Positions 1-64,000 of a DNA stretch of 64,000 bases are shown here, piece by piece; the stretch's first letter is position 1; each line of letters begins with the position of its first letter. Source of the stretch: Pseudobacteriovorax antillogorgiicola. Its GTDB lineage: Bacteria; Bdellovibrionota_B; Oligoflexia; Oligoflexales; Oligoflexaceae. The stretch covers positions 248,001-312,000 of the forward strand of contig NZ_FWZT01000005.1 in assembly GCF_900177345.1 (NCBI RefSeq), read 5' to 3'. A program made the position numbers and the translations under genes. The notes under the pieces were generated by a model. That model searched no databases. It was not told where the DNA came from and worked only from the letters and a program-made list of their open reading frames with translations.

Positions 1-591
1 CCACATAAATTTAAGTTCCATCCCATTAAACGGATGCGAGTTATGATGGAAAAGGGCCTCATCGACATCAATATCTACTCTCACAAGAAAAGCCGTGAGA
101 AGTTTCTATACTATGGTCAAGAACCTTTATTCGTGTCTTCTTACAACCCCATCGTTCTCAAAGGGTCTGGCATAAAAATAAATAAAATCAGTGACTTTGA
201 TAAGCACCGCCTCGGTCACCAAATTGGCTTACGATACTCGATTGAATACCATGACTACATAAAAAAACGCCAGAAGGATCGCTCTCTCGACGAGGCAAAC
301 TCAATCGAATCAAATTTAAGGAAACTACTCCAGAAAAGAATTGATGTGTTTGTCGCAACAAAATCATCTGCTCTCCTAGTTGCGAAGGAGATGGGAATGC
401 AAGATAAAATTGAGGCGCTCGACTACGCAGTTCAACTTTCAAAATACTACGTAGCCCTATCAAGGAAAACGTCTCGCGTGACTAACCCAAAAGAATTCCT
501 AAAAAAAGTTGACTCTTGTATCAAGAATAAGAAAAATAACAAAGAGTATTGCAAGATTACCAGCAAATACTCTCTACCATGCTCCATATAG
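1..591 (+). CDS. Family-3 extracellular solute-binding-like protein, 3' part (5' end outside the window)
   Basis: The reading frame is open from the first base, so this is the C-terminal 196 residues of a longer protein. The visible part has the character of the second lobe of bacterial family-3 solute-binding proteins: a run on losing or gaining features (GLIDINIYSHKKSREKF), then a hinge-like stretch, a charged helix, and a short strand DVFVATKSSALL where the ligand cleft would close. The first in-frame ATG at 34 is internal. No permease or ATPase gene follows; the next gene is MYG1-like, so this is probably a free-standing periplasmic sensor or scavenger, as seen with the similar protein at 5318-6121. 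The family call rests on general pattern only. Confidence 0.6.
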   Translation, partial: PHKFKFHPIKRMRVMMEKGLIDINIYSHKKSREKFLYYGQEPLFVSSYNPIVLKGSGIKINKISDFDKHRLGHQIGLRYSIEYHDYIKKRQKDRSLDEANSIESNLRKLLQKRIDVFVATKSSALLVAKEMGMQDKIEALDYAVQLSKYYVALSRKTSRVTNPKEFLKKVDSCIKNKKNNKEYCKITSKYSLPCSI

Positions 592-603
592 CCCAGGACC
601 TCT

Positions 604-1554
604 ATGAAATTTATAGGAACACATGATGGCCGCTTTCATTGCGATGAGGTTCTTGCCATTGCCCAACTTAAGATCTTACCTCAATTTCAAAGTCATGGCA
701 TTAAGCGAACTCGGAACCTCGAAATACTGGCTAGTTGTGATGTCCTTGTCGATGTTGGAGGAGCATACGATCACCACCGAAAGAGATATGACCATCACCA
801 ACGAGAGTTTAACACACGCTTTAGTGAAAACTATAGGATTCAGCTAAGTAGCGCGGGGCTAGTTTACCTCCATTATGGTCTAGATATTATCAAGCAACGC
901 TACAGCTTTCTCAACCCAACCGATCAAGAATGGATTCACAAAAGACTTTACGACCGCTTCATACTAGCAATCGATGGCCTTGATAATGGTATTGATGCAG
1001 TGGATGGTACTCCTCTATACCACGATCCTAGCGGCTTACCCACTCGGGTTCACATGCTCAACTGTCATAATCGAGAAAAAGGTATAGATCTACAAAATTA
1101 CCTCTTCTTACAAGGGGTCGAAACTGCGCAAAACGAATTTCTTACTCAACTAGCATTCGTTGCGGAGCAGCTGCTACCTAGCTACAAAGAACTTCAAAAT
1201 CATGTTGCAGAGCACCAGAAAGCTATCAATAACTGGCAAATCTTAGAAATACCCCACGGAGTAGCTTGGGAGGAACATATTGATACAGTCAACCCATCTC
1301 GCAACATTGCCTACGTTTTCTGGCAGGATGAAAAGAAAATGTGGTGCATCCAGACACCCAGAGCTCATCCCAACAGCTTTAAAAGCAGGATGCCATTCCC
1401 CGAGCCTTGGAGGGGTCTGACCAATGATGACCTAGCTAAGGTTTCTGGGGTGAATGATGCCAAATTTTGCCATCGATCAGGATTTTTTGGAGTCACTTCG
1501 AGCCGTGATGCGGCGTTGATTTTTATGGAAAAGTCTATCCTTGAACAAAAGTAG
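604..1554 (+). CDS. MYG1 family (UPF0160) DHH-like metal-dependent phosphohydrolase
   Basis: The 316-residue product begins with the family signature: GTHDGRFHCDE (His7, Asp8, His12, Asp14), then DVLVDVGG, then two DHH triplets at residues 56-58 and 63-65. These residues bind metal in the DHH phosphoesterase fold. Eukaryotic MYG1 is a nuclear and mitochondrial 3'-5' RNA exonuclease; bacterial members are mostly uncharacterised, so RNase activity here is inference. Length fits the family (about 300-340). AGGA lies 5 bases before the ATG. The C-terminal half carries the conserved HPNSFKSRMPFPEPWRGL segment. It sits 12 bases after the upstream solute-binding gene but is functionally unrelated to it. 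Confidence 0.9.
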   Translation: MKFIGTHDGRFHCDEVLAIAQLKILPQFQSHGIKRTRNLEILASCDVLVDVGGAYDHHRKRYDHHQREFNTRFSENYRIQLSSAGLVYLHYGLDIIKQRYSFLNPTDQEWIHKRLYDRFILAIDGLDNGIDAVDGTPLYHDPSGLPTRVHMLNCHNREKGIDLQNYLFLQGVETAQNEFLTQLAFVAEQLLPSYKELQNHVAEHQKAINNWQILEIPHGVAWEEHIDTVNPSRNIAYVFWQDEKKMWCIQTPRAHPNSFKSRMPFPEPWRGLTNDDLAKVSGVNDAKFCHRSGFFGVTSSRDAALIFMEKSILEQK

Positions 1555-1676
1555 TAAGGGGAGAAAAACCCATGAGACAAGGCTTGGTTAAAAAAAGTCA
1601 GGAGATTGAACAGATCGTAGCATGACGAGTATTTTTTGGCGTAACGAAGTATCATAAGTTTTTATCCCATTAATAA

Positions 1677-3824
1677 CTAGGATGATTTTCGCTCTTCGGC
1701 GCTTACCAATGGAACTTTTATAAGAAACCGGATTCCTGTGTGGCCCTCATTGACTACTTCATGGTTATAGCAATCAATGGATGCCCCTATACTCTCAAGC
1801 TGTTCCCGGATCTCAGACATTCCAATCCCTCGACCAGATATTTCAGTGAGATGACTTGCTGAAGAAAAGCCCTTTTCGAAAATAAGGTCGCGAATCTTTT
1901 CAGGCGTTGGAGGCCGACCACCTTGATCAGCTGCGAAAAGCTGATTGTCGATGCCCTGACCGTCATCCCAATATTGGATTTTAATCTGAGTCCGTCCAAC
2001 CCCTATAAATAGATTAATCTGACCTTCTAGGTTTTTTTGATACTGACGCCTAATCTCTGCAGACTCGATACCGTGAGCTAGAGAATTGGATGAAAGATGA
2101 AGACAACATGTTCGCAATACATCATAAATCCCAGGTGGCACATAGGTATCATCGTCTATTCTGAACTCGATTTGAGGAACAGGCTTACCGAGCTGTGCCG
2201 CTGTGGATTCAACCATTTGCCCCAAATCTTTTTCCAATGTTGAAAGAAAGCAAAAGTTTCTTTCTTGGGCTTCTAAGGCTCCTTCCAACCAAGTTCTTGA
2301 AATTGCCTTTCCGGACTCCAGTCTGGCGCGTATGACGTTCACTAGATTCCGACTTCCATCCGTATCATTTTCAATCTTTTCGAGGATCTCGTGATAGTAT
2401 GAATTAAGTTCTAAACAGCCTTCGAGCGTCATTAACTGATAACTTTGGCTATCATTCTTTATAGTTCCTTCCAAATTGTGGATCGAGTTCGCAAGAATTT
2501 TAAGACCTGATATCCTAAAATTACCCTTTGCTGTATGCAGATTTCCAAGATACTTTTCTAAGCTTTCGCCTCCTTGGATACTCCGCTTCATAGCATGAGC
2601 TAGGCCATCATATTGGTCGATATCACGACGCGCCTTGGCAACTCCAACGCCAATAAGTTCGGCCATTACTTGAAGACGTTTCTCAGTGGACTGCTGATAC
2701 TGCTCAAAATCTTTGTGAAGACTGATATCTCTTCCTGTTAGAATAATCTTTTCGATGACCTGGTTGCTCGCATCTAAGACATAACCCCAGTTCATTTGAA
2801 ACGGCACCCTAGTACCCTCGACATTGATCAATAGTTCCACGGGCAGAGCAGATGCGTTGATATCGAAGTTGATGGGGTCATTGTTAAGCGACGTTCTGAT
2901 CACTGAAATTAAGATACTCTGTTCCGATTCTGATAAATTTGAGGCAGAGATAAATCTTTCTAAGAGATTACCATGGCTGCCCAGGCTTGGCAGAAGCTCT
3001 GTAGCCTTCTTGGACGCATCGAGGATGTTGAGATCTCTCTCAATGATTAAAGTCACCTGATCGCTACTATCAAAGACAGCTCGCAGGTCATTTGCGCGGC
3101 GTTGAAGATCGATAGTTCGCTCGTTGACTTTCCGTTCCAATGACTTGTTCTGAAACTCAATAATTTTCATCTTATCAGCAATAGATATACGCATCTCTTC
3201 AAAACGCTTCGCAAACAATCCAATTTCATCGCTCCGAGTAAGCGAGCTTCCTACTGAATGGGTGAAATCACCCTTGGCGATCACGTCCACGTCATGTTCG
3301 AGAGCTATCAGTGGTCGCCGAATCACACGGTTCGCTAATTTAACGATGAAGAACCATATAATGGCAATCTTAAAAACGGTCATGTAAAGTAGAAGCCGCA
3401 AAGTAGCGAAAATTCTATCATAGATGCCACTCTTATCGATAGCTACACGGATGCTGCCAATGACCTGGCCGTCATTAATAATATTTCTTTCGAGAATTGA
3501 GCCATCAGTCCGATTTTCATATTCAGCAATATCCCCACGCATTGAATTGATGGTTCCTGTCACATCTCTTACATGAACCGCCCGAACAGCTTCTTGCTGT
3601 GCAAGGCTATCCATCAATTTCTCCAAACGCTCCAGATCGATATCCCAGATGATATCTGACAAATTTTGGACACTCAGCCCAATCACCTTGCTGACCTGCT
3701 GCTCAAGTAATTCGCTTTCACTTTGAAACGATGTATAGGCGAAAATTCCAGAAAAGAATAGGGTGATCAGCACCATAATCATGATCAGGGCAGTATTCAG
3801 TTTTGCGACAATACTGTTGCGCAC
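1677..3824 (-). CDS. Membrane sensor with HAMP, PAS, Hpt and CheA-type ATPase domains
   Basis: The 715-residue protein has a membrane segment at about residues 11-30, a periplasmic sensor region to about 140, a second membrane segment near 143-162, a HAMP linker (about 163-220), a coiled coil, and a PAS-like region (about 250-370, ending ILTGRDIS). Next comes a phosphotransfer helix bundle with NLHTAKGNFRISG, where His430 is the likely phosphorylated residue. The C-terminus is a CheA/HATPase_c domain: SSNSLAHGIE (N box), DDGQGID (G1) and SGRGIGMSEI (G2). There is no CheW domain and no receiver, so this is a CheA-like kinase working outside the array and needing a separate response regulator. 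A sigma-28-like site lies just upstream (3863-3889). Confidence 0.85.
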   Translation of the reverse strand: MRNSIVAKLNTALIMIMVLITLFFSGIFAYTSFQSESELLEQQVSKVIGLSVQNLSDIIWDIDLERLEKLMDSLAQQEAVRAVHVRDVTGTINSMRGDIAEYENRTDGSILERNIINDGQVIGSIRVAIDKSGIYDRIFATLRLLLYMTVFKIAIIWFFIVKLANRVIRRPLIALEHDVDVIAKGDFTHSVGSSLTRSDEIGLFAKRFEEMRISIADKMKIIEFQNKSLERKVNERTIDLQRRANDLRAVFDSSDQVTLIIERDLNILDASKKATELLPSLGSHGNLLERFISASNLSESEQSILISVIRTSLNNDPINFDINASALPVELLINVEGTRVPFQMNWGYVLDASNQVIEKIILTGRDISLHKDFEQYQQSTEKRLQVMAELIGVGVAKARRDIDQYDGLAHAMKRSIQGGESLEKYLGNLHTAKGNFRISGLKILANSIHNLEGTIKNDSQSYQLMTLEGCLELNSYYHEILEKIENDTDGSRNLVNVIRARLESGKAISRTWLEGALEAQERNFCFLSTLEKDLGQMVESTAAQLGKPVPQIEFRIDDDTYVPPGIYDVLRTCCLHLSSNSLAHGIESAEIRRQYQKNLEGQINLFIGVGRTQIKIQYWDDGQGIDNQLFAADQGGRPPTPEKIRDLIFEKGFSSASHLTEISGRGIGMSEIREQLESIGASIDCYNHEVVNEGHTGIRFLIKVPLVSAEERKSS

Positions 3825-3862
3825 CGGCTATCCTACAATTTACAAACAGGTGGTCCTTGAGT

Positions 3863-3889
3863 GGATCGGTCCAGCCGCCTAAAACTAAA
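3863..3889 (-). promoter_or_regulatory. Candidate sigma-28 promoter for the CheA-like sensor
   Basis: On the minus strand TTTAGTTT (consensus TAAAGTTT) is followed after exactly 11 bases by ACCGATCC (consensus GCCGATAA), 11 of 16 positions matching. It would start RNA about 30 bases before the sensor gene. Found by eye; strengthened mainly by five similar sites elsewhere in the window. Confidence 0.35.
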
Positions 3890-3942
3890 GGGATATCGTT
3901 GATTGGAATATCGAAATTGCAGCTGCGTGAAAGACAAAAAAC

Positions 3943-5160
3943 CTAGTGAGCTGCATGGGAAGATGGCTCAACCACTTGACTGTAAGAAGAATTCCAGTAT
4001 TTCTTGAAGATATGACTAACCTTATTAGCAATTTCCTTGGACTCGACAAAAATACCTATATTTCTACCAAAATAGAAGTACCCTCCACTAAAATTTGAGG
4101 TTCCCATCCATATCTTCTTATGGTCGACAACTAAATATTTAGCATGTACCAGGCGCGCGTATGTCATCGGTCCACTGGAGTGATCGGGAAAAGACACCGT
4201 CTTGATTTCCGCCCCCCTAGCCAAAAGGTTTGTAAAATATTCAGGTTTGTGCCTTGGGTCCAGAAGCAAACGCACCTGAACCCCTTTGGCTAATGCCTTC
4301 TCAAGCGCATGCTCGATTTCCAGAAACTTCCGTTCCTTGCCCCAGAATATCTGCTTGTATCGATATGTAGCAATATCGATAGTCGTTTCAGCACTAGCGA
4401 TATATTCAAGGAGGTAGGTTAGTTCCCACTGGGACGAATCAATACCCATTCCCCCAGGGGAGACCGCGAGAAATGCCTGACATGGGTTCAGTGACCAACT
4501 GCAATCCACTGACTGCGATAGGTTCTTGGGAAGATTTTGTACAATATTGTCCTTCTTATCGAAATTCTTCCAATCATCCTCAAAGACCGCCTGCAGTGAC
4601 TTTACCAAATGAGGTTCTTGAATCTTGAAGCCGAGTTCTTTGATATGATCCAGGGCTTTCCAATCCATATTCGCACTGCCGAGATAAGCTGTTCTTCGAT
4701 CAACGGTCATAAATTTGGCATGAAGGATTCCATCGCTACCTTTCCAACGGTCTGTAACCCGTACTTCAAAGCCAGGTATCGACTTCAGTAGATCCACTGA
4801 AGCAGCTATGGTCTCACTGCGCGGGATCATATGTTCGCCAAGTAGAATCCGAACGCGAACCCCTCTCTTGTGGGCTTTTTTTAGCTCAGCAAGGAACTTG
4901 TCCATACTCGGGCTGCGATTGGTGATTATATTTGCGTATTGCTGCATGATATCAATTTGAGCCTTGCTTTGCTTCACCATTTCAATCCAAACATCAGATG
5001 TTTTTGCTATATCGGGCTCGTCAAGGCCAGACTCAAACGGGTATGATTCCACCAAAACTAAGCTCCTCTCGCCCGATTGGGGCACATCGCTCGACTGGGG
5101 GGTCACACAGGAAAAAGCTGATGCCAACAAGATCAAAGAAGAAAAGATCGAACGCTTCAT
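3943..5160 (-). CDS. Phospholipase D family lipoprotein (two HKD motifs)
   Basis: The 405-residue product starts with a lipoprotein signal peptide (MKRSIFSSLILLASAFSC, acylated Cys18). It has both catalytic motifs of the phospholipase D superfamily: HAKFMTVD with His147, Lys149, Asp154 followed by GSANMD, and HAKYLVVD with His339, Lys341, Asp346 followed by GTSNFSGGYF. Two HKD motifs in one chain form one active site. Residue +2 after the Cys is Val, so outer-membrane sorting is expected. The family includes phospholipases, cardiolipin synthases and nucleases; an envelope-anchored enzyme acting on phospholipid is likely, but the substrate is not shown by sequence. Divergent from the solute-binding gene at 5318. 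Confidence 0.88.
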   Translation of the reverse strand: MKRSIFSSLILLASAFSCVTPQSSDVPQSGERSLVLVESYPFESGLDEPDIAKTSDVWIEMVKQSKAQIDIMQQYANIITNRSPSMDKFLAELKKAHKRGVRVRILLGEHMIPRSETIAASVDLLKSIPGFEVRVTDRWKGSDGILHAKFMTVDRRTAYLGSANMDWKALDHIKELGFKIQEPHLVKSLQAVFEDDWKNFDKKDNIVQNLPKNLSQSVDCSWSLNPCQAFLAVSPGGMGIDSSQWELTYLLEYIASAETTIDIATYRYKQIFWGKERKFLEIEHALEKALAKGVQVRLLLDPRHKPEYFTNLLARGAEIKTVSFPDHSSGPMTYARLVHAKYLVVDHKKIWMGTSNFSGGYFYFGRNIGIFVESKEIANKVSHIFKKYWNSSYSQVVEPSSHAAH

Positions 5161-5317
5161 ATTGATACCTCGCTCATTAGCCTCAGTGCCCTAGCCGTGT
5201 CGGATCTTTACCAAAAGCCATTAGGACTTCCAGGCATCTCCGTCTCTAGCCTTCGGGCTGCAGCTGAGATAAACTAGTGGAGATGCAAGATTTCTTACTG
5301 TTTCAAGGAGCTTGGCG

Positions 5318-6121
5318 TTGAGGCCCAAGATAGGTGACATTCTACTGAGGTGTTCTGCACTTATCGGATTGTGGCTCAGCTTCATCCCAGCCCACACACA
5401 GGGCAGTAAAGCTATCAAAATTTGCCTACGAGATGAAGCCGAGTTTCATATTCTAAACGAACCAGGCACTGAGGGGGGGCCTTTTCCTGGTGTCTATATT
5501 GATATTCTAAAAGAACTCAGTAATGAACTCGATTTCAAATATAAAATAATACGCTTTCCCTATGTACGGTGCATGAAGTACCTCCAAGCTGGTATTTCTG
5601 ATGCCTATATGGCTATTAGCTATAACAAAGATCGAGAGAAACTTTACGCATATCCCCCCAAGCAAGAACAGCTTCCTGATCCTAAATATGCGGTCGACTT
5701 ATCTGGCTTCTACTTTTATGGCAAGAAGGACATAAGTATCCCCTGGAACGGCAACTTAGACTCTATGAAAAACCTCACCATCGGAGCAATAAAAAACTTC
5801 TCAATTGTGAAATGGCTGAGGAAACGCGGTATTAAAGTCGATGAAAGCCGAGACTACGAAACTCTCTCTCGAAAACTAAAGCTAGGACGTATTCAGGCGA
5901 TTGCTGGCCATCTAGAGACGGGCAAGCGACTTGACACACCAGTAACGATCCATCAGCCCCCCATAGCACCTTTGAAGCCCTATTTTATGGTCTTCAGTAA
6001 TTCATTTATCGAGCGGCGCCCTCAACTTGCACAAAAAGTCTGGGAGGCTATCCACCAAATGCAAAAGAACAAGGGTATTGAAAACATAGTCAACCGCTAC
6101 AAAGATAAAAGTGGATTCTAG
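5318..6121 (+). CDS. Family-3 solute-binding-like periplasmic protein
   Basis: No ATG start is available. Two TTG codons lie at 5312 and 5318; AAGGAG at 5305-5310 is 1 base from the first and 7 from the second, so 5318 is chosen (267 residues). A hydrophobic signal segment (LLRCSALIGLWLSFIPAHTQG) is followed by ICLRDEAEFHIL, then GPFPGVYIDILKELS and the DAYMAISYNKDREK segment typical of the first lobe of family-3 solute-binding proteins. No transporter genes are adjacent. The next gene begins 6 bases downstream, so the two are probably co-transcribed. The N-terminal part of the window holds a similar protein. Confidence 0.75.
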   Translation: MRPKIGDILLRCSALIGLWLSFIPAHTQGSKAIKICLRDEAEFHILNEPGTEGGPFPGVYIDILKELSNELDFKYKIIRFPYVRCMKYLQAGISDAYMAISYNKDREKLYAYPPKQEQLPDPKYAVDLSGFYFYGKKDISIPWNGNLDSMKNLTIGAIKNFSIVKWLRKRGIKVDESRDYETLSRKLKLGRIQAIAGHLETGKRLDTPVTIHQPPIAPLKPYFMVFSNSFIERRPQLAQKVWEAIHQMQKNKGIENIVNRYKDKSGF

Positions 6122-6127
6122 CGACTT

Positions 6128-6802
6128 ATGATGAGGTCTATCTTGATCAAGGCTGTAATTTCAAGCCTTCTTATGCCCCTAGTGGATGCATTCAGCGCGG
6201 AAAAGCTCAACATTCATTTTTTGGTATCAGACCCAATACAGCTAGCTGTGAATCAGGCTAAAAGTCAGCTTCAAGTTAAAGGTTTTCAGACCATCAGCTC
6301 CAATCTAAGACCCCACATTACGATTTACATGACTCGCTTTCAGAAAAAGAAGCGAGCTGATATCACAGGCTATATTGAGTCAATTTGCAAGAACCAAAAA
6401 CCCATTCAAATCACAATTAGTCATTGGAAACTAACTAAAGACGGTTGGCTATTTCTGGAAACAAAGCCGAATGCTTCTGTCGACAGGATACATCTCGACA
6501 TGATCAATGCACTTCATGGATTTCGCAGCCCATATAGCAAGTCACCATCGCAGCAGCTCAAAGACAAGTTTCCAAATAGGATTAAAGGACTTATGAAATA
6601 CGGCAGCCTCTGGGTTCACCCGTATTATGAACCTCACTTTTCTATTCTCACTTCGAAAAACAGTGCCGGTGCTGACCGATACATTGCTGCCAACCCGTGG
6701 ACAAAAACTGTTACAGGTACACTTACGGGAATAGCTATTGCTGTGGCAAACGCCGAGGGGCAATTTGGCAAAGTTCAATGGCAATGCTCGTTTCGAGGCT
6801 AA
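6128..6802 (+). CDS. Exported 2H phosphoesterase-like protein
   Basis: The 224-residue product has a signal peptide (MRSILIKAVISSLLMPLVDAFSA) and then the two hallmarks of the 2H phosphoesterase superfamily: RPHITIYM (His63, Thr65) and EPHFSIL (His170, Ser172). In known members the two His-x-Thr/Ser pairs form a symmetric active site for 2',3'-cyclic or 2'-5' phosphodiesters. Most relatives (LigT/ThpR, CPDases) are cytoplasmic; export is unusual. The gap of 6 bases from the solute-binding gene suggests one operon. It ends 2 bases before the stop of the convergent gene. Family assignment is from the motif pair and their spacing, not from a search. Confidence 0.65.
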   Translation: MMRSILIKAVISSLLMPLVDAFSAEKLNIHFLVSDPIQLAVNQAKSQLQVKGFQTISSNLRPHITIYMTRFQKKKRADITGYIESICKNQKPIQITISHWKLTKDGWLFLETKPNASVDRIHLDMINALHGFRSPYSKSPSQQLKDKFPNRIKGLMKYGSLWVHPYYEPHFSILTSKNSAGADRYIAANPWTKTVTGTLTGIAIAVANAEGQFGKVQWQCSFRG

Positions 6803-6804
6803 AC

Positions 6805-8166
6805 CTATTGAGCCTTGACGAGCTGATACTTTTCATTCAAAAACTGATGAACCTGGCTCAGTTCGGTGGAACTCAGGGCTCTATTGTAGAAAATCACTTC
6901 AAGCAGAGATCCATCGAGTCGATCTCCATCATGAGAAGCACCAATAAAGAGTCGGACATCATCAGCGATGTTCAGGATACCACCCAGGTCATTATTTGAA
7001 GACGGTACTTGAACGATACCGTTACTAAACAGTTGTCGCGAGATTCCACTTGCAGTATCAGATCCATCATAACTGGCAACGAAGACCAAAGGCTCCTCGA
7101 CAGGAGTAGGATTATACACCAGTTCATTTCTTCTGAAAGTATAAATTGTCTGACCGTTTTCGACTCCCAATGAAGCGAACTCATTGCGGTCAGTTTTACC
7201 GAGACTGAAGAATCTTTGATCGTCGTTCACTTGATTGAAGCGAGCGACAATCACAACCGTATGCGATGATACAGGATCGATCAGCATATCTCTTTCAAAC
7301 CGATTGTCGTTGCCGTCAAAGGCGATTCCGATGCGGCTTTGAAATTGATTCATCGCAATTGTGGGTCGGCGATTGGTTTGCGGCTGAGTCAAATGAAAGC
7401 CGTTGCCTGATATGTCTTGCCAACATCCAATCCCTTGACCCTCGACATTGGCTGGAATCTGGCAGTTTTCATCCAGGAAGAGGGAATCGACCTTTGTGCT
7501 ATCGTAGTGAAATAGTATTCCATTGGTAATCAAAGGAGTCGCAACCGCTTGCTCCGGAACGATTCCCACAACGAGGGCATCTGATTTATTGATACTTACT
7601 TCTCCAGGCCGAAAGCCATTCTTAAGGGTATAGGACTCGATACCTGTACTACCTTCGTTAGCCACCAAACCTTCAGACTCTTCAAACTTGAGGTAAACGA
7701 GAGCAGATTTGCCATCTTCAATTGTAAAAGGAGCAGCAATGGGATACGAAAAAGTACCGCTATCATGATTCACCACAATGGAGTTTTCTCCTTGCTTCAC
7801 AATGCCGGCCGCCTCTTTTTTGAAATTCAACGTAATGGTGTGATATGATCCGTTACTAATTTGCTGATTCGCAATAATCCCGCTCAACCAGTTATTGTCC
7901 GATCGAATGGATGTTTCAAGACCGTCTTCAACGGGGAAGTTGTAGGAACGATTACCATCGCCTTCGACATCCACAGATTCAACATAAAGCAGCAGTTCGT
8001 CGCCAGCTTCCAAAGGTTGGCTAGCGAGTATAACAGACACTTCTGGCTTAGCCTTTGACTCCTTGCCGTCAAAGTCATTGGGGTTACCAATATGGATCGA
8101 GCATCCAACAAGACACCCAATGCTAAGAAAAAGTGAGCTTAACCGATTATTAAGCAGCTTTGTGAT
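6805..8166 (-). CDS. LamG/concanavalin-like lipoprotein with probable ATC start
   Basis: The frame is open from the TAA at 8179-8181 down to 6805 but has no ATG, GTG or TTG before GTG 8040, which would delete the export signal. The codons upstream of 8040 encode TKLLNNRLSSLFLSIGCLVG followed by Cys, an excellent lipoprotein signal with lipobox LVGC. A perfect AAGGAG (8173-8178) sits 6 bases from an ATC codon at 8166-8164, so ATC is proposed as the start (453 residues). The C-terminal half (about residues 230-450) has the W-x-D-x-SGNG pattern and beta-rich layout of LamG/concanavalin-like domains found in surface adhesins and glycan-binding proteins. Residue after Cys is Ser, favouring the outer membrane. 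Confidence 0.7.
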   Translation of the reverse strand: MTKLLNNRLSSLFLSIGCLVGCSIHIGNPNDFDGKESKAKPEVSVILASQPLEAGDELLLYVESVDVEGDGNRSYNFPVEDGLETSIRSDNNWLSGIIANQQISNGSYHTITLNFKKEAAGIVKQGENSIVVNHDSGTFSYPIAAPFTIEDGKSALVYLKFEESEGLVANEGSTGIESYTLKNGFRPGEVSINKSDALVVGIVPEQAVATPLITNGILFHYDSTKVDSLFLDENCQIPANVEGQGIGCWQDISGNGFHLTQPQTNRRPTIAMNQFQSRIGIAFDGNDNRFERDMLIDPVSSHTVVIVARFNQVNDDQRFFSLGKTDRNEFASLGVENGQTIYTFRRNELVYNPTPVEEPLVFVASYDGSDTASGISRQLFSNGIVQVPSSNNDLGGILNIADDVRLFIGASHDGDRLDGSLLEVIFYNRALSSTELSQVHQFLNEKYQLVKAQ

Positions 8167-8323
8167 GACAGACTCCTTTTACTCTTCGACATTTTCGCTA
8201 TCGGTAGGAAACTTGAGAAAAATGAGCAAAAAATTCAATCAGACGATATCATTATGGTAATTTACGGGAGATCGAAGTTGTTTAGAGCCATGAACATCTC
8301 TGCCTGCTAGGGGAAAAAGAACG

Positions 8324-8353
8324 AAAGCCAGAGGATAGAGATCCTCTGGCTTT
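8324..8353. terminator. Bidirectional hairpin, terminator-like
   Basis: Perfect 13-base arms AAAGCCAGAGGAT and ATCCTCTGGCTTT enclose the loop AGAG. The right arm ends in CTTTTG on the plus strand; on the minus strand a broken T tract (TTTCGTTCTTTTT) follows. No known gene ends nearby, which makes its role unclear. Confidence 0.5.
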
Positions 8354-8662
8354 TGAATGAACATCTGTAGGCTTACACTCGACTACAAAGTAGGATTACA
8401 CCAAAAAAAGTGATCGAGGTGAGTTGGGGTATTTTGTGATCACTTTTATGTAAGCTATTCGCAAGCTTGATGCCAAGAGTCAACTGCCCCTAAATCACTG
8501 AATTTACGAAGCGTCCTCGGGTTGACGCCACCTCCAAGTTTCGACACCGCACAAGTTCGTCACGTTTAAGTGATCCAATTCACTAGTGCACCTAGTATGA
8601 AACAGGTGACATCATCCTTTTTTTTTCTGATACTCCTAGTTTTCCTAAGTTATTTATAAAGC

Positions 8663-8692
8663 TTAGCTAGCTCGTTGCTATCGGGATATAAT
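8663..8692 (+). promoter_or_regulatory. Candidate sigma-70 type promoter for the beta-barrel gene
   Basis: A perfect TATAAT lies at 8687-8692, about 35 bases before the ATG at 8727. The matching -35 region (near 8664) is poor, with three of six consensus bases. Confidence 0.3.
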
Positions 8693-8726
8693 ACCCTTAG
8701 CAATCTTTTTCTTTTGCAGGATACTC

Positions 8727-10178
8727 ATGACCTGGACGATTTTTCTGTTCTTAGTAGCTTGCCTAATTGGATACCCGTCACACGCTGTGACCCAATGGCA
8801 AAGCGAGCAGAGGCTAAGCCTCACGCAAACCAGCATCGAAAGCCGGGAAGCCGATGACACGACCGAGCAAACATTTCAGGCACTTCAGTCACAGTTATCC
8901 TGGCTTTCTCCTGGTCGCACCCGGTCTCAGGGAGGCCTGACCCTGCAATACATCACCGAAAACGAACGTGACTCAGAAATCGCGAGCGTCGCCCAAGGCT
9001 GGACAGTTGCAGGAAAGCGCTGGCAAGCGCAAGCCAATCTTAGTGGCCAGTGGGAATCGTTTGAAACCCTCGGCTTTCTAGATCTGAGTGATCAATTCAC
9101 AAAAGCCCAAGAAAACAATCAACTGGATGCTGAACTTAGTCAAGACGTGACGGCAGAACGTCAAGGCACTGCTGCCGATGCCTTCACTCAGTATCAATTC
9201 GGGCAACGATCCACAATTGGTATTGGAGGTATCTGGAATCAGCAGGAAACCAACGGCACAGATGAACGGGACGCCCCAGATATCAAGCAGAGTCTCAGCG
9301 AACTGTATGGTGCTCTCGTCATCGGTGTGTCCTCTACTATAAACATCGAGTTAGATCAGAGGCTCGGCAAGATCATAGCAGAAGACCAGACAGCCGTGAA
9401 TCAAGATCCTTTTGAAGTAGAACTTCAAAGTCGATCAAGTGCTGCTAGGGTAAGGTGGCAAGCAAACAAGCGTTGGTCTTGGGTTGCCGGCTATCAGATA
9501 GGCGCGGCGGAAATACCTGATGCAGGAACAAGCGAATTCTCTGGGCCATTGCTCGGCGGCGTCCAACAGTGGACCCGACGATTACAAAGTGAATGGCAAC
9601 TATCTCAGATTACAACCAAGACGACCGAGATCGAGGATCAAACCCTCTTGGTTGGGTTTGCTCGATTGCAACTAAGCCTAAGTCGATTACAAAACCTAAG
9701 TCTTCGCTATGATCGTGAGTTTAATAACAACCAAACGCTATTCGATGGAATCTCAAGTAGCAGAGTCAATGAAGATGCATTAGCGATTGAAACCGAAGTG
9801 ATTCAAGGGAGTTGGGACCATCAACATCGTCGCAATCGCTTCACTGCTAGCGTACAAACCGCACGTTTCGACGTTCAATCCTCCTCGGGAGCATATCAAG
9901 AACAGCTTGCCAGTATCGATTGGCAACGGCAATTTGGTCGACAGCAAACCCTAGGAATCAATATGATCTACCGCAGCATTGATGACCCCGTTGCCAATCT
10001 GAAAACGAATATTAGAACCCATCAGCTGAACTGGCAACAAGAGATACGTAGCCAATGGCTTGGTCGAGGACGCACACGATATGGTATGGAGTTAGGCTAT
10101 GATCTACAAAGTGATGACCAAGATACAGATTCTGTCAGTCGCCTCTCTTTGGCTGGATTTCTAGCCCTCGTTTTTTAA
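8727..10178 (+). CDS. Outer-membrane beta-barrel-like protein, function unknown
   Basis: The 483-residue product has an N-terminal signal peptide (TWTIFLFLVACLIGYPSHA) and then a long series of alternating polar/apolar strands rich in Q, W, R and short turns (for example LQYITENERDSEIASVAQGW), ending in LSLAGFLALVF with a terminal Phe, as in many outer-membrane barrels. No known family is recognised. AGGA lies 5 bases before the ATG. The yceI-like gene follows after 25 bases and may be in the same transcript. Alternative reading: a soluble beta-rich periplasmic protein. Confidence 0.65.
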   Translation: MTWTIFLFLVACLIGYPSHAVTQWQSEQRLSLTQTSIESREADDTTEQTFQALQSQLSWLSPGRTRSQGGLTLQYITENERDSEIASVAQGWTVAGKRWQAQANLSGQWESFETLGFLDLSDQFTKAQENNQLDAELSQDVTAERQGTAADAFTQYQFGQRSTIGIGGIWNQQETNGTDERDAPDIKQSLSELYGALVIGVSSTINIELDQRLGKIIAEDQTAVNQDPFEVELQSRSSAARVRWQANKRWSWVAGYQIGAAEIPDAGTSEFSGPLLGGVQQWTRRLQSEWQLSQITTKTTEIEDQTLLVGFARLQLSLSRLQNLSLRYDREFNNNQTLFDGISSSRVNEDALAIETEVIQGSWDHQHRRNRFTASVQTARFDVQSSSGAYQEQLASIDWQRQFGRQQTLGINMIYRSIDDPVANLKTNIRTHQLNWQQEIRSQWLGRGRTRYGMELGYDLQSDDQDTDSVSRLSLAGFLALVF

Positions 10179-10203
10179 ATCACACAGTGGAGGAACAAGA
10201 CTC

Positions 10204-10803
10204 ATGATAAAGCTACTCGTGCCTCTTATGGCCCTTACTATGTTCTATAGTAACGGAATACAAGCCGATGTTCATAAAATCGATCGCGCTCATTCATCAA
10301 TCAACTTCAAAATTCGTCATTTGTTCGCAAAAGTAACGGGACAATTTAAGAGTTTTTCGGGAAACATTCAATATTTTCCAGAGAATGTGAAGAAATCAAA
10401 ATTCACATTGGAAATAGATGCCTCATCAATCAGCACCGATCACGAGAAAAGAGACAATCATCTACGGAGTGCCGATTTTTTCTGGGTAGAAAAACACCCG
10501 AAGATCTTATTTAGCAGCAAGCGTGTTGAAGACGCTGGTGAAAATAGGATGAAAGTCATCGGCCACCTAACGATGCGAGGTGTGACAAAGCCCATTGAAG
10601 TAACTGTAAGCTACCTTGGTCAAGTCGCGGACCCATGGGGTACCACCAAAGCAGGCTTTGAGGCGAATGCTAAACTCAATCGCAAGGACTTCGAGATCAC
10701 ATGGAACAAGAGCCTCGACTCTGGCGGCGTCATCCTAGGTGATATGGTTGATATTGAGATTTTTCTGGAAACGATCAACGAATCAGCCAGCAGCACACCA
10801 TGA
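10204..10803 (+). CDS. YceI family periplasmic lipid-binding-like protein
   Basis: The 199-residue product begins with a signal peptide ending near GIQADVHKID and matches the YceI pattern: HSSINFKIRHL, FKSFSGNI, the RDNHLRSADFF block and GVTKPIEVTV, then GDMVDIEIFLE at the C-terminus. YceI proteins form a lipocalin-like barrel that binds polyisoprenoid or amphiphilic lipids in the periplasm; which ligand is used here is unknown. GGAGG is 10 bases before the ATG. Length is usual for the family. Confidence 0.93.
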   Translation: MIKLLVPLMALTMFYSNGIQADVHKIDRAHSSINFKIRHLFAKVTGQFKSFSGNIQYFPENVKKSKFTLEIDASSISTDHEKRDNHLRSADFFWVEKHPKILFSSKRVEDAGENRMKVIGHLTMRGVTKPIEVTVSYLGQVADPWGTTKAGFEANAKLNRKDFEITWNKSLDSGGVILGDMVDIEIFLETINESASSTP

Positions 10804-10822
10804 TAGCTTGCTAATCATGGTG
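10796..10822. terminator. Hairpin over the yceI-like stop codon, between convergent genes
   Basis: CACCATGAT (10796-10804) pairs with ATCATGGTG (10814-10822) across a 9-base loop. It lies between the yceI-like and greB 3' ends. No T tract follows on either strand, so its termination role is uncertain. Confidence 0.3.
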
Positions 10823-10845
10823 CACCTAATCGAATAGCTAGAGAA

Positions 10846-11337
10846 CTAGGTGATTCGGCGATATTCTATAGCGAGAACTTCATACTCCATCTCACCAGCA
10901 GGCCTTTTTAAAATGATAAAGTCACCTACTTTTTTCTGATGAAGAGCCTTAGCTAATGGAGACTGCCAGGAAATTGTACCCCGCGAGGCATCAGCTTCCC
11001 CCATCCCAACGATAGACCAGGTTTTCTCCAAACCCTCCTCATCGACTATGGTCACTGTAGCCCCAAACTCAATGCGATCACTACGAATATTTTCAGGATC
11101 AACCACCTGAGCTTCGTCGATGAGACTCGTCAGGTAACGCAATCGCTTGTCGATCTCTCTCAGGCGCTTCTTGCCGTAGATATACTCAGCGTTCTCGGAG
11201 CGATCTCCTTCAGCAGCAGCAGTTGCAACTCCATCCACCACCTTAGGTCGCTCCTCTTCAAGGAGCTGGCGATGCTCTTCAGCGAGTCTTTGATAGCCTG
11301 CTCTGGTGAGAGGCTTACGGTATGGGATTTGGCTCAC
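10846..11337 (-). CDS. greB: Transcription elongation factor GreB
   Basis: The 163-residue protein has the N-terminal coiled coil with the acidic tip GDRSENAEYIYGKKRLREID followed by a FKBP-like C-terminal domain (GATVTIVDEEG, ISWQSPLAKALHQKKVGD). The EYIYGKKRLREID form and the RYL that follows are typical of GreB rather than GreA. Gre factors enter the RNA polymerase secondary channel and stimulate cleavage of backtracked transcripts. The start is GTG at 11337; it shares a GTGA overlap with the serA stop, so translation is probably coupled to serA. Confidence 0.92.
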   Translation of the reverse strand: MSQIPYRKPLTRAGYQRLAEEHRQLLEEERPKVVDGVATAAAEGDRSENAEYIYGKKRLREIDKRLRYLTSLIDEAQVVDPENIRSDRIEFGATVTIVDEEGLEKTWSIVGMGEADASRGTISWQSPLAKALHQKKVGDFIILKRPAGEMEYEVLAIEYRRIT

Positions 11338-12932
11338 AGACGAATCGCCTTAACTTTGGTGACGTACTTGATCGCTTTGATGTCTTTGAGCTGCGGCAAG
11401 CTCAGAGAGCTATCAATTCCAAGCAAGGCCATCGCCTTTCCACCCTGGGTGTTACGGGCAAGATTGAACGAACTGATATTGATGTTCGCTCCAGCGAGGC
11501 GATGGCCGATATCTCCGATAACACCAGGCTTATCTTCGTTCTCGACTAATATCATATGTCCACGTGGCTCTACCTCAAAGTAAAAGTCATCAACAAGAGT
11601 CAGCCGTAGGTGCCGATTCTCGAAAACAACCCCTCCAATGGTCAATGATTGATTCCCTGTGCCCGTAATTTGAACTTTCAGTGCGGAACGGTAGCTACTA
11701 AAGTCTGGGTCAGCATCCTCGTCGCATTGAATACCCAGCTTATCAAACTCGTTACTAGCATTAACAAAGGAGACAAAGCCATCCACCACCTGGCTTGCAT
11801 AGCCTTTCATAAAGCTAAGCTTGATCAGCGAATTATCCATCTCTGCGATATCGCCACGGTACTTAAACCGAACGTGGCTGGGATTAAAATCGATAATCTG
11901 ACCGACCATAGAGCCCAATTTCTCGGCAAGAGTGGAGTAACTTTTAATCACCGGGCTATCGATGACACCGATATCCGGAAGATTTACATGATAGTCAACT
12001 ACGGCACCTTCTAAGGCCTTTTTCACTTGCTCGACAACGGTTTTGCCAATGGCCAGTTGCGCTTCTAGCGTGGATGCTCCAATGTGAGGGCTGACCCAGA
12101 CTTTTTCATGACGAACCAACTCACCTAAGGGGTCTGGTTCGTTGTCGAAGGTATCAAGAGCAGCGCCCGCGATCACACCTTCTTGAATGGCTTTCAAAAG
12201 CTCCTGCTCGTCAGCCACACCACCACGGGCTGCATTCACAAAGTAGCCTTCAGGGCCCAACGCTCCAAGAACCTCGCCATCGACCATGCCCGTAGTTTCT
12301 TTGTTTTTGGGAACATGTACGGTAAGAATATCAACCCTGCGAGCAAGTTCTTGCAGGTTTTTTACTTGTTCAACACTGTTTTTTTGAAACACTGCTGGTG
12401 AGATATATGGATCGTAAGCAAAGACTTCGGCATCGAAGCCCCGACAGAATTTCGCAACCCGATGACCGACATTACCAAGGCCCACAATCCCTACTTTCTT
12501 GCCCCGTAATTCCCGCCCGGTAAAACGATGACGATCCCATCCACCCTGCTTCATATGATTGTGAGACTCAGGGATATGACGGAGCATACCAAGAATCAAA
12601 CCAAGTGTGAGCTCCGCCGCCGAGTTTGTGTTCTTACCAGGGGTATTCATCACGAGAATCCCCTTTTCGGTGGCATAGTCCAGGTCGATGTTACCCACAC
12701 CTACAGCAGCCCGCGCGACGATTTTAAGTTCGGGGGCATGATCGATCAAGTGTCGATCAATAGCCGTCTCGCTCCGGGTCACGAGCACCTGGGCCCGCGC
12801 TAGATCAGTCTTAAATTGGTCAAATTTGCAATCAGGTTTATAGATAAGCTCAAGGCTACTATCCTTCTGGAATGCCTCGATAGCTTCAGGATGAAGTTTG
12901 CCAGTAATTAGAATGACGTTTGCCATGTTCAA
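11334..12932 (-). CDS. serA: D-3-phosphoglycerate dehydrogenase
   Basis: First step of serine synthesis: 3-phosphoglycerate to 3-phosphohydroxypyruvate with NAD. The 532-residue protein is the long form. Visible elements: GIVGLGNVGHRVAKF (nucleotide-binding loop), VHVPKNKETTGMVD, VNAARGGVADEQEL (active-site Arg region) and VSPHIGASTLEAQ (catalytic His). An intervening ASB-like domain (about 315-450) and a C-terminal ACT domain (LVENEDKPGVIGDIGHRL) follow, the latter suggesting serine feedback control. It precedes greB with a 4-base overlap. No other ser gene is present in the window. Confidence 0.96.
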   Translation of the reverse strand: MNMANVILITGKLHPEAIEAFQKDSSLELIYKPDCKFDQFKTDLARAQVLVTRSETAIDRHLIDHAPELKIVARAAVGVGNIDLDYATEKGILVMNTPGKNTNSAAELTLGLILGMLRHIPESHNHMKQGGWDRHRFTGRELRGKKVGIVGLGNVGHRVAKFCRGFDAEVFAYDPYISPAVFQKNSVEQVKNLQELARRVDILTVHVPKNKETTGMVDGEVLGALGPEGYFVNAARGGVADEQELLKAIQEGVIAGAALDTFDNEPDPLGELVRHEKVWVSPHIGASTLEAQLAIGKTVVEQVKKALEGAVVDYHVNLPDIGVIDSPVIKSYSTLAEKLGSMVGQIIDFNPSHVRFKYRGDIAEMDNSLIKLSFMKGYASQVVDGFVSFVNASNEFDKLGIQCDEDADPDFSSYRSALKVQITGTGNQSLTIGGVVFENRHLRLTLVDDFYFEVEPRGHMILVENEDKPGVIGDIGHRLAGANINISSFNLARNTQGGKAMALLGIDSSLSLPQLKDIKAIKYVTKVKAIRL

Positions 12933-13064
12933 GCCCTTAATGGAAGACCGACTTAAAGAGGGTCCAAACTACCACAGCCACTTATAGCTGGCTGCCAACA
13001 CCTTTGCAGATCTTTACTCAAATTTTAGAGAAGGCTACAGATATGTAGGGCCAAGCAACTGTGA

Positions 13065-14528
13065 TCAGCGACGGGCAATACGAGTTGGAAGCTTAACCTC
13101 CAAACCCTGCTCGCTTGACGGCACCACCCGGGTCCTGAAGTAGATAGAATTTCCTGTTAGAAGGGTGAGGCGATGAGTGACACCTGGCTTGCCCCAGAAC
13201 TCAAAATCGCCAGATTGACCCGGAAAGGCTTGGAAGCCGTTAATATAGACTTCGCCTCCCTTGGGAAAACCTCCTTGGAAGCGAAGTCTTTGGAGAGCCC
13301 AGCCACCGTGAGGAGGTCGTTCTCGGGTCGAGGGAGTCCAAAGCAGGCAAGAACTTTTACCAGAAGGACATGGCTTTCCAGCACCGAGCAATGCAGTAAT
13401 ACCTCTTCTTTTAATCGTGAAAATTTGTCGATCGCGATTCATGAGTTGCAGCCCATGGCGCACCTTCCAGTACTTGATAAGGCCCTCTTGCGCTATGTGC
13501 CACTCCTTACCATGCTGGTAGGCTAGATAGGGGCGATTGACGTGAAGCTTTGCGAGCCTTAAAAGATTATCTGCCGTTTCCAAAATGGTTTTCGAGAAAT
13601 TTTGAAGGAAAGATCGTTCGCGAGTTTGATTGCCATCGAGCCAGCGCAAAGTGCCCTTAATAAACCCAACCTGGCCCTGATGAGCCACATACTGAATATC
13701 GTATTTCCAACTAGCATTCTTCTGAATTCGAAGCCCCTCTTCAGCCGCCAAGGCAATCATCTCTGGCACGACTTTCACCCCCAGAACGCGGGATTGATGA
13801 GCTTCCATAAGTGTTCCATAGCGGCTTTTGAATGGTGTCAATCGAATATCAATACTACTAAGACGTTTGGTATCAGTGTATTCCATTGACTTTCGCGCTT
13901 GATCACCCAAAATTTGGATTTGCTCACGTGGTTCATTGATTGCTTCATTATCAGCCTGGGAAATTCGGCTAGGCTCTTGGATCGCCCTTTCTTTTGGTCC
14001 TGTCTGCATTGCTGCTGCTTGCTGATTTTCAGATTTTAGTTCCAAGGTCATCTTAAATTCGGTCTCATCCTCGGGGCCTTTTGGCACCGGAACCTGAACC
14101 TGCTTATAAGCTTGAATGATGCCATTTTCCATTTGCTTGCGAATACGAATATCTAGCTGCTTGCCTACTCTAAACCTTAGATAGCGACGCCACTCACCAA
14201 AGCTGTCAGTGACTCCGAATTTTTTGTCCTCAAGAAAAACATCAGCCCCTGCAATAGGGTTGCCCGATTCCGAAATCGCCCGCACCTCGACCAAAACAAA
14301 CGGCTTCTTGGGAGAAGGTTTATTAACAAAACCCAAAAACCCAAAGCCCGTGATCACCGTTCCTATAAAGGAAAGAGCCAAAAGATAGATTTTTAGATTA
14401 GGTCGGGTTCGAACTTTTTGAGGAGCACGCAGTCGTTCCGCTCCAGCACCTTTTTCGAACTCTTCAAAAAGATCGAAGGGCTGCTCGTAGTCATATAAGG
14501 ATCGTCGTTTGGACTTATCTCTCGTCAC
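13065..14528 (-). CDS. Single-span membrane protein with carboxypeptidase-regulatory-like domain, unknown
   Basis: The frame extends to ATG 14609, but no ribosome site is visible there; AGAGG lies 7 bases before the GTG at 14528, giving 487 residues beginning TRDKSKRRSLYDYEQ, which is preferred. After a basic cytoplasmic stretch there is one membrane segment (IYLLALSFIGTVITGFGFLGF), then VEVRAISESGNPIAGADVFLEDKK, which fits a carboxypeptidase-regulatory-like beta-sandwich. A Gln/Glu-rich linker follows, then an unclassified C-terminal region ending in short beta motifs. Divergent from the barrel-type gene at 14712. No function can be assigned. Confidence 0.65.
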   Translation of the reverse strand: MTRDKSKRRSLYDYEQPFDLFEEFEKGAGAERLRAPQKVRTRPNLKIYLLALSFIGTVITGFGFLGFVNKPSPKKPFVLVEVRAISESGNPIAGADVFLEDKKFGVTDSFGEWRRYLRFRVGKQLDIRIRKQMENGIIQAYKQVQVPVPKGPEDETEFKMTLELKSENQQAAAMQTGPKERAIQEPSRISQADNEAINEPREQIQILGDQARKSMEYTDTKRLSSIDIRLTPFKSRYGTLMEAHQSRVLGVKVVPEMIALAAEEGLRIQKNASWKYDIQYVAHQGQVGFIKGTLRWLDGNQTRERSFLQNFSKTILETADNLLRLAKLHVNRPYLAYQHGKEWHIAQEGLIKYWKVRHGLQLMNRDRQIFTIKRRGITALLGAGKPCPSGKSSCLLWTPSTRERPPHGGWALQRLRFQGGFPKGGEVYINGFQAFPGQSGDFEFWGKPGVTHRLTLLTGNSIYFRTRVVPSSEQGLEVKLPTRIARR

Positions 14529-14711
14529 AGCAAAACCTCTTACGCTTCGTGTCAAGGTGGGCAAGTCTATAGCTAGTTTAAAAGGATCTAGGTAAGGAGA
14601 AATCGGCATAAGTTGCCTAAACGGGGAGTCCCTGAGCTCAAAGGAAAGTCTGGCTGATTTTGTTTTTTTGTGATTACCTGAATAGATGCGACGATAATAG
14701 AAGAGGTAGAC

Positions 14712-15557
14712 ATGACAATAGCATGGCTCGTTCCCCTTGCAATTCTCTTGGGGCCCGTTGCGTTTACAGGGAGAAGTGCTAGCGCTCAGACGAAGAAAAT
14801 CCTACCACCTTCGCCCCCCCCTAAAATTGTTCCCCCTCACCCTACCATCGATGACCTCAAAAAAGATCTCAAGCGCAAGCGCATGCGACGCCGCAAGCGA
14901 GAGCCTGAGAAGTTTAAGAAAAAAGGAGCTCCAAAGCCCGAAAGCCCGATTATTGAGATGACCCAGGAAACCCGCCCTGGCCGAATTCACAGCTCGGTGA
15001 GTTTCATGATTCCTTATGCGAAAACCTTTGGCGAATTTCGTGATCAATACATTGTCGAGCCTGGCCTCTTGTTCAATCTGGATATTCGCCTAGGTGATCA
15101 AGAAGATTACAAAAAAACAAGTTTTTGGCTAGGCTTTCGTATGGCTCCTATGAATGGCAGTGGAACCTACCGATCTCAGAACGGAAGATTTAGCTTCTTA
15201 TATTGGGGCCCAAGTTTAAGTTTAGCTTGGATCAAAAATTCCAAGAGTACTCTTAAAAAATCATCGGATGAAAAAGATGCCACAAAAAACACGGATGACG
15301 CCATACAAAATTCTTGGCGTTGGTCGTTTGGAATCGCAGCCTTGAGCCGATATGGAACTGTCAGCGAGGACCTTAGTCCTGGGGAGGGTGAGCTGAGCAA
15401 CGAAGGGCTTACCATCGATATCCCTGGTGTGTGGACAGAGTTAACCTATGGCAGGATATATGGCAAGACGATTAGCATGGATGTTACTGTCGGCCTCCAA
15501 TCGGGGGAGGCAAAGCTTTTCGCATATACGGCCATTGGCATGGGCTTGTGGTATTAG
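14712..15557 (+). CDS. Exported protein with basic Pro-rich N-region and barrel-like C-region
   Basis: The 281-residue product has a signal peptide (MTIAWLVPLAILLGPVAFTG, cleavage near SASA-Q), a Pro-rich segment, and a strongly basic run (KRKRMRRRKREPEKFKKK, about residues 52-72). From about residue 95 on, alternating strands (SVSFMIPYAKTFGEF, WLGFRMAPMNGSG, FSFLYWGPSLSLAW) and a terminal aromatic stretch (AYTAIGMGLWY) look like an outer-membrane barrel. No family is recognised. The next gene overlaps its 3' end by at least 23 bases. Ribosome site AGAGG is 7 to 8 bases upstream. Confidence 0.6.
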   Translation: MTIAWLVPLAILLGPVAFTGRSASAQTKKILPPSPPPKIVPPHPTIDDLKKDLKRKRMRRRKREPEKFKKKGAPKPESPIIEMTQETRPGRIHSSVSFMIPYAKTFGEFRDQYIVEPGLLFNLDIRLGDQEDYKKTSFWLGFRMAPMNGSGTYRSQNGRFSFLYWGPSLSLAWIKNSKSTLKKSSDEKDATKNTDDAIQNSWRWSFGIAALSRYGTVSEDLSPGEGELSNEGLTIDIPGVWTELTYGRIYGKTISMDVTVGLQSGEAKLFAYTAIGMGLWY

Positions 15558-16206
15558 CATAATATTCGTAATATCTTCGCTCTCGGCCTGCTCCAGCCAG
15601 GAGTCGCCACCTCCTGAAGAGCCCTCCTTTGAAGACCTTGATGCCGCTGAAGAAGCTGATCCCTTGCTAGAGGACATCACCGAGACAGTCACCTCTGGTG
15701 CAAATAATGACGGCGAAATTATCCACCCCGAAGACATGAAGCCCTGGACACTAAAAGCGATGGTGATGACAGCCAAGAAGCCACCAGAGGAAGAACTGAT
15801 TCGCTGCCGAAACGAGATTTTTGCTATCACCCAAGAGACTTTCAATGAGTCTGGCTTACTGGTTGCAAAAGAAAAGATCTTCGCCGATGTAAATCAGAAT
15901 CGCATACGATATCACTGGTGCTTTTACTTTTCGATGATGGTCGTCGATAGCAAGCTCAAATCGGATGCCATGGGAAAGTCTATCAAAGAGCGGCTGAGTG
16001 GTTTTCACAAAGAGATGAAAGCGCTTTGGATCTTAGCATCCACCCTGGATCAAGCCTTTCAACAAGAAAGATACTTCCCTTACCTCCGGCAACGATACAT
16101 TGAAATTTCGGAAATGTACTTTGCAAGGCGGTTAAATCCTATTCAAGATCCTTTGGGTTCAAAAGCCAAACCAAAGGCTGAACGGCCCGCTAGCGAGTTC
16201 GAGTAA
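15448..16206 (+). CDS. Lipoprotein of unknown function
   Basis: The frame contains an evident lipoprotein signal, GISIIFVISSLSAC, with lipobox LSAC and Ser after the Cys. The start is uncertain: ATG 15448 and 15460 give a long Arg-containing N-region, while TTG 15535 gives a short one without positive charge; none has a good ribosome site, and translation may be coupled to the upstream gene, which this one overlaps. After the Cys come an acidic Pro/Glu-rich linker (PPPEEPSFEDLDAAEEAD) and a helical domain. Function unknown; the position between barrel-type proteins suggests an envelope role. Confidence 0.6.
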   Translation: MAGYMARRLAWMLLSASNRGRQSFSHIRPLAWACGISIIFVISSLSACSSQESPPPEEPSFEDLDAAEEADPLLEDITETVTSGANNDGEIIHPEDMKPWTLKAMVMTAKKPPEEELIRCRNEIFAITQETFNESGLLVAKEKIFADVNQNRIRYHWCFYFSMMVVDSKLKSDAMGKSIKERLSGFHKEMKALWILASTLDQAFQQERYFPYLRQRYIEISEMYFARRLNPIQDPLGSKAKPKAERPASEFE

Positions 16207-16260
16207 CAAGCCCTCCAACAAGACATCACTCACCTAGGCAATCAATGCCGCATCATTCCA

Positions 16261-16287
16261 TTAAGCTTAACACTGTGGTGCCGATCG
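16261..16287 (+). promoter_or_regulatory. Candidate sigma-28 promoter before the CsgG/FlgO-like gene
   Basis: TTAAGCTT (16261-16268), 11 bases, then GCCGATCG (16280-16287): 12 of 16 positions match TAAAGTTT-N11-GCCGATAA. The predicted RNA start is about 25 bases before the ATG at 16319. Confidence 0.4.
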
Positions 16288-16318
16288 AAGGTTCGAATCT
16301 AATTGTCGTGAGGACACC

Positions 16319-17521
16319 ATGAAACGAATCATATCAACCATGATGCTAGGCGCCCTAAGCTCCTCACTCTTCGGCCAGTCATCGCCAACTGGTGCCGCAA
16401 CCGACGCCGTAATTGACGAGCAGCAAGGAGCAGAAGAGTACGACATACCTCAACCTACTGCTGATGCTCCCACGGTGCGGCGCTTTCATGAGGTGCTAGA
16501 GGAGCTTCTCGCTGAATTCGGTCATGATGTGAAGACCGGTCAAATCAAAGACCTCAAAAACCTCTCGATCCGTAAAGCAATGGTCAGCGACACCCTACCC
16601 AGATCCTACGGCAACTATGTGGAACTTCTCGTCGCTGAACGTATACGGGAAAACTCAAGAATTCGTTTGATTAGCTGCCTACCATGCAAAAGCAAGACCT
16701 CTCGCATCGCAGACAAACAAATTCTCATTACCTCGCCTCACACAAACGTTGGTGAAATGAATCGGGCCGCGGAGCAGCTTGGCATTGACTACTTTATGGA
16801 CATCATTTTGGTCTACCACACCACCCACATGGTCATGGCCTTTCAAGTCTTTAACACTGAAACGAAAGAGCTAACCTGGGCGCGCACCTACAACAGCGAA
16901 ACAATTCGCAGCCGATTCCAGAAACTTGCCGTCGACTATAGCCAGGTCATCAAGGCTCGGGCTAGCGATGAGTATGTTCCCGAGTGGCGTTATCTAGTGG
17001 GCTTTGGGGGAGCTAGCATTCCCAACGTTGTGAGTGGAGCACGAGAGTCAAGCATGCTATCGCTTCACCTCCGTGGTACAGAAAAGTTCAATAATCGCCG
17101 CAGTGAATTCGGACTTCTGGCTAGCTTAAATATATCCACCTCTGCTCTGCTTAGCGAATATCCATCAACAACCCCTGATGGCTTTACCGAAACAGATACA
17201 ACTGAAACGGTCACTGAAGTGACGCCGACACCATTCACCACCGCACTCGGGCTATTCGGTATCTACAGCCACAACTTCCTGGCCAAGGTTGAAAACTATG
17301 ATCGCATTCGATGGGGTGTTAATACTGCCATCGGCCTACACTTGGCGACCGGATATATCGCGCCCGCAGCGCGTTTTGGGGTTGACCTATTCCTTGGCAA
17401 AAAGTTTGTGGTCAGCAGCTCCGCTTTCTATGTAACCAATGCCAATATCTTAATCAATAACGAATTTGTTAAAACAGATGGAGGAGCCGGGGGTGATGTT
17501 ATCCTTTCCTATAGTTTCTAA
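16319..17521 (+). CDS. Outer-membrane protein with CsgG/FlgO-like N-terminal region
   Basis: The 400-residue product has a signal peptide (MKRIISTMMLGALSSSLFGQ). Residues about 50-215 look like the alpha/beta region of the CsgG/LpoB/FlgO group: VELLVAERIRENSRIRLISC, then NRAAEQLGIDYFMDIILV and FQVFNTETKELTWART. The remaining C-terminal half has barrel-like strands and ends in GGDVILSYSF with a terminal Phe. FlgO is linked to the flagellar outer-membrane ring in Vibrio; a flagellar link here is inference, helped by the sigma-28-like site upstream. The lipoprotein gene overlaps its end. Family match is by shape of sequence only. Confidence 0.55.
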   Translation: MKRIISTMMLGALSSSLFGQSSPTGAATDAVIDEQQGAEEYDIPQPTADAPTVRRFHEVLEELLAEFGHDVKTGQIKDLKNLSIRKAMVSDTLPRSYGNYVELLVAERIRENSRIRLISCLPCKSKTSRIADKQILITSPHTNVGEMNRAAEQLGIDYFMDIILVYHTTHMVMAFQVFNTETKELTWARTYNSETIRSRFQKLAVDYSQVIKARASDEYVPEWRYLVGFGGASIPNVVSGARESSMLSLHLRGTEKFNNRRSEFGLLASLNISTSALLSEYPSTTPDGFTETDTTETVTEVTPTPFTTALGLFGIYSHNFLAKVENYDRIRWGVNTAIGLHLATGYIAPAARFGVDLFLGKKFVVSSSAFYVTNANILINNEFVKTDGGAGGDVILSYSF

Positions 17522-18359
17522 AACACTGGCGTTCTTGTCGTTGATCGCTTCGATGGTAGCTTGTCAAAGCAGCCCTGATAGCCCAGCTAGCACTCCCTAT
17601 CAGGAGATGGTTCAAGGTACTATCTCCTATCCTTTTTACCTAGAAACAGAACCACTCGGCACCAATGGCAAAGAGGATAAGTTCGTCATTCGAACAATAT
17701 CAGGTGACACGGAATATGTGATCGAGATCCCAAGAGCAGCGACTGACTATGATGTTGCTGTACCGCTGGCACAGAGCAAAGAAAGTTTGGTGGAAGAACC
17801 TAAGGTACGCAATCCCCAGCTCACCGATCGCGAGTTAACCTCTCAGTTTCCTCAGTTGGATGCTCAGACGGAAGAAGAACGAGCGCTATTGGACAAGGCC
17901 TTTGGTGTTTCTGAGAAAGAAGGCCCTCGACAGGCACCGAGCTACACAGTGGGTCTTGCGAAAGTGGGTAAGCTATACAAGAAGCATCAGTATGAGTATG
18001 CGCTCATTGAAGTAAACAATCTACTTGCGTTCTACCCGAATAGCTCAAGACTTTACAAGATGAAAGGCTCTATCCTGATCCGATTGGGGAACCTGCAATT
18101 GGCAGAAAAATCCTGGCTTCGTGCTGGTGAGCTAGCCCCCGAAGACCCCGTGATCAGGCGTGGCCTAGCCCAGCTTCGCAAGAGGATTGAATCAAACCGC
18201 AATCTCGCTCGCAATAATGTTGTGTCGAGTACGACAAGTGAACCACCCCCGGCCAATGAATCCGGGGAGAGTCAGGGAAATGCAGGCAATCTGCCTGTGA
18301 TTGCTCCGGAGCAGCCCCCCGCCCCAAGCCAAGGGTCGCCCGCGACGAGTATTCGATAA
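17496..18359 (+). CDS. TPR-containing lipoprotein
   Basis: The start is set at ATG 17496, with GGAGGAG 9 bases upstream; this gives a clean lipoprotein signal MLSFPIVSKTLAFLSLIASM-VAC. The gene begins inside the 3' end of the previous one (26-base overlap), so expression is coupled. A beta-rich region (TISYPFYLETE, FVIRTISGDTEYVIEIP) is followed by about two TPR units (residues about 150-225: YEYALIEVNNLLAFYPNSSR, LGNLQLAEKSWLRAGELAPE) and a Pro/Ser-rich tail. TPR lipoproteins often scaffold envelope assemblies; here its partner is likely the upstream CsgG/FlgO-like protein (inference). Confidence 0.75.
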   Translation: MLSFPIVSKTLAFLSLIASMVACQSSPDSPASTPYQEMVQGTISYPFYLETEPLGTNGKEDKFVIRTISGDTEYVIEIPRAATDYDVAVPLAQSKESLVEEPKVRNPQLTDRELTSQFPQLDAQTEEERALLDKAFGVSEKEGPRQAPSYTVGLAKVGKLYKKHQYEYALIEVNNLLAFYPNSSRLYKMKGSILIRLGNLQLAEKSWLRAGELAPEDPVIRRGLAQLRKRIESNRNLARNNVVSSTTSEPPPANESGESQGNAGNLPVIAPEQPPAPSQGSPATSIR

Positions 18360-18369
18360 GAGCTATCGC

Positions 18370-19209
18370 TTAGGTTCGGAAAAGTTGCTGGCAATTACGA
18401 CGAGGCTTAAGGCCTTCACACCGCCGCTTGACATTTTCCACCTCCTCTTCGCTGAGGACTTTAACCCGCTCCACCTTAAAAATAAAATCTTCCTCACCAT
18501 CCTTGGTGATTGATCCATCGACTTCGTAGAAGTGCTCAGTTTTAACTAATGCATTTTCTCGCCCGAATAATTTTACAGGAATCGGCTTGTAAGCTTGGAA
18601 CCGTGGCCAAACTTCTTTGCGCGCTGGCCCTGAAAAAAGCTCCATTCTAAAACCGACGTCGGCATCGCGGAATCCCACCACTTCCCAGTAAACGACAGAG
18701 AAGGGATAGTAGGCAATCAAACGAGATTCTTCAGGGAACTCTATCAATTGTTTGAGGTCCTCTTCTAGCTGTCGCTGATCAGTGTAGCGCATGGGACATG
18801 AATTCTTGAAGTTGAAGATGATCAACTTAGGCATGTAGGCACTGCCTTTCCAATCAACAACCCCTCGCCCTCCGGAGCATGGGAAACCCATGGCAGTCCA
18901 GGGAGACCCTTTCACATAACCAGGAGTGCCGTCTGGCATATTGCATGTTTTAAGAAACTCACCAATCATCACAGATTTTTCCGCGACAAAAGCAGGTAGA
19001 TCAGCAAGGGGACCGGTGAGTGGATGACAGTCGACAGCAGGCACTTGTTGAGCCATAGGCTCAGCTTCTAATTCTGCCCCTGGTTGTTTTTGCGGTGTCT
19101 TTGAGACTGGCTTTTCGTAGCCTTCGGGCATCTGAGGTTCAAGGTTTGGGGTGACACAAGCGCCAAGGCTTATGGCAAGAAGGACAGGGAGTCCTTTATT
19201 CAACATCAT
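18370..19209 (-). CDS. Lipoprotein of unknown function
   Basis: The 279-residue product has a short lipoprotein signal (LNKGLPVLLAISLGAC) followed by Val. A Pro/Gln-rich linker leads to a domain with several Cys residues (CHPLTG, KTCNMPDG, GFPCSGGRG, NSCPMRY, RRCEGL, RNCQQLF), which suggests disulphides in the periplasm. No family is recognised. It converges with the TPR lipoprotein gene with only 10 bases between stop codons. GAGA-type ribosome site just upstream of the ATG pair. Confidence 0.65.
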   Translation of the reverse strand: MMLNKGLPVLLAISLGACVTPNLEPQMPEGYEKPVSKTPQKQPGAELEAEPMAQQVPAVDCHPLTGPLADLPAFVAEKSVMIGEFLKTCNMPDGTPGYVKGSPWTAMGFPCSGGRGVVDWKGSAYMPKLIIFNFKNSCPMRYTDQRQLEEDLKQLIEFPEESRLIAYYPFSVVYWEVVGFRDADVGFRMELFSGPARKEVWPRFQAYKPIPVKLFGRENALVKTEHFYEVDGSITKDGEEDFIFKVERVKVLSEEEVENVKRRCEGLKPRRNCQQLFRT

Positions 19210-19305
19210 CTTTCTCCTGCCGGTTGAAACACTAGGATCATGGTACCATGAAAACTTAAACTTTTTTAGGCGCCTATGACAATCCTAAACCGAGTGACAG
19301 GACTA

Positions 19306-19332
19306 GGTGAGGTTTCAAAAAGAAGCCTCACC
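19306..19332 (-). terminator. Hairpin after the flagellin gene
   Basis: GGTGAGG (19306-19312) pairs with CCTCACC (19326-19332), extended by A-T and G-U pairs. It lies 22 bases past the flagellin stop on the minus strand. No clear T tract, so termination is uncertain. Confidence 0.4.
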
Positions 19333-19354
19333 CAAACAAACATTACATCAGCTT

Positions 19355-20236
19355 CTATCGTAGAAGGCCGATTGCTAATTCTGGTATAGATCCAGCCTGA
19401 GCTAGTACTGACGTTCCTGCCTGGGCTAGAATTCGATTTTGAGAGAACTCAGCAGTTTGTGACGCGAAGTCCACATCACGAATTCGCGAGCGACTCGATG
19501 ATAGATTCTCGATCTGAACACCGAGATTGGTGATCGATGAGGTGAGTCGGCTCTGCTTAGCACCAAGTATCGCTCGATTCCCAGCAACTTTCTGGATCGC
19601 ACTATCGAGAATCTCAAGCTTCTCCGCGGCAGTTTCCCGTTCGAAATCTCCATCGACCTCTTCAGGGCCGATCTCTGCCCCCTTCGCCAGCCCTAAGACC
19701 TCCTCAGAGCTAAGCTGGATATCATCTATGTTTATAGCAACTGTGTCTGTGTTTTCTGTTTTGCCATCACCGGCCCCAATATGGACAACAAGCTCTTCGG
19801 CACCGGCTCCGTCAGCACCGCTTAGCAACTGCCGACCATTGAACTCAGTGGTGTTGATGATTCGATCGATCTCATCGACAAGCTCATTGTATTCCTTATT
19901 GGTGTAGGATCGCTCGGTATTGCCTATGGTATCCGATGCTGATTGGGTCGCCAGTTCTCGCATTCGGATGAGTATATTTGATATCTCGTTCATCCCTCCT
20001 TCAGCTACCTGTATAAGGGAAATACCATCATTCGCATTTCGCTTAGCTTGGCCTAGGGATCGGATTTGCCCGGTCATGGTTTCTGAGATAGCAAGTCCAG
20101 CAGCATCATCTGCCGACTTATTAATGCGAAAGCCACTCGACAACTTTTCCATGTCGGATTGCATACGACTAGTGGTTTCACCTAGTCTTCGTTGCGCATT
20201 AAGCGATGTAACGTTTGTTTTAATTCGTAAACCCAT
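19355..20236 (-). CDS. fliC: Flagellin
   Basis: The start is ATG 20236 (MGLRIKTNVTSLNAQRRL), with GGAGG 5 bases upstream; an earlier ATG at 20248 overlaps that ribosome site and is rejected. The 293-residue protein has the conserved flagellin N-terminal D0/D1 helices (MEKLSSGFRINKSADDAAGL, ISLIQVAEGGMNEI, MRELATQSASDT), a short central D2-less region (ELVVHIGAGDGK), and the C-terminal helix (NRILAQAGTSVLAQAG) ending IGLLR. The short middle is typical of small flagellins of about 280-300 residues. It is the only flagellin in the window and stands alone with its own candidate sigma-28 promoter. Confidence 0.97.
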   Translation of the reverse strand: MGLRIKTNVTSLNAQRRLGETTSRMQSDMEKLSSGFRINKSADDAAGLAISETMTGQIRSLGQAKRNANDGISLIQVAEGGMNEISNILIRMRELATQSASDTIGNTERSYTNKEYNELVDEIDRIINTTEFNGRQLLSGADGAGAEELVVHIGAGDGKTENTDTVAINIDDIQLSSEEVLGLAKGAEIGPEEVDGDFERETAAEKLEILDSAIQKVAGNRAILGAKQSRLTSSITNLGVQIENLSSSRSRIRDVDFASQTAEFSQNRILAQAGTSVLAQAGSIPELAIGLLR

Positions 20237-20248
20237 TACGGCCTCCAA

Positions 20249-20631
20249 GTAGGATGAGTATATCTAGAGTTGTTCCAAAGACAAGAAATCCATCGACGAA
20301 CCCCCATCACTCTTTAGGTTAAGTGACAATTTTTGATTGGATAATATTAAATAATAGTTTTAGAAATTACTAAAATATAGAGTTTTGCTCAGTGTTGCTC
20401 GTAAGTTCTCAGGTGGCCACAATCTAGGATTTTTTGCGGAAGGTCAGCGCCAAATTTAGGTCAAAACTAAAAATCAAAATATAGAATTATCTAATAAAAT
20501 TTTTATTTATCTCTAAAATATATACGTTTTCCATGTGTTTTTTACACCTTAAGAGGATGTAACAATACCAATGAGCTCCAACCCTTGGAGCAGGAGAGAT
20601 TGATTAGCTATTAACAATTTTGCGTCCAACT
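20249..20631. other. AT-rich 383-base gap upstream of flagellin
   Basis: No coding frame is seen. Besides the sigma-28-like site (20290-20316), the stretch 20330-20540 is very A/T-rich with repeated AAAATATAGA-type words (AAAATATAGAGTT at 20373, AAAATATAGAATT near 20478), which may reflect a curved or protein-bound upstream region. A hairpin GCTCCAA/TTGGAGC (20575-20591) lies 40 bases beyond the stop of the membrane-protein gene and may end its transcript. Confidence 0.4.
20290..20316 (-). promoter_or_regulatory. Candidate sigma-28 promoter for flagellin
   Basis: On the minus strand TAAAGAGT is followed after 11 bases by GTCGATGG: 11 of 16 match TAAAGTTT-N11-GCCGATAA. The RNA would begin about 45 bases before the flagellin start. 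Flagellin is the classic FliA target, which supports the reading. Confidence 0.5.
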
Positions 20632-21981
20632 CTATAAAGAACGCAGCTTTTGATCAACAGCCCGCATCAGGTGATAAATCCCAACTAAGGCGAATGTTAT
20701 CAACAGAGGCTCGAACCAGAGAAGTATTTCACCAGCCTTTCCCATGTGAGCCCCAACACCAGCAATTTGCCAAGTGAATGAATCCCACACGTAAGCCCCT
20801 ATAGCAGCTAGACCCAGAGTCCAAAAAAGCAGCCATGTAGCTTCCCAAAAGCTCGTCAAGCCCCACACAGGACTAAATAGAAGGCAAAGCCCTAGAATGC
20901 AAAAGCTAGCAGCGATATCAAGGTCTACCGACATAAAGAACCCGTCGAACCACGGCTTGAGCGCAAACCATGACTGAAGCCACCAGATTTCGCGATGGTG
21001 GCTCAGTGTAAAAACCACGTAAGCCAGCTGGACAAGGCCGCCAACCCCAAAGGTAAGAATAAGAGGCTTCCACTGCCTTTTATGCTGCAACCAAAGTACA
21101 AACGGAACATCCAACGAGCGTAGAAGTGAGCCTGCTTCATAACGGAGCTGCAGCGGTCGATACCCCCATTCCAGTGGCTCACGCCAGCCAAGAAGTGAGC
21201 GCAGCACACTGGTCAATGACCCTGGATTGGGGTCCGGCTGAACTTGGGGTGGGCAAGTCGCTAAACGCCGGCTTTGGGATAGATCCCAGCGCAACTTTTG
21301 GAAGAGCGGAATCGTCATCCAGCGACGAATCAGATATAGAGTTCCATAGGCCAAAACAACAGCCATACCGATAAAGCCTAGACTGAAGTCAACCCAAGTC
21401 AGAGCCAGTGGAAATACAAGTACGAAGTTTCGGCTCCATCGAGAGCCTGATCGCAGCCAGTGGCACGCAACAGCGACCCAAAGGGTGACCAGTGCAGTCA
21501 TCATCGCCTGGCCTGAAATATCTCCATTAGCACTGATCAAACGCCCCCGGCTCATTAGAACTGCTGCGGTGGTAATACAGAGCAACCAGCTCTTGGTAAA
21601 AAATCGACTGATGAAAACACAAAGCACAACGCAGAGAACAAGCAGCCCCTGGTTCATCCGCACATAAGATCTAACATTAAGCAAACCGCTTTCACAGCTA
21701 GCCATAAGAAAGAGGCGATACAGATGAGAATCTGCCCACTCTGAAAGATGTTGGCGAGGCACAATGTGCTGCGGGTAGATGACAGTCTTGTCTTGAAGCG
21801 TACAAGTGGCTGAAGCGGTGTTTTCCAGAACAGCCACAGCCTTGGGGTCGGCAGTGACGGAGTAGGTTCTCAAGTCCATCCAAACTAAGCGCATGAATAG
21901 CATAGACATGAGAATGAGCCCAAGACCCACACGCCCTTGCTTGAGTGTTTTGCTAGTTGCTGGCCGACTCGAAAATATCAC
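20632..21981 (-). CDS. Polytopic membrane protein, possible GT-C type glycosyltransferase
   Basis: Starts at GTG 21981. The 449-residue protein has about nine hydrophobic segments, one near the N-terminus (GLGLILMSMLFMRLVW) and then a large periplasmic loop (residues about 40-105, with CTLQDKTVIYPQHIVPRQHL), followed by clustered membrane spans (LVLCVVLCVFISRFF, MALTWVDF-like and LGFIGMAVVLAYGTLYL). One early loop between a first span and the rest is the layout of GT-C glycosyltransferases, but no catalytic Asp motif is clear. Function is unknown; surface polysaccharide work is a guess. Confidence 0.5.
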   Translation of the reverse strand: MIFSSRPATSKTLKQGRVGLGLILMSMLFMRLVWMDLRTYSVTADPKAVAVLENTASATCTLQDKTVIYPQHIVPRQHLSEWADSHLYRLFLMASCESGLLNVRSYVRMNQGLLVLCVVLCVFISRFFTKSWLLCITTAAVLMSRGRLISANGDISGQAMMTALVTLWVAVACHWLRSGSRWSRNFVLVFPLALTWVDFSLGFIGMAVVLAYGTLYLIRRWMTIPLFQKLRWDLSQSRRLATCPPQVQPDPNPGSLTSVLRSLLGWREPLEWGYRPLQLRYEAGSLLRSLDVPFVLWLQHKRQWKPLILTFGVGGLVQLAYVVFTLSHHREIWWLQSWFALKPWFDGFFMSVDLDIAASFCILGLCLLFSPVWGLTSFWEATWLLFWTLGLAAIGAYVWDSFTWQIAGVGAHMGKAGEILLWFEPLLITFALVGIYHLMRAVDQKLRSL

Positions 21982-22242
21982 CGCTACGCCCTATCTGTTA
22001 TCGCTTTTCCAGAAATTTCAACATATGCCAATTCGATTAAAAACGCCAAATATTATTATAAATCTTTTAAAAGGAACCCTAGGAATTAATTTGACATAAA
22101 ACAGATTCTTTAATATGAAACTTTCTGATTGGATAAAAGATGTTTTTAGTGAAAGCCTCCGTGTTAGGGAACAACACCAAGAGGAGCGACCTTATTGCAT
22201 CTAATGGGATTATATAGACACATTTTCAGATAGGGGATCGTC

Positions 22243-22686
22243 ATGGCATCCGTTGAGTTGCGTCCTGGTGACACGCTTAATATCGTCTGGACTTCCGTAC
22301 AAGATACGCCACTCGGCGTGAAGGAAGTCGAATCAAGTTTTGCCTTTTCTTATGATGAACTGTTAACTCGCCTAAAGTCAAAGGGGCGTGCAGGTAAGTC
22401 GCGTCGTTCTGGCACCAACGGTGCCAGATTTAGTCGCATCGTGGCCCTTTCGACCAATGCCTTGCGTAAAGGCAAATGGTCTACTGGTGCCGATATTGAC
22501 CGCGGCGAAGTCTTTACGAAGCTCATGGAAAAATTTCACGAGCTCGATGAAGACGAGTACAAGAACATCACATCGAATGCGAGAAACTCCATTCTTAGCC
22601 TTTACGAACAAAGCTCATTTCTGAACACTGAGCAAAAGCAAGAACTTGGTTCCATCGTAAATGCTGTTGGTGGCCTCAGCCACTAA
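22243..22686 (+). CDS. Conserved-looking small protein, unknown
   Basis: The 147-residue product has no signal or membrane segment. It has a beta start (VELRPGDTLNIVWTSV), a basic loop (LKSKGRAGKSRRSGTNGARF) and a helical C-terminal half (VFTKLMEKFHELDEDEYKNI). AGGGGA lies 6 bases before the ATG. A hairpin follows at once. No family recognised; the basic loop would suit a nucleic-acid or lipid contact but this is speculation. Confidence 0.6.
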   Translation: MASVELRPGDTLNIVWTSVQDTPLGVKEVESSFAFSYDELLTRLKSKGRAGKSRRSGTNGARFSRIVALSTNALRKGKWSTGADIDRGEVFTKLMEKFHELDEDEYKNITSNARNSILSLYEQSSFLNTEQKQELGSIVNAVGGLSH

Positions 22687-22693
22687 ACCCTCC

Positions 22694-22716
22694 GACGGAA
22701 ACCTCGTGTTTCCGTC
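22694..22716 (+). terminator. Hairpin after the small unknown gene
   Basis: GACGGAAAC and GTTTCCGTC form a perfect 9-base stem with loop CTCGT, 8 bases past the stop. The sequence after it (ACACGCCTCTTG) is not T-rich. Confidence 0.5.
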
Positions 22717-22805
22717 ACACGCCTCTTGAATCTAAATTTAACCCTACTACATGGTAGCCGCGACACGATATAATAGTCTCAACAGCCCCTAGTGACGAGG
22801 TGAAT

Positions 22806-24617
22806 GTGCGGCGGTTATTGGTGTCCCTTTGCTATTGTTCAATTCTCGGACTTTCGATTGCAGTGCTATGGCTTAGAGCTTACATCAGCCCGCCAGTGAA
22901 TCAAGCCAAGAGGCTGATATCGAAGACTCAAGCAGAAGCTACAGCTCGCCTAAGCCATGTTCGCTATGAACTCGAATCCTCACCTGTGATCGCGAGTAAG
23001 ATTCGATCGGCCTCTGCATATGGCCTCCATAGTGAGTTGCAAAAACTCGCACTCGTAAGCGATGTTGATGAGCTTGCAGTTTATGATCACTCATGTCAGC
23101 TCATAGGAACTTCAGCCAAAGGTTTGCCACTTGTCTCTCTGTGCCAACGGGGGCGGCAGACTTTTGAAATCGAGCCGATCGAGCAAGGGCTCCAAGTTCA
23201 TCATCATCAGGCAAGTATGATTCACGGCAAGCCTCTCAAACTCATCGTTCGCAAACAGTTTGACCAGACTTGGCTTGCCAAGGCTATTCCTCAGCGATTT
23301 AGTTTTCTTGAACTCAACATAACCAAGCAAGCTTCAAGGGCAACCCTCCTGACCCTATCGGAGGCTGCTTACATCACCAGCCAAGCCTGGTGGCAGCCAG
23401 TATTTTGGTCTCAACAAAATTCTAGCTACTACTATTTGCTCGCATTTTTATCCTGTCTGGGCTTAGCTCACACCTTCTACCGTAGGCTAGAGCAAGAACG
23501 GCAAAGGCATCAAATACTTCAAAGAAGCTGCCATGACCTCTTAGAATCTATGACCATTACACCAAATACTCAAGTCGCTGCTATGAGCCAGCAACTCATC
23601 GACCTTAAAGATCGCCTTTATCAAGACGACTTTAAAAATCGCAAGCACTTCACTATGAGCCAGAATCGAATCAACTCTTTGGAAAGTGAGGTCATTGCAC
23701 TAAAGCAGCAGCTTTCCTTATTGAAAAGCCAACAGAGTCTCCAAGAGCAAATGAAAGCAGGGGCAGATCGATTTCTGGACCTTCAGCTAATGGTTTCTAG
23801 TCAAATGGAGGACCTTAAAGACACCATCCATCATGGTCTCGTTCCACCTTGCCAGAAGATCTTTCAAGTAAGCAGGCGTTGGCAGTCGGAATTGCAGTGC
23901 ACAAGCCCGAGAAAGTTTTTGCGAAGCCTTTCGGAAAGGCCAATCTCTCATTCATGGACCCAACTTGATGAGGATCTTTCGCAGCTTCTCCAAGGAAGCC
24001 AATCCCTAGGCAATTTGTCCTTGCAAGTCGCATTGCAAGGACAAAAAATATTGAATCAGCTCCATCAAACACAGTCTGTAGCGAGACACTGGCTGAACTT
24101 AAGCAGCCCGGAATATCATGATGCGCAGACCCTCGACCAGATTCTTTACGATGCCCAGGCAATGGTACCTTTGGCCACGGACATCCCTGATATTAGCTTC
24201 GAAAATCACATCCGCGAAACCGTCGACCTGCAGGGACTTGGAATCCCGGCACCAACTTGGAGTTCGCTGACCTACCATTTGATCCTGGCTTGCGTAGAAT
24301 CTTGCCGCCATATTCATGGAACTGTGGTTGTTCACATTCGACATTTTACCAAGGCTGAAAAACAGATCCTAGTGGTATCTACAAACACCCTCGATCCCAA
24401 AATTGCTGGTTTGGAACCAAATGCTAAAAAGCACCTGCGTTTAGCTCAGGAACTAGGTGCACGTTACAAGCTCGACGTGCTTTCCTTACCATTCACTGAA
24501 GGGGAGGTTCCCCTTGCCATTTGCTGGGAAATTCAGAACGTTCAAAAATTTTCGACATCGTCGAAGATAGCGTCCAAATCGAGATTATCGTCATTGTCGC
24601 CTGAGTCCTCTGTGTAG
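22806..24617 (+). CDS. Two-span membrane sensor with degenerate histidine-kinase-like C-terminus
   Basis: GTG 22806 is chosen because GACGAGG (22794-22800) sits 5 bases before it; GTG 22800 overlaps that site. The 603-residue protein has membrane segments near residues 7-24 and 210-230 with a periplasmic sensor between, then a long coiled coil (residues about 260-320), a helical region with DTIHHGLVPPC where a phosphorylated His might sit, and an ATPase-like tail (SSLTYHLILACVESCRHIHG, LVVSTN, LAQELGARYKL). The usual N-box Asn and the DxGxG loop are missing, so kinase activity is doubtful. The last 25 codons overlap the convergent receiver-TPR gene and look like read-through into it. Confidence 0.65.
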   Translation: MRRLLVSLCYCSILGLSIAVLWLRAYISPPVNQAKRLISKTQAEATARLSHVRYELESSPVIASKIRSASAYGLHSELQKLALVSDVDELAVYDHSCQLIGTSAKGLPLVSLCQRGRQTFEIEPIEQGLQVHHHQASMIHGKPLKLIVRKQFDQTWLAKAIPQRFSFLELNITKQASRATLLTLSEAAYITSQAWWQPVFWSQQNSSYYYLLAFLSCLGLAHTFYRRLEQERQRHQILQRSCHDLLESMTITPNTQVAAMSQQLIDLKDRLYQDDFKNRKHFTMSQNRINSLESEVIALKQQLSLLKSQQSLQEQMKAGADRFLDLQLMVSSQMEDLKDTIHHGLVPPCQKIFQVSRRWQSELQCTSPRKFLRSLSERPISHSWTQLDEDLSQLLQGSQSLGNLSLQVALQGQKILNQLHQTQSVARHWLNLSSPEYHDAQTLDQILYDAQAMVPLATDIPDISFENHIRETVDLQGLGIPAPTWSSLTYHLILACVESCRHIHGTVVVHIRHFTKAEKQILVVSTNTLDPKIAGLEPNAKKHLRLAQELGARYKLDVLSLPFTEGEVPLAICWEIQNVQKFSTSSKIASKSRLSSLSPESSV

Positions 24618-25906
24618 TCGCTACCAGGAGCTTCATCGGAAGCATATTCTGCAATAGTTCCATCCTCGCCCACGGTCATGGTCTCCTCAAACTCAACCGC
24701 CTCAAATTCTTCCATGGAAATGGCAACTGACCCAGATTTCGTTTGACTGAGAACTTTTACATTATGCTTAGCATTCTCAAATTCCGGGTCCATCTCATTG
24801 GATTTTACAAAGCATGAATAGCCTTTTTCATTTTCACCACGCTTCATGAAACCGATCCCCATGTTGTAGAGAATTCTTGCTGATAGCCCTTTGTCGCGAG
24901 CAAGCAACTGTAACGCTTTTTTATAGAGACCGAAACCAACAGCAAATTTCTCTTGCTTGATGGCAATGATGGCTGCGGTGTTGAAGACCGAACTGAGTTC
25001 TCGATTCGATGCACATTCTCGCAATAAACCTAAGGCCTCGTTGATCTCACCAGCAAGCAGCATGCCTTTGCTCTTGCCGAGTTTGGCTGACTTCGCTTCA
25101 GGAGCGAACTTGAGAATTTCTTCGAAACTGTCAGTAGCTTCGTCGACCCGATCAAGCTCAAGGAAGAGATCCCCCATCTCTAGGAGACGTTCGGTATTGT
25201 AGGGGCTGATTAACTGAGCTCCTTTTAAAGAAGCGATGGCTCCATTATAGTCGTTCTGTTTCAAGCGGCAGCGGGCGTAAAGATGCTTGATCCTAGCATA
25301 AGGTGGATCCATAGCAAGGTGAGGCCTTAAGATGTTTTCAGCTGCCTCCCAGTCGTTACGTGATATGTGACTTTCCGCAAGCTCGACAATAGCTCTCGGA
25401 TTATCTGGTGAATGGGCCAAGACTTTTTCTAGCATCTCGTGGGCCTTATCTAACTCTCCCTCGCGGCGGGATTTTTCAACCTTTAACAGAACTTGTCGAA
25501 TCGGACTCAGGCGTCGATACTCTCCGACTAAGCCCTTAATTTGTTCGCGAATAGTATCGGTATTGATCTCACCGATCGTGCAGGCGCTGACAAAATACTC
25601 CTTTGCCGCTTGCAAGATGGCTTCATTTTCTTTTGCAGCGATCAGGAATACCGGATGAGATTCGATGGAATGAGCTTTTCGATTATGCTGGAGGACGTTT
25701 TGAACACTTTCTGCACCGACTTCCCAGTCCAAAATTAGGTAGGCATATTCGCTCTTATCGATGGCAGACATGACCTCTTTTTCATCCATCACGTTGTGGA
25801 TGTTGTTGGTGTCGATGCCTTGATTCTTGAGAGACTGACGAATCACATCTCGAATATCAGCTCGTTTCGAATATATAAAAGCGGCTTCAATATCAATCTT
25901 GGACAA
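24542..25906 (-). CDS. Receiver-like domain fused to TPR repeats
   Basis: Starts at TTG 25906, with GGAGG 6 bases upstream. The 454-residue protein has an N-terminal CheY-like fold (AAFIYSKRADIRDVIRQSL; YLILDWEVG with Asp about 59 where the acceptor Asp belongs; VFLIAAKENEA), but the acidic pair near residue 10 is replaced, so phosphorylation is uncertain. Residues about 140-390 form at least six TPR units (EGELDKAHEMLEKVLAHSPD, NDWEAAENILRPHLAMDP and so on), and the tail is very acidic (DNDDNLDLDAIFDDVENF). It likely serves as a signalling scaffold. Its 3' end overlaps the convergent sensor gene by 76 bases. A perfect GCCGATAA lies upstream. Confidence 0.8.
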   Translation of the reverse strand: MSKIDIEAAFIYSKRADIRDVIRQSLKNQGIDTNNIHNVMDEKEVMSAIDKSEYAYLILDWEVGAESVQNVLQHNRKAHSIESHPVFLIAAKENEAILQAAKEYFVSACTIGEINTDTIREQIKGLVGEYRRLSPIRQVLLKVEKSRREGELDKAHEMLEKVLAHSPDNPRAIVELAESHISRNDWEAAENILRPHLAMDPPYARIKHLYARCRLKQNDYNGAIASLKGAQLISPYNTERLLEMGDLFLELDRVDEATDSFEEILKFAPEAKSAKLGKSKGMLLAGEINEALGLLRECASNRELSSVFNTAAIIAIKQEKFAVGFGLYKKALQLLARDKGLSARILYNMGIGFMKRGENEKGYSCFVKSNEMDPEFENAKHNVKVLSQTKSGSVAISMEEFEAVEFEETMTVGEDGTIAEYASDEAPGSDYTEDSGDNDDNLDLDAIFDDVENF

Positions 25907-25947
25907 GCCTGGCCTCCACTTACACCATTAAGATCGCTCGACAAATT

Positions 25948-25974
25948 TTATCGGCCAATCCTTGTATCAGATGA
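25948..25974 (-). promoter_or_regulatory. Candidate sigma-28 promoter for the receiver-TPR gene
   Basis: On the minus strand a perfect GCCGATAA (25948-25955) has TCATCTGA 11 bases upstream; the -10 matches 8 of 8 and the -35 only 3 of 8. The RNA would begin about 35 bases before the TTG start. Confidence 0.35.
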
Positions 25975-26025
25975 GCGCTTTTTCTGCCCAGGCTGGTCTG
26001 CTAGGAGATATATTTATTGTTTCAG

Positions 26026-27327
26026 CTACTTATCTATGATTGCCGGCATCACAACTCGCGCCTTAGCTTGGATTTCTTGCCACTCATCAAGGGGCCTGCT
26101 ATGGATTGTTAATCCAGAGCCTGCCGCAAAGCGATAAGGCCCAGAGTTTTCGCGACTTACAGTACGAATCAGAATCGAAGAATCGAAGCTGCGATGGTAA
26201 GAATCCAGGTAGCAAATACTCCCCATGAAATAACCCCTTTTTTCCATTTCATGCTCTGAGATCGCCTTGATGACTTCTTTTTTCGGAGCCCCTGTGATCG
26301 ATCCACCGGGGCCTAGAGCTTGGAGCAAGTCACCGCAGGTCAGCCCCGGGCGAAGATGCGCCTCGATTTTTGCTATCAAGTGATGGACATTGCTAAAGCT
26401 ATGCAGCGAGCCTGAATCTGTTACTTGGACTGAGCCTGAATCAGAGATGATTTGCATATCATTTCGCATGAGATCCACAATCATATGTAGCTCTGCATGA
26501 TCCTTAGCACTGTTTAGAAGGGACCGCCGGTTCTGGTCATCAACCCTGGGATCGGCACTCCGTGGCGCCGTACCCTTGATCGGCTCGGCCACCAGAATAG
26601 CCTGATCGCTACTCATCTCAATCCGAACAAACCTTTCAGGACTAAACGAGATAAGCTCAAGATTTGGCACCTGTACCCAAGCCCCAAAAGGCCCAGCAAA
26701 CGTTTTAAAAAGCTCTGACCAAGGGGCACTTTCTCCAAGCAATTCAAAATATTGCAGAAGGTTGATCTGATAGTAGCGGCCATCGCGGATTTCTTGCTGG
26801 CAACAGGCCACTGCGCTTAGATATTCCTGCTGGGACCAGCCTGCACTCCAAAGCAAGCTATGAGGCAAAGGAAGCTCTTGCGCAGCTATTTCTAGCTGGC
26901 CCTCTAAGTCAGCGATGGAACGATCCAAGATCAGTTGCCCTTCCCGAGGGTCATCTTCTGCAAGGTAAACCCCAGTACGACTGATCACCAAAGAGCGGCT
27001 CACATAGAAAAATCGCGAGGGTGAGCCACTAATACCTGCCATCTGATCGTAGGACAGGCATGCCACATACCCTGTGGCAAACCCTGTCGAGCCCCTCTCC
27101 ACTTGCCGTGCGACAGAATCTATTTGCTGCTGGAAGAATTCATCAGCCCTGACCTCATGGGCACGTAAGGCCACGACATGAAAGGCGGACCCTTGCCCTC
27201 CTAAAGCTAGTCGTGGCATCAACTCTGGCCATGTTGCCATAAGGTGATCAAAGCAGTCTGCGGGGAGAGATTGAATCTGGATGAGCTTTCTTCGCTTCAT
27301 GGGAACTCGACTAGTTGAAAATTCCAT
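26026..27327 (-). CDS. pabB: Aminodeoxychorismate synthase component I (chorismate-binding enzyme)
   Basis: The 433-residue protein carries the chorismate-binding signature: EPIKGTAPRSADP, NSAKDHAELHMIVDLMRND, PGGSITGAPKKEVIKAI and FDSSILIRTV, then RFAAGSGLTIHSRP. The PKKEVIKAI form with Lys (rather than PKIRAM) and the length point to PabB, which makes 4-amino-4-deoxychorismate for folate; anthranilate or isochorismate synthase is less likely. No pabA or pabC is adjacent. No good ribosome site precedes ATG 27327; ATG 27300 (MKRRKLIQIQSL) is an alternative start. Confidence 0.82.
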   Translation of the reverse strand: MEFSTSRVPMKRRKLIQIQSLPADCFDHLMATWPELMPRLALGGQGSAFHVVALRAHEVRADEFFQQQIDSVARQVERGSTGFATGYVACLSYDQMAGISGSPSRFFYVSRSLVISRTGVYLAEDDPREGQLILDRSIADLEGQLEIAAQELPLPHSLLWSAGWSQQEYLSAVACCQQEIRDGRYYQINLLQYFELLGESAPWSELFKTFAGPFGAWVQVPNLELISFSPERFVRIEMSSDQAILVAEPIKGTAPRSADPRVDDQNRRSLLNSAKDHAELHMIVDLMRNDMQIISDSGSVQVTDSGSLHSFSNVHHLIAKIEAHLRPGLTCGDLLQALGPGGSITGAPKKEVIKAISEHEMEKRGYFMGSICYLDSYHRSFDSSILIRTVSRENSGPYRFAAGSGLTIHSRPLDEWQEIQAKARVVMPAIIDK

Positions 27328-27379
27328 AGGTCAGGGTATCATGCATCCTCCAGTCCACTAATAGAATAGGATGTTCCCC

Positions 27380-28234
27380 ATGGCAATAGCAGGATTCACG
27401 AAAGTTGGTGTCATTGGCGCAGGCCAAATGGGCAACGGTATTGCTCAGGTATGCGCGACTTTTGGTTTGGACGTGAAACTCTACGATATCAGTCCCGAGC
27501 AGCTTGAAGTCGCACAAGCAAGCATAAAAAAATCCCTTGAGAAACTGGAAAGTAAGGACAGACTCCCCGCTCCAGCGAGCGATATTCTAAGTCGTTTGAC
27601 AACTATCAACAGCTTGGAAAGCTTCTCCGATGCAGATCTCGTCATTGAAGCCATCGTTGAAAACGAAGGTGTCAAGGCGAAGATCTTTCAAGAGCTGGAT
27701 AAGATCTGCCCATCTGAAACCATTCTCGCTAGCAACACATCCTCCATTCCTATCACGCGCATCGCTAGCCATACCAAGCGCCCTGATAAAGTCATAGGGA
27801 TGCATTTTATGAACCCTGTGCCAATCATGAAGTTGGTGGAAGTAATTCCAGGAATGGCTACTGACCCAGCAACCACCAAACGGATTATTGAACTTGCAGA
27901 AGGACTTCAAAAAGAAGTTTCTCAAAGCCAAGATTACCCTGGCTTTGTTGTCAACCGTATTCTAATGCCCATGATTAACGAGGCCTTTACAGCTCTCATG
28001 GAAGGGGTTGCCACTGCCGAAGATATAGATAAGGGTATGAAGTTAGGAACCAACCAACCTATGGGGCCTCTCACCCTAGCCGATTTTATTGGCCTTGACA
28101 CCTGTCTAGCGATTATGAAAGTGCTCCATGAAGGTCTCGGGGACCCTCGCTATCGTCCCTGCCCACTTCTGGTGAAGTATGTGGAAGCCGGTTACTATGG
28201 ACGGAAGTCAGGTCGTGGTGTTTACCAATACTAA
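27380..28234 (+). CDS. 3-hydroxybutyryl-CoA / 3-hydroxyacyl-CoA dehydrogenase
   Basis: ATG 27380 is preferred: AGGA lies 8 bases upstream, while ATG 27371 abuts that site. The 284-residue protein has the NAD-binding loop [18 protein letters not shown], then [10 protein letters not shown], the catalytic [13 protein letters not shown] (His), and [15 protein letters not shown]. This is the short single-function form (about 280 residues) that oxidises (S)-3-hydroxyacyl-CoA. The enoyl-CoA hydratase gene begins 19 bases on, so the pair handles two successive beta-oxidation or butanoate steps; thiolase and acyl-CoA dehydrogenase are not in the window. Confidence 0.95.
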
Positions 28235-28253
28235 TGTAGGAAGGAAGTGATAC

Positions 28254-29045
28254 ATGGACGTTAGAACAGAATACGAAAACCTTGAAGTCAGTATCGAAGA
28301 GGGTGTTACCTACGCGACCATCAATCGCCCCAAAGTCTTAAACGCATTAAATGAAGCTGTGATCCGTGACCTATTAGAGCTGATCGATCAAACTGTCTTC
28401 CCTTCAGCATCCCGTGTTCTAGTACTATCTGGCAGTGGGGATAAAGCCTTCGTGGCTGGAGCTGATATATCTGCCATGGGTAAGATGTCGAGCGATGAAA
28501 TCTTGCAATTCACTCGTATGGGTCAGGAGTTGACCAAAGCTCTGGAAGCAGCTCCATTTGTGACTGTCGCCAGCGTTCAAGGCTTTGCCCTTGGGGGTGG
28601 CTGCGAACTGGCTATGGCATGCGACATCACCATTGCCTCGGAAAACGCTCTGTTTGGTCAGCCAGAAGTCGACCTCGGCTTGATTCCTGGATTCGGTGGA
28701 ACCCAGCGCTTGGCTCGGCGAGTCGGTCTGCCTATGGCTCTTGACATCTTAGTAGGTGGTCGTAAGCTAAAGGGTCAAGAAGCATTTCAAGTAGGGCTCG
28801 TGTCACGAGTGGTTCCCCAAGAAGAACTAGAAGACGCTGTTGATTCGACCATCGAGGCGATATTGAAGGCGTCCCCAACTGCGATACAGGAAACCAAACG
28901 CTTGACCCGCGAGTCTTTGGAGATGCCTCTCGCTCAAGGGCTTGCCTCGGAAGCCACGACCTTCGCCCAATGCTTCCAAGGGCATGAAGCGAAAGAAGGC
29001 ATTTCAGCCTTTCTAGAAAAGAGAAAGGCTTCGTTTTCTTTGTAG
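28254..29045 (+). CDS. Enoyl-CoA hydratase (crotonase family)
   Basis: The 263-residue protein has the crotonase core: NRPKVLNALNEAV, FVAGADISAMG (oxyanion hole), VQGFALGGGCELAMACD with the first catalytic Glu, and FGQPEVDLGLIPGFGGTQRL with the second Glu. Both catalytic Glu residues are present, so hydration of trans-2-enoyl-CoA is expected. Co-transcribed with the hydroxyacyl-CoA dehydrogenase. AGGAAG lies 9 bases before the ATG. Confidence 0.95.
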   Translation: MDVRTEYENLEVSIEEGVTYATINRPKVLNALNEAVIRDLLELIDQTVFPSASRVLVLSGSGDKAFVAGADISAMGKMSSDEILQFTRMGQELTKALEAAPFVTVASVQGFALGGGCELAMACDITIASENALFGQPEVDLGLIPGFGGTQRLARRVGLPMALDILVGGRKLKGQEAFQVGLVSRVVPQEELEDAVDSTIEAILKASPTAIQETKRLTRESLEMPLAQGLASEATTFAQCFQGHEAKEGISAFLEKRKASFSL

Positions 29046-29111
29046 CAATTTCGTAGACAGTTACCTATATTTATGATCATTGTCCGTTCTATGGGGCATT
29101 TGCTCCATAGG

Positions 29112-29160
29112 AGAGAGGGTTGGAAAAGCCCTCACAAAAAGAGCTTTTCCAACCCTCTCT
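29112..29160 (+). terminator. 18-base perfect stem between crotonase and H1-like genes
   Basis: AGAGAGGGTTGGAAAAGC (29112-29129) pairs perfectly with GCTTTTCCAACCCTCTCT (29143-29160) around a 13-base loop. A smaller hairpin (CTATGG/CCATAG) lies just upstream at about 29091-29110. It ends 33 bases before the H1-like ATG. It may end the crotonase transcript or act in the leader of the next one; no strong T tract follows. Confidence 0.6.
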
Positions 29161-29193
29161 TCTCAATCCATCTGTCGACTAAAGGAATGCGTG

Positions 29194-29694
29194 ATGAACG
29201 AACTGATACTGAAACTGCAAAAAGACTTGACCAAGCTCCAAGAGACTTTCGAAAAAGAGGGTGAAGTCCTACTTGAGAAGATTCGAAAATCTGCAACAAA
29301 GGCGGAAACCAATGTTCATCAGCGCAAAGAAGAAGTCGCCAAGCTGATTGAAAAACAGATCAAGAAGTTTGAACCAGCACTCGACAAGTTCTATCAAGAA
29401 CTCAAAGCCAATGCTGGTAAGTACGGGGTCGACCTAAACGACATTGAAGATAAGGTAAAAACCACAACAAAGCGAGCTGCTGCGAAGCTTCACATTAAGA
29501 AAAAAGCCGCTAAAAAGAGTAAGAAGCAGAGCACCAAAAGGTCCACTAGCAAAACCGCTACCAGCGGTAGCAAAACTAAGGCTAAAGCTGCGGCTAAAAA
29601 GAAGGCCAAAAAAACAGCTAAGAAAAAAGCCGCTAAAAAAACTAGCACCGTGAAAAAAACCACCAAAAAGAAAGTTGCTAAAAAGACTAAATGA
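29194..29694 (+). CDS. Histone H1-like lysine/alanine-rich DNA-binding protein
   Basis: ATG 29194 with AAAGGA 7 bases upstream; in-frame codons back to 29080 would run through the 18-base hairpin and are rejected. The 166-residue protein has an N-terminal helical coiled-coil half (LQKDLTKLQETFEKEGEVL, KKFEPALDKFYQELKANAG) and a C-terminal half of Lys, Ala, Thr and Ser (KAAKKSKKQSTKRSTSK, KKKAKKTAKKKAAKK) as in bacterial Hc1/H1-like proteins that coat and compact DNA. The low-complexity tail is prone to length variation. Its TGA overlaps the mutY ATG (ATGA), so the two are co-translated. Confidence 0.85.
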   Translation: MNELILKLQKDLTKLQETFEKEGEVLLEKIRKSATKAETNVHQRKEEVAKLIEKQIKKFEPALDKFYQELKANAGKYGVDLNDIEDKVKTTTKRAAAKLHIKKKAAKKSKKQSTKRSTSKTATSGSKTKAKAAAKKKAKKTAKKKAAKKTSTVKKTTKKKVAKKTK

Positions 29695-30779
29695 TCGATC
29701 ACATTGAAAACATCGCGGACCTTCCTCTTCACTTTACTGAACCGCAATTCCGCGATCCTCTATTATCCTGGTATCAAAAAAACAAGAGGCCTTTACCTTG
29801 GCGTCTTGTATGGATGCAAACCCAAGACCCCTATGTGGTATGGGTTAGCGAGATCATGCTACAGCAAACTGTGATCAAAGCAGTCATCCCAGCATACGAT
29901 CGCTTTCTGAAGGCATTTCCTAGCTATAAGCATCTCGCGGATGCCAGCGAAGACCAAGTTCGCTTGGCATCGCGAGGCTTAGGCTATTACAGACGATTCC
30001 GTATGCTACATCAGGCCGCCCAACATTTGAATGATCACCCTGAAGATGTTTGGCCAACGAACTTTAAGGCCTGGAAAGCGTTGCCCGGAGTTGGCGACTA
30101 TACCGCAGCTGCTATAGCAAGCATCTGCTTCAACGATGCTGTACCTGTGGTTGATGGCAACGTTGAGCGAGTTTTCTGTCGTCTGTTTGACATTCGGCTG
30201 ATACCAAATTTACCACGTCTAAAACGGAAATTCTTTGAACTGGGACAAAGCTTGATCTCTGTATCTCACCCAGGCGATTATAATCAAGCTGTAATGGAAC
30301 TGGGTCAAACAATTTGCACCAAGCAAAACCCGAATTGTAGCCAGTGCCCTGTCGCCAAAGTGTGCCTCGCGAAAAACAACAGCAGTCAAACTCTAGCCCC
30401 CCAAAGCAAGCAGAAGATCGTCTATGAATCAGTGGGATTAAGACTCTATATTCCGAGCAAGAGCCAAAAAATCGGTTTGATTCAGCGACCGGAGAATTCA
30501 AAGTTTCTAAAAGGAACTTGGGGCTTTCCTACGGCAATTGAAGATCAGTCTAAGGTCGCTTGGGACGGCAAGTTACCCTTCACCCTACCTCGTGCTCCGT
30601 GCGAATCCTTAGGAACCATTCGCCACTCCATCACCAAGCACAAGATCCAAGCTCAGATCTTTCCCTGGGCTCAAAAAAATACTGCAAACTATCGATGGTT
30701 TGAACCTGAAGACGTTGAAGAAAACCTGGTGAGTAATCTTGATCGCAAGGCTTGGAAAGCCTATTTAAGACATCTCTGA
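29691..30779 (+). CDS. mutY: A/G-specific adenine glycosylase
   Basis: Removes adenine mispaired with 8-oxoguanine. The 362-residue protein has QDPYVVWVSEIMLQQT with the catalytic Glu, a helix-hairpin-helix (ALPGVGDYTAAAIAS), VPVVDGNVERVFCRLF with the catalytic Asp, and the iron-sulphur loop C-x6-C-x2-C-x5-C (CTKQNPNCSQCPVAKVC). A shortened NUDIX-like C-terminal domain that reads 8-oxoguanine follows (residues about 245-355, GTWGFPTA, IRHSITKHKI). The start overlaps the H1-like stop. Confidence 0.95.
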   Translation: MIDHIENIADLPLHFTEPQFRDPLLSWYQKNKRPLPWRLVWMQTQDPYVVWVSEIMLQQTVIKAVIPAYDRFLKAFPSYKHLADASEDQVRLASRGLGYYRRFRMLHQAAQHLNDHPEDVWPTNFKAWKALPGVGDYTAAAIASICFNDAVPVVDGNVERVFCRLFDIRLIPNLPRLKRKFFELGQSLISVSHPGDYNQAVMELGQTICTKQNPNCSQCPVAKVCLAKNNSSQTLAPQSKQKIVYESVGLRLYIPSKSQKIGLIQRPENSKFLKGTWGFPTAIEDQSKVAWDGKLPFTLPRAPCESLGTIRHSITKHKIQAQIFPWAQKNTANYRWFEPEDVEENLVSNLDRKAWKAYLRHL

Positions 30780-30783
30780 TAGG

Positions 30784-30805
30784 AAGGGGAACCGCTGTTC
30801 CCCTT
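30784..30805. terminator. Bidirectional hairpin between mutY and the aminopeptidase gene
   Basis: AAGGGGAAC and GTTCCCCTT form a perfect 9-base stem with loop CGCT, between the convergent stops at 30779 and 30813. T tract is weak on both strands. Confidence 0.6.
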
Positions 30806-30812
30806 TGGCTCA

Positions 30813-32312
30813 TTAGGCTTCGAAGCTCATGCAGGCTCCGACCAGGGTTCTCACGCCATAGGCACTGCCACCGGCCTTGTGATACCCCGTTGCGCTACAG
30901 TTCCACGCGGTCCCAGCGATGTCAACATGGGCCCACTGACAGTTAGCATCTTTGACGAATTCATGAAGGAACCAACCACCCATGATTGTACCTGCCTTGA
31001 CATTGGGTTTAGGCAGATTCTTAATATCTGCAAGCTCTGACTGAACTTCGCCCTCAAGCTCTGGCCAAAGAGGCAAACGCCACAGTGCTTCACCAAAAGT
31101 TTTACCCACGTGATTCAACAGGTCCGATGTCTTGTCTTCTGGAGTCATGTAGGCTGCACCCGCGTGACCAAGGCCGAAAAGCACTGCACCGGTAAGTGTT
31201 GCGATATCGATTACAAGATTTGGCTTATGGGAATCGATCACATGGGTCAAGACATCAGCCAGAACCAAGCGACCTTCGGCATCGGTATTAAGAATTTCAA
31301 TCGTCTTACCGCTCAGAGACTTGACAATATCACCAGGTCTTGTGGCGTCACCGGAAGGCATATTTTCCACCGCACCAATTGCACACACGACATTCACGGG
31401 GGGCTGAACTTCACAAAGGTAGTGAGCAGCACCATAAACTGCGGCCGCACCCGACATATCGTACTTCATATCTTCTAGGCCAGGGGAGGGTTTCAAGTTG
31501 ATTCCGCCGGTATCGAAAGTAACCCCTTTACCAACTAATGCAACACTCTTTGATGAATCCTTACCCGCAATTTCAATGGTCACTAGCTTGGGATCTTTGA
31601 TGGAACCTTTCGCTACGGATAAGAAAGAACCCATTCCTTTTTCAGCCATCTCTTTGCGGCCTAGAACTGTGACTTTCGCTTTATCACCAAAGTGTTTCAC
31701 TGCAATGTCAGCGAACTGTTCGGAGTTCAGAAAATTGGCCGGCGCATCCTGAAGCCACTTAGCGAAAACAAGAGATCTAGCAACTTCAACCCGATCTTTA
31801 GCGGCAGTGAGCGATGCTTTAACCACCTTCATACTGGTTGGAAATAAGCTGTTTCGCTTGCTTTTAAATGCAGCACGATCATCGAAGCCAAGACAGATTC
31901 CTTCGAAAATATCTTCGACAGTGAGATCCCCATCCATCGCACCGACAACAATATTCTTGTTCTCGGCTTTTACCAAACTTGCGGCAACATCAAAACCGAG
32001 TTGACGAGACACTTGCAATGGATTTGTTTTGATCTTGGGTTTGGCGACAAGCAGCAAGGGGATGCCATCAATCACAACACGCTGTGGCTTGTCGCTTACT
32101 TGCCAAGCTAAGGCTTTGATCTGCTCCTGAACTTTGCTTTCGATACTGCTGGCATCTTTCGCTAGCAATGAAAGTTTATCCTTTTCCTTGGCAACAGGAA
32201 TCACGTTCCAAGCGTCTTTCGCCAGCCCATCGGCCGCCTCGACCACCAACTTGCTCAACCAATCATATGCCGGTGGCAAACACTGATCGAGCGACCCAAT
32301 CAAATTCTCCAT
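30813..32312 (-). CDS. pepA: Leucyl aminopeptidase, M17 family
   Basis: The 499-residue protein has the M17 two-metal active site: LVGKGVTFDTGGINLKP with the metal Asp and Lys, MKYDMSGAAAV, and NTDAEGRLVLADVL with the signature Asp-Ala-Glu and Arg. The N-terminal third is the usual macro-like domain (IDGIPLLLVAKPK). These cytosolic hexamers take N-terminal residues from peptides; some also bind DNA. GAGGA lies 7 bases before the ATG. Ends against mutY with a shared hairpin. Confidence 0.95.
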   Translation of the reverse strand: MENLIGSLDQCLPPAYDWLSKLVVEAADGLAKDAWNVIPVAKEKDKLSLLAKDASSIESKVQEQIKALAWQVSDKPQRVVIDGIPLLLVAKPKIKTNPLQVSRQLGFDVAASLVKAENKNIVVGAMDGDLTVEDIFEGICLGFDDRAAFKSKRNSLFPTSMKVVKASLTAAKDRVEVARSLVFAKWLQDAPANFLNSEQFADIAVKHFGDKAKVTVLGRKEMAEKGMGSFLSVAKGSIKDPKLVTIEIAGKDSSKSVALVGKGVTFDTGGINLKPSPGLEDMKYDMSGAAAVYGAAHYLCEVQPPVNVVCAIGAVENMPSGDATRPGDIVKSLSGKTIEILNTDAEGRLVLADVLTHVIDSHKPNLVIDIATLTGAVLFGLGHAGAAYMTPEDKTSDLLNHVGKTFGEALWRLPLWPELEGEVQSELADIKNLPKPNVKAGTIMGGWFLHEFVKDANCQWAHVDIAGTAWNCSATGYHKAGGSAYGVRTLVGACMSFEA

Positions 32313-32461
32313 AGAAATATCCTCGTCTGTTTATTGCTAGGATTCGACGACCCTTTAATCATTAAATGACATAGAGGATGGACATTAGCACACTTAGCTA
32401 CAAATACAATCACCAAAGCCTTGCGTTTCACCCTAGAAAACCGCAGAATAGCCCCGACTAG

Positions 32462-33748
<1,287 letters not shown>

Positions 33749-33758
33749 GCCAAAATCC

Positions 33759-33781
33759 GCAGGCAGGGTATTCCTGCCTGC
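33759..33781 (+). terminator. Hairpin terminator after enolase
   Basis: GCAGGCAGG and CCTGCCTGC form a perfect 9-base G/C-rich stem with loop GTATT, 11 bases after the eno stop; AAGCTCC follows instead of a T tract. Confidence 0.6.
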
Positions 33782-33923
33782 AAGCTCCACTTACCAGTGA
33801 ACCCTCGCAAATCTTCTCACTACCCGAAGATAGCTCTCTAATCTTTCTATCTATTCTAATGAATGTCGGCAGATTACCAAATTAAGTAATTTCTATAGCT
33901 GAAAGAAGTTTCCAACGAGCTAC

Positions 33924-33950
33924 TTAAGTCATGGAATACTGGTCCGATAA
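33924..33950 (+). promoter_or_regulatory. Candidate sigma-28 promoter for the STAS-cheA-cheW operon
   Basis: TTAAGTCA (33924-33931), 11 bases, TCCGATAA (33943-33950): 12 of 16 match the FliA consensus. The predicted RNA start is about 30 bases before the ATG at 33988. Confidence 0.5.
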
Positions 33951-33987
33951 CGAAAGCAGTACATTCAAAAACTAGGTTGAAAAGACG

Positions 33988-34488
33988 ATGAAGACGATCT
34001 CATTTTCGAATCTCACGATCAACATTGAAGAATCTGATCAAGAAGTAGTCTATAGTTTTGATGGCGATGTCGATGAAAACTTTCGTCAGAACGATGTTCC
34101 ACGTATAGCCCGTCCGAAAATTTCGCTGGTTCTTGGCAGGGTTGAAAACTTCAACTCTGTTGGAATTCGAGAGTGGATTCACTTTATATCCGACCTTTGT
34201 AAGATGGGAACCCCCACGTTCCGAGAGTGCTCAGTGGCCATGATTGATCAGATCAACATGGTTCCAGAGTCTCTCGGTAGCGGCACTGTCGATACCTTTT
34301 ATGCGCCTTACTATTGTGAGTGCGGAAAAGAAGTCAATAAATTGATCAAAACTAGTGAATGGCGTGATCATCTGCTCAAATCCATCGCACCCCAGTTTCA
34401 GTGTGATGGATGCAACCGAGCCCTTGAGTTTGATGCACTTGAAGAAAGTTACTTTCAGTTTGTAGCAACATTGTCCCGGGTCATTTGA
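33988..34488 (+). CDS. STAS-like protein with a four-Cys metal site
   Basis: The 166-residue product begins with a STAS-like fold (ISFSNLTINIEESDQEVVYSF, ISLVLGRVENFNSVGIREWI), where the FNSVGIREW region corresponds to the helix after the usual phosphorylatable Ser of anti-anti-sigma proteins; here the Ser of NSVG is kept. The C-terminal part has CECGKEV and CDGCNRAL, a Cys-x-Cys plus Cys-x2-Cys set able to bind zinc. First gene of an operon: cheA begins 8 bases later. It probably regulates or tethers CheA; it is not a standard chemotaxis component. Confidence 0.65.
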   Translation: MKTISFSNLTINIEESDQEVVYSFDGDVDENFRQNDVPRIARPKISLVLGRVENFNSVGIREWIHFISDLCKMGTPTFRECSVAMIDQINMVPESLGSGTVDTFYAPYYCECGKEVNKLIKTSEWRDHLLKSIAPQFQCDGCNRALEFDALEESYFQFVATLSRVI

Positions 34489-34496
34489 GGTAAACT

Positions 34497-37148
34497 ATGG
34501 AAAAAACCAGCATGGACGCCTTGGTTGTTGCAACCATCGAATCGATGGTTAAGAAAATACTCCCTCAACTACAGGAACGGTTGGCAGCTATTCATCAGTC
34601 TGGCGACAACTCTCCGCAACCAGACAAAGACACGATCTACCTTACCAACGAGTGCCATGAGCTACTTGATATCCTCAAAGAGTGGTGTCGCCAGCCCGGA
34701 GACGACGACTTCGACTTGGATGAGAACCTTAGTGACGACGAAGCCAAAGATCTACTAAAAGCCATGAGTGACAATGATGCTCCTGCTGGAGTGCAAACCT
34801 ATGCTGAGATCGCTGGCAACGATTCTGAAGATATTATTGATCGGGAACAGGAAGGCCCAGCCGATGAGGCCCTCAGTGATGAGGAAGCCATGGCTATGAT
34901 GGCTGCTGCCGACGCCGCGCAAGGGGAAAGCAAAAGCTTTGACCAAGGTGAAATCATCGATAGTGAAAGCGACGAACTCACCGATGACGAAGCCCAGAGA
35001 CTCTTAGCCGAAATGGAAGAGCCTCCTACTGAAAACTCGTCTAATGGTGATCTATCGGACGACGAGGCCCAGCGACTCCTAGCGGAGATGGAAAGCCCCG
35101 CAGAGACCAAGGCAAGTCAAGATCTGTCCGATGACGAAGCCCAAAGACTCCTAGCGGAAATGGAGGCTCCCGCCTCTCAAGATATGTCTGATGATGATGC
35201 CCAAAAGCTCTTAGCTCAGATGGAAGATGATAGCGAGCTATCCGCTGACGAGGAAGCGGAAGCCCTTCTTGCTAAGCTCGGAGGCCAAGACGATGATGCT
35301 CCAGAGGTTAAATCTGAAACCGCATCAGCACCAGAAGAGGCCAATGAACCAGCGGGTGAGTTCGAAGAAATTGATGAGTGGGAGCGCAATGACTTTCAAA
35401 CAGACCCCGATATGGTAAACGATTTCAACACCAACAGTGATGAGATCATGGAAAAGCTGGATGAAGTGATCATCCAATTGGAGCAAGATCCTACGAATAA
35501 AGAGATTATTGAAGAGATCTTCCGAGGTGCTCACACCCTGAAAGGGGCCGCCGGAATGTTTGGCTTTAAGGCCCTGGAGCGGGTGATGCACCGCATGGAA
35601 AACCTCTTCGACCTGGTTCGCAAAGGCAAGCTCAGCCCCACGGGTGACACCATCGATGTCGTTTTCGAAGGCTTAGACTTGATGAGAGTCTTGCTTCAAG
35701 CTGTAAAAGACGGTGAGCCTTGCGGTGTTAAAACGGGACACATCGTTCATGCCCTTGAACAGGTAGCTAAAGGAGAGAAATCTAATATCAAGCGTGGAGG
35801 TGCAAGCGCGGATAAGGAGGAAGACTCTTCCCTAGAAGCAAAAGACGGAGCAGGTGGCGGTGCAAAGCCTGGTGCAAGTAAAGATCATAAGAAAAAAGAG
35901 CAGTCCACCATCCGAGTTGATCTGGAACGTCTCGATGTGCTCGTCAACTTAGTAGGTGAGTTGGTAATCGACCGCACCCGGTTTGCTAGCATCGAAGAAG
36001 AGCTTCGAACCAATTACCCACAGGTCGAATTAGGGGGCAGCTTCTCAGAAACCGTACAGTTATTCGGCCGTCACATGAACGAGATTCAAGACATCATAAT
36101 GAAGGTGAGGATGGTTCCCATCGGTAATGCCTTCAACAAATTTACTAGGATCGTTCGCGACCTATCCCGATCACTGGACAAGAAGATCGAGCTATTTATC
36201 AGTGGTGAAACCGCGGAACTTGATAAAACCCTGGTTGAGCAGATTGGCGACCCTTTGATCCATCTGATTCGAAACTCCTGTGACCATGGTATCGAAGACC
36301 CTGAAACTCGGGAAAAATCGGGGAAATCTCCCGTTGGTAAAATATTGCTTTCAGCCCATCAAGAGGGTAACCATATCGTGATCAAGATCGAAGATGACGG
36401 CAAAGGAATCCCTCCCGATATTATTCGACGCAAAGGTATCGAAAAAGGCTTGATTAGCGAGGATGAGCAGCTAGAAAATCGCGACATATTCAACCTTATA
36501 TTCGAGCCTGGATTTTCCACCGCTGAGCAGGTAACCAACATCTCCGGCCGAGGGGTGGGAATGGATGTGGTGAAAAAGAATATTATGAAGCTCAAAGGCA
36601 TGATCGAGATTGATTCCGAAGTTGGCCGTGGCACCACAACAACCATCCGCTTGCCGTTGACCCTCGCCATAGTTCAGAGTCTTCTTGTGCGAGCCCACGA
36701 TGAGACATTCGCCATTCCACTCAGCTCTGTCATCGAATCGATTCGGATCTCGCCAGGTGAAATTCAAAGGGTCGGTGATACGGAAGTATACAAACTAAGG
36801 GATCGAGTTTTGCCATTGGTTCACCTCTCTGATGCCCTTGATCTCAGAACGAAGAAGGGTAGCTATGCCGAGCTTCTTAAGGATCGAAAGGGCCGCATTC
36901 GCTCCAAGGCCAAGCAAGATCGTCTGTTTGTCGTTGTCGTTGGCCATGCCGATCGTCCGACTGGTATCGTGGTGGATCAACTCTTGAATCAGCAAGAGAT
37001 GGTGATTAAATCTATGGGTAACCTAATGAAGAATATCCCTTGTGTCGCAGGAGGAGCTGTTCTGGGTCATGGAGAAGTGGTGTTAGTTCTCGATATTCCA
37101 GAACTCGAAGAGGCTACCAAAGGTCGCACCAGAATGAATGCGGCCTAA
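34497..37148 (+). CDS. cheA: Chemotaxis histidine kinase CheA with N-terminal repeats, no P2 domain
   Basis: The 883-residue protein starts with a helix (1-65) and an acidic region holding seven repeats of a 14-residue motif (78-261, separate entry). The Hpt domain then follows with AHTLKGAAG (His346), a Gly/Lys-rich linker without a CheY-binding P2 fold (about 425-470), the P3 dimerisation helices (RLDVLVNLVGELVIDRTR), the ATPase domain (HLIRNSCDHGIE, IEDDGKGIPPD, ISGRGVGMDVVKKN) and a CheW-like P5 domain (LPLTLAIVQSLLVRAHDETF). GAGG lies 6 bases before the ATG. Normal CheA has the Hpt domain at residue 1-130; here it begins near 305. Co-transcribed with the STAS-like gene and cheW. Confidence 0.95.
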   Translation: MEKTSMDALVVATIESMVKKILPQLQERLAAIHQSGDNSPQPDKDTIYLTNECHELLDILKEWCRQPGDDDFDLDENLSDDEAKDLLKAMSDNDAPAGVQTYAEIAGNDSEDIIDREQEGPADEALSDEEAMAMMAAADAAQGESKSFDQGEIIDSESDELTDDEAQRLLAEMEEPPTENSSNGDLSDDEAQRLLAEMESPAETKASQDLSDDEAQRLLAEMEAPASQDMSDDDAQKLLAQMEDDSELSADEEAEALLAKLGGQDDDAPEVKSETASAPEEANEPAGEFEEIDEWERNDFQTDPDMVNDFNTNSDEIMEKLDEVIIQLEQDPTNKEIIEEIFRGAHTLKGAAGMFGFKALERVMHRMENLFDLVRKGKLSPTGDTIDVVFEGLDLMRVLLQAVKDGEPCGVKTGHIVHALEQVAKGEKSNIKRGGASADKEEDSSLEAKDGAGGGAKPGASKDHKKKEQSTIRVDLERLDVLVNLVGELVIDRTRFASIEEELRTNYPQVELGGSFSETVQLFGRHMNEIQDIIMKVRMVPIGNAFNKFTRIVRDLSRSLDKKIELFISGETAELDKTLVEQIGDPLIHLIRNSCDHGIEDPETREKSGKSPVGKILLSAHQEGNHIVIKIEDDGKGIPPDIIRRKGIEKGLISEDEQLENRDIFNLIFEPGFSTAEQVTNISGRGVGMDVVKKNIMKLKGMIEIDSEVGRGTTTTIRLPLTLAIVQSLLVRAHDETFAIPLSSVIESIRISPGEIQRVGDTEVYKLRDRVLPLVHLSDALDLRTKKGSYAELLKDRKGRIRSKAKQDRLFVVVVGHADRPTGIVVDQLLNQQEMVIKSMGNLMKNIPCVAGGAVLGHGEVVLVLDIPELEEATKGRTRMNAA
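34728..35279 (+). repeat. Seven FliM-N-like repeats encoded in the cheA 5' part
   Basis: The core LSDDEAQRLLAEME appears at residues 161-174 (with T for S), 186-199 and 210-223, with looser copies at 78-90 (LSDDEAKDLLKAM), 126-136 (LSDEEAMAMMAA), 230-243 (MSDDDAQKLLAQME) and 248-261. The three best copies are also close at DNA level (GACGAAGCCCAG-AGACTC type words), so they are recent duplications. The pattern L-S-x-x-E-[AI]-x-x-L-L matches the N-terminal peptide of FliM (LSQDEIDALL), the docking site of phosphorylated CheY. Docking of CheY here is inference. Confidence 0.85.
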
Positions 37149-37165
37149 AAAAGGAGGGTAGAAAC

Positions 37166-37729
37166 ATGGATGATTTTTACGGCTCAAGCTATGGTAGCGA
37201 ATCCAATAGTATGTTCGCGATTCGCGGTGATCTTGACGGCGGAAAAGAAACCCAAGACTACGCCGACGTCAAGCAGTTTATCGGACTCCATATCGGTGAG
37301 GAAGAGTTTCTGCTTCCGATTGAAGTTATGAACGAGATCATTATGGTCAACCAACTGACCTTCGTACCAGGCGCTCCTCGATTTATTGAAGGGGTGATCA
37401 ACCTGCGGGGAACCATTCTGCCTGCTATCAATTTAAGAAGTATGATGGGCCTTAAAACAGCTCCCCCCACAAGTCACTCCAGGATAATTATCGCCCACTT
37501 TGAAGAGATCATGATCGGCCTGATCGTTGATGGCATCACATATGTGATTTCACTTAAGCCTGATGATGTTCAAAACCAAACCTTACCAGGTAAAGGCCCT
37601 GGCACCGAATTGATTTCTGGGATCTCTAAGCGGGGTGAGAAAGTGAACGGTATCCTGGACATCGCCAAGATCATATCTGACACCGGGTATGTGCCGAGCG
37701 CGGGCGACGCGGCGGACGCTGCATCGTAA
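37166..37729 (+). CDS. cheW: Chemotaxis coupling protein CheW
   Basis: ATG 37166 with AAGGAGGG 8 bases upstream; longer in-frame extensions run back into cheA and are rejected. The 187-residue protein has about 35 extra N-terminal residues (MDDFYGSSYGSESNSM) before the CheW SH3-like fold: FIGLHIGEEEFLLPIEVMNE, FVPGAPRFIEGVINLRGTIL with the Arg that contacts receptors, and GISKRGEKVNGILDI. It couples CheA to chemoreceptors in arrays; no receptor gene is in the window. Third gene of the STAS-cheA-cheW operon. Confidence 0.95.
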   Translation: MDDFYGSSYGSESNSMFAIRGDLDGGKETQDYADVKQFIGLHIGEEEFLLPIEVMNEIIMVNQLTFVPGAPRFIEGVINLRGTILPAINLRSMMGLKTAPPTSHSRIIIAHFEEIMIGLIVDGITYVISLKPDDVQNQTLPGKGPGTELISGISKRGEKVNGILDIAKIISDTGYVPSAGDAADAAS

Positions 37730-37848
37730 GTATAAGTATGCCATTAGAGACGATCTTCACAACCTTCACACTTGGCACTTGCCGAAGCCTGGAAAATCTT
37801 GAATATTGGGGGCTTTCCTAGCGTCAACCTTGTAGGTGCGGAAAGTTC

Positions 37849-39054
37849 ATGAAGACACGCCATAATCTTGTAGCTATTCTCTTAGTCTTAAGCTTGCCAT
37901 TTGGAGTTGCAGCACAAAATGCCGTTTCAATCCTAGTTTTAATTCTTTTGGCAATGAACCCTAAAACCGCCCAAGCACCGTGGACCTGGCGCGACCTAAT
38001 GGTGGTGGTACTCCCCCTTGCCTTATGCCTTTGGACCATGATCGCAACCATCGTCAATAGTAAAAATCCGAGCCAGCATGTGGGTCAGTACCTTTTCGGG
38101 TTTTTACCCTTGGCACTCTTACCCGTACTCGCTGCCTATCGACCTATGCCTTTATTGGTACGGAAACCATTGGTCTTTCAATGGGCAGTGGGAGTCGTCA
38201 TCTTTTGGGCTGTCGTAGTTTTTAGTCAGCACCTATGGGGATGGTCCTTACAAAATCCAAGAGGTGGAGTTGATTTCAGGCCCTTCGGCTTCTTTTCTCA
38301 CCCCTTGACACTGGCCTATGCCGCGCTACTTCTTTGGCCCTGGGCCCTTGCCAAGCTATTCCATAACCCCCGTTGGACTCCTGCTTGGTTAGCTGTCATA
38401 TCCATAGCTTTGATTCTTTTCTACAGTGGCTCCCGTGCCTGCCAGGCACTGGCCTACGGAGCACTTCTATGGAACCTTCTGACTCGCTTACGAGGCAAGG
38501 CACGAATGGCTGTGGTGCTAGCCTTCATTTTAGGCGCTGTAGCGACCTTTGCAACTGACAATCCGGTTTCAAGGCGCTTCACTCACCTTATAGCCTCAGA
38601 AAACCCTGATCGCTTCAGCGACTACCCTGACGATCGCCTCGCCTTTTGGCATGCTCATTGGGAGATGGTTAAAGAAAGACCAGTGCTAGGTCACGGCATG
38701 CACCTTCGTCATTCCTACCGCCAGCCCTACTATGAAACCCTGGGTTTGGGTGACTTTAAAAAGCAATATGAGGCTCACAACCAGTACCTTCAGATTTGGG
38801 CTGATGGTGGCTTGATTGGCCTTGCAATCTTCACCCTTTGGCTATTCTTCCTATGGCAGCTTGGCAAGCGCCTTCCTTCAAGCCTGGCAAGCCCCTTCTT
38901 ACAGATGCTGGTGGTGTTTGGGGCAGGTGCATTGGTGCAAAATGCTTACTATGACTCTGAAGTTAGACACATTTTCACTTGCTCCCTGATATTCATCGCC
39001 TTCGTCCTGCGTGAAGAATTTGATGAAGAACAACGAAAGGCTGCTAAAGCTTAG
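37849..39054 (+). CDS. O-antigen ligase / polymerase (WaaL-Wzy) family membrane protein
   Basis: The 401-residue protein has about ten hydrophobic segments and a large periplasmic loop (residues about 245-310) with GHGMHLRHSYRQ and EAHNQYLQIWADGG; the H-N-x-x-L pattern in that loop is the hallmark of the O-antigen ligase family, and the Arg in SGSRACQALAY fits its conserved site. It likely joins polysaccharide to lipid A core or polymerises it at the periplasmic face. No sugar-synthesis genes lie next to it. Whether ligase or polymerase cannot be told from sequence alone. Confidence 0.85.
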   Translation: MKTRHNLVAILLVLSLPFGVAAQNAVSILVLILLAMNPKTAQAPWTWRDLMVVVLPLALCLWTMIATIVNSKNPSQHVGQYLFGFLPLALLPVLAAYRPMPLLVRKPLVFQWAVGVVIFWAVVVFSQHLWGWSLQNPRGGVDFRPFGFFSHPLTLAYAALLLWPWALAKLFHNPRWTPAWLAVISIALILFYSGSRACQALAYGALLWNLLTRLRGKARMAVVLAFILGAVATFATDNPVSRRFTHLIASENPDRFSDYPDDRLAFWHAHWEMVKERPVLGHGMHLRHSYRQPYYETLGLGDFKKQYEAHNQYLQIWADGGLIGLAIFTLWLFFLWQLGKRLPSSLASPFLQMLVVFGAGALVQNAYYDSEVRHIFTCSLIFIAFVLREEFDEEQRKAAKA

Positions 39055-39075
39055 TCGCTTGTTAACTCACCGAAG

Positions 39076-40419
39076 CTAGGGTTTGCCCTGCTTCTTTTCA
39101 TCCTCTTCCCCATGAAACGAGAGGATAAACTTCGTCCCATGATCATCGGGATGTGACTGCTTGTCCTTGGATTGGACTTCAATTTTTCCACCGTATTTTT
39201 CCATCATGGCTCTTGTGATGGGCATTCCAAAACCGGTCCCCGATTCGCCGCTGGTTCCTTTTCGGGTTGTTTTAACGTTGGACTTGAATAGGTTGGCTGC
39301 AATATTTTCTGGCATGCCGATACCAAAGTCTCGCACCTCTAATACCACACTATTTTTTACACGCTTGGCAGAGACTACGATGTCAGCTCCCGGTTCAGAG
39401 AACTTAATCGCATTTGAAATCAGGTTATTAAAAACACTATTGCTCAAGGAGCTTTCTTCAGCGATGACATAAAGGTCTTCAGGGTTTTCGTACTCATATT
39501 TTAATTTAAGGTTTTTCTCAGCCAGACGCTCCTTAAATACAAACTCAGCATTCTGGAAAATATTGATGAGACTGATGGGTTGTAAGGCCAGCTCCATTTT
39601 GCCAGCTTGAACCGCCTCAAAGGTTCGAACGTTATCTATGATCGAAGCTATGAGATCGCTTGCCTTCCGAATTCTAGCTAGAGAATCACGAGTTTCCTCC
39701 ACATTCTCTGGTTTAGCATATCCAGCCCGATGAGCAATAATCATCAGAGGACTGGCGATATCATGGCAAACGATCGATACCAGAGTTTGCTTTTCCTTCA
39801 TGCTTTGTTCAAGCATCTGATGTTGTTCCTTGAGAACAGCATTAGAGTGGGCTAAACGATCCGACAGGCGTGATATGGTTCTTTGAAACAGATACGATGC
39901 CATGTATGCACTAGCCATAGTCATCGCCAAAGTAACCCCTGCCACAATCCTAAAATTCGTTCCTTCGATTAGCTCCTTCCCTACAGTGAACGAAGTTGGA
40001 TCTCCCAGAAGGATCGGGATAAGTGTCAAGACTATCACAACACTCCAAAAGCCACCCCACCTTAGTCCGACAATGTAAACGGATACCACTGCCAACACAG
40101 GCCCCCAAAACAAGACCGTGTAGGGAAAGTGATGGTAGACGAAAACCACGATAGATACAGTGAAAAGCGACGCAGCCATAAACATATGCGCGGTTGTTCG
40201 GTAGGAGCCAAATAGCCGAATAGAAACCAAGGTTCCTAGGCCGCTTAGCAGCTGAACAATGGAGGGCACCTGTGACAGATTCATTTGGCTGTTGGTAATA
40301 AAGTAGGGTACGGCCATCAATATATAGATGTAGCTGAGAACGATAATGAAGTTTAGCTTTGTCTCTTCATTAAGGTCTTTGATCTTAATGTTGGAGTACC
40401 AAATCCTAAGTAAATTCAT
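39076..40419 (-). CDS. Membrane histidine kinase
   Basis: The 447-residue protein has about six N-terminal membrane segments (residues 22-190), a short coiled coil (HSNAVLKEQHQMLEQSMKEK), a HisKA domain with VSIVCHDIASPL (phosphorylated His near 219), and a complete HATPase domain: LISNAIKFSEPG (N box), VRDFGIGMPE (G1), GTSGESGTGFGMPITRAM (F and G2 boxes). No periplasmic sensor loop of size is present, so the membrane part probably does the sensing. No response regulator is adjacent. A sigma-28-like site lies 85 bases upstream. Confidence 0.9.
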   Translation of the reverse strand: MNLLRIWYSNIKIKDLNEETKLNFIIVLSYIYILMAVPYFITNSQMNLSQVPSIVQLLSGLGTLVSIRLFGSYRTTAHMFMAASLFTVSIVVFVYHHFPYTVLFWGPVLAVVSVYIVGLRWGGFWSVVIVLTLIPILLGDPTSFTVGKELIEGTNFRIVAGVTLAMTMASAYMASYLFQRTISRLSDRLAHSNAVLKEQHQMLEQSMKEKQTLVSIVCHDIASPLMIIAHRAGYAKPENVEETRDSLARIRKASDLIASIIDNVRTFEAVQAGKMELALQPISLINIFQNAEFVFKERLAEKNLKLKYEYENPEDLYVIAEESSLSNSVFNNLISNAIKFSEPGADIVVSAKRVKNSVVLEVRDFGIGMPENIAANLFKSNVKTTRKGTSGESGTGFGMPITRAMMEKYGGKIEVQSKDKQSHPDDHGTKFILSFHGEEDEKKQGKP

Positions 40420-40891
40420 GCTACCTTCGATGGCTCATAAATTCAGAAAGCTAATGACTTCAGTTCCTAGAACCTCTGAATTTTAGACTTATACATACTC
40501 CTTTATCGGTAGCGAAATAGGGGACATTAGGAAAATACTAATCATTTCAACAGGCAAATACCGATAAGCCTGCCAACTTCCATGACAAGGAAGAAAGGAT
40601 ATGATTCACCTATTGAGCGATTATTCTTTACATAACAGCTTAGCATTACCAATACCTCAAAACACACTTACAAATATATAAATAGTATGTTTTGCTCTTT
40701 CGCAAAAGGAACAATACACTTCCAAAATCTTAAACCTTAAAGGCATCAACTAAATTCGATGTCTCAACCGATTTTAATTCCTGAAAAAAATGAAAGTCCT
40801 GAATTTTGAAGACTCGAAGACGAAAAGATGAGAGTTATTGCGGCAGACATTCACTAGAAGAAATTATTCACACTTTTTGGGTGAGGTCTAC
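40420..40891. other. 472-base gap upstream of the GNAT-like/E1-like pair
   Basis: No convincing coding frame is present; the frame from ATG 40838 into the GNAT-like gene lacks a ribosome site. The left part holds the minus-strand sigma-28-like site (40503-40529). The right part (40650-40860) is A/T-rich with clusters of A (AAAAAATGAAAG near 40785), where promoters of the downstream pair should lie, though I see no clear -10/-35 pair. Confidence 0.4.
40503..40529 (-). promoter_or_regulatory. Candidate sigma-28 promoter for the membrane histidine kinase
   Basis: On the minus strand TAATGTCC, 11 bases, ACCGATAA: 12 of 16 match the FliA consensus. The kinase start lies about 85 bases downstream. 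Confidence 0.45.
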
Positions 40892-41764
40892 ATGTCTGCT
40901 ACATTTAAGAAAAGCTACGGTGTTAACGATTTTTACTACTATTACAACCCTGGTCAAAAGCTTGACGATCAGGCCATGCTTGATTTGTTTACAGAGTTAA
41001 AAGAGGTCAATGATCACGCGAAATCTCCACTATCTCATGGCCTGTTACCGGACACTCGCAACGTTCCTACCATCCGAGAAATTTATGAGAGCTGCGTTGT
41101 CTGCATTATCAAAGTTGAAGGTCACCTCAGCGGATTTCTCATCACTCCCATCTTGAATAATGGTCGCCAAATGGTAGTACACTCCGGCTTGGTCATGATC
41201 AATCGAAACAAGGGTGCAAACCTCATAGCCTTGGCCTCAGCTCACACAGCAATCTTCCTTCAAAAAACTTTGAAGCGATATTTTACCACTAATATAAGCA
41301 GCACACCGTCGATCATTGAAGCCTTTTCCAAAACGGTCACCCGCCCATGGCCCTGCCCGACAGCAAAACTTGTCAAGCCATACCGTGGCTATCGGGAAGC
41401 CTGTAGGACTCTCTATGAAGACTACATGCAAAAGAGGTTTTTGAATCCTGATGATCTTATGATCGACTATAAACGTTTTGTGATTCGCTCGAAATCACAA
41501 ACCATGGGTTTCACTACAGACCTTCGCAAGATCTCCCGTTCCTCGGACTTTAAATTCATCAACTTCTGCTTCACTTGGCTCGACTATGAGAAAGAAGAAG
41601 ACATGGTTCAAGTAGGAGTGGTGAATCGTTGGACAGCCCTAAAGATTAAATGTGGGCTTGCTGCATACCGCGCCTCCCTTGCTTTCCAAACACCTGAGGT
41701 GGAGCCAACGCCAATACAGGCAGCTCCTAACCTTTCATCTGCAACGTTGAAAAAAGCTAGCTAG
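40892..41764 (+). CDS. GNAT-like protein, partner of an E1-like enzyme
   Basis: ATG 40892 with GAGG 5 bases upstream (290 residues). The central part resembles a divergent GNAT acyltransferase: CVVCIIKVEGHLSGFLITPI (strand 4), HSGLVMINRNKGANLIALAS where the acyl-CoA-binding loop would be, and ISSTPSIIEAFSKT in place of motif B. The canonical Q/RxxGxG/A is reduced to RNKGAN. The rest (YREACRTLYEDYMQKRFL, FVIRSKSQTMGFTTDL) is unclassified. The E1-like gene begins 11 bases after the stop with its own ribosome site, so the two work together. The fold call is inference. Confidence 0.55.
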   Translation: MSATFKKSYGVNDFYYYYNPGQKLDDQAMLDLFTELKEVNDHAKSPLSHGLLPDTRNVPTIREIYESCVVCIIKVEGHLSGFLITPILNNGRQMVVHSGLVMINRNKGANLIALASAHTAIFLQKTLKRYFTTNISSTPSIIEAFSKTVTRPWPCPTAKLVKPYRGYREACRTLYEDYMQKRFLNPDDLMIDYKRFVIRSKSQTMGFTTDLRKISRSSDFKFINFCFTWLDYEKEEDMVQVGVVNRWTALKIKCGLAAYRASLAFQTPEVEPTPIQAAPNLSSATLKKAS

Positions 41765-41774
41765 GAGGTGGACG

Positions 41775-42536
41775 ATGGACTTTTCAAGAAATTGGCTATT
41801 TATCGACCAAGAAACTCAGCGCAAGCTCAGCGACAAACGCTTGCTCATTGTTGGGTCAGGGATTGGTAGTTTCATCTCAGAACTCGCAGTTCGTACTGGC
41901 TTTCAGCACTTGATCATCGCGGATGGCGATGACGTCAGTCATTCAAATTTAAATCGGCAGAACTACCGACTGGAAGACGTCGGCGCCCCCAAGGTTCACA
42001 GCCTCGAAGCGCGACTGCTAGCCATCAATCCGAACCTCAATCTAACTGTCATTCCCAAGTATATGGGAGCCACTGAGCTACGAGAATTCATCCCTCAAGC
42101 AGATTACATCATCAATACGATTGACTTTGATTCGCCGGACTTTCTCCTGTGTTCACAACTTTGTCGGGAGCATCACAAGATCGAATTGTTTCCTATGAAT
42201 CTAGGGTTTGGAGCATCTCTTTGCATTTTCAGCCAGACCTGCCCCACTTGGCGAGATCTTTTCCAGTTTGAAGACCATATAGACCTAAAAGCATCGATTC
42301 TACAGTATCTGGCTGCAACCCAAAGTGTTGAGTCTTACCTCTATCAGGCTCTCGGACGTTACCAATCGGAGTACTTTCACCATGGCTGCGATCCTCAGCT
42401 AGGGATCAGCACTTATATGGTTTCTGCTATGACAGTGGCAAACTTGGTAAAACTCGTGAAGGGCGATGATATTCGCTACTTCCCTGAGTTCTACTATCTG
42501 GATCCTTACGGTAATAAGACGATTTCAGCGGCGTAG
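41775..42536 (+). CDS. E1-like (ThiF/MoeB/HesA fold) adenylating enzyme
   Basis: The 253-residue protein has the nucleotide loop LLIVGSGIGSFISELA (Gly27, 29, 31), then IIADGDDVSHSNLNRQNY (Asp50, Asp52, Arg61) and GAPKVHSLEARLLAINP with Lys73, the ATP-binding set of E1-like enzymes, and DYIINTIDF. Where MoeB and ThiF have two Cys-x2-Cys zinc pairs, only FSQTCPTW remains, so the zinc site is lost. In the family these enzymes adenylate a C-terminal Gly-Gly of a ubiquitin-like protein or another carboxylate. No such partner gene, thiazole or molybdopterin gene is nearby. AGGAGG is 6 bases before the ATG. Confidence 0.85.
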   Translation: MDFSRNWLFIDQETQRKLSDKRLLIVGSGIGSFISELAVRTGFQHLIIADGDDVSHSNLNRQNYRLEDVGAPKVHSLEARLLAINPNLNLTVIPKYMGATELREFIPQADYIINTIDFDSPDFLLCSQLCREHHKIELFPMNLGFGASLCIFSQTCPTWRDLFQFEDHIDLKASILQYLAATQSVESYLYQALGRYQSEYFHHGCDPQLGISTYMVSAMTVANLVKLVKGDDIRYFPEFYYLDPYGNKTISAA

Positions 42537-42569
42537 ACCAGCATCTTAGCAAGATGTCGCCCGAAGCAT

Positions 42570-42602
42570 AGAACCAGAAACGAATGGCTCGTTTCTGGTT
42601 CT
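42570..42602 (+). terminator. 14-base stem terminator after the E1-like gene
   Basis: AGAACCAGAAACGA and TCGTTTCTGGTTCT form a perfect 14-base stem with loop ATGGC, 33 bases past the stop and before the convergent PNGase F-like gene. A smaller hairpin (CATCTT/AAGATG) precedes it. No T tract on the plus strand. Confidence 0.65.
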
Positions 42603-42635
42603 TATGAACTGGCCAAAGAACTTCTCTGAGATAGC

Positions 42636-43592
42636 TTATTCGAAGAGCACCATGAACGCAGAGATCTGGTAGTAGGGCATGGTATGACCATTGTTGTCAT
42701 AATCATCACGCCTATGATTCGTGTAAGCTTCTGGCTGCCACTGGAAGCTAGTTTCTTGTCCTAAACCTAAGGCCGATCCAGGCAAAGTCTCCACCCATGG
42801 GTTCACCTTATCCCCAGGACACCAGCCTGCACGATCATAGATCCAAGTTCCCATCTGTGGTCCTTCGGTAACTGTATCGCGACAATTGTCTCGCCAAATC
42901 ACCCGGCTTGTGCTCCAGTTTCCAAGGCTTAGAGTATGGCGACGCTGACAAAACTCAGCACAGTTATCAGTGTTACCCTGCCCATGACCCGTAACATAAG
43001 TCCAAATCTTAGCTTTAGAAAACTCTTCTGAGAATTCAACGACTCTGCCAGCTAGAGTTTCAACCGAGGGGTTACCGTACTCAATAGACTTGGCAGAGAC
43101 TAGTGGTAGGACTGCTAGAGGCCGATCTTTGGGAACGCCTTTAGTGTATTTCAAAGTTGCATCTACAAGCCAACCATCACCTTGTGGATGGCCTGGCCCA
43201 ACCCAGGTATCGATGAAAACGCGAAAACGCTTAGGGCCTTTAAGCAAAGGTTGCAGATCAGTCACATCTAAGTTCCATCGCGCTCCAACTCGATAAGGAG
43301 TCATAAAGCGCATCAACTCAACTGTCTGCCCCTCGTCAGTTTCTACATACAATGCACCTTTGCGATCCCACCAGTCACAGCGATCATTAGGGCAATACGT
43401 GCGAACACTCAGGATGACCTGTTCATAGCTTTCGGAGCCTGATGGGAGCTTGACATCTTGAGTCACCTCTCTCTTGTTCTGGCCGTTGCCGAAATAGACG
43501 TGTTCCGCAGTGAAGATGGAAACCTCTTGGCCCTGGGCAAGAGCTGCGAACCCCCACAGCGCCAGTGCCGATAAACATGATGTTAGCTTCAT
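42636..43592 (-). CDS. Exported PNGase F-like protein
   Basis: The 318-residue product has a signal peptide (LTSCLSALALWGFAALAQG) and two beta-sandwich halves as in peptide-N-glycosidase F. Landmarks: CPNDRCDWWDRKGALYV in the first half (the family's Asp-Arg-Trp-Asp-like segment), and IWTYVTGHGQGNTDNCAEFC, VIWRDNCRD, GTWIYDRAGWCPGDKVNPWV in the second. PNGase F cuts the bond between Asn and N-glycans; activity here is untested and the glycan is unknown. Several Cys pairs fit an extracytoplasmic enzyme. Single gene on the minus strand. Confidence 0.8.
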   Translation of the reverse strand: MKLTSCLSALALWGFAALAQGQEVSIFTAEHVYFGNGQNKREVTQDVKLPSGSESYEQVILSVRTYCPNDRCDWWDRKGALYVETDEGQTVELMRFMTPYRVGARWNLDVTDLQPLLKGPKRFRVFIDTWVGPGHPQGDGWLVDATLKYTKGVPKDRPLAVLPLVSAKSIEYGNPSVETLAGRVVEFSEEFSKAKIWTYVTGHGQGNTDNCAEFCQRRHTLSLGNWSTSRVIWRDNCRDTVTEGPQMGTWIYDRAGWCPGDKVNPWVETLPGSALGLGQETSFQWQPEAYTNHRRDDYDNNGHTMPYYQISAFMVLFE

Positions 43593-43840
43593 GCAACATA
43601 TCCTTTTTTAGAAATTTAGATGTGAACCTTTTGCATTTGAAGCATTCATTAGCAAAGAATCTCGCGGGAGGACAATGGGAAGAAATTCCCATTGGCACGC
43701 TGTGAGATTCCGCCCACTATGAGAGAAAATCATATTATTAATGGTTATGGTTAGTAGGGGAATTCTTCTAGTGCGGAGTTTCAAGTCTCTTGCTACCATG
43801 ATGCCGAAAGAACTCATTTTTTCGCAGAGGTTATATCAAC

Positions 43841-44560
43841 ATGAAACTAAAGTTATCTGCATCGCTCCTTGCTGGGTTGCTTACCACAAGCGCCTTTGCA
43901 AAAGAGGACATCACACACCATGTCAAACTATCCATAGAGATCGGCGGTAAGGAGACTGGCGACATCTATCTTGGCCTGTTTGGCAAGACGGTTCCAGCAA
44001 CGGCACTGAACTTCGCCGCCATGTGCGACAGCGATGTTAAGTTAAATGGTAAAACCAAGCCATTTAAAGGCACGATATTTCATCGCATCATCCCTAACTT
44101 CATGCTTCAAGGCGGCGACTTCACTAACAGTAATGGCACGGGTGGAGAGAGCATCTACGGGGCAAAGTTTAAAGATGAAAACTTCGATATCAAACACACT
44201 GGCCCTGGCTTACTAAGTATGGCCAATGCTGGCCGTAATACCAACGGATCGCAGTTTTTTATCACCACAGCGAAAACTCAATGGCTTGATGGAAAACATG
44301 TTGTCTTTGGAAAGGTGATCTCGAATCCAAAGCTTTCAGAAGCTAAGAAGAAGAATAAAAACGCCCTCGATAGTATGGAAGTGGTCAAGGCAGTGGAAGC
44401 TGTAGGCAGTCGCTCAGGGACTCCAAGCAAGGCAGTCGCGATAAAAGATTGTGATACCTTCGTTCTCAGCAAAGTTACCTTGCCAAAGGACTATCAGATC
44501 GCCAGCGACCACAATAAAAAGAGCCTTGCAGAGCACCTGAAAACTAGCGACAAGTCCTAG
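43841..44560 (+). CDS. Exported peptidyl-prolyl isomerase, cyclophilin type
   Basis: The 239-residue product has a signal peptide ([20 protein letters not shown]) and a complete cyclophilin domain: [20 protein letters not shown] with the catalytic Arg, [20 protein letters not shown] and [12 protein letters not shown] with the Trp. It speeds proline isomerisation during folding of secreted proteins in the periplasm. The last 30 residues are an extra charged tail ([16 protein letters not shown]). AGAGG lies about 10 bases before the ATG. Its last 4 bases overlap the convergent Dabb gene. Confidence 0.95.
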
Positions 44561-44853
44561 TTAGTTCGCTCAAAGTCAAGGGCAATCACATCGTCCTTGG
44601 CTGGGCCAATCAACTGAGTTAGGACCTCTACATGTGCCGGGTGGTCTTGGTACACAGCCAAGTCTTCATGGGTCTTAAATAACGACCGCAGACCCATTTG
44701 AAATCCCTGGTGCCTTGCCGAGACGTTCCGTCCCGCACTGATGTCAACAATGACGTCGATCTTATTTTTTAAGTCGTTTAAAGCTGAGCAGATCTCGTCG
44801 ATACGACCCTCAAACTCCGGCTTAACTTTAACCAGTACAATATGTTCTATCAT
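44557..44853 (-). CDS. Dabb (stress-responsive alpha/beta-barrel) family protein
   Basis: The 98-residue protein starts [15 protein letters not shown] and contains [24 protein letters not shown], where the Y-x-x-H-P-x-H segment is the Dabb signature. Members form small dimeric ferredoxin-like barrels of largely unknown function. It follows the cyclophilin gene on the opposite strand with a 4-base overlap, and no partner gene is obvious. Confidence 0.88.
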
Positions 44854-44917
44854 GGTCTTTCCATTGCAATTCTACCCAACCTTTGAAACCTAGCCTAGCT
44901 AGGGGATCAAGGCAATC

Positions 44918-46465
44918 CTAAACAGCGGCTCCTGAGTTTAGGAACATTCCTATCACAGCATTTTCTGATTCTAGCTGATAGGGGTATTGAATACTCTCTA
45001 AGAAGCTACGGAAGTTACCTTCCTCAGCAGGCGGGACTTGCAAACCCATGAGCACTCGCCCATAGTCAGACCCTTGGCTACGATAGTGAAACAAGGAAAT
45101 ATTCCACTCCCGCCCCATTTGATCCAAAAACTCCATCAGGGCTCCAGGCCGCTCTGGAAACTGGAAGCTGACCAGCTGCTCGCTGGGAAGACTTTGTACA
45201 CCACCCACCATATGCCGGATATGATCCTTAGCGAGGTCGTTATCGGTGAGATCGGTCCAAGAGTAGCCCTCTTCGTCTAAAGACCTCGCAAGCTTCCGCC
45301 TTTCAACAGTGCTCTGATTTGCAATTCCAACGAAAATGTAAGCCTTTTGCCCACCGCTGAACCGATAGTTAAATTCAGTAATGCTTTGCTGCCCCAGTAC
45401 TTGATGGCAAAACTTTCGCAGCGACCCAGCCTTTTCTTTAAGCTGAATCCCATAAAGGCTCTCGCGACCATCTCCTGTAAGGATGCGTTCAGCAACGTAC
45501 TGCATTCGCTGAAAATTCATATTCGCACCTGAATTGATACAAACAACCTTGCGTTTAGAATCTGAGTTCGATATCTGCCTTAGATATCGTCTAGCCCCTG
45601 CCAGGCTGAGTGCTCCGGCTGGCTCTAAGATGGTCCTGGTATCCAGGTATACATACTCGATCGCAGAACAAATTTCATCTGTAGAAACCAAGACCCAATC
45701 GTCTACCAGATGACGGATGATATCAAAGGTTAACTGCCCCACCCGCTTCACCGCAACACCATCAGCAAAGGTGCCTGTTTCACCGAGACTGATCACAGAC
45801 CCATGGCGTAGAGATTGATGCATGGCATCGCTTTCTTGAGGCTCCACGCCAATGATCCGAATATCTGGGCGAAGGGCTTTAAGATATAAAGCCATCCCTG
45901 CCAGGAGCCCACCACCACCTACAGGCACAAACACATCGTCAAGATCAGGAAGATCGCTGTAAATTTCCTTAGCCGTAGTTCCTTGGCCAGCGATTACCAA
46001 CGGATCATCGAAAGGATGAATGAAGGTAGCTCCCAACTGCTTTTGAAGCTGCCAACAATGGCTTTCGGCGTCGCTATAGCTATCGCCATGGAGCGCGATA
46101 CTCGCTCCAAAGCTCCGCACCCCTTGAATTTTGATCTCGGGTGTTGTCACTGGCATCACCACTGTGACCGGCACTCCAAGTGATCGTCCCGCTAAGGCAA
46201 CTCCTTGGCCATGATTGCCTGCGGAGACACAGATCACCCCTGCTGCCTTCTCTTCGGGGTTCAGCTGCTTGATCTTGTTGTAAGCGCCCCGGATCTTAAA
46301 CGAGAAGATGTCTTGCAAGTCTTCCCTTTTAAAGTAAAGCTCATGGCCGACGTCCTGGGAACTTAAACGGGCATACTCCAAGGGAGTGTGCTTGACGAGG
46401 TCGTAAATCGGTGCTTTTAGCACTTCCTTAAAAAGCTCATCATAAAGTGGGCTAGGCTTAGGCAT
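44918..46465 (-). CDS. ilvA: Threonine ammonia-lyase, biosynthetic
   Basis: Threonine to 2-oxobutanoate, first step to isoleucine. ATG 46465 is preferred to GTG 46474 because the AAGG upstream is 11 bases away from the former and only 2 from the latter (515 residues). Landmarks: [20 protein letters not shown] (PLP Lys), [12 protein letters not shown] and [13 protein letters not shown]. Two C-terminal ACT-like domains ([29 protein letters not shown]) mark the isoleucine-regulated form. The start overlaps the ilvD stop by 8 bases, so translation is coupled. Confidence 0.95.
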
Positions 46466-48137
46466 CAGTAACACACCCTTGGCTTGCTGGCGATACCAAA
46501 CGAGTATACTTCCAAAGGGTTCCTCTACGAACTTTGAGAGACGGCTCCTGCCAACGATTGCGGCGCTCTAGCCATTGTTTGTCAGTGAGATCCACATGAA
46601 TCTCTAGGGACTCCGCATCAATCGTCACAGGATCTCCAGTTTCAATTAGAGCAATCGGACCACCATCTTGAGCCTCTGGACACACATGTCCGATGATAAA
46701 GCCGTGCGACCCTCCAGAGAAGCGCCCATCTGTAATGAGGGCGACATCCCGGTGCAGCCCTGCGCCCACAATAGCTGACGTTGGGGTTAGCATCTCAGGC
46801 ATGCCGGGCCCACCACGAGGCCCTTCGTAGCGAATAACAACGGCATGCCCTTTGCGGATTTCACCTTGTTCTAAAGCAGTGAGCATATCTTCTTCACAGT
46901 CAAACACGATTGCCTTGCCCTCAAACCTCAGGCCCTCTTTGCCAGTGATCTTGGCTACCGCGCCTTCAGGAGCAAGATTGCCACGGAGGATTTTGATATG
47001 TGCCTTGGGAGCCAAAGGTTGATTCATGTCGACAATAACCTTCTGACCAGGGCTTAGGCTTTCTTGTTCTGCAAGGTTTTCTTCGTGGGTTTTACCTGTA
47101 ACCGTAAGGCAGGAGCCATCGATCAATCCATGGCTCAGCAGGCGCTTCATCACACCTGGTGTCCCGCCCACTTGATGAAGGTCAGCCATCACATATTTGC
47201 CGGATGGTTTCAAATCAGCAACGAGAGGAACTTCGTCAGAGATGGCTTGAAAATCTTTCAAACTGAGTGGCAGATCCAAAGCATGAGCCACAGCCAAGAG
47301 GTGTAGCACAGCATTGGTGGAGCCACCTAACGCCATGATGGTGACGATGGCATTGCGAAGAGCAGTGCTGGTCATGATATCGCGAGGCTTGATATCCTGT
47401 TCAAGGAGCCTCCTCATGACATCCCCTACACCTGCCAGCTCTTGCTTCTTAGCATTGCTGGTAGCCGGATTGGAAGATGAAGCTGGAACACACATCCCCA
47501 GAGCTTCGATAGCGCAAGCCATGGTATTGGCTGTATACATTCCCCCACAGGCTCCCGGGCCCGGACAAGCACGTTTTACAATATCTTGCCTCTGGTCATC
47601 ATCAATTTCACCACTAATAAACTGCCCGTAGGATTGAAAGGCACTGACGATATCAAGGTCTTTATTGTCCCGACTGCATCCCGGAGCAATGGTTCCTCCA
47701 TAAACGATCATTCCAGGCCTATTTAGTCTGGCCATTGCAATCAGGGCTGCTGGCATATTCTTATCGCAACCAGGTATGGCCACCAAGCCATCATACCATT
47801 GGCCAGCAACCACTGTTTCAATGGAGTCTGCAATAACCTCACGAGACTGGAGAGAGTAATTCATACCATCCGTCCCCATCGAAATCCCATCGCTCACCCC
47901 CACGGTGTTGAAGCTCATTCCAAGTAGCCCCGCATCTTCGAGGCTTTGCTTCGCTTTCAAGCCGAAATCATGGAGGTGCATGTTACAGGGGTTGCCCGCA
48001 AGCCAATTCGAAACCACTCCAACCTGCGCCTTGTTCATGTCATTTTCACCGAGACCAGTAGCGTAAAGCATCGCTTGCGAAGCTCCCTGGCTTTTGGGCT
48101 GCGTGATTCTCTTTGAATAGCGGTTCATGTCATTCAT
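46458..48137 (-). CDS. ilvD: Dihydroxy-acid dehydratase
   Basis: Common third step of isoleucine and valine synthesis. The start is ATG 48137: AAGGAG lies 6 bases upstream, and longer in-frame extensions overlap ilvE. The 559-residue protein has [17 protein letters not shown], the iron-sulphur Cys residues in [17 protein letters not shown] and [31 protein letters not shown] and [15 protein letters not shown]. The third cluster Cys is also found near the N-terminus (NPCNMH). It starts 10 bases after ilvE. Confidence 0.96.
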
Positions 48138-48147
48138 CGTCGGCTCC

Positions 48148-49260
48148 TTACAAAGCTGCGGCTGCAGAGGTTTCTGAGGTTCTCGCTTTCGGCGCCACCA
48201 CCTGGCTCCAATGAAAAGGATCATCCGCAAGACCTATTTGTATTTCTAAAAGCCGGGTTCGAAGAGTCATCGCAACTGGAGATGCAGTATTTTGAAGTGT
48301 GTACAAGGTTCCGTCATATTCACCAAGAGCTGCCACTGGGGTTATGATTGCAGCAGTCCCGCAAGCAAATAGCTCAGAGCAAATACCAGACTTGATATCG
48401 CTCACAAGTTCGTCGATGTCGATTGCCTCTTCCCGCACATCATAACCCAAAGATCTAGCGAGCTTGATCACGGAGTCTCGTGTGATTCCCGGTAAAATAG
48501 TTGAATTGAGTTCCGGGGTATAGAGAATACCGTCTCTTACGGCGAACATATTCATGCCTGAAAACTCTTCCACAAACTTCTGATGGCGCGCATCCAGCCA
48601 CAGGGTTTGCTGATAGCCCATGGATCGGGCGTGGATCGCAGACTTGATACTGCCACCATAATTACCGGCAGTTTTAACAGATCCGGTACCACCTGGTGCC
48701 GCCCGACAATCAGAACGCTCGATCAAGGCATGAACATCTCCACCAGCAAAATACGACCCTGAGGGGCTGGCAATCAGATAAAAACGATAGTCTTGAGATG
48801 GTGCGAGGCTCAAGCCACTATCAAGAGCCATCATCACAGGCCTTATATAGAGCGACTCACCAACCCCTTGAGGAATGACTCCCCTGAGATAGTGAACCAT
48901 CGATCCCAACGCGCTCATAAATATTTGACTCGGAATCTCGGGCATAGCCATTCGCCTGGCTGAGGCATTGAAGCGACCTAAGTTATCGAGTGGTCGAAAC
49001 AAACGAGGATGTCCGTTTTCATAGCGGTAAGCCTTCATACCCTCAAAGATCTGTTGACCATAGTGAAGAATTTTTGCTGACGGCAAAATGCTAAAGGCCT
49101 GGAATGGAGCTATTCGCGCTTCTTGCCACGCGCCACTAGTAAAATCGCAGGTCACCATAATAGGTGCTACATGAGTGCCAAAGCCAAGCGGCTCGGGCAA
49201 TGTGAAATCGGACGCCACTTGACGTAACGCAGGGGAAATGGGCAAAAAATCATTAAGCAT
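48148..49260 (-). CDS. ilvE: Branched-chain amino acid aminotransferase
   Basis: Last step of leucine, isoleucine and valine synthesis. The 370-residue protein has [36 protein letters not shown] (PLP Lys), [14 protein letters not shown] and [18 protein letters not shown]: the class IV fold in the longer mitochondrial-like form. First structural gene of ilvE-ilvD-ilvA, right after the attenuator; AGGTGA lies 6 bases before the ATG. ilvBN, ilvC and leu genes are not in the window. Confidence 0.95.
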
Positions 49261-49280
49261 AGTGAATCACCTATATAAAT

Positions 49281-49310
49281 AAAAAACCCAGGCCGCTTGT
49301 TCGGCCTGGG
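49281..49310 (-). terminator. Attenuator terminator of the ilv operon
   Basis: On the minus strand CCCAGGCCG and CGGCCTGGG form a perfect 9-base stem with loop AACAAG, followed by six T (TTTTTTATT). It lies between the leader peptide and ilvE, 20 bases before the ilvE start. The 3' arm contains GCGGCCT, which can instead pair with AGGCCGC at 49339-49345. Confidence 0.9.
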
Positions 49311-49338
49311 TCATATTTTTTGCAAGCAAGCATGCCCC

Positions 49339-49453
49339 GCGGCCTATGTTTCCCGGATAATCACCACAATCAGAATCATAATGTTTGAAATTTTTTTAAA
49401 CATGCGCAAGGTCTCTATCAATTTATTCTAGCACTCATAGACTCTATTTGCAG
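49339..49453 (-). promoter_or_regulatory. ilv leader: promoter and antiterminator arm
   Basis: The antiterminator arm AGGCCGC (49339-49345, minus strand) overlaps the leader-peptide stop codon and is complementary over 7 bases to the terminator 3' arm (49290-49296). A ribosome stalled on the Ile/Val codons would leave the arm free and prevent the terminator; a ribosome reaching the stop would cover it. A TAGAAT box (49425-49430) with CTGCAA 17 bases upstream is a possible promoter, weak at -35. Confidence 0.65.
49344..49403 (-). CDS. ilvL: ilv operon leader peptide
   Basis: The 19-residue reading frame begins ATGTTTAAAAAAATT and encodes MFKKISNIMILIVVIIRET. Nine of residues 5-16 are Ile, Val or Leu (six Ile, two Val, one Leu), which matches the products of the downstream ilvE, ilvD and ilvA. 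It is followed by a terminator hairpin and so fits classical transcription attenuation. The ribosome site is weak. Too short for usual gene calling. Confidence 0.85.
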   Translation of the reverse strand: MFKKISNIMILIVVIIRET

Positions 49454-49678
49454 AGAAGTCATCTGGCACCTTAAGTCTAGATCTAGCATTGTCTTAACAC
49501 AGTGCTTTAGTTTTGCAACGTCAAATCAAAAAAATCAGATTCACGCCCTCCACAAGGAAACACATCGGTTGGTTTTCGGATTCGGAGCTTCACAAGCTCC
49601 AAGCCACCCCAAAGCTCCAAATTGTTTTTGACCGGCTGCTAAAGATCTGCTATAGATCTATTCCATTTTGGCTTATTT

Positions 49679-50650
49679 ATGAGGTTTCCCTTGGAATCGG
49701 TTTCCCTAAAGGTATCAAAGGATTGTGTTGGCATGAGGCTCGATCAGGCAATCGCTGCCGAGAGTGAGCTTTCTCGTGGCAAGGCTCGGAAGATCATTGA
49801 CTTGGGGGGATGTTACTTAAACCGTAAACGGATCAGACGCAGCTCTCAGCCTGTGAAAGAAGCTGATAAAATCCAAATTTACTGGCGTGATGAGGAACTC
49901 GATCGCCTCAAGCAGATCTCCCAGTTGCTGCAACCACAGGACATCATTTTCGAGGATGCCCATGTTCTTGCGATGAATAAGCCAGCTGGTTTGCCAGCCC
50001 AGGGAACAAGAACCCAAGATCGTTTTCATATGGAAGCCCAAGTCCAGAGCCTGATGCAAAGCACCAGAGGTCGGGCTCCAGCACTCCGCATGATCCACCG
50101 CTTGGATCGCGACACCACAGGCGTCATGATTTTCGCCAAGTCTAAAAAAGCCTATCAGTTCTACTCAGAAGCATTTGCACAGCGAAAGGTCGAAAAGGAG
50201 TATCATGCACTTTGTCACGGGATTCCTTCAGAAGAACGCTGGACCCAAACGGAGCCATTGAGCAAAATCCACGCTTCTGCTGGGCGTGTTTACGTTGACT
50301 TTGATCAGGGGCTAACTGCCGAAACCCATTTTGAAGTTATCACCAGATTCGAAGAGGATCAGCTCACACTGATCCGTTGCCGCCCCATTACAGGCCGAAC
50401 CCACCAGATCAGGGCCCACCTTGATTATAGAAACTTGCCAGTGGTCGGCGACCGAAATTACGGTATCGATTGTTTCTCTAGTCTGCGACCAACTCTACAA
50501 ACCTTTGCCAAAGAGCAACACATGCTCCACGCAAGAGGATTATGTATTCCTTATTTGAGGGGAGAAGCCAGCAAGAAAATAGTGGCAATCTACCCTCTAG
50601 CAATGGCCTCTACTTTGGAAGAGTTGGGAGTCTCCACGCTTAAGGACTAG
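49679..50650 (+). CDS. RluA family pseudouridine synthase with S4 domain
   Basis: The 323-residue protein has an N-terminal S4 RNA-binding domain (MRLDQAIAAESELSRGKARK) and the RluA catalytic domain with MIHRLDRDTTGVMIFAKS (catalytic Asp), KEYHALCHG and CRPITGRTHQIRAHLDY. It makes pseudouridine in rRNA or tRNA; which site cannot be told. The start ATG 49679 has no strong ribosome site. Its 3' end overlaps the FBP gene by 11 bases. Confidence 0.92.
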   Translation: MRFPLESVSLKVSKDCVGMRLDQAIAAESELSRGKARKIIDLGGCYLNRKRIRRSSQPVKEADKIQIYWRDEELDRLKQISQLLQPQDIIFEDAHVLAMNKPAGLPAQGTRTQDRFHMEAQVQSLMQSTRGRAPALRMIHRLDRDTTGVMIFAKSKKAYQFYSEAFAQRKVEKEYHALCHGIPSEERWTQTEPLSKIHASAGRVYVDFDQGLTAETHFEVITRFEEDQLTLIRCRPITGRTHQIRAHLDYRNLPVVGDRNYGIDCFSSLRPTLQTFAKEQHMLHARGLCIPYLRGEASKKIVAIYPLAMASTLEELGVSTLKD

Positions 50651-51110
50651 GCGATATTCCATAGACTCGCTTTGCAAACCGCATCATTTTATCTTGCAAG
50701 CGTTCAATGCGTCGTCCCACTGTAATAGTCTCATACATGAAAATGCCTTGGCTCAACCCACGAACCCGGGCACTACATGCCATATCAGCGCAACAATGGA
50801 TTCCAATTTTCCTTTTGGGGTTCTCTAATGTTTCAATGAGTGCTGCCTTCACTCCAACATCATCATTGTTGGCAAAGCACAGATCACATGAAACTGCTGA
50901 ACTACCATTGCCAGTATTCATACTAAGTACAAAGCCCAGCAACTCACCACCCGACTCAACGCACGCATAGTAATTGCCTGCCTTGGGGTGCTTCCACGCT
51001 AGAAAATCAATATCATCCCAAACAATACGATGAATCTCTGGATCGACCCAATCCTTGCGATCGTCTGGAATGAAGGCTGCCCGGATGTCGGTCATGGAAT
51101 ATTGATTCAT
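50640..51110 (-). CDS. FBP-type (EF-G-binding) zinc-finger protein
   Basis: The 156-residue protein has the treble-clef signature of the FusB/FBP C-terminal domain: CDLCFANNDD, GIHCCADMACSARVRGL, giving a Cys-x2-Cys plus His-Cys-Cys set. FusB-type proteins bind EF-G and release it from stalled ribosomes; that role here is inferred from the finger alone. GAGG lies about 9 bases before the ATG. Its stop lies inside the convergent pseudouridine-synthase gene. Confidence 0.85.
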   Translation of the reverse strand: MNQYSMTDIRAAFIPDDRKDWVDPEIHRIVWDDIDFLAWKHPKAGNYYACVESGGELLGFVLSMNTGNGSSAVSCDLCFANNDDVGVKAALIETLENPKRKIGIHCCADMACSARVRGLSQGIFMYETITVGRRIERLQDKMMRFAKRVYGISPSP

Positions 51111-51249
51111 ATAAATTCCCTCCTATCTCGATGTATCCTATTCATACTATCGGATTTTTTTCGGGAATGGCTCAATTTCATGAAGTTTCAAAGGTGATTT
51201 TTTGTGATTTCCAAGTGTTCTCTTTGATTTACCAGCACCGTGGATAGCT

Positions 51250-51618
51250 TTAGCTAGCGGGACTGGAAAAACCGTCCAAGCCCAGGTTAAGACGATCTCG
51301 ACCGGTAGAGGATTGATAACGCACTTTAGAATCCTCAATGAAAAAATCTGCCTCTCCTTTGACCAATGTAGAGTGGAAGCTGCCAGTCAATTCCAGAGTG
51401 ATAGTAAGCTTATCACCGATCAGGTTTTCGACTTTACCCTTGAGGCGGATTTTAGTTTGGCGATTGAAGCGATGGGTACGGGATTCATCATCAAGGAATG
51501 AAAATGCTGCTTTATCTTCATTGAGAGATAAGTTGGTCACAGACCCCACATACTTTTCAGTCAACTGATTTTCACTGAGTTCAAACAAGTTCCAACGGCT
51601 ATTTTCGAGACGGACCAT
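51250..51618 (-). CDS. Small beta-rich protein, unknown
   Basis: ATG 51618 is chosen: GGGGGAG lies 5 bases upstream, while the longer frame from TTG 51708 lacks a ribosome site. The 122-residue product is beta-rich (WNLFELSENQLTEKYVG, FNRQTKIRLKGKVENLIG, KLTITLELTGSFHST) without signal peptide. It may be a PilZ-like or OB-like fold, but the PilZ motifs (RxxxR and DxSxxG) are absent, so no family is given. Confidence 0.55.
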   Translation of the reverse strand: MVRLENSRWNLFELSENQLTEKYVGSVTNLSLNEDKAAFSFLDDESRTHRFNRQTKIRLKGKVENLIGDKLTITLELTGSFHSTLVKGEADFFIEDSKVRYQSSTGRDRLNLGLDGFSSPAS

Positions 51619-51762
51619 GATGGCTCCCCCATAAGTTGCCGCTAGCTGACTGGGAATAAAGATAGTAGCGACAATTCCTGGAATCAATTCAACATTTTTT
51701 TTAAACAACTAGAACTATTACTACTTTTGCAAGGTAAAAGTGTTTCGAAGAGCTGCTTGAGT

Positions 51763-52047
51763 TTAAGATCGAGGCAGATAACCTTGCGACCTAAGGCCCT
51801 GGTATAGCTTACTCAGCTTTCCAAGGACTTGATCGATCGCATGCTTAGCATTGACTGTGAAATCATGCTCAAACTCCAGGGTGTTACAATCGGCTCTCAT
51901 CGAACAAACGAGGCGGCTCGGCTGGATATTCACCAAAACCTGCAAGACCTGACAGGGCATGACACCCATATTGCGTAACTTGATTTCCAGATAACGGCTC
52001 AAAAAAGGCGAATAATTACAGCTGTCGAAGGTAACTTTAACATCCAT
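51763..52047 (-). CDS. Small protein resembling the HPF/RaiA fold, unknown
   Basis: The 94-residue product (MDVKVTFDSCNYSPFLSRYL) has the order strand, helix, strands, helix of ribosome hibernation factors, with KLRNMGVMPCQVLQVLVNIQ as the first helix-strand and AKHAIDQVLGKLSKLYQGL as the second helix. Sequence identity to HPF is too low by eye to be sure. GAGG lies about 5 bases before the ATG. Single gene. Confidence 0.5.
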   Translation of the reverse strand: MDVKVTFDSCNYSPFLSRYLEIKLRNMGVMPCQVLQVLVNIQPSRLVCSMRADCNTLEFEHDFTVNAKHAIDQVLGKLSKLYQGLRSQGYLPRS

Positions 52048-52268
52048 ACTCTACCTCAATTTTTTTTCCAGGCCGTCAATCTAGTTGGGCAGTATGTGAA
52101 TGAAATAAATGGATTGTTAAGTTTACCAGATGTGAATCTTGACCGTGAACCTTCTATAAATACTAATTCATACATAAACTTAGCAAATTTAATTCAAGAC
52201 TTAGCGGTGAACGACCGATAACAAGCCCAGGGAATCCTATAGACACGATTATGGACTGGAAATGAATC

Positions 52269-53036
52269 ATGAACCTCTTACATTTGAAATCTTTTTGTAT
52301 CCTCAGCGTAACTCTGATCTCTTGCAATGGCGGTAACTTCAACGGCCAACAAGGCAACGAAGAACTAGGAGCAGCCGCCACATCCGACCAAGTTGAACAA
52401 CGCTTGGAGGATATCGGAGTCTCCGACGCCACGAGCCTTGCAGATGCCTGCGAAAAGGTTGACGAGCTCAACATCCAAGAGTCAAAAACTAGCATATCCT
52501 ATGCGGAACGAAGGAACTGCAATTGGAACCAAGGCCCAAACCTAGAGCCGAGAGATAGGTTCGTGCAAGCCTTCGAAACAAGCAAGGCCAGCATTCAAGT
52601 TCCTGCTGGGTCCGTTCTTTGTAGCATCGATCTTGCATCACAAGACAATGCTCGTATGCATTATGACGATTTTCTTTTTCTAACCCTTGAAGACAAAGTT
52701 ATTTTTGGTAGTAACCAAGGCGTCACGAGTCGTTTGGATCGCAGCGATGATATCTTTTCATGGGACTTTTCCAAAATTGCTGGCTTACAGATTGGAAATT
52801 TCGAGTCACCATATTACTGCATCGGAGGCTTGCAAAGCTGCAGCCTACCTCCACATGATCAAGAGGGCCCCATTGCCTTAGCCCTTGAAACCAAAGCCAT
52901 AGCTCCCATAGCTCTCGAAGTCGCAGGGCAAACCCAGCTGGCATTGGACTTGATCGCCACAGGTGACAACGACGATGAGGACTGTATGCACACGCAGCTC
53001 GACCTAGACGTTACGGTGAAATTTATCAAGTTATAA
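52269..53036 (+). CDS. Lipoprotein of unknown function
   Basis: The 255-residue product has the lipoprotein signal MNLLHLKSFCILSVTLIS-C followed by Asn. A Gln/Asn-rich linker and a short helix (DQVEQRLEDIGVSDATSLAD) lead to a beta-rich domain (ASIQVPAGSVLCSIDLAS, IALALETKAIAPIALEV), ending DVTVKFIKL. Four paired Cys residues are possible. Upstream, TCAAGACT-N12-ACCGATAA (52188-52215) resembles the sigma-28 sites but with one extra spacer base. No family recognised. Confidence 0.65.
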   Translation: MNLLHLKSFCILSVTLISCNGGNFNGQQGNEELGAAATSDQVEQRLEDIGVSDATSLADACEKVDELNIQESKTSISYAERRNCNWNQGPNLEPRDRFVQAFETSKASIQVPAGSVLCSIDLASQDNARMHYDDFLFLTLEDKVIFGSNQGVTSRLDRSDDIFSWDFSKIAGLQIGNFESPYYCIGGLQSCSLPPHDQEGPIALALETKAIAPIALEVAGQTQLALDLIATGDNDDEDCMHTQLDLDVTVKFIKL

Positions 53037-53065
53037 CGAGCAGCAAGCGCTCGAAGACCTTCGAA

Positions 53066-53092
53066 AAAGCTTCTGTATTCCTGAGAAGCTTT
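53066..53092 (+). terminator. Hairpin between lipoprotein and CBS genes
   Basis: AAAGCTTCT and AGAAGCTTT form a perfect 9-base stem with a 9-base loop, between convergent stops at 53036 and 53110; CTTCGG follows. Confidence 0.55.
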
Positions 53093-53109
53093 CTTCGGAT
53101 GCCTATTCC

Positions 53110-53604
53110 CTAGATCCCCAAGCCAGATAGAGCATTCATAACCCGTTGCACCACTGGGTTTGCCATAAATAGTTCGCCCTTGGCTTCAGCCTCATCCAAA
53201 ATAGACTGATCTCTTTTAAGCAGTGCACTGAGAATTTGAAGCAAATCAGTCTGGGTCACCAGACTCACCAGCCGTCCTTCCTCATAGTAAGGCAAAGCTC
53301 GGACGGTTTTCTGGTTGAAAGCGAGCACCAAGTTATCTAGGGTAGACTCACCATCTACAGCATGAAGTCCCGTTTTCATAATATCCTGGGCTTGGAGAGA
53401 GTTAAAATGCTGAGGCGAAAGCATCACCGCATTAAGAATGGCATCATAGTCCACAAGGCCAACGAGGTCACCATTGCGAAGAACCGCTGCATGGTGGATT
53501 CCCTCTTTTTTCATTAGCTCGTAGACAAATTGGATATTCTCGTCACTTTCTACCGATACCAGGGACTTCTTTTTAGAAAAATCTATACAGTCTTTTACCA
53601 ACAT
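53110..53604 (-). CDS. CBS-domain pair protein
   Basis: The 164-residue protein consists of two CBS motifs: residues 1-75 (KKSLVSVESDENIQFVYELM, GDLVGLVDYDAILNAV) and 76-135 (MKTGLHAVDGESTLDNLVLA, RLVSLVTQTDLLQIL), with a short helical tail. Such small Bateman modules bind adenosine nucleotides and act as energy sensors; the partner is not evident. AAGGAG lies 7 bases before the ATG. Confidence 0.9.
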   Translation of the reverse strand: MLVKDCIDFSKKKSLVSVESDENIQFVYELMKKEGIHHAAVLRNGDLVGLVDYDAILNAVMLSPQHFNSLQAQDIMKTGLHAVDGESTLDNLVLAFNQKTVRALPYYEEGRLVSLVTQTDLLQILSALLKRDQSILDEAEAKGELFMANPVVQRVMNALSGLGI

Positions 53605-53832
53605 GACCGACTCCTTGTAGGATTTGATACAGTCTAAGCTCCTAACGGGTCTAATGCCAAATCTGTTCCAAGCTAGGCTAGACGTTCCGTCCCTCCCATC
53701 CTATCCCAGGAAACGCAGACTCTGAATACCTGATATGCCTCACGTATCACATGCGGGCTGTGCCTAGGCAGCAATCGTTTTGACCTACTGCATGATAGTT
53801 CCTACAAACCATCCCCAGTGTCTAGGGAGACC

Positions 53833-54504
53833 TTACAGGTGATCCGCCACAAAGGCTGACGCTTCTCTAGCTAATCGTTCAAGAACTTCATCAGCAGTCA
53901 CGCCGCTCCGCTTCAGAGTTTTGAAGCTATGATCAGCTCCCTTGATCACAACCATCCGCCTTCCCGTCCCGAGGCCAGCAACAACCTTTTTCATCAATGA
54001 CAGTTGTGCCAAGGCATCGCGATCCCCCTGCAAAAAAAGCATCGGACCCTCGACAGCCTTCAGGTGATCCCCTCGAACAGTGCCTTCTTTTCCTGCTGGG
54101 TGGAGGGGAAAACCAAAAAATATCAGACCTCGCACTGCTGGATTCGGCGTCTCGCTCAGGTGTAGCGAACTCATGCGCCCTCCCATAGACTTTCCCCCCA
54201 AGAATAGCGGCACATCGCCCAGATTTTCCTCGGCCCACGATATCGCTGCAGCGATGGTTGGTAAAAGCTTATTCTTGTGATCTGGACGCTTACGGCCATC
54301 GTCCATATAGGGAAATTGGTAGCGTAAAGAGGCCAACCCATTGTGGTTCAACTGCTCGGTGAGAGCTTCCATAAAAGGGTGATCCATGCCAGCACCAGCT
54401 CCATGGGCTAGCAAGATCACAGCGCGTGAGGCTCTCGGTCGATTGAGCAAGCCAGAAACTTCGCGGTCTAAACTTGGAATGTGAATGGTCACTTTAGATT
54501 GCAT
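53833..54504 (-). CDS. Alpha/beta hydrolase, KANL3/Tex30-like
   Basis: The 223-residue protein starts with VILLAHGAGAGMDHPFMEAL, the His-Gly oxyanion region of this family. The nucleophile elbow is GKSMGGRMSSL, the acid is near LQGDRDALAQL, and the catalytic His is in GADHSFKTLKRSG. Bacterial members are small cytosolic hydrolases whose substrates are mostly unknown. No signal peptide. The gene stands alone, 228 bases from the CBS gene. Confidence 0.88.
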   Translation of the reverse strand: MQSKVTIHIPSLDREVSGLLNRPRASRAVILLAHGAGAGMDHPFMEALTEQLNHNGLASLRYQFPYMDDGRKRPDHKNKLLPTIAAAISWAEENLGDVPLFLGGKSMGGRMSSLHLSETPNPAVRGLIFFGFPLHPAGKEGTVRGDHLKAVEGPMLFLQGDRDALAQLSLMKKVVAGLGTGRRMVVIKGADHSFKTLKRSGVTADEVLERLAREASAFVADHL

Positions 54505-54636
54505 GGTACTGCCTTTCTTAGCTAGCCATCGATCGTAATTCGTTTCACTGATGATCTCTACTGCCTAAGATTTTTTCTTGTGTTATCAGATTAGGGCTTA
54601 AGGTACGGTCAGCCCTCTAACTAAGAAAGGATCAAT

Positions 54637-56766
54637 ATGCGCCAGAAACTACTAGCTCTCACTTCCTTGCTCTGCCTCAGCTCCGGCATAGCCCTCGCGA
54701 CGATCAGTGCTCCCAAGGCTCCTCAAAAACCTAAGGAGTTGATCAAGCACGGTGACAAGCGAATTGATCCCTACTATTGGCTGAACGAGCGGCAAAACCC
54801 CGATGTCATCGCCTACCTTAACGCAGAAAATGATTTCACAGAAGCTCATATGTCCAAGCACGAGGCCCTTCAAGATGAGCTTTTTAACGAGATGAAATCG
54901 CGGATTAAAAAAGCTGATAGTACCGCACCGTACTATGACAATGGCTATTTTTACTACACACGAACCAGAGAGCAAGGCAACTATCGCCTCTACTGCCGCA
55001 AGAAGAGCAACCTCAACCAAGTGGAGGAGATCATGCTCGACGTGGATAAGTTGAGCCAAGATCTTCCCTATACCAGTGTCTACAATGTTAGTGTTAGCCC
55101 AAACAATCAGCTCTTGGGCTATGCTCATGATAAGGTGGGCCGAAGAATCTACTCTATTTATTTCAAGGACCTAAAAACTGGAAAGATGCTTCCTCAATTT
55201 ATTGAGAATGTCACTGGAAACTTTGTTTGGGCTAACGACTCAAAGACTTTATTCTATACCAAGCAGGATCCACAAACGCTACGCTTCAACCAAGTGTTCC
55301 GTTATTCACTCGACACCGGAAAGAGCCAGCTCGTGTTCGAAGAGAAAGATGAGGCATTCTCCGTTTACGTTGGCAAATCCGTCACCAATCGCTATATCCT
55401 TGCCGAAAGCGTGAGCACTGAAACTACTGAAACCAGGTGGGTGTCTGCCGACAGCCCTAAAGATTCCTGGACCATCTTCCACCCCAGAAAGCGAGGCCTT
55501 CGTTACGAGGTTTTCGACGGCGACGATCGGTTTTTTGTTCTAACAAATCATCAAGCTAAGAACTATCAGCTCATGTCGACACCAACTTCAAAAACATCGC
55601 TAAAGTATTGGAAAACAGTCATCAAGCACCAAGCTGATAAGCACTTGCAAAGCGCACGCGTATTTAAAGAGCACATCATTCTTCTAGAGAAAAAAGGGGG
55701 TCTAGCTCGCCTTAAGATTTTCAATCGTAAAAACAATAAATCCAGCTATATCAAATTTGATGATCCGGCTTATCGCACCAACTTTTACGTCAACGCTGTG
55801 TACGACACCAATACCTTTCTCTATAGCTATGAGTCGATGACAACACCCCCTAGCATCTATAGTTATAACTTCGACAACAAGCGGCAACAACTCATCAAAC
55901 AAAAAGATGTGTTGGGTGACTTCAATCGAAGGGACTACACCTCGAAGCGAATCTTGGCACCGGCTCGGGATGGCGCTAAAATCCCTGTCTCCATAGTGTA
56001 TCGACGAGATTTGAAGCGCAATGGCAACAATCCAACCGTTCTTTACGGCTATGGATCATACGGCTCCACTGTCGAGCCTGGGTTTAGTAGCAATCGCCTC
56101 AGTCTTCTCGATCGCGGCTTTATTTTTGCTATTGCCCACATTCGCGGTGGCGCCATGCTCGGGCGCACTTGGTACGAAGACGGCAAGCTGCTAAAGAAGA
56201 AAAACACCTTCACAGATTTTATTGATGTCAGTGAATACTTAATCCGCAATAAGTACACCAACTCAAAGAAGCTCTATGCTTCGGGAGGCAGTGCGGGAGG
56301 TCTACTGATGGGTGCTGTGATCAATATGAGGCCTGATCTTTACAATGGAGTCATTGCAGCGGTACCCTTCGTGGACGTCGTGACAACAATGCTTGATGAT
56401 AGCATTCCCCTAACGACCGGCGAATATGATGAGTGGGGTAACCCCAACAATAAGGAGTACTACAACTACATGAAGTCATACTCTCCTTATGATAATGTAG
56501 AGGCCAAGGAGTATCCCAATCTTCTAGTGACCACTGGTTTCCACGATAGCCAGGTCCAATACTGGGAACCAGCAAAATGGGTGGCCAAGCTTAGGAACTT
56601 AAAGAAGGGCGACCAGCTCGTCCTCTTAAAAACGAATATGGACGCTGGTCATGGCGGAGCTTCAGGGCGATTCAATGCCTTGAAAGAGCTAGCATTTGAC
56701 TACTCATTCATCATGGGTTTAGAGGGCATCAAACCAAAGCCAACAAAGACACCAAATTCCCTTTAA
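54637..56766 (+). CDS. Exported prolyl-oligopeptidase family (S9A) peptidase, oligopeptidase B-like
   Basis: The 709-residue protein has a signal peptide (LLALTSLLCLSSGIALA) and an N-terminal propeller (about residues 70-420). The C-terminal hydrolase domain holds YGYGSYGSTVEPGF, IAHIRGGAMLGRTWYEDG, the nucleophile GGSAGGLLMGA (Ser in G-G-S-A-G-G), and the catalytic His in AGHGGASGRF. The REEPYYW-like KRIDPYYWLNERQNP start is that of oligopeptidase B, which cuts after basic residues in short peptides. Export is unusual for cytosolic OpdB but common in predatory or proteolytic bacteria. AAAGGA lies about 6 bases before the ATG. Confidence 0.93.
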   Translation: MRQKLLALTSLLCLSSGIALATISAPKAPQKPKELIKHGDKRIDPYYWLNERQNPDVIAYLNAENDFTEAHMSKHEALQDELFNEMKSRIKKADSTAPYYDNGYFYYTRTREQGNYRLYCRKKSNLNQVEEIMLDVDKLSQDLPYTSVYNVSVSPNNQLLGYAHDKVGRRIYSIYFKDLKTGKMLPQFIENVTGNFVWANDSKTLFYTKQDPQTLRFNQVFRYSLDTGKSQLVFEEKDEAFSVYVGKSVTNRYILAESVSTETTETRWVSADSPKDSWTIFHPRKRGLRYEVFDGDDRFFVLTNHQAKNYQLMSTPTSKTSLKYWKTVIKHQADKHLQSARVFKEHIILLEKKGGLARLKIFNRKNNKSSYIKFDDPAYRTNFYVNAVYDTNTFLYSYESMTTPPSIYSYNFDNKRQQLIKQKDVLGDFNRRDYTSKRILAPARDGAKIPVSIVYRRDLKRNGNNPTVLYGYGSYGSTVEPGFSSNRLSLLDRGFIFAIAHIRGGAMLGRTWYEDGKLLKKKNTFTDFIDVSEYLIRNKYTNSKKLYASGGSAGGLLMGAVINMRPDLYNGVIAAVPFVDVVTTMLDDSIPLTTGEYDEWGNPNNKEYYNYMKSYSPYDNVEAKEYPNLLVTTGFHDSQVQYWEPAKWVAKLRNLKKGDQLVLLKTNMDAGHGGASGRFNALKELAFDYSFIMGLEGIKPKPTKTPNSL

Positions 56767-57575
56767 GGCTTCAAAACTAAAGATGCTTGGATTGCGTAGT
56801 GGTCGGAAGACTTGGCTTCGGTAATAATTGAGGCCCTTTCGACCACAAATCCACGTTGAAAGATGTGATCCAGCCTTTGGAGTTCCTTGCGATGATCTTG
56901 GCGAATCGACACGTAGCTGAGCCCGTAGTCGTCCATCACCTGGCACACTTCATTAAAGTACTTTTTCGTAAAGGTATTAAAATCGCCAGCAACAATCACC
57001 GGACCGTCAAACTCACCAATCGTTTCCATGACTTCTAGCAAATCCGCCCCAGCGCGCTTGCGACCTCTGACCAAAGGCTGATGAACATTGACAATTCGAG
57101 TTTCAACTTTGTCGATATAGTAGTGACTCACGACAGCGACTTTTGGTGTCTTAACCAAAGGCTCAGTTTTGGAGAAATGCACCACTTGGGTGCGTTCATC
57201 AAGGCTTTGCCAGCGGGATAAATTTAGCACCCCCTCTCGTAGCCCATCCATTCTTTCGTAGCTAGCGCCGTGGATTCCTTTGTAGCCATCAGGCACATAG
57301 TCAATCAAGCCATGTGGAGATGCGAGCACTTCTTGCAGGCACCAAACGTCATTGCGATGTACTATATTCATAAAATCCCGAAAGAAATCCATTCCCCCAT
57401 TGCCTTTAAACACATTCCAAACACCAATTTTTATTTGGCGACCACTGCAAGGCCCTGCCCCTTTGTCTAGGATTTTGAGATCGTCCTGAATATTGGTTTC
57501 GATTTTCAGGGCCTGATAGAAATTGTTAATTACCTTCCTAAGAGGGCGTCGGAGTTTGGGAACTTCATCAGCCAT
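56763..57575 (-). CDS. Endonuclease/exonuclease/phosphatase family protein
   Basis: ATG 57575 is chosen: GAGG lies 5 bases upstream; the frame could extend to 57650 without a ribosome site. The 270-residue protein has the EEP set: IGVWNVFKG (metal Asn), WCLQEVLASP (metal Glu), VNVHQPL, VIVAGDFNTF (Asp and Asn) and SSDHYAIQASL (catalytic Asp-His). Substrate could be DNA, phosphoinositide-like lipid or sphingomyelin; not resolved. No signal peptide with the chosen start. Its stop overlaps that of the peptidase gene by 4 bases. Confidence 0.88.
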   Translation of the reverse strand: MADEVPKLRRPLRKVINNFYQALKIETNIQDDLKILDKGAGPCSGRQIKIGVWNVFKGNGGMDFFRDFMNIVHRNDVWCLQEVLASPHGLIDYVPDGYKGIHGASYERMDGLREGVLNLSRWQSLDERTQVVHFSKTEPLVKTPKVAVVSHYYIDKVETRIVNVHQPLVRGRKRAGADLLEVMETIGEFDGPVIVAGDFNTFTKKYFNEVCQVMDDYGLSYVSIRQDHRKELQRLDHIFQRGFVVERASIITEAKSSDHYAIQASLVLKP

Positions 57576-57852
57576 AGCTACCTCGTACATGGAGAGAATC
57601 GAAAATGGAGGGTCTTTTAAGATACTAGAGTATCTACCAGATGGCTGCAAGTGACCCTGACCTCACAATTTTTTGAGAGTAAAAAAACATCTCTTAATGA
57701 CCTAACCTTGTCTAGTTTTTGGTCGCCAGCCCCGAATATTAATCAATTTTTTATTTCTAGCACACCTATCATTCGGTAATCGCAAGCATCTTCGCCGGTA
57801 TGCTTATTGCTCAACCACTAGAGGAATGGGCATCTAAGGTGAGGGAAACCAG

Positions 57853-58626
57853 ATGAAATTTTTGACTATATTAGTGATGACTGCATGGATAAACGGGTGT
57901 GGCGGCGAGTCCTCTCGGGGCGATATCCCTGAACCACGCTTTGACAGTAGCTCAGCAGATCTTGGTCAGAACGGTCTTGTGATGGCCGAGGCCACAGGGA
58001 ACCTTGAAAGCAGCGAGCAAGAAGTGGACATACTTCGAGACCAATTAGAAGCGGCTGAACAGCTCTCTGAACAAGAGCGAGCAGCCTTGGAAAAAAAGCT
58101 GGCTGAAGCTGAAGCCAAGCGCGAAGAAGCCTTGCGAGAAATCGAAGAACTACAAGCTGCCCAGCAAGAATTGGAAGCCAAGCAAATGGCATTAGAGGAA
58201 GAACTTAAACGTGCTGGACAAAATGCCATCGGCGTTCGCATCTTTCATGAGCAAGACTGTATTGATATAAGCGGTGGCTGGACTTGGGATAATATCAATG
58301 CCATTGCCTATCCCTGCCATAGCGATGATAATCAGCGTTTTCAATTCGAGTATGTCAACGATACCGATTTTCGCCTGATCGCTAAGCACAGTGGTAAGTG
58401 CCTCTTCGTTGAAGGCGCATCGAATCAGGTGGAAGCTAATATTCACCAGAAAACCTGTGCCCGCGATGGGAATCAATATGAGATCTTCACCTTTATCCAT
58501 CGCCAAGGTGATGAGGCAAAGATTCAGAGCAAGGGCTCCCAAAAGTGCTTCAAAGTTCAATCCAATAACAATTTGAGCCAAAACGATTGTAACAACATTT
58601 TCACTGTCTTCAAAATTGCGCCGTAA
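57853..58626 (+). CDS. Lipoprotein with coiled coil and ricin-B-like lectin domain
   Basis: The 257-residue product has signal MKFLTILVMTAWING-C followed by Gly. Residues about 52-120 are a strong charged coiled coil (EQLSEQERAALEKKLAEAEA, REEALREIEELQAAQQELEA). Residues about 128-257 look like a ricin-type beta-trefoil: CIDISGGWTWDNINAI, NQRFQFEYV, GKCLFVEGAS, KCFKVQSNNN, with Q/x/F repeat ends. Such lectins bind sugars; with a coiled-coil stalk it would project from the outer membrane (inference). GAGG lies about 10 bases before the ATG. Confidence 0.8.
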   Translation: MKFLTILVMTAWINGCGGESSRGDIPEPRFDSSSADLGQNGLVMAEATGNLESSEQEVDILRDQLEAAEQLSEQERAALEKKLAEAEAKREEALREIEELQAAQQELEAKQMALEEELKRAGQNAIGVRIFHEQDCIDISGGWTWDNINAIAYPCHSDDNQRFQFEYVNDTDFRLIAKHSGKCLFVEGASNQVEANIHQKTCARDGNQYEIFTFIHRQGDEAKIQSKGSQKCFKVQSNNNLSQNDCNNIFTVFKIAP

Positions 58627-58677
58627 CCACCGAACCACACCTTCGGGGCTATACGCCCCTTGAACGACTTAGAAAAA

Positions 58678-58726
58678 TTGTGATCACAAACGTCAATTTT
58701 GCACAATATATACAGTATTCTGTATA
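58678..58726. promoter_or_regulatory. Two palindromes upstream of the pentapeptide-repeat lipoprotein
   Basis: TTGTGATCACAA (58678-58689) is a perfect 12-base palindrome resembling half of a CRP/FNR-type operator. Twenty bases on, TATACAG-TATT-CTGTATA (58709-58726) is a perfect 18-base dyad. Both lie between the lectin-like and pentapeptide genes; the second one precedes the start by 127 bases. They look like binding sites for dimeric regulators, identity unknown. Confidence 0.45.
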
Positions 58727-58852
58727 CCCAAGACTAATCTTAAATCACTGTTATTAATTGGTTATTCATATTTTCCTAAAGGATTTCATGAGTTCTCCGA
58801 AGAGCTTTGTATCGTCACAACAGAACAGGTCTTCACAACCCGAGGGGAAGGA

Positions 58853-59986
58853 ATGAATACCAGGCTCAAACGAAACCCATTGCTAGTCCTTGCTCTAGTG
58901 TTTGTGGTCTCCTGCGCCAACGATCGCTCGTCGCCTGAAATCAGCCGGAAAAAGGTAACAAAGCGAGTGCTTGGCTCTGCCGAAGCCGTTCCTGATATTG
59001 ACAACCTTCCCACACCGCCAGAGAGTTCAGTTGATAGCCCAGTAGGCTCTCCTCTGTCCTTCGTCCTTCAAGCCGAGCTTGAGGAAGCTGCAAACCGAGT
59101 GACACTCACAGTGTCGCTCTATGATCAAGAGGGCTCTGACGTTCAGATCGAGGAATCTGAGACCCTTCAATGGGACCTTATAAGTAACCTGACTCCAATC
59201 AGTACTGAGCAATTGTCTGAAAACCAGCTTTCCATAACATTCGCGGGCAATAGCGATCGGGTCTATCGAGAGATTCGCCGGTCTCAGATAAGTGTCTACC
59301 TTCAGGGCCAAGAGGCTGAAACCCAGTTATCCGCTGTTGGAGTCTTGGGCTCTATGCTGGCTAGCCCACTCTACGACAACAGCCGCTTTCGAGTGTCCCC
59401 CCGAGTGACCACGGTAGACTTAGCCTGGAACTACCCCATGGACAACGGTGCAACCGCTTTCCTGATCACAAGGTCTACGGGGAATGAGCCTCATCCGCAG
59501 CCGCAAAACGGAGTCGACTACAATAACGGAACCAGTCGCCGTGCTGGCTTTATTCAGATCACAGAAGATCTTACTTACCTGAACGCCGGAGTGATTGCCT
59601 CAAGACCCTATGAATATAAAATCTGGCAAATCATGCCCGGTTTGGAATACCAGCTGGTGGGAGAATGGGGAACTTATGTGGGTTCAACATCATCCAACAA
59701 TTTCTTAGAATCTGACCTATCATCTATGAGCTTATTCGAAGCAGCTTTCAACGGAATTACTAGGACCAATCTGAATTTCGCCTTCGCAGATCTGAGACAG
59801 GCAAACTTTAGCAACGCCACACTTGATAATACGAGCTTTAAAGGCGCTAATCTCCAAGGCGTAAACTTTAGTGATGCTAGTTTTGGTGCCAATATCAGCT
59901 TCAAGGGTGCTAACCTTACTGGCGCCACCTGGATTGATGGTCGTACTTGCCTGGTCGGCTCCATAGGTCAGTGCCTCTTACCTTAA
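58853..59986 (+). CDS. Lipoprotein with C-terminal pentapeptide repeats
   Basis: The 377-residue product has signal RNPLLVLALVFVVS-C followed by Ala. A beta-rich middle (residues about 60-275) resembles fibronectin-III-like sheets (TVDLAWNYPMDNGATAFLI). Residues about 305-365 are pentapeptide repeats in the form ANFSNATLDNTSFKGANLQG and VNFSDASFGANISFKGANLT, which form a right-handed quadrilateral helix. It ends with GRTCLVGSIGQCLLP, a likely disulphide cap. GGGGAAGG lies about 3 to 5 bases before the ATG. Function unknown. Confidence 0.8.
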   Translation: MNTRLKRNPLLVLALVFVVSCANDRSSPEISRKKVTKRVLGSAEAVPDIDNLPTPPESSVDSPVGSPLSFVLQAELEEAANRVTLTVSLYDQEGSDVQIEESETLQWDLISNLTPISTEQLSENQLSITFAGNSDRVYREIRRSQISVYLQGQEAETQLSAVGVLGSMLASPLYDNSRFRVSPRVTTVDLAWNYPMDNGATAFLITRSTGNEPHPQPQNGVDYNNGTSRRAGFIQITEDLTYLNAGVIASRPYEYKIWQIMPGLEYQLVGEWGTYVGSTSSNNFLESDLSSMSLFEAAFNGITRTNLNFAFADLRQANFSNATLDNTSFKGANLQGVNFSDASFGANISFKGANLTGATWIDGRTCLVGSIGQCLLP

Positions 59987-60004
59987 GCTCGACTTACTGA
60001 AAAA

Positions 60005-63000
60005 TCACTTAATTTTACTGATGAGAGATAAAAGAATACGCTTTCGTTTTTCGGGTGTTGAACTGTAGCCGAATATATCACGATCAAAACGCACCAAATC
60101 GATCAGGTTCCGTGTTTCCTTGAGCAGTTGCCTGACAATATGATCCTTGACTTGATCAACCTGCTGCTTTAGCGCTGATTCATCTTTGACAAGTTGCGCA
60201 ATTTCGCGTCGGAGATCCCGTTCAAAATCTGGCATCTTTCTCTTGAGAACCTGCATGACTAACTCTGGCTGGTTAATAAACTCTAGCATATTAATCTGGA
60301 TCGCGCGCACCTCAAACAAGACTTTGAATAGCAGTCGCGGACTCGGCGATATTGCCAAAGCTTTCCCAATATACAGCACGCGTTGCCGACTTTCATAGAT
60401 CACTTGCTCCGTATTATCGATAAACACTAGCTCAATAGGAATATCCTGCAGCTGTTGTTCATAGGTTTCAGCCCAAGGCCAAGCGAACAGATCAGTAAAC
60501 TTAATGTACTCCCGCTCCGCCAAGAATTTATCAATAGGCATATGGAAAGACTCAGCAATCGAGTGAAGATTTACCTTTCTCTGGTAGCTTTGAACAATCT
60601 CTGGTCGACTAAACTTGATCGCCATCGTAAGCGGGGAATTCGGAATTACTGTGCCTTCATCCTTCTGTGGACCTTTCCAGGGTTCCACAAAATCAAGCCA
60701 ATTGAATTCACTTAAGAGATTAAACCCTTCTTGATCATGAAATACTCCACCTTGGATCGCTAGATACTTTTCTAGCCGAGATGGGTACGCGACTTCTTTC
60801 AACTGAGACAACAGCTTTTCCTCATCAAACCCCCTCAATATTACTCGCCAGTCTGGACCAACGACTAGCTTCGGTTGATCAGGAATCGGCGGCTTGCTAG
60901 GAGGCGTTACCGGCGGTATCGATTGATTGGCAACTGAGACTTCCGTTGGAGTTCGCCACACTTTCACTTTTTCATGGAGACTAGAAGGCTCAGGAGTCCT
61001 TGGGGTGAGAGGAGGTGTCTTCGGTTTAGCAATAATTTTAGTTTCCTGGTCCTCGCTAGAGGGCTTATTTGGTGACAACACCTGTGAAGCATCCTCTAAT
61101 TTGCCTCGATCCTCGACCTTAACTTCAGAGTCAAAAATATCATCTGATTTGTCAGACTCCTCAATGCTATTCTCAGGAGGGGCAGCATCTAATGACTCGT
61201 TATTTTCAATCGGATCAGCTTTAGCTGTAGTTCCCTCACCAAATAGGCGAGTTTCTTTATCGTCACTTGGATCCCCAAGCAAGAGTTTAGTTATCCCCGG
61301 ATCAAGTCCATCACTCGGCAGGTCATCGGTGTCTAGCCCCTGATCCACCGGGGTAACCGACTCTAAACCGGCCTCTTGTGTGGAGTTCACAATACCCTCA
61401 GCTTGTGTCTCGTCATCTTGAAGAAACGCTCTAACCACATCGTGAAGAGCGTCATCCTTCTCTACATTCATTATAGTCCGATGCTCTTCATCGGAACTTG
61501 CAGGTTTCACAGCTTCGTCACTACTGTCTTGCATGCCTGGAGAGATATCATTGATCTCATCAGATTGTTTGATAACAGGCTCCTGATCGTGATCAGTGCT
61601 TTGGACATTATCTTCCGGTCCAGGAATGCTAAGTCCGAAGTTAAGCTCTAGGGGGTCTTGATCATCTTCTAAGGGGTCGATCTTTGTTTTTTCAGGGGGG
61701 AAGGCACCTTCAGAAAATTGAGGGATCGGTGCAATATTAGTTTCTCCTGATAGATCACCAAGGTCCAATATCGCTGTCGAATCCCGCATTTCACCGAATT
61801 CAGTCTTCTTTTTGGTAGGTATATCAGGTTGCTCAATGATCTGAGTTTTGTCTTGTTTTTTCCCCCTAGAGAACATAAGTGGCATCGCCTCAATCTGAGT
61901 CGCCTCACGCTCTTTCTCTTTCGCTAGGACTTCATCAAGATCTAGGATTCTTGTGTGTTTATCACCAACGTCATGATCAGAGAGTGGAGTCGGTGACACA
62001 GGACTGGGATTGATCGAACCTGATACAATACTAGTCTTGTCTAAGTCTTGACGACTTTCAGTTTTCGAGCCTTGTTCTAACACCTGGGTCTTAACACTTT
62101 CTTGAGGGGCATCATCTACTGCGGTTGGTGTCATGGGCTTGGCCGGAACTTTTTCGTCTTTGTTATTGAACTCATCAGCAAACACTAAACCAGTGCCACC
62201 ATCAGCAAACACGGCGCTTAAAGCTTCGGCTTGCTCTGAAAAGTCCAGTATGGTTGCTCCCGGCATGGGGCGATGATCTCGTTTGGGTTTGGCTAGCTTA
62301 AAGTTAGGAAGCACATCACTCTTATCGAGTTCGCGAGCCACACCTCTAAAATCTTTGAGTAACGACTCCATAGTCAGGGGAAACGACCCTAGAAGCTCAA
62401 GGTTATGATTAATCTTTGGAATAATTTCATAGAGAAGCTCATACAGCTCCGCCTTGAGACTCAAGGTAGACTTCAAAAAGTATAACGGAATCCATATGCG
62501 ATCGATGTTGTTATCATTTTGATAGATCTCATGGAGGATCTGGTGCACCTCCTTAGTATTTTCATCAGCAGAGAATAGACATAAAGCATACTCCATCTTA
62601 ACATCCTGTTGAATCCGCTCTGGAATGCGCTCGATGACTTTATGTGCCTCTTTTAGAAATAGTTTCAATCGCTCATCATCGGATAAAAAGTCCTGGGTGT
62701 CATGATAGAATTTTTCCCAGCTATTCCGTGAGTTCAATTGCTCTAAATAGAGCAACCAGTAATGCAAAGCACGATCTATATCCCCTTCGCGATAGCAGTG
62801 ACGAAATAGGGCCCACAGCACATCCGAGAAAGAAATATCATAGCCGAGGCTTAGCTCAGCATACCGCTGGAGATTTTGATAGTCTCCCTTCTCGAGCAAA
62901 ACATGTTGCTTTGTCTCTACAATCTGTTCAACCTGGGTGCGATTTCTGGGCTCCTCTAGGAGCCATTTCATGATCTTGGCATAGAAGTCCAGATCAGCCA

Positions 63001-64000
63001 TCAAGTAGTCCATACTCTTCAAATAATCAAGACCCCAAGATTCTGGGATCAGCTTGCGGTACTCTTCATTACTTTTAAAAAGAAACATATGCTGATCGTG
63101 CAGCTCACTCTCTTGATAAAGGGCGATATTTTCTAAGTAGCTATCAACCACATCGAACACCCGATCATTGTGGTCTTGAAACATCTCGATCAAAGTCGGT
63201 TTTACACGTTTGAACTGACTATGACTGCTTATCATCGATAGCTGGTGATCCATACATGTGGCAAACGTTTCAATGGATCTGGCGACTTTACTACGCTTGT
63301 AAAACTGTTGAATCTCGTCCTTATCGAGAGGCACAACGTCAGATAGCTGCTCATATATCTTGAAGACCGCTCTGTCGTAGCCACCTACTTTGACCAAAAG
63401 TTTAAGAGATTTACGAAGCAAACTAGAGGCTTTACGAGGGTTTGTTTCCTGATTAGCCAAGTAGCGATAGTAAAGGCCCTTTGATGAACTGCTCTTGAGA
63501 ACCTCTAGAATGACATCGGCGTCCATCTTCGGGGGAATACCATTCATGACAAGTTCGTGGAGATAGGGCTCTAGGTGCTTGTATCGCAGATCGTCTTTGT
63601 GACAAGCAACCCCAAGCTCAAACCATTCAAACTTGTCGGGGAAGTCATCCTTAATCTCCTGAAGAATCTTTTCGATCAGATCAAATCGCGACGAAACACG
63701 ACATTCTCGCAGCAACTCTAAGCTATACTTAAGCCAATAATTGCGATCAAAATGATCCTTAAGTTCAGACTTAAGATCTTCCAAGACCCGGTCGATCGCT
63801 CTGATATCACTTTGATCCTGGTAAATCGACAGGCGTTTCTTCAGTGGCTTTTCATCGCTTAGTTCCTTGAGCATAAGAATCGCGTAACCATCTAGCTCGG
63901 GATCACTAAACGTGCCTGAGGTATAAAACAAATCTTCCAGAACGCTTTTTCTTTCGGGCCCTTTTAGCTCCGTAAGCTGTTTTTTAAGGAGTGCGTCTCG
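60005..64000 (-). CDS. Very large protein of unknown function, N-terminus outside the window
   Basis: The frame is open to the right edge (codons beyond TTG 63931 read KSVLEDLFYTSG and continue without a stop), so at least 1331 residues belong to one protein whose start is not seen. The N-terminal 560 residues are all-helical (FELGVACHKDDLRYKHLEPYL, ALHYWLLYLEQLNSRNSW), of TPR/alpha-solenoid type. A 400-residue acidic low-complexity stretch follows (DDQDPLELNFGLSIPGPED, ETKIIAKPKTPPLTPRTPEP) with many Asp-Lys-Thr-x-Ile words. The last 250 residues form a folded, basic domain (YLAIQGGVFHDQEGFNLLSE, PSPRLLFKVLFEVRAIQINM). No family recognised; cytoplasmic scaffold is likely. Confidence 0.75.
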   Translation of the reverse strand, partial: RDALLKKQLTELKGPERKSVLEDLFYTSGTFSDPELDGYAILMLKELSDEKPLKKRLSIYQDQSDIRAIDRVLEDLKSELKDHFDRNYWLKYSLELLRECRVSSRFDLIEKILQEIKDDFPDKFEWFELGVACHKDDLRYKHLEPYLHELVMNGIPPKMDADVILEVLKSSSSKGLYYRYLANQETNPRKASSLLRKSLKLLVKVGGYDRAVFKIYEQLSDVVPLDKDEIQQFYKRSKVARSIETFATCMDHQLSMISSHSQFKRVKPTLIEMFQDHNDRVFDVVDSYLENIALYQESELHDQHMFLFKSNEEYRKLIPESWGLDYLKSMDYLMADLDFYAKIMKWLLEEPRNRTQVEQIVETKQHVLLEKGDYQNLQRYAELSLGYDISFSDVLWALFRHCYREGDIDRALHYWLLYLEQLNSRNSWEKFYHDTQDFLSDDERLKLFLKEAHKVIERIPERIQQDVKMEYALCLFSADENTKEVHQILHEIYQNDNNIDRIWIPLYFLKSTLSLKAELYELLYEIIPKINHNLELLGSFPLTMESLLKDFRGVARELDKSDVLPNFKLAKPKRDHRPMPGATILDFSEQAEALSAVFADGGTGLVFADEFNNKDEKVPAKPMTPTAVDDAPQESVKTQVLEQGSKTESRQDLDKTSIVSGSINPSPVSPTPLSDHDVGDKHTRILDLDEVLAKEKEREATQIEAMPLMFSRGKKQDKTQIIEQPDIPTKKKTEFGEMRDSTAILDLGDLSGETNIAPIPQFSEGAFPPEKTKIDPLEDDQDPLELNFGLSIPGPEDNVQSTDHDQEPVIKQSDEINDISPGMQDSSDEAVKPASSDEEHRTIMNVEKDDALHDVVRAFLQDDETQAEGIVNSTQEAGLESVTPVDQGLDTDDLPSDGLDPGITKLLLGDPSDDKETRLFGEGTTAKADPIENNESLDAAPPENSIEESDKSDDIFDSEVKVEDRGKLEDASQVLSPNKPSSEDQETKIIAKPKTPPLTPRTPEPSSLHEKVKVWRTPTEVSVANQSIPPVTPPSKPPIPDQPKLVVGPDWRVILRGFDEEKLLSQLKEVAYPSRLEKYLAIQGGVFHDQEGFNLLSEFNWLDFVEPWKGPQKDEGTVIPNSPLTMAIKFSRPEIVQSYQRKVNLHSIAESFHMPIDKFLAEREYIKFTDLFAWPWAETYEQQLQDIPIELVFIDNTEQVIYESRQRVLYIGKALAISPSPRLLFKVLFEVRAIQINMLEFINQPELVMQVLKRKMPDFERDLRREIAQLVKDESALKQQVDQVKDHIVRQLLKETRNLIDLVRFDRDIFGYSSTPEKRKRILLSLISKIK

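Follow-up and report, generated by a model that had tools for sequence, protein, structure and literature searches.

Gene content and domain layout of the locus

The window, the whole stretch of 64,000 nucleotides that was analysed from Pseudobacteriovorax antillogorgiicola, was found to contain a conserved three-gene unit coding for a STAS-like protein, a CheA and a CheW (Table 1). The nearest named relatives were draft genomes, one from Pseudobacteriovorax and the rest from elsewhere in the Oligoflexales, and the cheA-cheW pair adjoined flagellar genes in two relatives. All four core CheA Pfam domains were found above the cut-offs, Hpt (residues 305-403) being followed by H-kinase_dim (469-537), HATPase (585-722) and CheW (728-870). 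The phosphoacceptor histidine was found within HTLKG at residue 346, where the first-pass annotation had placed it. By all its core features the predicted protein is a CheA chemotaxis histidine kinase. The genome was found to contain four other CheA-type kinases, all without P2, and at least 150 receiver-domain matches.

The N-terminal helical hairpin (MDALxxAxxxSLxKxxLPxL...) was conserved in the Oligoflexales relatives and was retained in the repeat-less orthologs L075 and L124. The model of the STAS-like protein (pLDDT 89) had its best PDB match in 4hyl, an anti-sigma-factor antagonist (E 3e-4), and PF01740 was weakly matched by two of seven homologues. This protein contained a C-terminal cysteine cluster, CEC...CDGC, and was conserved upstream of this CheA throughout the Oligoflexales.

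Further along the window, an unknown-family protein was followed 10 bases on by a ThiF/E1-like protein (40838-42536), and the two may function together. The minus strand at 42636-43592 was found to code for a protein in which both domains of PNGase F, a peptide-N-glycosidase that removes N-glycans, are present.

Table 1. Features of the cheA locus, in positions of the window
Feature	Coordinates	Strand	Remarks
STAS-like/cheA/cheW unit		+	conserved three-gene unit; STAS-like gene first, cheW third
STAS-like protein, 166 aa	33988..34488	+	upstream of cheA; cysteine-rich C-terminal part
cheA, 883 aa	34497..37148	+	N-terminal helical hairpin, repeat array, P1 (Hpt), P3, P4, P5
cheA N-terminal helical hairpin, residues ~3-66	34503..34694	+	modelled helices 8-34 and 44-65
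CheA repeat 1, residues 78-93	34728..34775	+	LSDDEAKDLLKAMSDN; modelled helix 80-92
CheA repeat 2, residues 126-141	34872..34919	+	LSDEEAMAMMAAADAA; modelled helix 128-140
CheA repeat 3, residues 161-176	34977..35024	+	LTDDEAQRLLAEMEEP; modelled helix 163-174
CheA repeat 4, residues 186-201	35052..35099	+	LSDDEAQRLLAEMESP; modelled helix 188-199
CheA repeat 5, residues 210-225	35124..35171	+	LSDDEAQRLLAEMEAP; modelled helix 212-222
CheA repeat 6, residues 230-245	35184..35231	+	MSDDDAQKLLAQMEDD; modelled helix 232-242
CheA repeat 7, residues 249-264	35241..35288	+	SADEEAEALLAKLGGQ; modelled helix 250-261
P1 (Hpt) domain of cheA	35409..35705	+	Pfam; phosphoacceptor His346 at 35532-35534
cheA P1-P3 linker, residues ~425-468	35769..35900	+	disordered, without P2 domain
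cheA P3 dimerisation, P4 ATPase and P5 CheW-like domains	35901..37106	+	
cheW, 188 aa	37163..37729	+	third gene of conserved unit

Absence of a P2 domain

The linker before P3 had been described as lacking a P2 fold, and the searches agreed with this. CheA was found to contain no P2 or CheY-binding domain in Pfam (neither PF07194 nor PF09078), and residues 432-480, the usual place of P2, were unfolded in the structure model, with no P2 fold. As to the loss of P2 in homologues, to which the first-pass annotation had looked for support, PF07194 matched none of the 58 class genomes, and the B. subtilis and T. maritima controls were positive. In a survey of thousands of CheAs, P2 was missing in over half (PMC10782961). 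The absence of P2 is in itself ordinary, and the array is not. Since P2 loss is common among CheAs, the proposal that the repeats replace P2 is plausible rather than proven.

Anatomy of the repeat array

Seven copies of an L-S-x-x-E-A-x-x-L-L motif had been claimed for CheA residues 78-261, which correspond exactly to positions 34728-35279. Six copies were clear and fitted the pattern [LMI][ST]xx[ED][AIV]xx[LM][LM], beginning at residues 78, 126, 161, 186, 210 and 230, whereas the seventh was offset by one residue: it reads LSADEEAEALL from L248, with one residue too many, and its core begins at 249. This last copy was distinct, being of the LLxxLGG or LLxxMGG type in several relatives. The motif in the window CheA, upstream of the Hpt domain, was [LM]-S-D-D-E-A-x-x-L-L-A-E-M-[DE]. 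Copies 1, 2 and 7 were degenerate, copy 2 with MM in place of LL, and the three copies noticed earlier as almost identical were copies 3-5 (LTDDEAQRLLAEMEEP, LSDDEAQRLLAEMESP and LSDDEAQRLLAEMEAP). The 6 matches observed compare with an average of 0.003, and never more than 1, in 20,000 shuffles of CheA residues 70-300. Strict repeat DNA patterns found, in the genome, this CheA and one other match with Arg for Ser, which was taken as chance.

The AlphaFold2 model of CheA contained one short helix per repeat, seven in total, with low-confidence spacers between them. Overall confidence in this full-length model was low (pLDDT 59, 12 sequences), and only its secondary structure and its lack of a P2 fold were relied on. 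A search for solved-structure relatives of the repeat region found none. As modelled, the region is built as a short-linear-motif array.

Conservation of the array and selection on the motifs

The array profile was found at one locus per genome in 20 of the 58 class genomes surveyed, always in this CheA ortholog and nowhere else, and a phylum-wide search gave the same 58. The four other CheA-type kinases of the genome gave no match to the profile. The 72 copies from 18 orthologs gave a tight consensus, [LMI]-S-D-[DE]-E-A-x-[AR]-[LM]-L-A-E-M-D-x-P, and counting in these related CheA proteins, as had been suggested, gave 2 to 8 repeats per protein, the counts being minima for a few truncated cheA genes. 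Array-less CheA orthologs were found in class family f13 (L066-L074, L076 and L077), several of which have, in place of the array, an additional Hpt-like domain at the N-terminus together with another N-terminal region.

Copies 3-6, compared pairwise, differed at 47-98% of the synonymous sites and at only 0-17% of the non-synonymous sites. Given this synonymous divergence with little non-synonymous change, these copies are old and selectively kept, being neither recent duplicates nor the product of low-complexity drift. Between orthologs, the motif codons had pN/pS values of 0.02-0.16 in four of five pairs, similar to those of P1 and P3-P5, whereas the spacers had values of 0.32-0.55 across the five pairs; in the most distant pair the values were 0.23 for the motifs and 0.37 for the spacers. 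Strong purifying selection acts on the motifs (pN/pS 0.02-0.23), and the view of the repeats as selected, helix-forming linear motifs is supported.

Likeness of the repeats to the FliM peptide

The genome was found to contain one FliM, whose N-terminus (MSQVLSQSEVDALLSAV) carries the motif LSQSEVDALL, so that the organism's own FliM has a motif similar to that of the repeats. Alignment of the repeats with this N-terminus bore out the proposed likeness in the L-S-x-x-E-x-x-x-L-L register but not at FliM positions 11 and 12, where FliM has Ile/Val and Asp. The FliM-type core L-S-x-x-E-phi-x-x-L-L was present in six CheA copies, and a hydrophobic residue three after LL was common to the repeats and the organism's FliM. 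Of the 66 unique copies, 64 had Ala at position 11, and position 12 was mostly M, L, R, A or Q. FliM Asp12 has a salt-bridge role in a docking model of V. cholerae CheY3 with FliM (PMC3774744).

With a BLOSUM-smoothed repeat profile, the organism's FliM N-terminus ranked 54 of 155,217 as a 10-mer and 41 of 153,915 as a 13-mer, the peptides (about 155,000) being drawn from a 400-kb genome sample, the window and the chemotaxis regions. With the unsmoothed profile it ranked 194, behind other peptides of the genome sample. Taken alone, this resemblance in sequence is modest, suggestive rather than decisive. The E. coli CheZ peptide ranked 642 of about 155,000 with the repeat profile, and the repeats were rejected as a CheZ peptide on this score.

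A related N-terminal peptide was retained by FliM in every FliM-bearing genome that was read. Covariation of FliM with the array was rejected, the FliM motif being invariant whether the array was present or absent.

Constancy of the CheY alpha4 helix in array-bearing genomes

The alpha4-beta5-alpha5 face of CheY is used by FliM, CheZ and P2. FliM docks on this face, of which alpha4 forms a part (PMC3774744, PMC9126983). The flagellar CheY of the genome was found in the same flagellar cluster as FliM; it was 61% identical to E. coli CheY and retained A90, K92, Y106, V108, F111, T112, K119 and K122. Flagellar CheY and FliM were gathered across the class, and changes were placed by parsimony on the FliM tree.

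The alpha4 helix (residues 91-100) was EKENIIEAVK in all 18 array genomes in which CheY was found, and was encoded there by 18 different DNA strings. It was altered in every array-less genome of the same order whose CheY was read. On array-bearing branches alpha4 had 0 changes and the rest of CheY 152; on array-less branches within the order the counts were 19 and 128 (Fisher p 7e-7). Leaving out the two most divergent genomes did not abolish the difference (p 4e-5). Residues 91-100 were the most extreme of 109 ten-residue CheY windows, a scan that corrects only partly for the segment having first been spotted by eye. The basic residues K92 and K100 were often replaced in the array-less genomes, which would be consistent with the loss of an acidic ligand.

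A natural deletion was found in genome G012, which contained no repeats and kept the STAS-like gene, CheA P1 and P3-P5, cheW, and FliM with its motif. Its CheY alpha4 was EKQNIVDAVQ, with K100 replaced. Since G012 keeps the FliM motif while alpha4 has changed, FliM alone is not what keeps alpha4 constant. Most array-less lineages were without the whole CheA ortholog, so that only the G012 lineage separates repeat loss from kinase loss. Judged from these comparisons, the constancy of alpha4 is maintained by something that accompanies the array. The coevolution of alpha4 with the array suggests a CheY dock, for which it is the strongest evidence.

Other irregularities were found among the relatives. 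In G015 the array was present and FliG was found, whereas FliM and flagellar CheY were undetected; given the presence of FliG, a gap in this draft genome is likely. In G036 FliG was found and FliM was not, and the CheA ortholog (L124, G036:C169, 497-2053) was a protein of 518 aa that had lost both the repeats and P1; the pathway in G036 is possibly decaying. CheY evolved faster along its full length, relative to FliM, in array-less Oligoflexales (L164, L171-L174, L176, L181 and L184), including the G012 lineage.

Interpretation of the array

The array probably serves as a multivalent dock for the flagellar CheY: its short amphipathic helices, strung along a disordered tether, would bind the alpha4-beta5-alpha5 face of CheY near P1, in the manner of P2. 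The docked CheY would be kept near the P1 phosphodonor, with a presumed gain in phosphotransfer, and many weak copies would supply what P2 gives elsewhere as one folded domain. Docking may depend on phosphorylation. The earlier idea of a CheY dock is partly supported, with indirect backing from the coevolution of CheY, and a substitution of the repeats for P2 seems plausible.

The very acidic composition of the region (78 Asp+Glu in 231 residues), its disorder in the model and its variable copy number would also suit a helix-prone spacer without a specific ligand, serving only to give P1 a longer reach or to keep CheA in solution. Such a role is very improbable: constraint on the motifs is about equal to that on the catalytic domains, whereas the spacers drift, and copies 3-6 differ at many synonymous sites while their amino acids hardly change, which would be unneeded in a mere spacer. 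It is also rather unlikely that the repeats bind a partner different from CheY, for example CheB, CheW, some further response regulator, the STAS-like protein or a phosphatase, and that the alpha4 association reflects loss of the whole pathway. The CheA ortholog is missing from most array-less genomes and the receiver-domain matches are many, which would accord with such a partner, but the extra changes in CheY cluster in alpha4, and G012 retains the kinase core. As for the STAS-like protein, its gene persists in the repeat-less G012 and G036, and a dock for it was rejected as the main reading.

The repeats might instead bind mainly CheY-P, acting as a buffer or a competitor of FliM that holds active CheY at the receptor array and shapes motor bias, perhaps because the known CheZ family is unrepresented. 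PF04344 (CheZ) was found neither in this genome nor, above the cut-off, in 37 relatives, and the related peptide of FliM and the high copy number also speak for this role. It is nevertheless rather unlikely, since there is no sequence sign of a preference for phosphorylated CheY, the FliM motif is unchanged on array loss, and distant CheZ-like proteins may exist (C1), for which further searches gave no confirmation. At locus L047 (G000:C1, 832-2633), a CheY-like gene was found between two related helical proteins (36% identical) that share a D-x-x-x-Q segment (DDVMAQRLSHV / EDVIAQRLDHV) reminiscent of the active site of CheZ; neither Pfam nor NCBIfam nor the PDB gave any support.

The reading as a P2-like CheY dock can be extended. 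A P2-less CheA lineage may have evolved a beads-on-a-string set of motor-mimicking CheY-binding helices, so that a dimer could hold up to ~16 CheY on the face that FliM uses and copy number would set phosphodonor docking, CheY storage and motor competition; this extension is put forward tentatively. A linear-motif array would be one answer to how P2-less CheAs achieve fast and specific CheY recruitment, and would add a bacterial kinase to the examples of multivalent docking by short motifs. The natural copy-number variants (2-8) and the natural deletion in G012 allow dose-response tests, and the coevolving CheY helix offers a ready set of compensatory mutations.

Comparison with known systems

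The array CheA is a real, conserved and selected feature that is apparently undescribed. A literature search, which took in few subscription papers, found no account of FliM-type motifs or repeats in CheA, and the text of the CheA survey nowhere mentions motif, repeat or FliM (PMC10782961). That survey describes duplicated P2 domains in Borreliales and C-terminal additions of receiver domains (PMC10782961). These auxiliary-domain CheAs resemble the array CheA in having the CheA core with altered CheY-handling parts, but they contain added domains (PMC10782961), whereas the array CheA contains an added array of linear motifs.

The array would resemble the P2 domains (PF07194, PF09078) in using the alpha4-beta5-alpha5 face of CheY to bring that protein to CheA close to P1. 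It differs in consisting of short helices ahead of P1, whereas P2 folds as a domain that sits between P1 and P3. The FliM / FliY peptide (LSQxEIDALL) and the repeats share their register and the character of a short acidic amphipathic helix; the peptide is found at the protein N-terminus, whereas the repeats are found in multiple copies inside a kinase, lack the FliM Asp12 and contain an additional conserved A-E-M-[DE]-x-P tail. The C-terminal helix of CheZ (LLxxLGF) recalls the last repeat (LLAKLGG; LLxxLGG / LLxxMGG in several relatives), but the CheZ peptide lies at the C-terminus of the CheZ phosphatase and ends in Phe, whereas the repeats are internal in CheA and have no terminal Phe. The array is neither a member of the P2 family nor a full match to the FliM peptide, and we infer that it works in a P2- or FliM-like way.
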